Below are positions 1 through 33,749 of a DNA stretch of 33,749 nucleotides, piece after piece. Source of the DNA: a virus. The first letter of the stretch is position 1; the number at the start of each line of letters is the position of its first letter. The translations under genes and the position numbers were made by a program. Below the pieces are notes generated by a model that made no database searches, was not told the DNA's origin, and saw nothing but the letters and a program-made list of their open reading frames with translations. The DNA lies in IMG/VR virus record IMGVR_UViG_3300044675_000735, positions 1 to 33,749 of that record; one strand, written 5' to 3'.

Positions 1-560
1 TTAACTGCATCGAACAATGCTTTAGCGTCCGAGTCTGATAATTTTGATGGCACACCTTGTTTGAAACTGTCGAAATCGTCTGATGTAACGAAGCCACGCA
101 TCTTAGAGCCAGACATACCAGAAACACCCTCTGCATCTGGATCACGTTCGCCCGCTGAAACGACTTCAATAGTTTTGAAAGTATAATCTTTGCCATTGTA
201 CTTATTCAATAATGTCTTGAATTCAGGAATTCTATCACTACCAACAACAACAATTAAATCGTCATACTTACCACTGAGTTCTTTAGCAACTTCAATGATT
301 GTTCTTGCAACAGAATTTTGAACCATTGGGCCAAATGCCTTCTTTGCAAACTTAACTTTAGTCTTAAAGTCTAATGGATCTTTTTTTGGATTTGTACTAT
401 GGGAAAGATACAGTTTAGCGTCAGCATTGCGCTTCTTCGCTTCTGTTTTAATTTTGTCGGCAAGTTTTTCGTGGCCATTTGTCATTGGGTTCATGCGACC
501 GAATGAGACTACAACTTGCGATTTTGTTGCTTCCGTTAAAGAAGTCTTGAATGATTTCAT
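1..560 (-). CDS. Nucleotidyltransferase of the HIGH superfamily (3' end off the window)
   Basis: I translated this reading frame by hand from the ATG at 558-560; it stays open to the left edge, so about 186 residues are visible and the C-terminus is missing. It starts MKSFKTSLTEATKSQ, then a beta strand leads into FGRMNPMTNGHE (residues 20-31), the nucleotide-binding (T/H)xGH signature. SGSKMR near residues 150-155 sits where the family has ISSTxxR. Such enzymes transfer an NMP or CMP group to a small substrate (NMN, phosphopantetheine, glycerol phosphate and others). The substrate cannot be told from sequence. A late promoter (622-629) lies about 60 bp upstream and an AAGGA ribosome site precedes the ATG, so late expression is likely. 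Confidence 0.8.
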   Translation of the reverse strand, partial: MKSFKTSLTEATKSQVVVSFGRMNPMTNGHEKLADKIKTEAKKRNADAKLYLSHSTNPKKDPLDFKTKVKFAKKAFGPMVQNSVARTIIEVAKELSGKYDDLIVVVGSDRIPEFKTLLNKYNGKDYTFKTIEVVSAGERDPDAEGVSGMSGSKMRGFVTSDDFDSFKQGVPSKLSDSDAKALFDAV

Positions 561-621
561 TTTGGAGTTTTCCTTAGACTGATCCATACAGGTCTGCCGT
601 AGCCTAACTGTGCTTATACTT

Positions 622-629
622 TATTTATA
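622..629 (-). promoter_or_regulatory. T4-type late promoter (TATAAATA)
   Basis: The minus strand reads exactly TATAAATA, the box recognised by gp55 with gp33 and gp45 in T4. It sits in the gap before the nucleotidyltransferase gene, whose start is about 60 bp downstream. Confidence 0.8.
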
Positions 630-640
630 ATTCAGTCAAA

Positions 641-1459
641 TTAGGGTCTTAAATCAATTCTAAATGCAAGTCCAGTAATACCACTTCTGGACTTACCACG
701 AACATCAAACTTGACTTTGCTTTTGACGCTTTCAACATATTTTTTGTCGATAACATAAAATCCCTTAGGACTAATGATGCTATCAGCAACGGCACCTTTG
801 TATTGAGCCAAAGAAAGTTCACCAGTCATTGCTTCATACAATAATGCAGTCGCATATTCTTTATCTGAGTTAATGTACTTCAACAAGGACTCCATTAGGA
901 GTTCTTTGTTTTGTGTCATCCAATACTCATAGCTTTTGTCTTTGATGATTTTACCGCCTTTGATAAACTCATTGATAACTTTCTCTGAGGCCTCATCAAT
1001 AATTCTTCTCTTGTTGGACTCAGATAAAAGTCGGGTGGGCATTGTCTTTAACTCTTTAATGATAGAAAGTAATACTTTACTTTTTGATGCGCCTGGAACT
1101 TGTTTAGCGGCAGCCTCAAATAACTCTGCGGTAGATGAACCTTGTCCAGATGCAAGCTGAACACCACCTGCCATCTTAACAGAAACAGAATATACTTTTG
1201 TTCCTATCTTCAGTACAATATCAGTTTTTGGCTCAGGCTTTGCTGAGATTGCGACACCAAAAGGATTTGTTGCATCATCCGAATGCCACGCATCAACCCT
1301 TTTATTACCAGCAAATTTGTAGATATGGTCAACACACTTCTCCGCTTGATCTAGAATGTTCGCAGAAAGTGGGCGTGAATGTTTTTTAATTTTATTGTTT
1401 TTGATTTGAATTTTTTCAGCAATTGCAAATTCTAAATCTACGCCTTCTGATGCCGCCAT
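641..1459 (-). CDS. Conserved phage protein with a possible PD-(D/E)XK-like core
   Basis: This 272-residue protein is not recognised by name. The start ATG has a good AAGGA site. Residues 73-95 contain AKPEPKTDIVL, then YSVSVKMAGG. An Asp (D80) followed about 14 residues later by V-K (K95) on a second strand is the spacing of the PD-(D/E)XK nuclease core, but the usual acidic residue two before the Lys is a Ser here (SVK), so activity is uncertain. The rest is mostly helical and Lys-rich. It lies between the ligase-like gene and the nucleotidyltransferase. The nuclease fold is an inference; a virion or scaffold role is equally possible. Confidence 0.6.
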   Translation of the reverse strand: MAASEGVDLEFAIAEKIQIKNNKIKKHSRPLSANILDQAEKCVDHIYKFAGNKRVDAWHSDDATNPFGVAISAKPEPKTDIVLKIGTKVYSVSVKMAGGVQLASGQGSSTAELFEAAAKQVPGASKSKVLLSIIKELKTMPTRLLSESNKRRIIDEASEKVINEFIKGGKIIKDKSYEYWMTQNKELLMESLLKYINSDKEYATALLYEAMTGELSLAQYKGAVADSIISPKGFYVIDKKYVESVKSKVKFDVRGKSRSGITGLAFRIDLRP

Positions 1460-1548
1460 ATTATTTTCCTTGTTTAGTGCATTTGTACCACCAAATACAA
1501 TTACCGAATGTATACATAAATGTGTCTGGTTTCAAATTAGACTATGCG

Positions 1549-2775
1549 TTATCTCTGCCAGCCTTTGATAATGTCTGGTGAAAAGTTTGCATAACTGAAT
1601 TGCATTCTGTCAACCAACTTGACTGCATTGCCTTTAATCTTATCGATTGCAACGTAGCCTTCAACTCCAGTTACCTCGTAACCTTTCTTGGTCAACAAGA
1701 AAGTATTCAACGTTTTAACTTCATCCATCTTTTTCACTAAAATCAACTTCGCTTCGGCTAAGAGATTCATCATTGTGAAAATGTCTTCTAAGTGTGACTT
1801 GTTCTTTGGCGAAAAGAATTTAAGTACTTTACTTTTCTTTAGCATCTGAGTGGCACGACCACGTTCGCCTTTGCCTTCGGCTTGTTTCTCGTAGTAGTCT
1901 TCGATGTATTGAATCAATTCTTTAACGTGCGCTTTGACGTTAGTGATTTTTAACTGTTGACGTACTTTGGAATTGTTGAATGTCTTAATGCGTTCAATCA
2001 AGTCTTCGTCTGTATTAATGTAGTTTAATGTAGGCGCATCGAGTTTTCGAAATATCTTTCCTGCTTCAGATAGAATTGCAGTCACTTCGTCATTCTCTGC
2101 TTGCGTTAACGTAGCTTTACCTGATACGTCTTGGTAGACTGCGCTTGTCATCCATACGTTTGGTGTCTTTGTGAGTGTGCTTAGAATGTCTTTACCAAAG
2201 ACTGCTGACATTGACTCAAACGTATCGCCCTCGTAGATTGTATGCCATACAATGCCAATTTTAGCACGTTTTATCTCTTTAGCAAGTTCACTTTCTGCTG
2301 GCACAGCATAGACAAGTGTATTCGGATGAAACGTCACATACGATTCATCTTCGATTGTTTCTGTCTTTAAGTCGGATTGTGTGAAGAGTAGGTCGCCTTG
2401 AATGACGCCTTTAATGTTGATCTTAGGCAAATACATCAAACATGCTTTGAGTTTGTCTGCTAAGTCACCAGAAGTATCTGCATCGATATCTGCTGGTGTT
2501 TTGTATACTTTGGGATTTTTATTGAAGACGCCCTTCTTCGCAACAAAGAATTTGCCGTCTGTTGGGTCTTGTCCTGCAAAGACTGCGGGCGCACCATCCC
2601 ACTTGACTGAAATGTCAACTTTGTTTTTGGAATGTCCAGCAAGCATATCACGCACCGCTCTGAGTGCGTTTATGCTATCTCTAGTCCCTTCAACACCACC
2701 ATTCAGAACATCGTCTTCCGCATGTTCCATGTGAGTGTTTTTCTTCTCAATAAGATATTCTTTAAATTTAAACAT
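1549..2775 (-). CDS. Ligase/nucleotidyltransferase-like phage protein (KWDG motif)
   Basis: This 408-residue protein resembles a phage family of unknown function (I believe DUF6267). Residues 54-64 read DISVKWDGAPA, which matches nucleotidyl-transfer motif I (KxDG) of ATP-dependent DNA/RNA ligases, with K58 as the putative AMP-accepting lysine. Further along are VAKKG (about residue 78), IQGDLLF (about 125-131, in the place of motif III) and IGIVWHTIYEG (about 173-183, in the place of motif IV). The C-terminal half is helical and Lys/Glu-rich. Ligase chemistry is an inference; motif V is not clear to me. A late promoter lies 26 bp upstream of the start, so it is probably made late. Confidence 0.7.
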   Translation of the reverse strand: MFKFKEYLIEKKNTHMEHAEDDVLNGGVEGTRDSINALRAVRDMLAGHSKNKVDISVKWDGAPAVFAGQDPTDGKFFVAKKGVFNKNPKVYKTPADIDADTSGDLADKLKACLMYLPKINIKGVIQGDLLFTQSDLKTETIEDESYVTFHPNTLVYAVPAESELAKEIKRAKIGIVWHTIYEGDTFESMSAVFGKDILSTLTKTPNVWMTSAVYQDVSGKATLTQAENDEVTAILSEAGKIFRKLDAPTLNYINTDEDLIERIKTFNNSKVRQQLKITNVKAHVKELIQYIEDYYEKQAEGKGERGRATQMLKKSKVLKFFSPKNKSHLEDIFTMMNLLAEAKLILVKKMDEVKTLNTFLLTKKGYEVTGVEGYVAIDKIKGNAVKLVDRMQFSYANFSPDIIKGWQR

Positions 2776-2804
2776 AATAGGTCTGTTGTGGCTATAGACC
2801 TATT
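2776..2804. repeat. 9-bp inverted repeat between late promoter and start codon
   Basis: Arms 2776-2784 and 2796-2804 are perfect 9-bp inverted copies with an 11-bp spacer. One arm touches the start codon of the ligase-like gene and the other overlaps the late promoter box at 2801-2808. It could be a protein-binding dyad, or a hairpin in read-through transcripts that places the AUG at the base of the stem. Confidence 0.6.
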
Positions 2805-2808
2805 TATA
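2801..2808 (-). promoter_or_regulatory. T4-type late promoter (TATAAATA)
   Basis: The minus strand has an exact TATAAATA box 26 bp upstream of the ATG of the ligase-like gene. The expected start of transcription is near 2795. This leaves a leader of about 20 nt with no obvious Shine-Dalgarno sequence. Confidence 0.8.
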
Positions 2809-2809
2809 A

Positions 2810-3148
2810 TTATCTTCGCATCAAGGCTTGGTCTTTTGCGTCATCATCAGAGAAAATAGGAACTGCATTGCTTTTGTGTAGTGTGCCGATGCCAATCATC
2901 TTGTCGCCGGTATAGACTTTGCCATGAATAGGCTTAGTGCAATTGTCACCAGCCGTAGCTAAACTAGGATAGTTAGGCGTTTCACGAATGTGTGCTTTTG
3001 GTGGTTTGTATGCTTCTACTGTCTTAGGCTTTTTGGTGCCTTTAGAGAATGAAGTGGTAGGAAGATTCTTTAGCCAAGTCTCATACTCTGCAACTTTCTT
3101 CGCAGGAGTTTTTTTCTTCTTTGATTTTTGATATGTGTAAATCAGCAT
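2810..3148 (-). CDS. Conserved small phage protein, Lys-rich N-terminus
   Basis: This 112-residue protein has no function I can name. The N-terminus is strongly basic (KSKKKKTPAKK near residue 9). The C-terminal 40 residues (PIHGKVYTGDKMIGIGTLHKS followed by an acidic FSDDDAKD stretch) resemble a motif I associate with T4-like phages of aquatic bacteria. It overlaps the next upstream gene by 7 bp, suggesting translational coupling. A late promoter begins immediately behind its 3' end. A basic tail with a compact conserved domain would fit nucleic-acid binding, but that is only a guess. Confidence 0.65.
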   Translation of the reverse strand: MLIYTYQKSKKKKTPAKKVAEYETWLKNLPTTSFSKGTKKPKTVEAYKPPKAHIRETPNYPSLATAGDNCTKPIHGKVYTGDKMIGIGTLHKSNAVPIFSDDDAKDQALMRR

Positions 3149-3339
3149 AATTTATCTACATTCTGTCCAGGACGATTCATTCTACGATTCATTTCAATAC
3201 GTGCTTGTTCTGACACTTCACGTAGATGTTTAACTCTACGTTCTTCCAAACGTAGTTCATCAATTCTTCTATCAGTTTTATTGAGTAGAAGCTGATTATA
3301 CATTTTATCATTGTATGCTCTGATACTGTCTACACTCAT
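3142..3339 (-). CDS. Small Arg-rich, probably coiled-coil protein
   Basis: This 65-residue protein (MSVDSIRAYNDKMYNQ at the start) is almost wholly helical in composition. It has a charged heptad-like run (RRIDELRLEERRVKHLREV) in the middle. I do not recognise a family. It overlaps both neighbours by a few bases (3336-3339 and 3142-3148) and so belongs to the same four-gene unit that starts with the metallopeptidase. The overlap pattern and lack of a competing frame support it as a real gene. Confidence 0.6.
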   Translation of the reverse strand: MSVDSIRAYNDKMYNQLLLNKTDRRIDELRLEERRVKHLREVSEQARIEMNRRMNRPGQNVDKLC

Positions 3340-3623
3340 TTTAACACCAAGAATGCTAACATAATACTCTGCAAGAAAAATCCAATGCCGTTTGATAGCA
3401 TGTATAACTTATCTTTCATTATAGCAGACCGAATAAAGAATAGCAACAGTCCAGACCAAATTAGAATCACCATACTCAATGGAGGCAATACTGTTGGTTC
3501 ACCTTTAATTGCTAAGTAAGTCACAGGTACTGTGGATCCGTGGATTAAAATCAATCCAATCCAGCCACAAATCTCACCAAACTGACGTACAATCCAGTTG
3601 TACCATTCTGTAACTTTAATCAT
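3336..3623 (-). CDS. Small integral membrane protein
   Basis: The open frame extends upstream to 3731 but overlaps the metallopeptidase gene. The better start is the ATG at 3621-3623, one base past that gene's TGA, giving 95 residues beginning MIKVTEWYNWIVRQF. Three hydrophobic segments are visible: ICGWIGLILIHGSTVPVTYL, LPPLSMVILIWSGLLLFFI and a C-terminal GFFLQSIMLAFLVL, so about three membrane helices. It would sit in the host inner membrane. No lysis motif is seen and I cannot assign a role; holin-like or superinfection-exclusion functions are possible but unsupported. Confidence 0.65.
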   Translation of the reverse strand: MIKVTEWYNWIVRQFGEICGWIGLILIHGSTVPVTYLAIKGEPTVLPPLSMVILIWSGLLLFFIRSAIMKDKLYMLSNGIGFFLQSIMLAFLVLK

Positions 3624-3624
3624 T

Positions 3625-4104
3625 TCAAATTTCTTTTCTAAGTAGTTTAAGAGTAGGCTTAAATTTTTGGTAGAGTCCGATTTCACGTCCATATGCTTCA
3701 ATCTCCCATAGTGATTCCCAATAGTCATCATCTTGATATTGTTCTCGCTGGAACGTTACCAAGTTCCTTCTTTCATGGAATTTTAATTCACCTTTAGCAT
3801 ATTGCTTTACATGAACCATTTCATGTGCAAGGCATTGTAAGACACGCTTGCCCAATTTATTCCATTCTAGATTTATTACAAACTGTTTATTGCTTGGCAT
3901 TCCTAGAACATCATCTTTAGGAAACGCTTCACCAAGTATTTTGTTTTTCACATAAAAATCTTTTATGACGTTTACATTGATTTCTAATGTATTTGATAAC
4001 CTATCACTCATCAAACGACTAGCGTAAAAATGCGTGGCCATCTTCAAAATTTTTCGTTCTTTTGGTGTCAATGTGACACCTTTTGACCTTAGATTGAGTT
4101 TCAT
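3625..4104 (-). CDS. Zinc metallopeptidase-like protein (HEMVH)
   Basis: This 159-residue protein has a clear zinc-protease helix, CLAHEMVHVKQY, with ligands H94 and H98 and catalytic E95. A downstream WEIEAYGRE (about 133-141) offers a glutamate as the third ligand. This is the layout of gluzincin and SprT-like peptidases. The N-terminus is basic. The target is unknown; in phages such small peptidases may process virion or host proteins. A near-consensus sigma70 promoter lies just upstream and an AGGA site precedes the ATG, so it is probably expressed early as first gene of a four-gene unit. Confidence 0.75.
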   Translation of the reverse strand: MKLNLRSKGVTLTPKERKILKMATHFYASRLMSDRLSNTLEINVNVIKDFYVKNKILGEAFPKDDVLGMPSNKQFVINLEWNKLGKRVLQCLAHEMVHVKQYAKGELKFHERRNLVTFQREQYQDDDYWESLWEIEAYGREIGLYQKFKPTLKLLRKEI

Positions 4105-4128
4105 AGCTTCTTTTCCTATCTTATATAC

Positions 4129-4157
4129 ATTGTAGCACTATTATGGCATTCTGTCAA
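4129..4157 (-). promoter_or_regulatory. Sigma70 promoter for the metallopeptidase unit
   Basis: On the minus strand the -35 is TTGACA (4152-4157), the spacer is 17 bp and the -10 is TACAAT (4129-4134). The start of transcription should fall near 4122, about 18 nt before the ATG. Confidence 0.8.
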
Positions 4158-4197
4158 CATATATTTAGTGAAAAGACTGGTATTTCACATTATGAAA

Positions 4198-5613
4198 TTA
4201 GACCTTTAGATTGCCAAAGTCTCGATTTTTCTGCATTCTTTTACCGAATCCAGACTTATCAAACACTGGTTTGTCCTCTTCAATCTGACCACTGTCGGAG
4301 ATGTTAGTCTGCGCTGACTCTTCTGCATCATATAGTTTCATTTTTGCTCTGTCAACACCGATAACAAAACGCTTGTTTGTTGTTGGATCGCTGTATCGAT
4401 TCTTCAATTGCTTGACCATGATTTGATTCAAGTCTGCAAGTTCTTCGGTTGAAATTAAAGCAAACATCAAGTCTGCTGTCGCCGGTAGACCAAACGATTC
4501 TGAGGTGTCTTCAAGGCCAACGTCTGAGTTTGTGTAACCACTTCTCGTTGTTTGCGTTGCAGATACGATTGGAAGTTTATGCTCAACTGCAAGCCCACGT
4601 AATTCTTCTGCAATCGCTTTAATGTATGTGTATGAATTAATAGATGCACCCATCTTCATACGTGCAGAAGAACAAATGTTCAGATAGTCGATGTAGATGA
4701 TATCAGGAATGAATTGACGTTTCAATTTCAGTTCATTCAACAAATGGTTAAAGTGATTTACGTTAGCACTAGCGGTTGGATATTCTTTGATGATTAACTT
4801 ACCCTTAGTCTTCTCACGTAGAGTTTCAACTTTCTTCAAGTATGTTTCTTTAGGCATTCCGATCAATCTATCAAGTTCAACGTTCATCAAGTTAGCATCG
4901 ATACGTTCTGCGATACGTTCTTCAGCCATTTCCATTGTGATGTAGAGAACGTTCTTACCCATTGTTAGATTGGCTGCCGCACAATGACACATGAACAAAG
5001 ATTTACCAACACCAGTACCAGCAAGAACAATATTCAAAGATTTTTCTGCAAGTCCACCTTTAGTGATTCTATTCAGATAGTCGAGGTCGAATGGGATTCG
5101 TCTTTCAACTTTATGATAGAAGTCATATCGTGTTTCTGCATCATCAATAAAATCGTGACCAACGTGATTATCAAAAGAAACCGAAAGCGCATCTGCTAGA
5201 ATTTTAGGGATTGAACCCTTGTCAAGTTTTTCTGAATTGTTTTTACTCTTGTCATCAAGAATCTGAATGCTTTGCATGATGCCATTGTAGATTGCTTTCT
5301 CTTGGCAGAAATCTTCAGTCGCATCAATCAACCATTTAGTGTCAGACACCTCAGGGTCGATTGTGATTTCTTTGACAAGTGCAACAGTTTTCTTGTGTTG
5401 GTCATCAGTTAAGTTTACTCTCTTATCAATCTCAATGACCAACGCTTCTTTCGTTGGCATCGAGTTGTACTTGTTTACATAGCTTTGAATCTCATCAAAC
5501 AATAGTTTTTCTGAAGACTCTTGAAAATATTCACCTTTAATAAATGGTAATGTTTTTCGTGTATACTCTTCATCCAGTAATAGGTGTTTGAGTATCTTTT
5601 GTTCCAAGTTCAT
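4198..5613 (-). CDS. 41: Replicative DNA helicase gp41 (DnaB-like)
   Basis: This 471-residue protein matches T4 gp41 along its length. gp41 is the hexameric 5'-3' helicase that unwinds the lagging strand and works with primase gp61, which is not in this window. Residues 1-110 resemble the gp41 N-terminal collar domain (LPFIKGEYFQES). The RecA-like domain has Walker A AGTGVGKS (198-205), MEMAEERIAERIDAN shortly after, and Walker B IIYIDYL. GLPATADLMFALI and QLKNRYSD are typical of the helicase C-terminal core. It overlaps the gp40-like gene by 44 bp and follows uvsX, the same order as T4 (uvsX-40-41). Confidence 0.95.
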   Translation of the reverse strand: MNLEQKILKHLLLDEEYTRKTLPFIKGEYFQESSEKLLFDEIQSYVNKYNSMPTKEALVIEIDKRVNLTDDQHKKTVALVKEITIDPEVSDTKWLIDATEDFCQEKAIYNGIMQSIQILDDKSKNNSEKLDKGSIPKILADALSVSFDNHVGHDFIDDAETRYDFYHKVERRIPFDLDYLNRITKGGLAEKSLNIVLAGTGVGKSLFMCHCAAANLTMGKNVLYITMEMAEERIAERIDANLMNVELDRLIGMPKETYLKKVETLREKTKGKLIIKEYPTASANVNHFNHLLNELKLKRQFIPDIIYIDYLNICSSARMKMGASINSYTYIKAIAEELRGLAVEHKLPIVSATQTTRSGYTNSDVGLEDTSESFGLPATADLMFALISTEELADLNQIMVKQLKNRYSDPTTNKRFVIGVDRAKMKLYDAEESAQTNISDSGQIEEDKPVFDKSGFGKRMQKNRDFGNLKV

Positions 5614-5914
5614 TCTTATACCTTTTCTCTGCTTCGTCTAATGCATGTCTTAGAAGATCATTTAAAATTTCACCGAGGTGCGCTTCAAAGTTTTCTGTAC
5701 CTTTAAGTGCTTTGTGTTCTTCGCTTATTATATCATAGTTGAAGCCAATTGAATAGGTTCCGTCAGGGTTTTCTTCTTCGGCAAAGTTAATTTCTCCGAA
5801 ATGAAATACTGTATCTTTGAAGTCGCCTTGAGTAATCTTAATCGTAGCGACAACATCTTTATCTTTGTATCTTACATCACTTTCGGTAATTACATAAGTT
5901 TCTTCAATCTTCAT
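5570..5914 (-). CDS. 40: gp40-like protein (head vertex assembly chaperone position)
   Basis: This 114-residue acidic protein begins [16 protein letters not shown]. It is called by position and size: T4 gene 40, an early protein that helps assemble the head vertex, lies between uvsX and 41 and is of similar length. I see no diagnostic motif. The N-terminal half looks like beta strands ([12 protein letters not shown]), and the C-terminal half is one long helix rich in Glu and Lys. It overlaps uvsX by 11 bp and gp41 by 44 bp, so translation is probably coupled. The gp40 identity should be treated as likely, not certain. Confidence 0.6.
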
Positions 5915-6980
5915 TTACCAACTCCACCTCAGGCAATGCTTCGTCTTCAACAGCTCCAGCACCATCCTGACCATACAAGAATTCTTTCTTACACGCTTCA
6001 TCGATTTGGTCTAAGATATCTTTAGTGAAATACTTTTCTGGTTCTTCGTTGATGTTCTTACCGAACACTTTCACGCCATTAGACAATTCGTAGCGAGTAG
6101 ATACTTTCTTAATGATTCCATACTTCTCTGCGATATCAAGTAAGCCAAAGTATCTGTCAAGACCTGTGCTGTATGTAATTTTGATTTCAACTTGAGAGTT
6201 CTCTTTAGTCAAACGTGACTTCTGCAATTTGCAACGAACGATATTACCAACAACTTCAGTACCATCTTTGTCTTTACGCTTAGACAAGTAAACGATTGTG
6301 GATGCTGTGTACTTCAAGCCAGAACCACCAGACATTTCTTTAGTCGGGATGTATGCACCAACAACATCATAAACGTGATTTGTTACAAGCAAAGGTACAC
6401 CAATCTTAGCAAGTTTCAAATTCAATACACGAAATGTTGCTTTGAGAATTTGACTTTTAGTCATGTCTTTTGTTTCTTTACCTTCAGCAGTATCTTCCAT
6501 CTCTTTAGTAGAAGACAACTGACCGAGTGAGTCGAGTACCATCATCATCGGCTTACGCTTTGATTCTGCTTGTGCTTGATACTTCTCAATGATTTGCAAT
6601 GCAGTATGACGGAACTTTTGAATCGTATCTGGCTCAGAGATAACGACACGCTTAGTATCTACGCCTCGTGTTTCCATCATAGACTTCGTAACTGCGGCTT
6701 CAGTATCAAAGTAAATAACACCACCATCAGGATTTGCATCAAGGAATTGTTTAACAATACCAAGAACAAAGAAAGTCTTGCCTGTTGAAGACTCGCCAGC
6801 AAACGCTGTCACTTTGTTGTTCGGCACACCACCATAGATGCTACCGCTAAGTAGCGCATTTAGTGCATACGAACCTGTATCGATGCTACCACTAAACTCT
6901 GCTGACGCATCACCGTCTGCTAGAATTTTTGTGTCTTCATCTTTTAATTGGTCAACTAAATCTGTAAAAAAATTGCTCAT
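5904..6980 (-). CDS. uvsX: UvsX recombinase (RecA-like)
   Basis: This 358-residue protein is the phage strand-exchange recombinase. It forms filaments on single-stranded DNA, loaded by UvsY (also encoded here), and drives recombination-dependent replication. Walker A is GESSTGKT (62-69). VIYFDTE follows, with Walker B-type [11 protein letters not shown] near residue 146. The DNA-binding loop region and [12 protein letters not shown] match RecA/UvsX. The length is close to T4 UvsX (391), with a shorter acidic tail ([14 protein letters not shown]). Its ATG overlaps the TGA of the cytidylyltransferase gene (ATGA). Confidence 0.96.
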
Positions 6981-7477
6981 TGTGTTTTTCCTTCATAATA
7001 TTTGTTTAATAACTTTGGCGAGTGCTGTTCATACTCAACAACATCAGGTTCGCTTTTCTTCTGCATCTCTAACTCATAGGTACGCTTGCGGAGTTCCGAT
7101 GTACTATAACTATGATTTCTCACATGATAGTATAACTCAATTCCGTTCTCAATGCAATATTGTTTGCCAGTAAAGTCTTTATTTTTGTATTCTTCACCGA
7201 GAAATCTTATGTGCATTGTTTGCGTCATAATCAAATTGGCTAAGTCTTCTTCAGTATGGTAAACAAGAATCTCATCCACGTACTTACATGCTTGCAATTG
7301 AACGTAACGTTCATATACCGATTGCACAGGTTTGTTTTTTGTGCTAGGTCTATCTACAGTAGGATCGACCTGTAGCGCAACAATTAAATAGTCACATAAC
7401 TTTTTTTCCATCTTTAGCATCGTCACATGACCAGCATGAAACATATCAAATGATGAACAATTAAAACCAATTTTCAT
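6977..7477 (-). CDS. Glycerol-3-phosphate cytidylyltransferase-like enzyme (TagD type)
   Basis: This 166-residue protein has the complete cytidylyltransferase pattern: [18 protein letters not shown] with the HxGH motif at 14-17, [19 protein letters not shown] (the loop that contacts CTP), and YSTSELRKR near residue 118, equivalent to the RTxGISTT motif. The family makes CDP-glycerol or CDP-ethanolamine-like activated alcohols. A possible use is modification of surface sugars or nucleotides, but the substrate is unproven. Its stop overlaps the uvsX start (ATGA), so it is coupled to uvsX, an unexpected partner. Its N-terminus follows the membrane protein gene by 3 bp. Confidence 0.85.
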
Positions 7478-7480
7478 AAA

Positions 7481-8458
7481 TTATCTTTCTGCAAATTCCG
7501 CAAATTTTGATCTACCATCTCTGGTGTATTTGCGTTTAAACTCTTCTAATTCCTCTTTTGTCATGGGTATGGGTTCCATGAGTGTCGCATTCAAATTCTC
7601 TTCGCCAATAGGTTGTTGTGCTTTTTGTCTTCTCTTTTGCTTTGGTGCCACTGCAACAGGAGGAATATCAACTTGATAATCACCCATCTTCTCTTCTTTT
7701 TCTTTTGCTATTTGTCTTAGCGAAAAGTTACCAGCAATGACAAGTAGAACAGCCATTGGGTCAAACACAAGAACTAAAAGAATAATAACGAATCGTACAG
7801 ACTTATCTAGTAAATTAGAATCAATGCTATCGCCATAGATTAGCGCCGCAATATATTTGATTGGACCAACTTCTGCTTCCACTTTACGAATTTCGGTGGC
7901 GATAGGAGCCCGCTCTTCATTAAGAGTCGAAATCCGCTTGTTATATGTTTCGATTTCTTTAAGTATGCGATTACGTTCTGTCTGTTGGGCTTTGCGTAAA
8001 CTTGCCGCTTTTTCTGCACCCTTTTCGTTTGTTGAGCGAACCATAACTTGGTCCACAGATTCATCCATCTGTTTGAGCGTTTTGCGATTAACATCAATAT
8101 TATCCCTCTCAACTTTAATCTTCTCATCAATCATTGCAATTTTTGCAGAAACATCTCCACTGATAAGCGTTTGGTCGTTGTGTGCTTTAGAGAGATATCC
8201 AAAAATTCCCAATGATGTAATGAACATCAAGATAATAACTGCTACTGTAAAATAGTACTTCAGAAATCTTGGTGCGACAGACCAATTCTTATATGCCCAT
8301 GATGCGGCAATGAGTTTAGAAAACTCAAGCGCACCACCCATGATTGCAATTGGAATTGGGCTAGCCGCAAAGATAGCCATGAGTCCTATGACAGAATAGT
8401 ATGCGGCAATGGCAGACAATGATATAGCACATAATAAAGTAATCAACGCAAAAAGCAT
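7481..8458 (-). CDS. Membrane protein with central coiled coil
   Basis: This 325-residue protein has three hydrophobic segments in the first 90 residues (ALITLLCAISLSAIAAYYS, then PIPIAIMGGALEFSK, then TVAVIILMFITSLGIFGYL). A charged coiled coil of about 100 residues follows (roughly 105-200), then a fourth segment (IILLVLVFDPMAVLLVIAG, about 225-245). The C-terminal tail is basic and cytoplasmic-looking, with KQKRRQKAQQ. The pattern of membrane hairpin, coil and VFDPMA segment resembles unnamed proteins of other aquatic T4-like phages. A host-membrane role is inferred; the function is unknown. It follows its upstream neighbour by 1 bp. Confidence 0.7.
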   Translation of the reverse strand: MLFALITLLCAISLSAIAAYYSVIGLMAIFAASPIPIAIMGGALEFSKLIAASWAYKNWSVAPRFLKYYFTVAVIILMFITSLGIFGYLSKAHNDQTLISGDVSAKIAMIDEKIKVERDNIDVNRKTLKQMDESVDQVMVRSTNEKGAEKAASLRKAQQTERNRILKEIETYNKRISTLNEERAPIATEIRKVEAEVGPIKYIAALIYGDSIDSNLLDKSVRFVIILLVLVFDPMAVLLVIAGNFSLRQIAKEKEEKMGDYQVDIPPVAVAPKQKRRQKAQQPIGEENLNATLMEPIPMTKEELEEFKRKYTRDGRSKFAEFAER

Positions 8459-8459
8459 T

Positions 8460-8864
8460 TTATCCCCTAGTCAACGCAAGTATTTTATCAATTTGGTCTT
8501 GAATTTTTTCTGTACGATTTGGCCAGTAAATGTATTCTTTTTCTGGATTCTTCATCAGATTTACAAGCAACGGAATAACTAACTGCTCTAATGATTTCAA
8601 ATTAGTTTTGACTTGCGCTTCCATCTTATCACGTTCGGCATCAAGACCTAGTTTTCCATTGTTGTACAATTCTAAAATTAAATCTAATTTATCTTCGACT
8701 CTGTTTAAAGATTCCGAAGATTGTGCAATTGATTCTCGCACGATTACAGTTTCTTGTAGTGTGTTTGGATCAACAACTCGATTAACTTCTGATTCGTCTA
8801 TTGCACTAAATCCGAAGTCATCTTCTTTTCTAAATGCTAAGTACTCTGCTGGTATTTGTCTCAT
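8460..8864 (-). CDS. Conserved coiled-coil protein downstream of gp43
   Basis: The start chosen is the ATG at 8862-8864, which overlaps the gp43 TGA as ATGA, giving 134 residues. The frame is open to 8906, but that would overlap gp43 by 45 bp. The protein begins MRQIPAEYLAFRKEDDFGF. It has a long amphipathic region (SSESLNRVEDKLDLILELY, then LKSLEQLVIPLLVNLMKN) and ends with a conserved-looking EYIYWPNRTEKIQDQIDKI. No enzyme motif is seen. Coupling to polymerase and to the membrane protein behind it suggests a conserved accessory of the replication block, but the role is unknown. Confidence 0.65.
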   Translation of the reverse strand: MRQIPAEYLAFRKEDDFGFSAIDESEVNRVVDPNTLQETVIVRESIAQSSESLNRVEDKLDLILELYNNGKLGLDAERDKMEAQVKTNLKSLEQLVIPLLVNLMKNPEKEYIYWPNRTEKIQDQIDKILALTRG

Positions 8865-11383
8865 GTGAAAAAACTTTCTAGTGATGAACCACGCTCTGGC
8901 TTCCAACCGATTGTGTTTACAATTGTTCTGAGTGGATCAAGATATGCTTTCTCAAATTGCAAATCATAATCAATGAATTTGTTGAGATTAAATTCTTTAG
9001 GCAAAACAGTCAATATAGAAAATACATTTTCTTGAACGGGATTTGGAACTTTCATATAACAGAATTTAGTTTTATCACCATCTTGGATCAATTGGTATTT
9101 CTTTGTTAGCTTATGCTTCTTAAGCAATGCGTTGAATACAATTGCGCCACGCACATGGATTGGTGTGCCTTTAGAATAAAGTTCCGAACTGCTACTGTAT
9201 TTAGTTAACTCACTAACACCTCTAGGAAATGCAATGTCTTCAAACGGCAGTGTTTTGAATTCTTGTTTGAAATCACCAACAAACTCTTGAAACTTCTGCT
9301 CATCACCATTCATTACAATCTTCAACGATTCTTTAATTTTATCACGACATGACATTGGTGTAGAAGACTTAACAGCTTCGATACCCATCATCTTTAGCTT
9401 TGGTTCTGCAAAGCGAACACCCTCTGAATCGTACACGTTTAGAATGTAGCGTTTCTTTGCAGTCCAGATGCCTTTGTTTGCAATGACTTCACGTTTCATT
9501 TGCATCTTCTGGTCGAATGCATTCATGTAGTCTGCAAGTTCTTGATAGGACTTGTCGATGAATGGTTCGAACTTTTCGATACATGCTTTGTTCACAAAAT
9601 CTACAATCGTTTCGACCTTCGTGTCTGCTTTTGAGCCGTACACCATTTTCACAAGAGGACCAAGATTGACATACACCGAGTCTGTGTCAGATGCGATAAC
9701 ATAATCAACGTCAGTGCTTTTTAGAAGTTTGTTGAGATAACCATTTAATTTAATTTCAATCCAACGAATTGCAAGTTGACCAGACAGTGTAATTGCTTCT
9801 GCTTGTCTAGTGTCAAAGAATCTGAAGTATTGATTGCCAAGCGCACCATACGCCGAGTTCAATTGCACTTTCTTTGCAAGTTGCAAGTTCTTGTACTTTG
9901 AAATCTGATTTGTTATTTCACGTTTACGTTCTTTGTCTGTTTCTTTTTCGTATGCTTTCTGTGACTCGATCATTTTCTTTTTATACAATGACCTGTCATC
10001 ATACATGCGTTGCATCATAGCAGGCAAGAAACCTTGCTTGTCACGCTTGAAGTAGTGACCATTGGCTGCCATGCAGTATTCGTCTTGTGCTTGATATTCA
10101 CCAGCAAGCAAGTTGTCGATTGTAATACTTGTGTGGCGACCATTCACGATTGTTTCTGGTGAAACATTGTACTGCATAATCAAGTGAGGATACAATGAGT
10201 TCAAGTCAAACGACACAACCCATTCATGCATGCCAACAAGTGGGTCTTTCACATAAGCACCAGCAAACTGTGTATCTTTTGATGTATGAACATTCTGTGG
10301 CACAACAATATTCTGTTCAATCAAATCATTGTGAATTAAAGTATCCCACATACGCACCTGTGTGAACACATCGTTGTAATTAACTTTAGCATCGTATGCC
10401 AGCGCCAGCGCCATGTCAATCAATTGCATCTTTGCATCAATACGATCCACAAGTTCAACGTCATGGATGTTGTATTCAATAAACTTTTGAAAGTTTGTTT
10501 TGTACAATTGATGTAGACTTTCAACTTCTGAGTAGTCTAGTTTCTTTTCACCAAGTTCAAGATATGCGATGTGATTAAGACTAAAACTTTCTTGCTGTGA
10601 GTAAGTAAACTTCTTATATAACTCAAGATAGTCAAGTGTGGCAATACCAGACAATTCATAAATCGTTTCTTTTTTGAAACTTAGAACAGTCGTTCCTCCA
10701 GGATTTTTACCCAACATTCTTTCGCTAATCATTTTCCAAGGAGACAGGCGCCTTACTGTTTCTTCGCCAAGAAGTCGTTTGATTCGATTGTGTAGATATG
10801 GAATATCAAAAAACTTAATATTCCAACCAGTCACAATGTCTGGAGATGTTTGTTCCCACATTTCGAGAAAACGCATGATGAGATTATTTTCATCACGACA
10901 CTTCGTATATGTCACATCATCACGTTCAGTAACAAAGTCACCACAGCCAAACACATAGAAGTGTCCAGAGATTTTAAATGAGATTGCAGTAATCGGTTCA
11001 CTTGCGGACTCTGGTTCTGGAAAGCCATTCTCAGATCCAACCTCAATGTCGATGTTCGCAACTTTAATTTGTGATGGATCGTAATCTAGTTTGCCTGGAT
11101 ACGTTTCGTTAATGTACACATACGGGAAGTTTGTTGAGCCATAGATTTTGAAGTTGTCAACATCTTCATACCGTTTCATAAACTCGGTAGCATCACGCAT
11201 TGTGCCTTGCGATACAGGCGCAACGAATTGTCCATCGAGTGTTCGGTACTCTGATTGTTGATTGTTTGCAGGCACATACAATACGGGATTGTATTCAACT
11301 TTATCGTTGAATCTTTTGCCGTTGCTGTAGCCACGAACAAGAATATTGTTACCGAGTTTAGAAAAGTGTGTGTAGAATTTCAT
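8861..11383 (-). CDS. 43: DNA polymerase gp43 (family B)
   Basis: This 840-residue protein is the replicative polymerase with proofreading. Exonuclease motifs are ANIDIEVGSENG (about 109-120), WNIKFFDIPYLHNR and EYNIHDVELVD. Polymerase motif A is DLNSLYPHLIMQYNVSPET, motif B is KKVQLNSAYGALGN, and motif C is IASDTDSVYVNLG. KKRYILNVYDSEG is the thumb-side KKRY motif. The last residues, SSLESFFT, look like the peptide by which T4 gp43 docks on clamp gp45. It is slightly shorter than T4 gp43 (898). Its ATG overlaps the stop of the Sm-like gene (TAATG), and RegA encoded upstream may regulate its translation, as in T4. Confidence 0.97.
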   Translation of the reverse strand: MKFYTHFSKLGNNILVRGYSNGKRFNDKVEYNPVLYVPANNQQSEYRTLDGQFVAPVSQGTMRDATEFMKRYEDVDNFKIYGSTNFPYVYINETYPGKLDYDPSQIKVANIDIEVGSENGFPEPESASEPITAISFKISGHFYVFGCGDFVTERDDVTYTKCRDENNLIMRFLEMWEQTSPDIVTGWNIKFFDIPYLHNRIKRLLGEETVRRLSPWKMISERMLGKNPGGTTVLSFKKETIYELSGIATLDYLELYKKFTYSQQESFSLNHIAYLELGEKKLDYSEVESLHQLYKTNFQKFIEYNIHDVELVDRIDAKMQLIDMALALAYDAKVNYNDVFTQVRMWDTLIHNDLIEQNIVVPQNVHTSKDTQFAGAYVKDPLVGMHEWVVSFDLNSLYPHLIMQYNVSPETIVNGRHTSITIDNLLAGEYQAQDEYCMAANGHYFKRDKQGFLPAMMQRMYDDRSLYKKKMIESQKAYEKETDKERKREITNQISKYKNLQLAKKVQLNSAYGALGNQYFRFFDTRQAEAITLSGQLAIRWIEIKLNGYLNKLLKSTDVDYVIASDTDSVYVNLGPLVKMVYGSKADTKVETIVDFVNKACIEKFEPFIDKSYQELADYMNAFDQKMQMKREVIANKGIWTAKKRYILNVYDSEGVRFAEPKLKMMGIEAVKSSTPMSCRDKIKESLKIVMNGDEQKFQEFVGDFKQEFKTLPFEDIAFPRGVSELTKYSSSSELYSKGTPIHVRGAIVFNALLKKHKLTKKYQLIQDGDKTKFCYMKVPNPVQENVFSILTVLPKEFNLNKFIDYDLQFEKAYLDPLRTIVNTIGWKPERGSSLESFFT

Positions 11384-11685
11384 TAAGTTATAATTTTAGA
11401 TTGTGTCGGAACAACGATGCCCGAACCATAAATCTCATTATACTTGTTTTTTATCTCTTGTGCAACTGTTACGTCATATAATACATGGGTAACTTTCAAT
11501 TGCACGACTTTTTGTTCGGAGAAAATTAAGAGTGGTTGCATCTGTAGCGATGCTTTACCTTGAGCATTCATAGCGATACCGAGAACACAAGGATTCTCAA
11601 CCCGATATGTGTCAGGAGTTTCTTCTACAATGTCACCGACAATTTCTTCACCAGACAATAGTTTTAAAATTCTTAAGTTTGCCAT
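11383..11685 (-). CDS. Small Sm-like-fold phage protein, coupled to gp43
   Basis: This 100-residue protein starts MANLRILKLLSGEEIVGDIVEE, a pattern of strongly bent beta strands like the Sm1 motif (L-x-G-x-x-hydrophobic-x-G-x-hydrophobic). The rest is predicted strands, with a short helical C-terminus. A second copy of the family lies at 30417-30809 (VLKLTNGDTLIGNIVEE). The stop codon overlaps the gp43 start (TAATG), so its translation is tied to polymerase synthesis. RNA binding is suggested by the fold only. No promoter is seen between it and the terminator just upstream, so it depends on read-through. Confidence 0.7.
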   Translation of the reverse strand: MANLRILKLLSGEEIVGDIVEETPDTYRVENPCVLGIAMNAQGKASLQMQPLLIFSEQKVVQLKVTHVLYDVTVAQEIKNKYNEIYGSGIVVPTQSKIIT

Positions 11686-11700
11686 TTTATACCTTCATAA

Positions 11701-11727
11701 TTAAAATGGGGACATTGCGTCCCCATT
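11701..11727 (-). terminator. Intrinsic terminator after the Hsp20 unit
   Basis: A perfect 9-bp stem (11705-11713 with 11719-11727, arms AATGGGGAC/GTCCCCATT) with a 5-nt loop is followed on the minus strand by TTTTAATT. It separates the Hsp20 unit from the Sm-like/gp43 unit, but must leak for gp43 to be made from upstream. Confidence 0.75.
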
Positions 11728-11731
11728 GGTG

Positions 11732-11815
11732 TTATTTAAAACGCTCTGCTTTATGTTTTTTTATTTCTTGAATAGATTCAAGTAATGCCATAAAGAATTG
11801 TTTCACTGATTTCAT
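11732..11815 (-). CDS. 27-residue miniprotein coupled to Hsp20
   Basis: A short frame missed by usual length limits runs from the ATG at 11813-11815, which overlaps the Hsp20 TGA as ATGA, to a TAA at 11732-11734, just before the terminator hairpin. The peptide is basic and amphipathic (MKSVKQFFMALLESIQ at its start, then a Lys-rich tail). A GAGG sequence lies about 10 nt upstream. Position, overlap and the terminator right behind it support a real gene. The function is unknown; it could be a small Hsp20 or membrane partner. Confidence 0.5.
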   Translation of the reverse strand: MKSVKQFFMALLESIQEIKKHKAERFK

Positions 11816-12315
11816 AACGTGTCATCCTCAGTTAAGAATTGCTTAGATGATTTTTTAGTTTTAGATTCAGCATCCTTAACTTCAATCTTCTTAGGCTTCT
11901 TATGTTCTGGAATGATTCGCTCCAAAGCAATCTTCAACATACCATTAATCAAAGCGGCATCTTGAATTTCGATTTGGTCATCAAGTGCAAACGTGCGAGT
12001 GAATGCACGATTAGCAATACCTCTGAACAAGAAATTGTCTCCATCATCTTTTGTATTACCAGCAACAATTAGTTTGTTGTCTTCAAATGTAATATCAATT
12101 TCTTGCTTACCAAAACCAGCAACCGCAATTTCAATGACGTAGGTATTGTCACCAGTCTTGCGAATGTTGTAAGGTGGGTAGTTAGGAATATTCTTAGTCA
12201 CATCATCATGTATTTTTGCTAGTCGATTGAATTGCTCATCGAAGCCAACAAAGAATTTATCAAAGTCTTTGAGTCCTGCACCGCCAAAGATAGCGGGAAT
12301 TGGTGTGTGTCCCAT
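11812..12315 (-). CDS. Small heat-shock protein (Hsp20/alpha-crystallin)
   Basis: The start chosen is the ATG at 12313-12315, with a strong AGGAG site, giving 167 residues beginning MGHTPIPAIFGGAG. The frame opens further upstream, but that part overlaps the previous gene and is not Hsp20-like. Residues about 55-140 form the alpha-crystallin domain (YNIRKTGDNTYVIEIAVAGF, VAGNTKDD, IANRAFTRTFAL, NGMLKIALERIIPE). The tail is basic. Hsp20 proteins hold unfolded proteins; many T4-like phages of cyanobacteria and other aquatic bacteria carry one, perhaps to help virion assembly. The late promoter at 12713-12720 could drive it through the RNA leader. Confidence 0.93.
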   Translation of the reverse strand: MGHTPIPAIFGGAGLKDFDKFFVGFDEQFNRLAKIHDDVTKNIPNYPPYNIRKTGDNTYVIEIAVAGFGKQEIDITFEDNKLIVAGNTKDDGDNFLFRGIANRAFTRTFALDDQIEIQDAALINGMLKIALERIIPEHKKPKKIEVKDAESKTKKSSKQFLTEDDTL

Positions 12316-12328
12316 ATTATATCTCCTC

Positions 12329-12556
12329 TTACTTATTCTTTGAAAACGCTTTTTTAGCGTCAAAAGTATATGCAGACATGCCAAGAGTTGTAAAAAACTT
12401 ATTGACTTCTACTGCAACGGCTTTTGCGTAAAGTGTTTGCGCTTCAATGAATGTGTTAAGGGGTTTTGCAAGTTCTTCATTCTTGACGAATGTTTTGACG
12501 AATTGCGTTTTTGTGCCTTGAAAAGTATCGATAGCACTATTGATGTTATGTAACAT
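12329..12556 (-). CDS. Small helical protein, faintly phasin-like
   Basis: This 75-residue protein has a strong AGGAGA site before its ATG. The sequence is helical and amphipathic, with KNEELAKPLNTFIEAQTLYAKAV in the middle. This recalls the repeats of bacterial phasins (granule-coating proteins), but the match is weak and I do not assign it. It lies between the structured RNA with its terminator and the Hsp20 gene, so its expression depends on read-through of that terminator. If the RNA is a regulator, this gene and Hsp20 are its targets. Confidence 0.55.
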   Translation of the reverse strand: MLHNINSAIDTFQGTKTQFVKTFVKNEELAKPLNTFIEAQTLYAKAVAVEVNKFFTTLGMSAYTFDAKKAFSKNK

Positions 12557-12578
12557 AGTTTCTCCTATTAAGCGAGTT

Positions 12579-12610
12579 AAAAATAAAATTTGATACCCCG
12601 AAGGCGTATC
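12579..12610 (-). terminator. Intrinsic terminator at the end of the structured leader RNA
   Basis: On the minus strand a hairpin (12592-12610) has a 7-bp stem with one bulged G and a c(UUCG)g tetraloop. AAATTTTATTTTT follows (12579-12591). The 5' strand of this stem can instead pair with the start of the leader. Confidence 0.7.
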
Positions 12611-12710
12611 ATTAATCCTGCTTACTGGCTACAGGGGTACCATATCGTTGTACCAGCTTTAGACGCTCCTAAGGTAGAAGAGCCATTTACGTTCCCATCC
12701 CTGAGATACG
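12579..12710 (-). ncRNA. Candidate structured RNA (late-promoter leader or small RNA)
   Basis: This 130-nt stretch holds no gene but folds well on the minus strand. Helix A is 12678-12683 with 12665-12670 (6 bp, 7-nt loop). Helix B is 12649-12657 with 12624-12633 (9 bp, one bulge, 15-nt loop). A closing helix P1 joins 12705-12710 to 12605-12610 (6 bp). The 3' strand of P1 is also the 5' strand of the terminator hairpin, so the two are mutually exclusive, as in transcriptional riboswitches. A late promoter box lies immediately upstream. If transcription starts near 12707, P1 is trimmed, so full P1 forms best in read-through transcripts. I recognise no known RNA family. Confidence 0.55.
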
Positions 12711-12712
12711 TT

Positions 12713-12720
12713 TATTTATA
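12713..12720 (-). promoter_or_regulatory. T4-type late promoter (TATAAATA) before the structured RNA
   Basis: An exact TATAAATA box on the minus strand lies between the winged-helix gene and the structured RNA. Expected start of transcription is near 12707. It would make the RNA and, by read-through, the small helical protein and Hsp20 late in infection. Confidence 0.8.
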
Positions 12721-12725
12721 ACAGA

Positions 12726-12953
12726 TTAAGCCTGTCCAACCATTCTGCGTGAAACAAAATATGTTGTGTTACCTTCTTTGTTCATGTCTTTACGAATCTT
12801 GAATCCAGACTGACGCAAGTCGCTGATACGTGCCCGAAGGTTTTTGATGCCAAACAAAGACTTTGCTTGTGGTGCAGAGATTCCACGACCAGTACCACGC
12901 AAGTACGTTACCAAGAGTTCTGTCTGTGTTTTGCTAGAATTTACAAATGCCAT
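12726..12953 (-). CDS. Small winged-helix DNA-binding protein
   Basis: This 75-residue basic protein shows a helix-turn-helix with wing. The first helix is TQTELLVTYLRGTG. ISAPQAKSLFGIKNLRARISDLRQSG forms the turn and recognition helix, and FKIRKDMNKEGNTTYFVS is the wing hairpin. The whole protein is this one domain, so it is probably a DNA- or RNA-binding regulator acting as a dimer. It follows the signal peptide gene and can be expressed from the strong promoter at 13274-13302. A GAGG site precedes the ATG. The target is unknown. Confidence 0.75.
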   Translation of the reverse strand: MAFVNSSKTQTELLVTYLRGTGRGISAPQAKSLFGIKNLRARISDLRQSGFKIRKDMNKEGNTTYFVSRRMVGQA

Positions 12954-12993
12954 TTTAAATACCTCATCAATTAATGATAAAAATTACTAAGAA

Positions 12994-13245
12994 TTATTTC
13001 TTAGCTTCTGGTTTAGCTTCAGCTTTTTTAGCTTCTGCTTTTTTAGCCTCTGCACGTTCGGCTTTCTCTTTTGGAGTAATCACTTTAGGACGTGGTTTCT
13101 CTTTAGAGTCTGCCGCTGGTGCAGGTGCTGGTGCTGTTGTTGCAGGTTTGTCAGCAGGTTTCTTTTCTGCTGGTTTGTCTGCCGCAACGGCAACTAGGGA
13201 GAGAGCAGTCAATGCAACTGCTGTCAATGTTCTGATAGATTTCAT
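12994..13245 (-). CDS. Exported Lys/Ala/Pro-rich repeat protein
   Basis: The start chosen is the ATG at 13243-13245 (83 residues), because it begins a textbook Sec signal peptide: MKSIRTLTAVALTALSLVAVA with likely cleavage after AVA at residue 21. The frame runs further upstream, but that part crosses the promoter. The mature part is low complexity: DKPAEKKPADKP, a run of alternating Ala-Pro, then KAEAKKAEAKKAEAK at the end. It is predicted to be periplasmic and very basic. A perfect consensus sigma70 promoter drives it with a 22-nt leader. Its composition resembles small host-type periplasmic proteins, so it may have been acquired from a host. Confidence 0.75.
   Translation of the reverse strand: MKSIRTLTAVALTALSLVAVAADKPAEKKPADKPATTAPAPAPAADSKEKPRPKVITPKEKAERAEAKKAEAKKAEAKPEAKK
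13003..13058. repeat. Short tandem repeat coding KAEAK units
   Basis: Near-identical 15-18 bp units (plus strand AGCTTCTGCTTTTTT) are repeated about three times and encode the C-terminal KAEAK motifs of the exported protein. Such tracts can change copy number by slippage. Confidence 0.6.
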
Positions 13246-13273
13246 AGAGTTTCCAATCTTGTTTTGAGATGTT

Positions 13274-13302
13274 ATTATATCATACCAAATGCTGTTTGTC
13301 AA
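13274..13302 (-). promoter_or_regulatory. Perfect-consensus sigma70 promoter
   Basis: The minus strand reads TTGACA (13297-13302), a 17-bp spacer, and TATAAT (13274-13279), with an extended -10 TGA immediately before it. The regA stop codon (13299-13301) lies inside the -35 box. It directs transcription into the exported-protein and winged-helix genes. Confidence 0.92.
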
Positions 13303-13715
13303 GCAATGTCTTCTCTTCTTTTATTTCCAATATTATATTTAGCGGTAAGTAACCATTCATTCTTTTCTTTGTACGATATGATTTTGATTTGAGATAATGG
13401 CGCAATCGGTTGTTCAACATTCGATGCGGCAGGTACAACTTCAATCAGACCCCACTCAGCTAATAGCTTTGCAATGGTATTACGTCTTGCTAAATCATTC
13501 TCTTCAAAGTCTGTTGGTTTGCCATCTAATGCAAATAACTCTTTAAAGTGTACGATATAATATTTACCTTTTTTATGTAAAATGTGACACGATTGATATA
13601 GAGTTTTATCTTTTCTAGATGCTACTCCAATTCTTGTCAAAGTTTCTTTTACTTTTAAAAAATCGTCTTCTTGTTTTAATTTGACTTCAAGCAAGTCTTC
13701 AATGTTCACCGCCAT
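13299..13715 (-). CDS. regA: RegA translational repressor
   Basis: This 138-residue protein matches T4 RegA closely (KQEDDFLKVKETLTRIGVAS, TLYQSCHILHKKGKYYIVHF, WLLTAKYNIGNK). RegA binds the start region of early phage mRNAs and blocks ribosome loading, including those of 44, 45 and regA itself in T4. It is 16 residues longer than T4 RegA (122), with an extended N-terminus and an insertion near AASNVEQPIAPL. It overlaps gp62 by 17 bp. The order 45-44-62-regA is that of T4, except that gp43 lies 1.9 kb further down. Confidence 0.95.
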   Translation of the reverse strand: MAVNIEDLLEVKLKQEDDFLKVKETLTRIGVASRKDKTLYQSCHILHKKGKYYIVHFKELFALDGKPTDFEENDLARRNTIAKLLAEWGLIEVVPAASNVEQPIAPLSQIKIISYKEKNEWLLTAKYNIGNKRREDIA

Positions 13716-14118
13716 TCTTTTTCTCCTTGGACTTCACGCCACCTTTTTGTATTTTTTGTTTCATCATATCAAGTTGTTCGGAAGTTATGAGATTTTGTAC
13801 CTGTTTAGCTTTGGCATAACTGTAGCCAAAATATTCAGAAATCACATTAATGTCTTCAACAACTTCATTTTTGAACCACTTGCTAAAACGTTTTCGTGGT
13901 CTAATGGTATTTAGTAAATACAAAAATTGAGGCTTGTTGTCAAGCAGATGGCGAAGGTTCATCTCATTTGAATAGAGAATGGTGTCAGAAAAGTAAGAAA
14001 GTCCTTTATTAACGATGTACGCATTGTACGTTTTTTCGGCTAGTTCATCATTGTCGGTGCCAATCATCAAATTTTCTTTTGATTGATTGATAGCGTTTAA
14101 GTATTCGAATGGTGTCAT
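13699..14118 (-). CDS. 62: Clamp-loader small subunit gp62
   Basis: This 139-residue protein matches T4 gp62. FEYLNAINQSKENLM is the conserved opening, followed by YNAYIVNKGLSYFSDTILYSNEMN and IRPRKRFSKWFK. It binds the gp44 tetramer to form the loader that places clamp gp45 on DNA. It is shorter than T4 gp62 (187) and ends with a basic tail (GGVKSKEKKNGG). A nuclease-like gene separates it from gp44, although the two subunits act as one complex and are adjacent in T4. Confidence 0.9.
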   Translation of the reverse strand: MTPFEYLNAINQSKENLMIGTDNDELAEKTYNAYIVNKGLSYFSDTILYSNEMNLRHLLDNKPQFLYLLNTIRPRKRFSKWFKNEVVEDINVISEYFGYSYAKAKQVQNLITSEQLDMMKQKIQKGGVKSKEKKNGGEH

Positions 14119-14119
14119 A

Positions 14120-14593
14120 TTAGTACTTTGATGTAGTGTACTTCATCATTTCATTAATGACAGAATCTTCAACTTTAAAAATTGGAATTACTGCGTCTTG
14201 TTCAATAGGCACTAATACCATTTCATCGATCCATCCATTTGATCGTGTGATGTTTCTAACTTTACATTTGAAATTGTTTTCAATGCGAAAGAGCCAACCA
14301 CTCCATCTATAATCATATTTGGGTGCAGGAATAGTAACGAAATAAAATTCATCAACGCTTCTACATTTTGTCAATTGACTTTTCTTGAATGCAATTGCAC
14401 CTTCAGTGATAAATGGTGTGCCGACTTTGACTTCAACAGTCTTACCATCAGCTATCAAATCTTTTTCAGAATCAAAGTTGTCTAATGAAAATTCAACTTT
14501 TCGGTTTTTAGCAAGATAGTTACCTACATATTTCTCGCCAATCTTACCTAGAATTTCAATTTTCTGTTCTCTTGTTAAAACAGTTTTCATCAT
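14120..14593 (-). CDS. PD-(D/E)XK nuclease-like protein between gp44 and gp62
   Basis: This 157-residue protein has the layout of a small restriction-fold nuclease: KIGEKYVGNYLAKN (a helix with E20), then DLIADGKTVEVKVGTP with D45 and the E54-V-K56 triad on the second strand. ITEGAIAFKKSQL follows, similar to the conserved Gln/Lys helix of such folds. Residues 85-115 include a Trp-rich strand pair (YDYRWSGWLFRI). It is called on motif pattern; no family name is recognised. Its ATG overlaps the gp44 TGA and it ends 1 bp before gp62, so it is embedded in the clamp-loader operon. It may be a structure-specific or Holliday-junction type nuclease, but this is inference. Confidence 0.75.
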   Translation of the reverse strand: MMKTVLTREQKIEILGKIGEKYVGNYLAKNRKVEFSLDNFDSEKDLIADGKTVEVKVGTPFITEGAIAFKKSQLTKCRSVDEFYFVTIPAPKYDYRWSGWLFRIENNFKCKVRNITRSNGWIDEMVLVPIEQDAVIPIFKVEDSVINEMMKYTTSKY

Positions 14594-15528
14594 TTAAACT
14601 CACAATCAACCATCACCTCAGTCAAGAAAGCGACAAAATTAATTTCTTGGTCGACAACAAATGCAGACTTGTATTGATAATCAGCAAGCAATAGAACCAT
14701 ACGTGGAACAGAATCAGGCTTCAAGCATTCATTGCTGTTCTCGAAAATTCGTCTGAACAAAACAGATGGCTCGTTATCTAGGTTTTCTGCAACCCACTTA
14801 CGCATACCCGTGAAGTCTTTTGCTTTCAATCTTTCGACTAATGACTTGAAATTGTCACTTGAGATATTTGCAAGAATTCCAGTATCAATCTTACCTGTAG
14901 CAGAGTAGCGTTGAAGTTCATTCAACACCCTGCGCCAATCAGGAAAGTGTTTCATAATCAACTCAGCAACAACCTTCTCTTCAAACTCTACGTTTTCTTT
15001 TTCAAGAATGCCAGTCATACGTTTCATAAAACGACCAGCAAGTTTTGGCTTGTCTGACGAATTTATTTTAAAATGTACAACGGAGCATCTACTGTGGAGA
15101 GGGGCGATGATACGATTAAGAAAGTTGCAAGTAAGGATAAAACCACAATTAGCAGAAAACTCTTCCATGAAGTTCCGTAATGCGGGTTGAGTAGATTGAG
15201 GATTAAGGTAATCAGCCTCGTCAAGTATGACATATTTTCGACCGCCTGAAAATGATACAGTTGAGGCAAAGTTTTTAATTTCATTGCGTAGTGTATCGAT
15301 GTTGCCATTCATCGATCCGTTAATTACAATGTAAGTACATCCAAGTTCTTCAAGCATAGCCTTGGCGATAGTAGTTTTACCAACACCAGGGCCGCCTGTA
15401 AGAATTAGATTGGGAACGTTTTTCTGGTCAACAAATTGTTGAAACGTTGTTTTCAAATCTGTCGGAAGAATTGTGTCTTCGACAGTTTTTGGTCGATACT
15501 TCTCGACCCACAAAAAATCTTGTAGCAT
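14590..15528 (-). CDS. 44: Clamp-loader large subunit gp44 (AAA+)
   Basis: This 312-residue AAA+ ATPase closely follows T4 gp44 (319 residues). The N-terminal WVEKYRPKTVEDTILP is diagnostic. Walker A is GGPGVGKT (45-52), Walker B VILDEADYL with NPQSTQPALRNFMEE after it, sensor 1 LTCNF, and the arginine finger SRC in LHSRCSVVHF. The gp44 tetramer with gp62 opens clamp gp45 using ATP. It has its own sigma70-like promoter with an overlapping inverted repeat (15558-15586) and a GAGGTGA site. This allows expression apart from gp45. Confidence 0.96.
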   Translation of the reverse strand: MLQDFLWVEKYRPKTVEDTILPTDLKTTFQQFVDQKNVPNLILTGGPGVGKTTIAKAMLEELGCTYIVINGSMNGNIDTLRNEIKNFASTVSFSGGRKYVILDEADYLNPQSTQPALRNFMEEFSANCGFILTCNFLNRIIAPLHSRCSVVHFKINSSDKPKLAGRFMKRMTGILEKENVEFEEKVVAELIMKHFPDWRRVLNELQRYSATGKIDTGILANISSDNFKSLVERLKAKDFTGMRKWVAENLDNEPSVLFRRIFENSNECLKPDSVPRMVLLLADYQYKSAFVVDQEINFVAFLTEVMVDCEFK

Positions 15529-15557
15529 GTGTTCACCTCATCATAACATAATAATAT

Positions 15558-15586
15558 ATTCTAACACAAAACATGTTAGAATGCAA
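15558..15586 (-). promoter_or_regulatory. Sigma70 promoter of gp44 with overlapping operator-like dyad
   Basis: The minus strand has TTGCAT (15581-15586), a 17-bp spacer and TAGAAT (15558-15563), with TGT just before the -10. A perfect 9-bp inverted repeat, ATTCTAACA / TGTTAGAAT with a 7-bp gap (15558-15582), covers the promoter and includes the whole -10. Confidence 0.75.
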
Positions 15587-15594
15587 GTTGAGTG

Positions 15595-15855
15595 TTACTT
15601 AGCCACACTCTCATATAAAGATTCAACATCGTCTTGCTCTTGTTGAATCTCGGTGAAGTTTTGTTTGTGATAAATCTTTGCGAGTTTGCGAGTGTACTTT
15701 TTAGGTAACTCAAATTTATCTTCTACAGTAGTTAGAATGTCTTTAATCAAATCACGTTCTGCTTCAATGCGAGTGAGTGAGTTTGAAATTTCGACAAGTG
15801 CATCCAGAATCTTTTTACGATCCTCTGGAGAGGACGGAACAATCACGTTACTCAT
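15595..15855 (-). CDS. dsbA: DsbA-like double-stranded DNA-binding protein
   Basis: The start chosen is the ATG at 15853-15855 (86 residues), because the longer frame overlaps gp45. The C-terminal half (LIKDILTTVEDKFELP, then KLAKIYHKQNFTEI and an acidic DDVESLYESV) follows the pattern of T4 DsbA (89 residues), which binds double-stranded DNA near late promoters and helps late transcription. It lies between gp45, the clamp that activates late transcription, and gp44. The match is recalled from memory, so moderate certainty is right. Confidence 0.75.
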   Translation of the reverse strand: MSNVIVPSSPEDRKKILDALVEISNSLTRIEAERDLIKDILTTVEDKFELPKKYTRKLAKIYHKQNFTEIQQEQDDVESLYESVAK

Positions 15856-15859
15856 AATA

Positions 15860-16531
15860 TTAACCTTCGTACTTAGAGCCAGCTTCAGTAGCAATCCAAT
15901 ATTCAATTGCATCAGTCGCATGTTTGAAGTGCGAGATACCTTTAGATGAAATTGCAACATCATAGGTGCCAGGAACCATCTTCAGATTTTCTGTGACAAA
16001 AATCAATTTGAAGTTTGCTGAAGTCTCACCGACTTTAATTGAGAAGTCATCAGAGTCTGCATTCTTAACATCAAGTGCAGAGATAGAGATTGAAGTACCA
16101 TCACCGATAACTGCAATGTTAGGCAAGCCAAGAATACCAGACAACTTCAATACTTGGCTCATATCTTCTTTTGTCAATCGAAAATTCACTTCGGCATTTT
16201 CAATCTTCAACTCTTTTGCTGGCGGTGCAACAATCATGGATTCATCTGCAAGACCATATGTTGTCTTAGATGTTCCAGACTTAATTGTGATGTTGTTGCT
16301 GTCTGCATTGACAACAATCTCAGGATCATTCAAAGAACTATAGAGAGACAAGAATCGATTCAAGTCATAAATGACAAAATCTTTTTCGAATGATTCTTTG
16401 ATAGTTGCTTTGCCGAGTACGTTTTGACCTTTGTTGATCGTTCGCACTACAGAGCCTTCTTTGAATTGCATACCAGCATTAATGGTAGCAAAGTTTTTTA
16501 GAACGTTAATTGTTGATTCACTTAATTTCAT
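15860..16531 (-). CDS. 45: Sliding clamp gp45
   Basis: The start chosen is the ATG at 16529-16531 (223 residues; T4 gp45 has 228), since the frame's first ATG at 16546 lies within the AAGGA ribosome site and T4 gp45 starts MKLS. The N-terminus, MKLSESTINVLKNFATINAG, is almost that of T4. The fold is two clamp domains, and the C-terminal strand is EYWIATEAGSKYEG. The trimer tethers gp43 and, with gp55 and gp33, activates late promoters. A sigma70-like promoter within the upstream DUF3310 gene (16570-16598) gives it its own transcript. Confidence 0.95.
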   Translation of the reverse strand: MKLSESTINVLKNFATINAGMQFKEGSVVRTINKGQNVLGKATIKESFEKDFVIYDLNRFLSLYSSLNDPEIVVNADSNNITIKSGTSKTTYGLADESMIVAPPAKELKIENAEVNFRLTKEDMSQVLKLSGILGLPNIAVIGDGTSISISALDVKNADSDDFSIKVGETSANFKLIFVTENLKMVPGTYDVAISSKGISHFKHATDAIEYWIATEAGSKYEG

Positions 16532-16805
16532 TTTGATTTCCTTCATTCAAGTCATGTACGTGTAGCATGATTATAGCATAGTGTAAAATTTTTAGCAAGT
16601 CTTTACGATTTCTTCCATCTTTCTTGCCATACCTTTGTGCATATTTCAGCACGTTACCAATACAGAATCCTTCACCATGTCCACCATCGATGATGAATTC
16701 TGTTGCTTGGAACTTATCACGGGAATAATGTTGCCCGTATGTTGTATCAATATAAGACTTCAGTTCCGCTAAAGTCTTATCTTCATTATATCGATAGTCA
16801 ATCAT
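16518..16805 (-). CDS. DUF3310 (SaV-like) protein
   Basis: This 95-residue protein contains the family signature: GHGEGFCIGNVLKYAQRYG, then NRKDLLKILHYAIIML in one helix. DUF3310 proteins occur in many phages and are often found among nucleotide metabolism or replication genes; the function is unproven. Its 3' end overlaps gp45 by 14 bp and its start overlaps the glycosyltransferase gene by 4 bp. The strong -10 box of the gp45 promoter lies inside it, which explains a stretch of unusual codons in its last third. Confidence 0.85.
   Translation of the reverse strand: MIDYRYNEDKTLAELKSYIDTTYGQHYSRDKFQATEFIIDGGHGEGFCIGNVLKYAQRYGKKDGRNRKDLLKILHYAIIMLHVHDLNEGNQNEIK
16570..16598 (-). promoter_or_regulatory. 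Internal sigma70 promoter for gp45
   Basis: Within the DUF3310 gene the minus strand reads TTGCTA (16593-16598), a 17-bp spacer and a perfect TATAAT (16570-16575) preceded by TGC (extended -10). Transcription would start near 16563, about 32 nt before the gp45 ATG. Confidence 0.75.
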
Positions 16806-17662
16806 TTCAAATTCGCAGATACATTTCGTTTCATAACATCATCACCAGCAGTGGGTGAAGCATTGATTGCCGCAAGTGCTTGCAAAGAACCACCGAAGAT
16901 ATAACTGCCTGCATGTTTCAAACGCATCCATGGAAGTAGCCATACTTTACCACCAGCTTTACGCATCCATTGGCAGAACATATAATCTTCTGACAGATAA
17001 CGCTTTGTGTTTGGGCAGATTACACAATCAAAGTATGCCATGATTTCTCTGCTACCATCAAAGTTTGCTGTACGCACATGATCTGGTTTGTAGCTTTGTC
17101 CTGGAAATGCTTTGTCGTATTTCTGAAGTGCTTCACGGGTAATCAACATAAAGCCTGTACCGCTTTCTTTCACTTCGATGGGTTCGTCAACACGAAATTG
17201 TGTAACGCCATCTGCTGGATTGAAAACGTAGTCACCAACAAACTCTTCGAGTTGATTTGGATTCTTATCTGCATAACCCTTGTCAACTGCAACTTTAATC
17301 TTCTCCCAAGAAATTGCTTTCTTTGGATATGGTCCGCAAACAACATCCATGTCATCACGGGTTGCCGCAAAGTGCATCATCACCAAAACGTCTTGTGGTT
17401 CAAAGTGAATATCACTGTCAATGAAAATCATATGGTCATAACCACTACGAACGAATTCGTCTGTTAGATAATTTCTAGCACGTTGTACTAGTGATTCATT
17501 GAAGATGAAGAATAGTTTAGCCTCAATACCATATTTGGTACAGAGAATCATGAGGTCGGTGATTGCTTTTGTATAAGCACCGTGGCATTGTCCACCATAC
17601 ATCGGTGTCGCAACAAAAAGTTTTTTCTTTCTTAGTTTTTGAATATCAAGTTCAAATTGCAT
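16802..17662 (-). CDS. GT-A type glycosyltransferase
   Basis: This 286-residue protein starts its catalytic domain at LFVATPMYGGQCHGAYTKAI. DHMIFIDSDIHFEPQ contains the DxD metal/nucleotide-sugar motif (D82, D84). YLSEDYMFCQWMRKAGGKVWL and LKHAGS follow the acceptor-site pattern. Enzymes of this kind move a sugar from an NDP-sugar to an acceptor, which could be DNA, a virion protein or host surface glycan. A late promoter (17692-17699) and a good GGAGAG site precede the gene, pointing to late expression and so perhaps to virion glycosylation. It overlaps DUF3310 by 4 bp. Confidence 0.85.
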   Translation of the reverse strand: MQFELDIQKLRKKKLFVATPMYGGQCHGAYTKAITDLMILCTKYGIEAKLFFIFNESLVQRARNYLTDEFVRSGYDHMIFIDSDIHFEPQDVLVMMHFAATRDDMDVVCGPYPKKAISWEKIKVAVDKGYADKNPNQLEEFVGDYVFNPADGVTQFRVDEPIEVKESGTGFMLITREALQKYDKAFPGQSYKPDHVRTANFDGSREIMAYFDCVICPNTKRYLSEDYMFCQWMRKAGGKVWLLPWMRLKHAGSYIFGGSLQALAAINASPTAGDDVMKRNVSANLK

Positions 17663-17691
17663 AGTCTCTCCATAATGTTAATCGGTCTGTC

Positions 17692-17699
17692 TATTTATA
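17692..17699 (-). promoter_or_regulatory. T4-type late promoter (TATAAATA)
   Basis: An exact TATAAATA box lies on the minus strand, 30 bp upstream of the glycosyltransferase ATG and just past the terminator of the MoxR-like gene. Confidence 0.85.
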
Positions 17700-17702
17700 T
17701 AT

Positions 17703-17730
17703 AAAAAAAGAGGCTACTTTACGTAGCCTC
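17703..17730 (-). terminator. Intrinsic terminator after the MoxR-like gene
   Basis: A perfect 8-bp stem, GAGGCTAC/GTAGCCTC (17710-17717 with 17723-17730), with a 5-nt loop is followed on the minus strand by seven T residues. It ends the early MoxR-VWA unit just before the late glycosyltransferase promoter. Confidence 0.9.
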
Positions 17731-17752
17731 AAAGGCATTTCTGCCAGGAGAT

Positions 17753-18931
17753 TTAGAAAGGCACTTCGTCTGATACTGTTTCAGTTTTCACTTCGGCAGT
17801 AGGATCGATACCAGCATCAATCTTGCTGTACAAGTCAAGGAATGCAGTCTTTGTTTCACCATCGAAACGATTGATACAGTACTTGATTGCTTCCATCTTA
17901 TCATTGAAGATGGTGTATGCTTCAGCAATGTGAGACAAACGGCGAGTAGAAATCAATTCATCGATAGCACCTTCTTCAAAGGTTTTACGGATGATATCAG
18001 CCCACTTCACAAGATTTTCTGCGAATGCTTTGTCGGTGATACCAAGACTGGCAAACAATTTAGTCAAAATCTTGGTTTCGATTTTAGTGTCTGGATACTC
18101 TTGCTCAACTGTAATTGGGAAACGTTCAAGGAACGCATCATCAAGAATCGTGGCGGCCATGTAGCGACCAGTTTCATCGCCTTTGCCTTTAGTGTTTGCA
18201 GTAGCGATAACGTTGAAGCCTTGCACAGGCTCAACAAACTCACCAGTCTTCTTAACAAACAAGCCTTTGCCTTCAAGCACACCTTGCAGACACATTAGTT
18301 TATTTGAACCACGATCAATTTCATCGAGAATCAAAACAGCACCAGACTTCATTGCTTGAACAACTGGACCGTCAAACCATTTTGTTTCGCCATCAATCAA
18401 GCGGAAACCACCAATCAAATCGTCTTCATCAGTCTCTGGTGAAATATTCACACGGAGACATTCAACTTTCAATTGGGCACATGCCTGTTCGACCATGAAA
18501 GTCTTGCCGTTGCCAGAAAGACCAGAAACGAATACAGGATAAAATTTCTTTGATGCAACAATGCGTTTCATGTTATCAAAGAAACCAAAAGGCACGTACA
18601 ATGAATTCACTTTAGGAATAATTGCACCCTCTTGCATACGTGCGACAGAGGAAATTTTTGCAACAGCTTTTGTAACAGGCGATACAGTTGGTTCAGATAT
18701 TTGCATAGGTTGTGATTTGACTAATGCAAGACCAGCCATGTCGATGTTAAATTCTTGAAGAGGCAATTGATACTTGCCACGGGCAACTCGGTACTGTTTA
18801 CCCTCTAACCAAACTTGGCGTTTCATGCCAGTTTCATCACAGAGTGATACTAGTTGCTGGTGTGTTACAACTTCACCAAAACGTTTTGCGGCTTCGGTGA
18901 CGAATAAAATCTTTTCAGCTTTTGTAGTCAT
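17753..18931 (-). CDS. MoxR/CobS-like AAA+ ATPase
   Basis: This 392-residue ATPase has Walker A GLSGNGKT (137-144), Walker B ILDEID (201-206), sensor 1 VIATANT, and the MoxR/CobS hallmark DLIGGFRLIDG with FDGPVVQAMKSG. Aquatic phages carry relatives usually labelled CobS, though cobalt insertion is unlikely without cobalamin genes. MoxR ATPases act as chaperones together with VWA proteins. The next gene upstream encodes a VWA protein with a protease motif, so the pair probably forms a remodelling complex. Residues 1-60 form a separate small, possibly nucleic-acid-binding domain. It has its own promoter and a strong terminator. Confidence 0.9.
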   Translation of the reverse strand: MTTKAEKILFVTEAAKRFGEVVTHQQLVSLCDETGMKRQVWLEGKQYRVARGKYQLPLQEFNIDMAGLALVKSQPMQISEPTVSPVTKAVAKISSVARMQEGAIIPKVNSLYVPFGFFDNMKRIVASKKFYPVFVSGLSGNGKTFMVEQACAQLKVECLRVNISPETDEDDLIGGFRLIDGETKWFDGPVVQAMKSGAVLILDEIDRGSNKLMCLQGVLEGKGLFVKKTGEFVEPVQGFNVIATANTKGKGDETGRYMAATILDDAFLERFPITVEQEYPDTKIETKILTKLFASLGITDKAFAENLVKWADIIRKTFEEGAIDELISTRRLSHIAEAYTIFNDKMEAIKYCINRFDGETKTAFLDLYSKIDAGIDPTAEVKTETVSDEVPF

Positions 18932-18974
18932 AATATAAAGTTTCTTTCAGGTAAAAATCAATTTCAATACTAGT

Positions 18975-19003
18975 AGTATAACAGACTGTTCATGGCAAGT
19001 CAA
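18975..19003 (-). promoter_or_regulatory. Sigma70 promoter of the MoxR-like gene
   Basis: The minus strand has TTGACT (18998-19003), a 17-bp spacer and TATACT (18975-18980), with TGT before the -10 (extended). Start of transcription near 18968 gives a leader of about 37 nt. Confidence 0.85.
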
Positions 19004-19036
19004 GCGGTTGTTTTTGAATGTTGTTTTTGTGCAACA

Positions 19037-21229
19037 TCAAGCAATTTCTTTGATTACTTTAGAGAGAAGAACTCGGTTTGTCAAACGGTTCTGGTTCATC
19101 TTTAAGAATGCACCTTTCAACTTACGTGAGGAAACATCTTTAACTTCACCGAGAATGTCTGATAGCGAATCGTCTTCGGTAGACAAATCTTCACCACCAG
19201 GAATCAGGAAATACTCAGAGTATCCATATCCGTTGACAGAGAAAAACTTTTCGTTACGGAATTGTTTGTATCCATCATCAGTCATTATCATGTTGAACCG
19301 TGTCATTGCATTTTGAAAGTAACGTTTGCTTTTTGGCAGAATGTAGAATCCAATTAAATTGCAACCAGTACGATCTTTTAGAATTTGCAATAACGTTGGC
19401 GTCACACCTTTGTCACTTACACGATAAGTTTTTGCGGAATCTTTGTCTTCAATGTAAGATACTGAACGGAAGTCAGAAGGTCCGATTCTAGTACCGCGGT
19501 GATCGGCGGATGTAGTCCACATTGTGCTACTGTCTTCTCCGTCTGTCAAAAAGATAACATTCACAATTTCAGACCGAGTACGTTTACGGAAATCATTGAC
19601 AACATTGGATGCGACTTGAATTGTTGCATTCAACGGAGTGCCACCAAGACCCATACCTTCTTTGATATAACTTGATTTGTAATTTCTACGATACTGAGAA
19701 TATGGCTTGTATGCATCGGCAACGTTCAACAAATCATTTGCAAATTTGCGATACGTTTGGTTTTTCATACTGCTAGACAAAATGTTCATCAAAGAAAAAT
19801 AGTCAATGTCTAATTGATTCGGTTCTACATCTACAATAGATTGGTTTGGTCTGTTTATCAAACTCTTTCGATACTCGGTACTGAAAGCATAAACATCAAA
19901 AGGAATATTCACTTTGCGGCAGAACGTTGACATTGTAATCAACTGTTCGATTGTGCCAGACATATTGTCTACCATAGAACCAGACCAGTCAATGAACATT
20001 ACAATGCCGTGATTCTTACCTTGTGCAACTGCACCAATCTTACGGAAGATATCGTCATTGAATTTGTAAGTGTGCAACTTGTTAGTGTCAAGTGTACCAG
20101 TGTCAGAGACTGTCACACGGCGCAACTCGGCCGCTTTCTTTTTCATTTCGAATTCTTTTACAAGATATGCAATAGCATTCTTATTCTTTGATTCGAATTT
20201 CATTAGCAAAGTGGAATCATAACGCTCATGTGGTTCAAGTTCTTCATTGTCAAAGAATGACTCATCAAAGAATTTCAACTCTTTGAATGAAATAATATAA
20301 TTCTTTGTATCAATTTTCTTTTGGCTGACAATCTTACCAACATTAATTTCTTTTGTCTCTGCAAGACCTTTCAATGCTTGTTGAAATTTTTCATCCGTTA
20401 CAGATTTAACTTCATCACCATATATCTTCAACTCATTGGGCATGGTGCTTTCAAGGGTGGGTTCGTTAGAATATCCATTGTTAAATTGATCTTCAGATTC
20501 GAAATCATCATCATCGCCATCGAATTCAGAATCAAAGTCATTTGGATTTTTGTCTTCATAGTCTTCAGCGTCATCACCGCCGAAAATATCATCACCAAAA
20601 TCTTCATTATCGAATTCGCCATTCTCTTTGCGTTTTTCGAATTCTTCTTTAGCTTCTTGGCGTTTTTGGTCCAACTCTGCTTTGCAAAACGCATACAAAC
20701 GTTCGGTGATATCTTTCACTTGCTCAAACGAATCTGCTTTTTCAACTTCGTTGACAAACAACATTTCTTCGGCATTGAATTTAATGCCTGCAATAGCACC
20801 AAGTTTAAAATGTAAATTGATTCTATCAATCAACATAAGTTCATTTACATCTTGACCTTTGATGCCAAAGAAATCACGTTCAGTAAATTGACGATAAGCA
20901 ATAGCCATTGGTTTACGCAAACCAGGATATCTGTCTTTCATTCTACGTTCAACCCGTGCATCTTCAACAACATTTAAAAATGTAGAGAATGCAGAACCGC
21001 CAGATTTGGCTGATTCAACGTATGATTGTGGTGTGTCTAATGCGTGACCCACTTCATGCCCGACCAAAAGGTCTGTCATTTCAGGTGTGGTGTCATTCAT
21101 AATGGGAAGAGTAAGACGGCGATTCACGATATCGAATGATGCAGTTTGCACCTTGCGATACTCTACCGAAATATTCTCTGTAGCAAGTAATTTTGCTAGA
21201 GTGGATTTTGAAATTTGTGTATTAAGCAT
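19037..21229 (-). CDS. Metallopeptidase-VWA protein, partner of the MoxR-like ATPase
   Basis: This 730-residue protein has two parts. The N-terminus has a zinc-protease site, GHEVGHALDTP (H58, E59, H62), with NVVEDARVERRM (about 86-97) offering the third acidic ligand. A very acidic linker runs from about 203 to 250. The C-terminus is a von Willebrand A domain with MIDAS motif FIDWSGS (D414, S416, S418), GGTPLNATI and LTDGEDSS. This is the layout of CobT-like VWA proteins that work with MoxR/CobS ATPases. The client is unknown. A promoter overlaps the start so closely that its mRNA would be nearly leaderless. Confidence 0.88.
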   Translation of the reverse strand: MLNTQISKSTLAKLLATENISVEYRKVQTASFDIVNRRLTLPIMNDTTPEMTDLLVGHEVGHALDTPQSYVESAKSGGSAFSTFLNVVEDARVERRMKDRYPGLRKPMAIAYRQFTERDFFGIKGQDVNELMLIDRINLHFKLGAIAGIKFNAEEMLFVNEVEKADSFEQVKDITERLYAFCKAELDQKRQEAKEEFEKRKENGEFDNEDFGDDIFGGDDAEDYEDKNPNDFDSEFDGDDDDFESEDQFNNGYSNEPTLESTMPNELKIYGDEVKSVTDEKFQQALKGLAETKEINVGKIVSQKKIDTKNYIISFKELKFFDESFFDNEELEPHERYDSTLLMKFESKNKNAIAYLVKEFEMKKKAAELRRVTVSDTGTLDTNKLHTYKFNDDIFRKIGAVAQGKNHGIVMFIDWSGSMVDNMSGTIEQLITMSTFCRKVNIPFDVYAFSTEYRKSLINRPNQSIVDVEPNQLDIDYFSLMNILSSSMKNQTYRKFANDLLNVADAYKPYSQYRRNYKSSYIKEGMGLGGTPLNATIQVASNVVNDFRKRTRSEIVNVIFLTDGEDSSTMWTTSADHRGTRIGPSDFRSVSYIEDKDSAKTYRVSDKGVTPTLLQILKDRTGCNLIGFYILPKSKRYFQNAMTRFNMIMTDDGYKQFRNEKFFSVNGYGYSEYFLIPGGEDLSTEDDSLSDILGEVKDVSSRKLKGAFLKMNQNRLTNRVLLSKVIKEIA

Positions 21230-21235
21230 GTATGT

Positions 21236-21264
21236 ATCTTAACTCAAGTGGATTGAAATGTCAA
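21236..21264 (-). promoter_or_regulatory. Sigma70 promoter of the VWA gene (near-leaderless)
   Basis: The minus strand has TTGACA (21259-21264), a 17-bp spacer and TAAGAT (21236-21241). The expected start of transcription (about 21229) falls on the start codon. The stop codon of the upstream gene (21261-21263) lies inside the -35. Confidence 0.65.
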
Positions 21265-21863
21265 GCGGTTTCTGCAACGGGCTGTTGTACAATGGCAACA
21301 GTCTTGGGACGGATGATAACTGTCTGTGGCACTTCAATATCGTTTTGTTTATAGTAGCGGTGCATTTTTACAGTAGCGGTAATTGTTGCAGTTTCACCTT
21401 CGGCAGGGAAATCTGCATTGCCGCTGAATACAAGCACATTGCCATCGGTATCTTCACAGATACGGAGAAGACTTCTGCCAGAATCAGCCCAGTAAAATTT
21501 AGGACGATCAACGACAATTGCTTTTTTAACTGTCAGAGTGACAGTAATCTTTTTCTTTTCGGTGCCAATGAATGTACGGGTTGTGTTTTTCTCTGCCGCT
21601 TGTGCAATCCATTGTGCTTTACGTTCAGCTTGAGTGGTAATTGATTTGCGTACAGCAAGGACTTGTTTTTCTGTCAACTTACCATAGGTGTTCAATGCAC
21701 CAAGAAGATTTGAGTAGAAAGAATTTCTCTCAGAATTGGCAACAAGGAATTGGACGATATCGCCAGCATCGGGATACGTCCTGTAGAAAGTTTTCGTAGC
21801 ATTGTTTATGATGTTGCGCTTGGTAGCGGCTTCGTATGCGGCAGGATGTTCAATGTATGACAT
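21261..21863 (-). CDS. Conserved phage protein, helical N-terminus and beta-rich C-terminus
   Basis: This 200-residue protein has no function I can name. The first half is helical, with the segment FYSNLLGALNTYGKLTEKQVLAV, a pattern I associate with other phage proteins that carry single-strand-binding or helicase-loader-like modules. The second half is a run of strands (KKITVTLTVKKAIVV, GNVLVFSGNADF, TATITATVKMHRYY), suggesting an OB-like barrel. Nucleic-acid binding is inferred only from this shape. It has its own sigma70 promoter (21895-21922) and an AGGA site, and lies directly upstream of the VWA gene, so it could belong to the same functional group. Confidence 0.7.
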   Translation of the reverse strand: MSYIEHPAAYEAATKRNIINNATKTFYRTYPDAGDIVQFLVANSERNSFYSNLLGALNTYGKLTEKQVLAVRKSITTQAERKAQWIAQAAEKNTTRTFIGTEKKKITVTLTVKKAIVVDRPKFYWADSGRSLLRICEDTDGNVLVFSGNADFPAEGETATITATVKMHRYYKQNDIEVPQTVIIRPKTVAIVQQPVAETA

Positions 21864-21894
21864 AAATTCCTATGTAATCTCAATGTATGTATAC

Positions 21895-21922
21895 AGTATA
21901 GCACAGTGGGAATGAATGTCAA
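21895..21922 (-). promoter_or_regulatory. Sigma70 promoter downstream of the HNH gene
   Basis: The minus strand has TTGACA (21917-21922), a 16-bp spacer and TATACT (21895-21900). It restarts transcription after the terminator at 21972-22007. Confidence 0.8.
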
Positions 21923-21971
21923 CGATTATTTGATGTAGTGTAGCGTCAAAACAACACATTTGTGTGAAATA

Positions 21972-22007
21972 AAGGGGTTTTTGTTAAAAGTGCAAGAAAA
22001 ACCCCTT
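21972..22007 (-). terminator. Hairpin terminator after the HNH endonuclease gene
   Basis: An 11-bp stem (21972-21982 with 21997-22007; core GGGGTTTTT/AAAAACCCC) has a 14-nt loop and is followed on the minus strand by TATTT. The stem itself is half A-T, so efficiency is uncertain. Confidence 0.65.
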
Positions 22008-22029
22008 ATATATCAATCACTTACAGGGT

Positions 22030-22641
22030 CTAAATAAAAAATTTTGTTAAATTAGCAGACTGATTGATAAAATCTTGATACTTTATTCTAGGTTTGCTGG
22101 TGAGGCTTGCGCTTGACAATTTTTTATTATCAAATTCAGCTAAAAGTTGTCTTGCTTTTTCTATTCGTTTGGGTTCTTCATACACCGCATCCATCACATC
22201 ATAGTAAGTAGCAACTCCAATTTTAAGAGTTTTGCAAATTTTTCTAATAGAACTTCCGTCCTCTCTCATTTTCATAACTTGTTTGCGTATATTTTCTCCA
22301 TCTTCACCATTCAGAGTACTTGGTCTTCCTAATTTTGTTCCTTCTGCTCTAGCCCTTTCAATGCCATCTTTAATTAATTCACTACTATTAATTTTTTGAA
22401 AAGTAACTACGCCATGCATAATTCTATGATGCCATGAACATAAAGTTAGTGTTGCATGTTCACTAATAAAGCCCCTATCAAACAAAGAATTAAAAATTTC
22501 TTTAGGTGTGCAATCTTTAATTGGCTTGGTATTATCATACTTAAGCGATTTTCGGTTTTCGCCAGTGTGAATTATTGGGTCTACATGATGTAAGTGTAGA
22601 TCGTCTTTTGATCCACACACTGCACAAAAATCTAATTTCAT
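22030..22641 (-). CDS. HNH endonuclease with resolvase-type helix-turn-helix tail
   Basis: This 203-residue protein starts with a zinc-ribbed HNH domain: CAVC (6-9), LHLHHVDP (15-22) and LCSWHHRIMHG (67-77). The middle sequence GIERARAEGTKLGRP (93-107) is the linker seen in serine recombinases. The HTH follows (SIRKICKTLKIGVATYYDVM), which is the Hin/resolvase DNA-binding domain. So a nuclease is joined to a borrowed DNA-binding module, the design of free-standing homing endonucleases. It has its own terminator behind it. G+C at 22261-22440 is 60 of 180 by my count, lower than core genes, in keeping with mobility. Confidence 0.88.
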   Translation of the reverse strand: MKLDFCAVCGSKDDLHLHHVDPIIHTGENRKSLKYDNTKPIKDCTPKEIFNSLFDRGFISEHATLTLCSWHHRIMHGVVTFQKINSSELIKDGIERARAEGTKLGRPSTLNGEDGENIRKQVMKMREDGSSIRKICKTLKIGVATYYDVMDAVYEEPKRIEKARQLLAEFDNKKLSSASLTSKPRIKYQDFINQSANLTKFFI

Positions 22642-22644
22642 AAT

Positions 22645-23580
22645 TTAACCCTGCCAATTTGTGACAAGTCTCATTCCATAATTGTTAGTTCCGTTTGGTA
22701 CGACTATGTTTGGTTTCAATCTCAACTGATTGCCTTTGAATTGAGAGTAGTCAACGTAATGGTGCCAACGATCATATCTCCAAACAACGCTAGAAACATC
22801 TGAGTGAACGTCAGCAAGCATTTGTGATTTTGCAATTGTGCCAGACTCATTGTATTTTTTGCCTTTTGCATCAACCAACTTATCTGCTTTAATTGCTTCA
22901 CCAGTTTCATCATCAAAGCCAACTTCAGCATGATAAAATTCTGTAGTATTGCCACCCTTGACAGTTTGAGTTGCGGCTTTACCTTGCATGAATACATTGA
23001 ATTGAATTGTACAATCACCATCTTTAAGAACGTCAAGACTTAGAATTGTGTCTTCATTGTAACGACCACGCCAACGATGTTTGCAAGCATTGTCAATCAA
23101 AAGACACGAATAGATTCGAGTGTTTTTCACAAATGGTGGATACTTCTGATTTGGTGCAATGAAGAATCGATATTGCAAACCAGACACAGGAACGTTTTCA
23201 AATCTATCAATAAACTGTTCACACACATAGAACAATACACCAGATTCGACACGAATTCGTTGGTTATTATGTAGTCGATAAAAGTCTGAAATGTTATCGT
23301 CCATCACCCAATGTTTTTCTGCACCGATAGAAATCGAATGATCCCATGCATAGTTTCTTGCACGACCAGGACCATCGCCATGATTTGAAAATGGCGCAAC
23401 AATCAATGTAACCCATGGTCTAATATTGAATGTGTCTAATGCTTTTTCATACAGCATTTCATCTTGAGGTTCAATGATGATGTAGTGTGGCACTTTCATT
23501 CTTGAAAGCGACTTTGAAGTAATCATTGAGTCTGCACGACCCTTTGATATGATGTACACTGGATGTTCTGGATTATGCAT
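22645..23580 (-). CDS. TET-associated-type glycosyltransferase (TAGT)
   Basis: This 311-residue protein begins VYIISKGRADSMITSKSLS and continues with PHYIIIEPQDEMLYEKAL, GPGRARNYAWDHS and HWVMDDNISDFYRL, where DDN is the DxD-like metal site. This is the layout of the TAGT family that Iyer and colleagues linked to base modification: members are found next to TET/JBP dioxygenases in phages and are thought to glycosylate hydroxymethyl-pyrimidines in DNA. No TET/JBP gene is seen in this window, but two other 2OG oxygenases, a methyltransferase and dCMP deaminase are close by. Protein or other acceptors remain possible. Confidence 0.82.
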   Translation of the reverse strand: MHNPEHPVYIISKGRADSMITSKSLSRMKVPHYIIIEPQDEMLYEKALDTFNIRPWVTLIVAPFSNHGDGPGRARNYAWDHSISIGAEKHWVMDDNISDFYRLHNNQRIRVESGVLFYVCEQFIDRFENVPVSGLQYRFFIAPNQKYPPFVKNTRIYSCLLIDNACKHRWRGRYNEDTILSLDVLKDGDCTIQFNVFMQGKAATQTVKGGNTTEFYHAEVGFDDETGEAIKADKLVDAKGKKYNESGTIAKSQMLADVHSDVSSVVWRYDRWHHYVDYSQFKGNQLRLKPNIVVPNGTNNYGMRLVTNWQG

Positions 23581-24361
23581 TCACTCTACTCCATATTGTT
23601 GGTTTGTTGTTCCACATTTTGCATAACACTTTTTCGTATCCACTCTTTACTAAGAATGAATTGAATTTGGCAGAAATTTTTGATTGATCTACAATTTCAT
23701 TTTCATATTCGTATGTCTTGAAGTGACCAATCGAATGTGTGTTGAATGCGTTTGCGATAATAAAATACTTAGGCGAAATCGCATCAATGATTTCTTTTAC
23801 ATGTTCTGTTGGATTTTGAATGTGTTCAAAGTATTCAGATGCAAAAACAAAATCTACGTTATGACCTATCTCATGCACACTTTCAATCAGATTAAAATCG
23901 TGTCTTTTTGCCATGACTTCACATAGTTTCCATTGTTTAGTGTTTTTCAAATTGATACCATATGCCTTTGCGTTGGGCAAAAGAGTCTTCAGCGCACATG
24001 TACTATAACTGATTCCACAGCCAATGTCAACAAATGATGCAGAAGTTTTAAGTAAATCATAAACAGATTCACCATTCTCCATTGATGGTTTCAACAATCG
24101 CTTGATGTAACTTCTACTGTATGTTCTGTAGCAATTGAAAATGTCTACAAAATAGTAATCATCATCATACACTTTAAATGCATCATCTAAATTGTTCTGA
24201 TCTAAATTTTCATACCACTCAGAAGTCAGTCTCTGAAAAAGAGAATCATCTCGCAACATTCTCTTTGCTTCACCATTGTCGATGTTGAAAATATTTCCAT
24301 AATCATTTAGAAACTTATCAAAGAGAATCAGTGGCTTCTCTGTCAAAAAATCATTCTGCAT
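23573..24361 (-). CDS. SAM-dependent methyltransferase
   Basis: The frame opens at a TTG (24401-24403) far inside the upstream gene. I prefer the ATG at 24359-24361 (or 24362-24364), giving about 262 residues. The class I fold is clear: motif I VDIGCGISYS (111-120), AYGINLKNTKQWKL for the second strand, and DFVFASEYFEHIQNPTEHV (a motif IV region) followed by YFIIANAF. No target-recognition domain is seen and there is no NPPY-type DNA-methylase motif, so the substrate is unknown. About 100 helical residues precede the core. It overlaps the glycosyltransferase gene by 8 bp, suggesting joint expression. Confidence 0.82.
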   Translation of the reverse strand: MQNDFLTEKPLILFDKFLNDYGNIFNIDNGEAKRMLRDDSLFQRLTSEWYENLDQNNLDDAFKVYDDDYYFVDIFNCYRTYSRSYIKRLLKPSMENGESVYDLLKTSASFVDIGCGISYSTCALKTLLPNAKAYGINLKNTKQWKLCEVMAKRHDFNLIESVHEIGHNVDFVFASEYFEHIQNPTEHVKEIIDAISPKYFIIANAFNTHSIGHFKTYEYENEIVDQSKISAKFNSFLVKSGYEKVLCKMWNNKPTIWSRVNA

Positions 24362-24713
24362 CATCGACAATCCATCTAAGAAGAGAGTTTTGTGTTCTAT
24401 CAAGTGCTGGATGCCAGATGCTCTTTGTCTTGTTTGACAGATTCTGATTAACTAGCTTTGCAAATTCTTTGTAGTCCGCTTCAGTTCGAAAATGCACATA
24501 GATTGTTTTGTATGTGGGATTGTCTTCTTGCTCAAACTCGGGCATACCTTTCCAAAGTTTTTTCCATTCTTTCTCACCTTGGTCAGAATACTTCTCTTTC
24601 TCTTCTTCATCTAGATTCATGTGATCTAAAAGGGAAACAGGCTTATCGATAGTCTTTTTCTCACCGATCAAATTCTGATACTGAGATGATTCTTCAATTT
24701 GTGTTTTTGTCAT
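24351..24713 (-). CDS. Conserved small phage protein (TIYVHFRTEADYKEF motif)
   Basis: This 120-residue acidic protein has a C-terminal domain with YKTIYVHFRTEADYKEFAKL, KTKSIWHPALDR. I recognise this as a recurrent phage module, seen in many phages next to ParB-like or DNA-modifying genes, but its role is not known. The first 60 residues are polar and probably flexible, with a Trp-rich GEKEWKKLWKGMPEFEQ. It lies between dCMP deaminase and the methyltransferase, overlapping the latter's start. This supports a link to the modification cluster. Confidence 0.7.
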   Translation of the reverse strand: MTKTQIEESSQYQNLIGEKKTIDKPVSLLDHMNLDEEEKEKYSDQGEKEWKKLWKGMPEFEQEDNPTYKTIYVHFRTEADYKEFAKLVNQNLSNKTKSIWHPALDRTQNSLLRWIVDDAE

Positions 24714-24723
24714 TTGTTTACAC

Positions 24724-25158
24724 TCATATTTGTTTTACAGTTATACCACATTTATTTAGGAAAACGATACCGCCATCATCACGATAATCTTCGCCATAGA
24801 ATACTTCTTTAATGCCGCTTTGAAATATCATTTTAGCACACTCTATGCATGGAGAGCAAGTGATGAACATACTTGCACCATCACCACTTTCGGTAGACTT
24901 AGCGAGTTTTGCTATTGCGTTAGACTCTGCATGGAGAACTTCAGTTTTTGTCTTGAGTACAGGACCTTCGTGGGTATGTCCAACAACTTGTTCACAATTG
25001 TTATCCCATCCACTTGGCATACCATTGTACCCGATTGAGATGATGCGATTATCTTTAACGATAACAGCACCAACTTGTTTGCGTTTAGCAGTACTCAATT
25101 CAGCAAAGACTCTTGCAGTCTTCATGTATGCACCGAGATATTTCTCTTTAATCATCAC
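24724..25158 (-). CDS. cd: dCMP deaminase
   Basis: This 144-residue enzyme converts dCMP to dUMP, feeding thymidylate synthesis. The zinc and catalytic residues are visible: LHAESNAI (H76, E78) and CSPCIECAKM (C104, C107). RKQVGAVIVKDNRIISIGYNGMPSG is the substrate loop, and GYNG is typical of the family. The region about residues 56-61 could carry extra zinc or regulatory residues, as in T4 Cd. It overlaps the upstream oxygenase gene by 11 bp. In phages with altered pyrimidines this enzyme shifts the dC/dT pools, so it fits the cluster. Confidence 0.92.
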   Translation of the reverse strand: MMIKEKYLGAYMKTARVFAELSTAKRKQVGAVIVKDNRIISIGYNGMPSGWDNNCEQVVGHTHEGPVLKTKTEVLHAESNAIAKLAKSTESGDGASMFITCSPCIECAKMIFQSGIKEVFYGEDYRDDGGIVFLNKCGITVKQI

Positions 25159-25681
25159 GGTGTTCTATGTAATTAAAGTTAATTACGCATCTAACTTTTT
25201 GATCTGTGCATGTTGTTCCTGTATGGAGAATTTTTTGGTCAAAAATAACAAGTCTATTTGCAACAGATTCAATTTCAGTACCGTCTCCTAAAATAGTCAC
25301 ACCATCATTAGAGTTTACATAATATATTGCAGTTTTTCTATCGCTAGATTTACTATTAAAATCAGTATGATAATCAAATGTATGTCTAACTTCAGTTCTA
25401 GGATTTAAATTTGCTTTAATTTTAATAATGGCTTCTGGATTTAAATAATCAATGATGGGTTGAAAAAGTTGCAAATATTGACTTGTTTGGGAACCATTCA
25501 GATATAACATATGGACAAATTGCCAATTATATAAATTGTCATTTTCTTGTGAAACTACGGAATCAAAATAATACCAAGGAAACAAAGTAAACCCTAATTT
25601 ATTCTCTATTAAATTTTCTTTAATATTGTTAGCTAAAGATTCTGAAAGAAGATTATCAATTATTTTATATTCACATTTCAT
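25148..25681 (-). CDS. 2OG-Fe(II) oxygenase-like protein, low G+C
   Basis: This 177-residue protein has the double-stranded beta-helix pattern: YHTD (H105, D107), then KTAIYYVNSNDGVTIL, KILHTG (H153) and RCVINF (R164, which would bind 2-oxoglutarate). It resembles oxygenases common in aquatic T4-like phages. The substrate could be a protein, nucleotide or sugar. G+C at 25261-25440 is 51 of 180 by my count, against about 66 of 180 in gp46, so it was probably acquired separately. It overlaps the dCMP deaminase gene by 11 bp. Confidence 0.75.
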   Translation of the reverse strand: MKCEYKIIDNLLSESLANNIKENLIENKLGFTLFPWYYFDSVVSQENDNLYNWQFVHMLYLNGSQTSQYLQLFQPIIDYLNPEAIIKIKANLNPRTEVRHTFDYHTDFNSKSSDRKTAIYYVNSNDGVTILGDGTEIESVANRLVIFDQKILHTGTTCTDQKVRCVINFNYIEHRDD

Positions 25682-25686
25682 ATTAA

Positions 25687-25935
25687 TTATGTCTCTCTAA
25701 GTTCTTTTTGGTCAAATCGTTTTTCTTGAATTGTTGGTTCTTTAAAAAACTTTCTAGGATTTCCACACATCACACAATTAGAATCTCCGCAAGTAAGTGC
25801 TGAGTGTTTTGCTAATGTGTGTGGTTCGTCTACTGGTATATTATGCGCTTTTGCAATTTTCACTTGTCGCTTAATATGACTTTCTTTTTGCAGAAGTCTG
25901 CGAGAGTGTTTAACTTTATCTTCTTCGGTACTCAT
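25687..25935 (-). CDS. Small zinc-knuckle-like conserved protein
   Basis: This 82-residue basic protein contains KHSALTCGDSNCVMCGNPRKFFKEPTIQEKRF, of which CGDSNCVMCGNPRK carries three cysteines suited to bind zinc. Very similar short proteins occur in many bacteria and phages, but their function is unknown to me. The N-terminal half is Lys/Arg/His-rich and may bind nucleic acid. It has no promoter of its own that I can see. An AAGGAG site lies upstream of the ATG. Confidence 0.72.
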   Translation of the reverse strand: MSTEEDKVKHSRRLLQKESHIKRQVKIAKAHNIPVDEPHTLAKHSALTCGDSNCVMCGNPRKFFKEPTIQEKRFDQKELRET

Positions 25936-25987
25936 ACAGTTTTCTCCTTATGTTTGTCAATTAATTGTATTCACATTACCCGAAAAA

Positions 25988-26173
25988 TTATTCATGTGTT
26001 TCTCCTAACACATAATTTTCTGCATAATTTTCTGCTTCATCTTGCGTTTTAAAGAACGCAACAAACCAAGACCCAGTTTCGTTTCGCACTCGTACCTTAA
26101 AGTAGTTTTCATCTAAGTACAGATGCGCTTCTCTGTCTATATCTTTTCCATAATATTCGCTAAGTATTTTCAT
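25988..26173 (-). CDS. Small conserved phage protein upstream of the two small genes
   Basis: This 61-residue protein begins MKILSEYYGKDIDREAHLYL, then VRVRNETGSWFVAFFKTQ and EAENYAENYVLG. The alternation of strands and a final helix suggests a small alpha/beta domain. I have no family name. Its ATG overlaps the gp46 stop by 4 bp, so it is translated with gp46. That placement and the compact frame make it a likely real gene. Confidence 0.6.
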   Translation of the reverse strand: MKILSEYYGKDIDREAHLYLDENYFKVRVRNETGSWFVAFFKTQDEAENYAENYVLGETHE

Positions 26174-27882
26174 TTTGCAATCCTTGAAAAATTATTTACT
26201 TTCTCAAATCTAATCACGTTAGCAAACTTGTCTTGTAGGATATCACCTTTGTGTGATATGACAAACAGGTTAGACCCTTCAAGCATATTTAGGATTTTCA
26301 TTAAGTCTTCTGTTCCGTTTGTATCTAATGACGAATCAAAAATCTCATCAAGAATCAGAATGTTTGTGCTGGCGCTGTTCTTCAATTTAGCAACAGCACG
26401 CCATGTCAGCATCAATGCCATATCAATACGTTGCTTTTCACCTTCACTGAATGATGCATACGTAAAGTCATCACGATGGCGAGACTTGATTGTTTCTTTG
26501 AATGATTCATCCAAATTGAAGTTCACAAAAAACTCTAATGAAGCAAGATACTTGTTGACCAGTTTGTTGATTACTGGTATGTATTGGCGAATGATTTTTG
26601 TTTTGATGCCTGTGTCTTTCAACAATGATATCGCAACTTCGTAATACAGACGTTCTTCTGAAAGGTCTTTGATTTCAGATTCTAACTCAGCAAGTTCCTG
26701 GTGCAATGTTGCCAGTTTGTTTTCTTCAGTCTGCAAATCATCTTTGACTAGAGACAGTCTTTCAATTTCTTTCTTAACGCTTTCAATGTATCTGAGATTA
26801 GCTTTGATTTCGCTTTGTTCAAACGTCAACTGAGAATTCTGTGCTTGAATTTCCTCAACAAAAACTTGAATGCCCTCATATCGTGTATTCAGCACATTGA
26901 GTTCTTCATCGACCTTTTTCAATGCATCATTTACTTCACCGATTTTTTTATTTCTCTCTTCGAGAATGTGCGCTTTGTACTCATCATCAATCGTTTGCTT
27001 ACACGTTGGACAATCATTGTTATCGTGATAGAATGAAATGTCAGTATTGACTTTCTTAAGAGTCTTGTTCAGATTCAATTTGATGCCAGAGAACTTTGTT
27101 ATCTTACCATCAACTTTATCTTTGTCTGAAATCTGTATACACAAATCTGACAAATTTTGCTGGATCGTTGCACACTTAGTTTCGCTTTCAGTAACTAGAT
27201 ATTGTGTGTTTGCAATGTCTTGTTGCTTAGATGTGATTTGTGCTTGATTGCTCTTTTTCAGAGAATCAATAAACTGAATTTGATATTGAATCTTTTCGCT
27301 TTTCAAATCAACTGCATACTTTGTTTGAGAGTGTTTCTCTTTTAGCAATAAGAATTTGTCTTTAAGAACACTGTTCATGCGTGAGAAGATTTGAATATCC
27401 AACAAGTCTTCGATGATAGAACGTCTATCACTTGCAGACAACTGCATGAATGGTGTGAACGATGCTGAACCCAGCAAAACGATTTGAGTAAAAGATTTGT
27501 AGTTGAGTTTGAGAATGAATTTCTCTAGATGTTCTTGATAGTCTTTGACTGCGGCATCTTGATTGACTAAATGCCCGTTGCAGTAAATCTCAAACAAGTT
27601 CGGCTTGATGCTACGAATAATCTTGTATGATTTGTTACCAGCATCAAACTCAATTTCAACTGTACAATCTTTCTGATTGATTGTATTGACAAGTTGACCT
27701 TTGTTGATATTACGAAATGGTTTACCGAACAGCACAAAGCACAATGCATCAAGCATTGTTGATTTACCAGAGCCGTTAGAGCCAACAATCAGTGTGGTGT
27801 TGTTGCTGTCTAAGTTAATCTCAGTAAAGAAGTTGCCAGTTGAAAGAAAGTTCTTCCATTTTAAATTACGAAAAATAATCAT
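26170..27882 (-). CDS. 46: Recombination nuclease subunit gp46 (SbcC/Rad50-like)
   Basis: This 570-residue protein is the ATPase partner of nuclease gp47 and processes DNA ends for recombination and host DNA breakdown. Walker A is VGSNGSGKST (33-42). A coiled coil follows, interrupted by a zinc hook CPTC (291-294). The C-terminal ABC half has FSEGEKQRIDMALML (signature) and LILDEIFDSSLD (Walker B). Length and layout match T4 gp46 (560). No strong ribosome site precedes its ATG, 1 bp past the oxygenase stop. Confidence 0.96.
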   Translation of the reverse strand: MIIFRNLKWKNFLSTGNFFTEINLDSNNTTLIVGSNGSGKSTMLDALCFVLFGKPFRNINKGQLVNTINQKDCTVEIEFDAGNKSYKIIRSIKPNLFEIYCNGHLVNQDAAVKDYQEHLEKFILKLNYKSFTQIVLLGSASFTPFMQLSASDRRSIIEDLLDIQIFSRMNSVLKDKFLLLKEKHSQTKYAVDLKSEKIQYQIQFIDSLKKSNQAQITSKQQDIANTQYLVTESETKCATIQQNLSDLCIQISDKDKVDGKITKFSGIKLNLNKTLKKVNTDISFYHDNNDCPTCKQTIDDEYKAHILEERNKKIGEVNDALKKVDEELNVLNTRYEGIQVFVEEIQAQNSQLTFEQSEIKANLRYIESVKKEIERLSLVKDDLQTEENKLATLHQELAELESEIKDLSEERLYYEVAISLLKDTGIKTKIIRQYIPVINKLVNKYLASLEFFVNFNLDESFKETIKSRHRDDFTYASFSEGEKQRIDMALMLTWRAVAKLKNSASTNILILDEIFDSSLDTNGTEDLMKILNMLEGSNLFVISHKGDILQDKFANVIRFEKVNNFSRIAK

Positions 27883-27883
27883 G

Positions 27884-28501
27884 TTATCTAAATTTTGGTC
27901 CTACTACCCAAACAACTAAAGACTTACGAACTCCTTTAGTGACAGGAGCAACCTTATGCATCAACCAAGATGGAAATAGAATTGCTGTTCCTGCTTTCAA
28001 GTCAATTACACAACCATCAGCACTTAAGTTAATATAAAATTCTCCGCCCTCAAAATCAACACCAGGCTCATTTAACAAAAGTGTCATAGATAATTTTCTA
28101 GTTTCAATACCATCAATAGATCGTAAATTATCGCCATTGAACATAATATCCACATGATAGTCATAGTGTCCTGCATCTTCCATACGATATTCTGCATATT
28201 GGTAAAATTCATATCCACTTATATCATATCCAAACGAATCCCAATTAAAATGCATAATAAATTGATTGAGTTTATCAAAAATCCATTGATTACTTTCATT
28301 TGGTCTTTGATGATTTATTTTACTTACTCTAGGACCAGAAATACCATCATTAGTAACACCATCAACTAATGAAATTTTGGTAGAAATTTCAATAATTTTT
28401 TCAAGTTCATCTTTATTGAAAACATCATTAACACATACATGGTGGTGTGTTACATGATTTTTTTGTATTGGATGATTAGTAATTGTTTGATATATACTCA
28501 T
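27884..28501 (-). CDS. 2OG-Fe(II) oxygenase (PKHD type) between gp46 and gp47
   Basis: This 205-residue protein has the full catalytic set: GHYDYHVDIMF (H116, D118), then LLLNEPGVDFEGGEFYI, FPSWLMHKVAPVTKGVRKS (H182, R192). It resembles prolyl-hydroxylase-like PKHD enzymes (PiuC family). The target could be a phage or host protein, or a base. It is inserted between gp47 and gp46: its ATG overlaps the gp47 TGA (ATGA), and it ends 1 bp before gp46. G+C at 28201-28380 is 50 of 180, much lower than neighbouring gp47 (50 of 120 at 29041-29160), so it appears recently acquired. Confidence 0.88.
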   Translation of the reverse strand: MSIYQTITNHPIQKNHVTHHHVCVNDVFNKDELEKIIEISTKISLVDGVTNDGISGPRVSKINHQRPNESNQWIFDKLNQFIMHFNWDSFGYDISGYEFYQYAEYRMEDAGHYDYHVDIMFNGDNLRSIDGIETRKLSMTLLLNEPGVDFEGGEFYINLSADGCVIDLKAGTAILFPSWLMHKVAPVTKGVRKSLVVWVVGPKFR

Positions 28502-29583
28502 TCTATATTCTCCGTTGATAATGCTTCAACATAAAGTTCACGCATCAATGTTTTCAGTTTGTTTGTGTCAGAAATATTTAGACTCTGTGCATCAATAAAT
28601 GTGGAAAGAATTGTCATGGTGTCTTGTGCCTGGTCAACAATATCATTATCAGTTTCTTCATTCAATTCTGTAAAGTCTTCTACAATTGTCACATCAACAG
28701 GCCCAACTTTGTAAATTTCATCTACAAGTTTCTCAAACAAGTATGGGTCCTGCTTGTTAGCGACAATAACTTTTACATAAGCATTTGCATACATAGAAAA
28801 GTCCATGTTCTTCAAATCTTCAATTTTTAATTTGTCTGTGCTACTGTTATCGTCATAGTGTACTTTGTAAAACATTCGATGAGGATTCTCTACGAACGTT
28901 GTCTTCATTGTTTCGGTGTCTAAAATACCAAAATGTTTTTTGTCTTGATAGTCATTCCAGAATAGTTCATATGGCGCACCAACATACGTGATGTTGTCAT
29001 GTTGTGATGGTGTGTGATAGTGACCGCTGTATACATGATTATAGTTGCTTAAGAACTTATAGTCAAGTCCGTCATGGCTATCTATGCCACGGAACAATGG
29101 AAAGCCTTGTAGTTCAAAGTGTCCCATGCACAATGGTGATGATGTGTTCTTCACAAACTCAAAGACCTCAGCTTCATTGCTTTTACAAATCCACGGTATC
29201 ATATCAATCTTGATGCCATCGACTTCAAGTGTGCCAGGTTTCTGCCACAGAACAATGTTGTGATAGTCTCTCAACAACAAGTCTGGTGAATTGATTTCTA
29301 GATTTTCTTTCCAGAAGATATCGTGATTGCCAATCAATGCATGAACAGTAATGCCCGCTTCAACACATTTGTCAAAGAAGTATCTACGGCTTTCCATCAG
29401 CGAAAGAAAGTTGATATACTTTCGTCTGTCGAACAAATCACCAAGTTGAATGATTGTTCTTACACCGTGCTTTGCTAATTGAGGAAAGAATGTTTCATCA
29501 TAAAATTTTTCATAGTAAGCATGAAACGCTTTCGAGTCGTTTCTAACGCCGAAATGCGTATCACCTAGTAGACATATTCTCAT
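28498..29583 (-). CDS. 47: Recombination nuclease subunit gp47 (SbcD/Mre11-like)
   Basis: This 361-residue metallophosphoesterase has the phosphodiesterase motifs: LLGDTHFG (D8, H10), IIQLGDLFDRR (D49 region), ALIGNHDIFW, and later the GHYHTPSQ metal-binding site. It forms the nuclease with gp46. Its length is close to T4 gp47 (339). It overlaps the small gene upstream by 23 bp and the oxygenase by 4 bp, so gp46 and gp47 are expressed together despite the insertion. Confidence 0.96.
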   Translation of the reverse strand: MRICLLGDTHFGVRNDSKAFHAYYEKFYDETFFPQLAKHGVRTIIQLGDLFDRRKYINFLSLMESRRYFFDKCVEAGITVHALIGNHDIFWKENLEINSPDLLLRDYHNIVLWQKPGTLEVDGIKIDMIPWICKSNEAEVFEFVKNTSSPLCMGHFELQGFPLFRGIDSHDGLDYKFLSNYNHVYSGHYHTPSQHDNITYVGAPYELFWNDYQDKKHFGILDTETMKTTFVENPHRMFYKVHYDDNSSTDKLKIEDLKNMDFSMYANAYVKVIVANKQDPYLFEKLVDEIYKVGPVDVTIVEDFTELNEETDNDIVDQAQDTMTILSTFIDAQSLNISDTNKLKTLMRELYVEALSTENIE

Positions 29584-29749
29584 ACTTTCGTTGCCCTTGA
29601 TTCTTAACTGTTGTACCGATAGACTTGTTGATTATATCACGAATTGAAGTCAAATGCAAGATGGCAGTTTGTTTTAAATCTTGCGGTGACTTTTTGTTCT
29701 CAACAATCTTCAACCAATTTTCAATTTGTACTGGAATCGGTGTCTGCAT
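29561..29749 (-). CDS. Small protein between gp55 and gp47
   Basis: The start chosen is the ATG at 29747-29749, with a GGAGAAAG site, giving 62 residues (MQTPIPVQIENWLKIVENK at the start). The frame extends to 29818 but would then overlap gp55 more. It is helical, with PQDLKQTAILHLTSIRDII in the middle and a basic end. It overlaps gp55 by 29 bp and gp47 by 23 bp. I do not recognise a family; T4 also has small genes near 47, but I see no specific match. Confidence 0.6.
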   Translation of the reverse strand: MQTPIPVQIENWLKIVENKKSPQDLKQTAILHLTSIRDIINKSIGTTVKNQGQRKYENMSTR

Positions 29750-30347
29750 TTTCTTTCTCCAGAAATTCATCAAATACAGTAGCTTCTGCCTTTTTCTTTC
29801 TAGGCTTCGCACTGGCAATCTTCTTCTCTTTGTTTACCTCGAACGCTTTGATAAAGTCGCTGATAAACTCTTCGCTGTATGAGTCATGCATTACACCGTT
29901 TAGACTTGAAGCAACGTATTCTTCACCATTATTCTCAATGAGAGATGTGATGATGAGGTTGTCCATACTTTTGTATTTGATGTATAAATGTTTTTTCTCT
30001 TTTTGAATTCTTCGCAAGAATGCATAGTAAATGATTTGTGTGAAGTATGCAAATGGATTCTTCGACTTCTCAGGATCAAAGTTGTCGATGTACAGTAGAC
30101 AGTTTTCAATGCCATCAGATACCATGTCCTCTTTGAATGTGTAGTTTGCAAAGTTTGGCTTACGTGCTAAGTGTGTAGCAATCTTGAACAAGCATTCGCC
30201 GATGTACTCTGGTACTCTTGGTCGTTCGCCGTTTGTTGCTTCAGCTTCTTTGACGCCAGCACGAAAGACAACCATCTCTTGTAGAAAATGTTCGTTGTTG
30301 ACGTAGTGTTTTTGTTTTGTTTTTGGAATAGCGGTAATAGTAGTCAT
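29721..30347 (-). CDS. 55: Late-transcription sigma factor gp55
   Basis: This 208-residue protein matches T4 gp55 (185 residues). It carries conserved helices (IGECLFKIATHLARKPNFANY, EDMVSDGIENCLLYIDNFDPEKSKNPFAYFTQIIYYAFLRRIQKEKK) that correspond to sigma region 2, where the -10 is read. It directs host polymerase to TATAAATA. The C-terminal part ends in KKKAEATVFDEFLEKEN, in which VFDEFL may be the clamp (gp45) contact. A good GAGGTG site precedes the ATG. The only promoter-like sequence upstream points the other way (30364-30392). Confidence 0.94.
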   Translation of the reverse strand: MTTITAIPKTKQKHYVNNEHFLQEMVVFRAGVKEAEATNGERPRVPEYIGECLFKIATHLARKPNFANYTFKEDMVSDGIENCLLYIDNFDPEKSKNPFAYFTQIIYYAFLRRIQKEKKHLYIKYKSMDNLIITSLIENNGEEYVASSLNGVMHDSYSEEFISDFIKAFEVNKEKKIASAKPRKKKAEATVFDEFLEKENADTDSSTN

Positions 30348-30363
30348 GGTTCACCTCAAATGG

Positions 30364-30392
30364 TTGACAAATACTTGACAATGGGTTATCAT
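30364..30392 (+). promoter_or_regulatory. Sigma70-like promoter on the plus strand (antisense candidate)
   Basis: The plus strand reads TTGACA (30364-30369), a 17-bp spacer and TATCAT (30387-30392). A second TTGACAA copy lies 11 bp on (30375-30381). It would transcribe rightward, antisense to the Sm-like gene and uvsW. The direct repeats could instead be an operator. Confidence 0.45.
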
Positions 30393-30416
30393 TGCAGTGT
30401 GATGTTTGATAAAGAC

Positions 30417-30809
30417 TTAATGTAATATATGATTGTTAGATGATCCAACTAGTGATCTTATCTTATCAATCTCCTCTTTTATCTCTGATGTTCTATCAGC
30501 AGGTTGAATCTCAATATCATCTTCTTCCTCAGATTCAAATTCAGTATACGCTTCACTATAAATTCTTACAATCTCAGGCGTTGCTTCCGAAACAGATACA
30601 ATACTTTGCTTGAAGATTCTAGCAGGAATATTAAAATTCATAAGTGGATCCCACTTCATCATAGACAAATTGTAAAGATGTTCGCCATCCAGTTTAGGAA
30701 CGAGAACAACCCTCATGGGACGATTTATCTCAATGAAGCCTCTACTTTCTTCGACAATATTTCCGATGAGTGTATCACCGTTTGTCAACTTAAGTACTTT
30801 ACAAAGCAT
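30417..30809 (-). CDS. Sm-like-fold phage protein, second copy
   Basis: This 130-residue protein starts VLKLTNGDTLIGNIVEE, a close relative of LKLLSGEEIVGDIVEE in the gene at 11383-11685. The order of strands matches over the first 90 residues, and the tail here is longer and acidic (FESEEEDDIEIQ). The shared pattern is Sm-like (a five-stranded bent sheet). The ATG overlaps the uvsW stop (TAATG). The acidic tail suggests a protein partner. The role is unknown; regulation of mRNA or of its neighbours (UvsW, gp55) is one possibility. Confidence 0.72.
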   Translation of the reverse strand: MLCKVLKLTNGDTLIGNIVEESRGFIEINRPMRVVLVPKLDGEHLYNLSMMKWDPLMNFNIPARIFKQSIVSVSEATPEIVRIYSEAYTEFESEEEDDIEIQPADRTSEIKEEIDKIRSLVGSSNNHILH

Positions 30810-32269
30810 TATTGTTCCTTTAAATTTAACGTATAAATTTTATACTCAAACTTCTCATCATTATAAATTTTCATTCGTTCGATAAAATGTTCAAGTGTAA
30901 AATTCTTTCTACTCTTATATGTCATGTCATCTGATATGTCATATAAAATAGCTTCTTTTTTATTATCCCCTAAACGCAAGCCTCGACCAATCGATTGAAG
31001 TGTTCTAATCTTACTCTTGCTTGGTGAAGCAAAAATAACATTGTGTAGATTACGAATGTTAATACCAGTAGAGAATGTGCCGTATGATGCTACGATGATT
31101 GCATTCTCTTCTTCTTCAGTAATTCTACGAACTTCTTCTCTCTCATTTACGCCAACTGCGCCGTGAATAAAGAACACAGGTCTATTTTCTTCTACTGCGT
31201 CCTTAATCATATTATACAATATTTTACCGTGTTTGTCAACAAATTGATATAGCAAAAGCGTATTGCCTTCTAGACTCATTGTTAAGTTTTTGATGAATTT
31301 ATTTCTTGAAGGTTTACCTATGATGTAATTGATTTCATCTTGATATTTAAAATTCTTACCTAGCTTACATGATTCTTCGTTATGCTTAAGCACCAATGCT
31401 TTAATTCTAAACTTCGCTAATCGTCCAGAGTCAATCAATTCCTTTGTTGTTGTTATCTGTTTGACTTTACCGAACAAACCTTCTAAGACTAATCGATGTG
31501 TCTGTGTTCCATCTAACGTACCTGTGAGACCAAATCTATATTTACACTCAGTCAGTTTTGTCAAAATAGATATCAACGACTTTGCTTTGAACAAGTGTGC
31601 TTCATCGCCTACAACTAATCCAAATTCATCAAACCACTTCTTTGGCATCTTGTAAATTGATTGCCATGTAGATATGACAATGGGGCAATCAGTTTGTTTG
31701 CTTGCACCCGACATGATCTGATGTATATATTTATCACTCTCAAACCCATAGTCTTCAAAGTCTTTGTATAGCTGTGCGACAAGGGAGATAGTGGGAACAA
31801 TGATAAGAGTCTTGCAATTTAAATATCTTGCAATAAGATATATGATGAGAGACTTGCCAGATGCTGTGGGTGATACTAACAAGTTTCTTCTACTGCGTAC
31901 TGCATGAATGAATGCTTCTATTTGATAGTCTCTCACTTCAAATGGAATGCCTAACGTATCGATAAAGTCTTTTGCTTCTGCTACTGAAAATTCATCATAC
32001 GTTTCTACAGACTTATCAAATTCAATTTCATACTCACGCTCTTTAGCGAACTTGATTAAGTGTGGAATTAAGCCGTAATAGATTTGTCTGTTCTGAGAAT
32101 TGAATAGGCGTATCTTTCCATCCCATATTTTATTTCTAAATGCAGGCATGAATTTGTAGCCGGGAACGTAGAACGTGAAGTATTCATTCAACTCCATTGC
32201 ATCGGAGTTCTCACACTTGATGTGTGCGTAGACTTCATCTACTTTTGAGATATAGAGTTTATTGTACAC
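30809..32269 (-). CDS. uvsW: UvsW helicase (SF2)
   Basis: This 486-residue protein matches T4 UvsW (502 residues), a helicase that remodels forks and R-loops and turns replication from origins to recombination. The N-terminal phage-specific domain has FRNKIWDGKIRLFN. Helicase motifs follow: DYQIEAF (Q-like), SPTASGKS (Walker A), DEAHLF (motif II), FGLTGTL (III), and SYGTFSTGINIRN and SIGRGLRLGD (V, VI). It overlaps uvsY by 11 bp. Gene order uvsY-uvsW and overlap suit joint expression from the uvsY promoter. Confidence 0.96.
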   Translation of the reverse strand: MYNKLYISKVDEVYAHIKCENSDAMELNEYFTFYVPGYKFMPAFRNKIWDGKIRLFNSQNRQIYYGLIPHLIKFAKEREYEIEFDKSVETYDEFSVAEAKDFIDTLGIPFEVRDYQIEAFIHAVRSRRNLLVSPTASGKSLIIYLIARYLNCKTLIIVPTISLVAQLYKDFEDYGFESDKYIHQIMSGASKQTDCPIVISTWQSIYKMPKKWFDEFGLVVGDEAHLFKAKSLISILTKLTECKYRFGLTGTLDGTQTHRLVLEGLFGKVKQITTTKELIDSGRLAKFRIKALVLKHNEESCKLGKNFKYQDEINYIIGKPSRNKFIKNLTMSLEGNTLLLYQFVDKHGKILYNMIKDAVEENRPVFFIHGAVGVNEREEVRRITEEEENAIIVASYGTFSTGINIRNLHNVIFASPSKSKIRTLQSIGRGLRLGDNKKEAILYDISDDMTYKSRKNFTLEHFIERMKIYNDEKFEYKIYTLNLKEQ

Positions 32270-32696
32270 CTTGCGTAAACTTCTTCCATTCTATAGCGTT
32301 CTTAATCTGAAAGTTGCGTTGGTTGACGTTCTTAAGTACTTCTTCCAAAAACGCTAACTTTTCTTTTTGATTGATTATGCGAACATTGTTGTGTATAATA
32401 TCTTTATCAGAATCAAGGTACATATCAACTTCATTCTTCATTAGACGCTTAACGAATGGCTCCCAATTGAGTTCGTCAAGTTCTTCTTGTGAAAGTTTTC
32501 CATTGTAATACTCATACTTCTTCAAAGATAAATCTTTGCTTTGAAACTCAAGTGCTTTGAGTTTGCGTCTTTCGTCAAAATAAATTTTGAGATATTTGCT
32601 GTGTAATTCTGGTATCTTTAAAGATGCGATACCTAACTCTGTGGAGTCAACTGTAGCGTCTAGTCTCCACTCTTCCATCATTTGGTCTAATGTCAT
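32259..32696 (-). CDS. uvsY: UvsY recombination mediator
   Basis: This 145-residue protein matches T4 UvsY (137 residues), which loads UvsX on gp32-coated single-stranded DNA. Shared features are the opening with DQMMEEWRLDATVDSTELG, the central YLKIYFDERRKLKALEFQ and KKYEYYNGK, and the C-terminal helix ending NFQIKNAIEWKKFTQG. A strong sigma70 promoter (32729-32757) and a GAGG site precede it, in agreement with early expression. It is located next to uvsW as in T4. Confidence 0.9.
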   Translation of the reverse strand: MTLDQMMEEWRLDATVDSTELGIASLKIPELHSKYLKIYFDERRKLKALEFQSKDLSLKKYEYYNGKLSQEELDELNWEPFVKRLMKNEVDMYLDSDKDIIHNNVRIINQKEKLAFLEEVLKNVNQRNFQIKNAIEWKKFTQGVQ

Positions 32697-32728
32697 AATA
32701 ATTCCTCAAGTCAATATTCGTATTCATC

Positions 32729-32757
32729 ATAATAACACAATTTTAGGTAAATGTCAA
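32729..32757 (-). promoter_or_regulatory. Sigma70 promoter of the uvsY-uvsW unit
   Basis: The minus strand reads TTGACA (32752-32757), a 17-bp spacer and TATTAT (32729-32734), preceded by TGT. The stop codon of the tail-tube-like gene (32754-32756) is inside the -35. Confidence 0.85.
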
Positions 32758-33269
32758 ATATTTGTTGCTTCGTAGTAGCCGTAATTGAACACTGCCGTTG
32801 ATGTAACAAACTCTTGATTATCTGTAGTTGTGAAGTTCATTTCTCCAAGTTCTGTTGGGTACATATCAGTGAAGTCAAATCTTAAATTTGGATTGTTTGA
32901 ATTCGACTTTATGAATAACGTTGCATCGGATGTGGTGCTAGTGACAGAGCCTGGTTTGCCTGTGAGTGTTCCAACTTTATTGTATCCTTTTGGATTGCCT
33001 AGCTGTGTGATCCAATTGTATAGTTCGAGCCAAGACTGCATGTCCTCATCGACAAGAAACGTCAGCGACAATGTGCCAAATGTGATTTGATTTCCTGGAA
33101 TACTTACCGCAGAAAATGGCGTATTGATTGAACTAGATTGTAATGAAAGTCCAGGCAAATTTACGCCCTGCACTAGATACGTAAAATTTGGAATTCTCTT
33201 AAGAACAAAATCAAACTTGTTGTTTGAAAGATAACTTCTATTCACGGGTGTTGTTGTTAGCGTAGCCAT
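32754..33269 (-). CDS. Tail-tube-like virion protein
   Basis: This 171-residue, mostly beta protein has the look of the gp19/gp54 tail tube family: FDFVLKRIPNFTYLVQGVNLPG near the N-terminus (the F-x-V strand and LPG loop), ITFGTLSLTFLVDEDMQSWLELYNWI in the middle, and a C-terminal MYPTELGEMNFTTTDNQEF that fits the strand GxLxxxW/F of tube proteins. It is not certain which T4 protein it corresponds to. It has a strong AGAGGAGA site and a late-promoter-like box 20 bp upstream, and lies between gp23 and uvsY, apart from the other tail genes. Confidence 0.72.
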   Translation of the reverse strand: MATLTTTPVNRSYLSNNKFDFVLKRIPNFTYLVQGVNLPGLSLQSSSINTPFSAVSIPGNQITFGTLSLTFLVDEDMQSWLELYNWITQLGNPKGYNKVGTLTGKPGSVTSTTSDATLFIKSNSNNPNLRFDFTDMYPTELGEMNFTTTDNQEFVTSTAVFNYGYYEATNI

Positions 33270-33288
33270 ATTGTCTCCTCTTGTCTTC

Positions 33289-33296
33289 TATTTATG
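33289..33296 (-). promoter_or_regulatory. Late promoter variant (CATAAATA)
   Basis: The minus strand reads CATAAATA, one base from the T4 late box, 20 bp before the ATG of the tail-tube-like gene and just after the gp23 terminator. Position supports it; the changed first base lowers certainty. Confidence 0.5.
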
Positions 33297-33301
33297 CAGA
33301 C

Positions 33302-33330
33302 AAAAAAAGAGGGCCCTAAGGCCCTCTTTT
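33302..33330 (-). terminator. Strong intrinsic terminator after gp23
   Basis: An 11-bp stem (33305-33315 with 33320-33330; core GAGGGCC/GGCCCTC) with a 4-nt loop is followed on the minus strand by a run of T residues. It ends the capsid transcript about 30 bp past the gp23 stop. Confidence 0.92.
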
Positions 33331-33358
33331 AAATACCGATGTATCTCGGCTTAATCGA

Positions 33359-33749
33359 TTACATCAAGTTGCTAATTGCAATTCTACGATAGTAGATGTT
33401 CTTGTTAGAGAACGACAATGCACCGTCAGCGGCAGATGTTGCGAATGGGTTTGCGACCATACCGTAACGTGTCTTGAATCCAATTTTTGGTTGGAATGTG
33501 TCTTGACCAACTGCACGAACCATTTGCAACGGAACGTATGGGCAGTAGAACAAGCCAGCATCAAAAGCTGAAGTGCCTTTGTAACCGATTGTTGCATAGT
33601 GTGTACCAGATGTTGCGGCAAAGTATGGATCGATATAAACCTTGATACGACCATTCAATACACCAGCGAATGTGTTACCTGTGTCATCAACTTGCAAGTT
33701 GTTTGCAAGTGCTGGAGTGTAATCAAGAACACCAGCCATTTGCAATGCA
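33359..33749 (-). CDS. 23: Major capsid protein gp23, C-terminal part
   Basis: About 130 C-terminal residues are visible; the gene continues past the right edge. The sequence matches T4 gp23 near its end: LNGRIKVYIDPYFA, YATIGYKGTSAFDAGLFYCPYVPLQ, FQPKIGFKTRYGMVANPF, and the final KNIYYRRIAISNLM, like the T4 ending NAYFRRVYVKGI. gp23 forms the hexamers of the head and is the most abundant virion protein. A strong terminator lies behind it. No start codon is in the window. Confidence 0.96.
   Translation of the reverse strand, partial: ALQMAGVLDYTPALANNLQVDDTGNTFAGVLNGRIKVYIDPYFAATSGTHYATIGYKGTSAFDAGLFYCPYVPLQMVRAVGQDTFQPKIGFKTRYGMVANPFATSAADGALSFSNKNIYYRRIAISNLM

Follow-up and report, generated by a model that had tools for sequence, protein, structure and literature searches.

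In T6, the gene of the T2/T6 beta-glucosyl-HMC-alpha-glucosyltransferase, the TAGT (PF20691) of T-even 5hmC glucosylation, lies beside gp42, between uvsX and the DNA polymerase gene. A second form of phage hypermodification, in which a TAGT is linked to TET/JBP, is said to have been described by Iyer et al. 2013 and Burke et al. 2021. In two further reports, the TAGTs of known chemistry all act on a base that is hydroxylated or previously glucosylated, and both the TAGT family, with its link to the T-even pathway, and the occurrence of solitary TAGTs are already described (PMC13216743, PMC13390438). The first of these, a survey from 2026 of DNA glycosyltransferases of the T-even type, finds solitary TAGTs in about two in five genomes (288 of the 753 phage genomes that carry a glycosyltransferase); these TAGTs are functionally undefined and are suggested to be novel transferases (PMC13216743). 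The locus described here resembles them in having a TAGT without an alpha-GT or beta-GT. It also resembles the arabinosylated 5-hydroxycytosine pathway of RB69/NP-like phages (PMC13390438) in its T4-like background, a second sugar-adding step and sugar-nucleotide genes. In contrast, the thymidylate-synthase-superfamily 5-hydroxy-dCMP synthase of that pathway was not detected here.

The locus was analysed in a bacteriophage record of IMG/VR (33,749 bases; this whole stretch is referred to as the window). With moderate confidence, its genes for a small domain protein (p120), a methyltransferase (MT) and the TAGT are read as a DNA-glycosylation cassette that would replace the hydroxymethylase island, with MT capping the sugar. 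Unlike the survey, the accessible parts of which name no partner (PMC13216743), the present comparison would provide solitary TAGTs with a named obligate partner domain, p120, a ParB-like tie through fusions, an exchangeable tailoring gene and an apparent replacement of the gp42 island. The literature searched, coverage of which was partial, yielded no report of p120 or its fusions, nor of a swappable tailoring gene or a gp42-island replacement.

Gene content of the locus and its conserved unit

On its minus strand, the window has a set of replication genes of the T4 type, after which come the tail tube and major head protein genes (Table 1). The closest match to its DNA polymerase is from marine Synechococcus phages, at 53% identity, which indicates that the phage has no close cultured relative in the collection searched. 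In agreement with the initial annotation, five adjacent minus-strand open reading frames are present at 22645-25681; four of these had been named, and the one left unnamed, p120, proved to be the most conserved partner of the TAGT. This arrangement is not due to chance, as orthologues with 88-100% identity occur in the same order in many other contigs.

Table 1. Genes of the locus and other features of the window.
Feature	Coordinates	Strand	Profile matches
TAGT-family GT-A glycosyltransferase, 311 aa	22645..23580	-	Pfam TAGT 2.4e-40; PHROG 842 2.9e-38
MT, class I SAM-dependent methyltransferase	23573..24364 (listed ORF 23573-24403, TTG)	-	Methyltransf_11 6.2e-5
p120, small W-x-x-MPE(F/Y)...KTKS-x-W-x-P domain protein, TAGT partner	24351..24713	-	
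dCMP deaminase	24724..25158	-	PHROG 174 1e-51; dCMP_cyt_deam_1 1.5e-23
2OG-Fe(II) oxygenase	25148..25681	-	PHROG 274 2.7e-47; 2OG-FeII_Oxy_3 1.1e-5 (26.8 bits, slightly below the 27-bit cut-off)
Second 2OG oxygenase	27884-28501		
HNH + resolvase-type HTH protein	22030..22641	-	HTH_7 6.3e-7; HNH 0.005
T4-type genes gp41, uvsX, gp43, regA, gp62, gp44, gp45, gp46, gp47, gp55, uvsW, uvsY		-	

The glycosyltransferase belongs to the TAGT family, matching PF20691 with 139 bits (cut-off 27.5) over model positions 2-205 of 205. Its DD(N) motif (D94, D95, N96) and N175-x-D177-T178 are invariant in an alignment of 12 diverse TAGTs. The protein is predicted to transfer a sugar onto a DNA base. The Pfam family and GT-A motifs are shared with the T2/T6 enzyme. 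In contrast to that system, BLAST of the window TAGT against the T6 TAGT gave no meaningful alignment, near-complete relatives carry no detected gp42, and the window has the p120 partner and a tailoring methyltransferase. For MT, a start at ATG 24364 is likelier than one at TTG 24403 because close relatives begin at the ATG. From this ATG, the gene overlaps p120 by 14 nt and the TAGT gene by 8 nt, as expected for a putative co-translated unit.

To define the conserved genes, several hundred loci gathered via TAGT, MT and p120 relatives were compared, with TAGT relatives collected from 71 viral loci and 24 phage records. Among loci retrieved by the TAGT alone, p120 lies ≤1.6 kb upstream in 30 of 31 dereplicated TAGTs, and in the single exception it is found farther upstream, two genes off. 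Searches with p120 only returned loci of which nearly all have a TAGT adjoining or one gene off. Five TAGT loci initially scored without p120 had been retrieved using the p120 query, so these absences are probably artefacts of the ORF caller. The two remaining genes of the five behave differently from what the initial annotation had proposed. The adjacent 2OG oxygenase, taken there for the base oxidase, is replaced by a peptide deformylase in relatives that share the p120-MT-TAGT order (L003-L010, L105 and others), and it was therefore rejected as a TET substitute or conserved member. The dCMP deaminase, regarded as integral to the cluster, is instead a loose neighbour: it is found with the module in the close clade and in certain other loci, is missing from most other TAGT loci and, adjoining the TAGT in only part of the T4-like loci, was rejected as a core member. 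Judged by gene order, the conserved unit is p120, a tailoring gene and the TAGT, and the five genes would not constitute one pathway. In non-T4 loci, the genes around the module encode helicases, primases, nucleases and N6/N4 DNA methylases; in some loci, its neighbours are Mom and N6/N4 DNA methylase genes.

p120 fusions and the tailoring position

p120 matches no PHROG and gives no significant hit in Pfam, and the top match of a PDB profile search, the UPF3 RRM, was not significant (E 0.41). An AF2 model of p120 was unusable (pLDDT 65, pTM 0.28). The relationships of this domain are instead visible in its fusions. It forms the N-terminal part of the TAGT in three viral loci (L039, L045, L049), Aeromonas phage Aeh1 and Tenacibaculum phage PTm1, as well as in several bacterial loci. 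It also forms the C-terminal part of ParB_N proteins encoded immediately upstream of the TAGT in five loci recognised by Pfam (L079, L225, L235, L239, L241), and additional cases were recognised by eye. In L079, MT is in turn the C-terminal part of the TAGT, within a 553-aa open frame. Such a TAGT-MT fusion is probably the reason why protein families merged in single-linkage clustering. In many phages, ParB relatives of the L079 protein are part of proteins annotated as DNA methylases, and in HTVC112P and MED4-184 they adjoin Tet_JBP and FkbM genes, although the ParB proteins of these two phages gave no match to the p120 profile. The locus thus resembles the TET/JBP-TAGT system in its TAGT family and in the ParB and FkbM genes that stand beside TET/JBP in these two phages; it differs in that no Tet_JBP was detected in about 70 TAGT/p120 records (sets of 49 and 23).

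In Pfam, the MT sequence is recognised by general models of class I methyltransferases alone, and tblastn found no match to it in cultured phages. Its predicted fold is of class I (AF2 mean pLDDT 93.4), and the SAM-binding motif D113-x-G-x-G117 (D113, G115, G117) is invariant in the MT alignment, so both features of a class I small-molecule or sugar methyltransferase are present; this fold does not discriminate between sugar, base and small-molecule substrates. In the PDB, the model best matches O-, C- and N-methyltransferases, with Z of about 12-13.7 over ~160-218 aligned residues at 3.0-4.6 Å and with O-methyltransferases at the highest Z (13.7). Assignment as a DNA C5 or N6/N4 methylase was rejected, as no such model matched and the fold search led to small-molecule methyltransferases; the lack of DNA methylases among the matches listed does not by itself rule them out. 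The enzyme is thus most like small-molecule methyltransferases and is not a recognised DNA methylase.

Between or beside p120 and the TAGT, the tailoring genes found are MT, f66 (which is TAGT-like too, matching Pfam TAGT at 4.9e-7), GT8, GT-B and an FkbM methyltransferase. Mapped on a tree that comprises 91 TAGTs, the 9 rows with MT require at least 9 changes of the MT state, and at least 26 changes are required for all tailoring states together, which suggests that the tailoring gene is often swapped. For 58 of 87 TAGTs, no tailoring gene was recognised by the profiles used; tailoring is therefore either optional or more diverse than these profiles detect. A search with the MT profile alone returned 36 dereplicated loci, 29 with a TAGT within ≤5 kb and 7 without. 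It is the exchange of MT with glycosyltransferase and FkbM genes that suggests a sugar as the substrate of MT.

Search for a base hydroxylase and the gp42 slot

The initial annotation had correctly recorded that TET/JBP and dCMP hydroxymethylase are missing from the window, in which no Tet_JBP and no thymidylate-synthase-family gene were found. The searches also covered the full length of two near-complete relatives (G024, 149,598 bases; G001, 152,753 bases), both of which are linear IMG/VR contigs of uncertain completeness. The gene order in G024 is PDF-dCMPd-p120-MT-TAGT, with p120, MT and TAGT ordered as in the window, and that in G001 is p120-f66-TAGT. Neither of these ~150-kb relatives contains a thymidylate-synthase-family gene (PF00303) or Tet_JBP, and a C5-cytosine DNA methylase (PF00145) was found in 0 of 13 records, G001 and G024 included. 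The suggestion that a TET/JBP or hydroxymethylase gene might lie outside the window thus found no counterpart in either relative. The same searches detected the controls, T6 gp42 and the TET of HTVC112P and MED4-184, and a gp42 of the same phage group matches the thymidylate-synthase Pfam model at 2e-20. Among all TAGT/p120 records searched, a single viral contig gave thymidylate-synthase matches, besides three isolates (Aeh1, Kuja and PTm1). Neither a TET/JBP-coupled TAGT pathway nor the T-even 5hmC pathway accords with these results, as Tet_JBP and the gp42-type dCMP hydroxymethylase (PF00303), respectively, are missing from the window (a partial genome), G001 and G024.

In six loci that have MT without a TAGT (L285, L288, L292, L294, L297, L300), an orthologue of T6 gp42 (about 55-62% identity) lies ~2 kb downstream of MT, along with a MazG/PRA-PH-like pyrophosphohydrolase. 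A full reading of L288 and L294 gave the order gp46-PDF-MT-pyrimidine-dimer-glycosylase-like-MazG-like-...-gp42. When this gp42 was used as a query, 80 loci were obtained, none with a TAGT or p120 in the flanks covered; gp42 loci also contain MT, FkbM, f66-like and GT-B-like genes. Overall, in a query-driven sample with flanks of ≤10 kb, TAGT/p120 is present in 301 loci, gp42 in 86 and both in 0 of 387 (55 TAGT/p120 versus 28 gp42 when dereplicated by gp46). Given this sampling, the exclusivity holds for the slot, and genome-wide only in G001 and G024. Both islands share this slot, which is bordered by gp47-gp46-PDF on one side and phrog_1574-gp45-gp44 on the other. The simplest account would be that a p120-X-TAGT cassette replaced the hydroxymethylcytosine island in the T4-like phage group.

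Proposed DNA glycosylation and its alternatives

Most likely, the phage would decorate its own DNA with a methylated sugar by means of the three-gene unit. In the proposed scheme, the TAGT would transfer a sugar from a nucleotide sugar to a base of the phage DNA, with p120 serving as its obligate accessory domain and, in view of the p120 fusions to ParB-like domains that other phages have, probably as its DNA-recruiting part. MT would then methylate the added sugar, most likely to give an O-methyl cap. This last step is proposed to be exchangeable, since the tailoring place is taken by different genes in other phages: a second TAGT-like enzyme, GT8, GT-B or FkbM would act in place of MT, which is what would be favoured by an arms race against host restriction. 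The slot that the cassette takes in T4-like relatives would be that of the gp42 (dCMP hydroxymethylase) island, which it would replace. The assignment of DNA as the acceptor is suggested by the fusions, the genomic context and the exchange with gp42; the order of steps and the O-methylation of the sugar are suggested by the exchange of MT, FkbM and glycosyltransferase genes. DNA modification, as initially annotated, is accordingly kept as the best reading for the TAGT and its neighbour, in view of the ParB_N/TAGT/MT fusions, the Mom and DNA-methylase neighbours and the gp42 exchange, and is given up for the 2OG oxygenase and the dCMP deaminase. More tentatively, the TAGT and p120 may glycosylate a base without a pre-installed hydroxyl from any known hydroxylase, with the gp42 pathway replaced and the tailoring swappable. 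That such hydroxylase-free chemistry spans a large T4-like phage group and unrelated small phages is likewise a tentative proposal.

A hydroxylated pyrimidine (5hmC, 5hoC or 5hmU) could also be glycosylated as in T-even phages and its sugar capped by MT, the hydroxyl being supplied by a Pfam-divergent enzyme or a phage 2OG oxygenase. This alternative is a possible one, in keeping with the acceptors used in all characterised TAGT chemistry (PMC13216743, PMC13390438), with the two 2OG oxygenases of the window and with the presence of MT together with gp42 in other phages. However, the gp42 and TET models that detect the controls find nothing in G001 or G024, and the 2OG genes are patchy, being missing at the window's positions in several close relatives and, by PF13640, from G001. 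The loci in which MT adjoins gp42 with no TAGT within the flanks covered, together with the FkbM gene beside TET/JBP in HTVC112P and MED4-184, where no TAGT was recognised, would also fit an MT that has the base as its target (a hydroxymethyl group or an exocyclic amine, for instance) and makes or caps a group independently of the sugar. This appears rather doubtful, as the gp42 contigs are fragmentary and have a 365-aa gene of unassigned function after gp42, whereas in TAGT loci MT swaps with glycosyltransferases and is found fused to the TAGT.

The ParB_N-p120 and p120-TAGT fusions, the replication-gene context in unrelated phages, the Mom and DNA-methylase neighbours and the exchange with the gp42 island make a non-DNA acceptor unlikely, such as a virion protein or, in superinfection exclusion, the surface of the host cell. 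Such roles have been proposed for phage glycosyltransferase clusters, and sugar genes of phages may have a part in surface polysaccharides as well (PMC7824862). G024 encodes a GDP-mannose dehydratase together with a protein resembling sugar C-methyltransferases, which would be in line with such roles. The initially annotated pathway, in which the 2OG oxygenase oxidises the base, the TAGT glycosylates it and the deaminase and methyltransferase adjust pyrimidines, draws on the adjacency of these genes in the window. It is highly improbable given the peptide deformylase found in the oxygenase's place and the absence of the deaminase from most other TAGT loci. The partner domain, its ParB-like tie, the exchangeable tailoring gene and the place of the unit in the gp42 slot make the question of what a TAGT targets without a hydroxymethylase or TET one that could be addressed with the DNA of existing phage isolates. 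If the cassette does represent new DNA sugar chemistry, it would be relevant to phage evasion of restriction, Cas nucleases and base-removing defences and to enzyme tools.

Several further genes were considered. The sugar-nucleotide genes of G024 are suggestive and have no synteny link to the cassette. In the window, a nucleotidyltransferase (6977-7477), a 325-aa protein (7481-8458) and the protein at 16802-17662 were rejected as sugar-pathway members, as nothing ties these genes to the cassette. Finally, the HNH/HTH protein is probably a mobile nuclease inserted after the TAGT gene, outside the cassette, and in relatives other open reading frames are found at this insertion point.

Insertions and oxygenases around the cassette

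The ORFs immediately following the glycosyltransferase gene TAGT differ among close relatives (window, L004, L005, L007 and L008), and among those compared, L003 and L009 have no ORF inserted directly after TAGT. This point is a hot spot for mobile nucleases adjoining a modification gene. The second 2OG-Fe(II) oxygenase of the window is patchily distributed, being present in some close relatives and missing from others. The window gene at 25148-25681 belongs to PHROG 274, but the model it matches is that of a 2OG-Fe(II) oxygenase; the PHROG label "DNA endonuclease V" looks wrong.

Features of the window and of other collected loci (L-numbers)
Feature	Locus and position	Remarks
Inserted ORF after TAGT	window 22030-22641	HNH + resolvase HTH
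Inserted ORF after TAGT	L007 5571-6032	endonuclease VII-like
Inserted ORFs after TAGT	L004 11298-12011; L005 11761-12426; L008 4844-5884	other ORFs
Second 2OG-Fe(II) oxygenase	window 27884-28501	between gp46 and gp47
Two genes after gp42	L350 10643-12930; also L352, L345	365-aa and 397-aa
HTVC112P gp18	L260 4127-5035	annotated DnaJ/SNF2; Tet_JBP 1.1e-29
MED4-184 CPAG_00035	L259 4777-5562	annotated queuine tRNA-ribosyltransferase; Tet_JBP 3.4e-6, below cut-off
Mom-family gene region	L034/L035 6554-8782; also L036, L041	directly upstream of p120-f66-TAGT; Pfam 1.6e-48
p120-TAGT fusion region	L234 4287-10834, Marivivens donghaensis KCTC 42776	bacterial chromosome; recombinase-like genes nearby
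p120-TAGT fusion region	L246 9341-10945	bacterial chromosome; recombinase-like genes nearby
Interrupted uvsX	L184 14176-16298 (G024)	inserted stretch holds opposite-strand ORF
Adenylate/guanylate cyclase catalytic-domain gene	L186 5541-6776 (G024)	phage-encoded; Pfam 3.4e-9

Modification genes in other settings

Following the dCMP hydroxymethylase gene gp42 in three loci, the 365-aa gene has no PDB match and the 397-aa gene shows a weak likeness to the HhaI/HaeIII C5 methylases (E 0.005-0.013). In both control phages, HTVC112P and MED4-184, ParB-like and FkbM genes adjoin the Tet_JBP-matching gene. The island that joins Mom to the partner domain p120, the second TAGT-like protein f66 and TAGT possibly brings two DNA modifications together. 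In L034 and L035, the gene preceding Mom resembles ParB by eye, with no match in Pfam.

Chromosomal fusions and the relative G024

The chromosomal p120-TAGT fusion regions may be genomic islands. L234 additionally carries f66 and an N6/N4-type DNA methylase near the fusion. In the near-complete relative G024, the stretch splitting uvsX is probably an intron or homing insertion.
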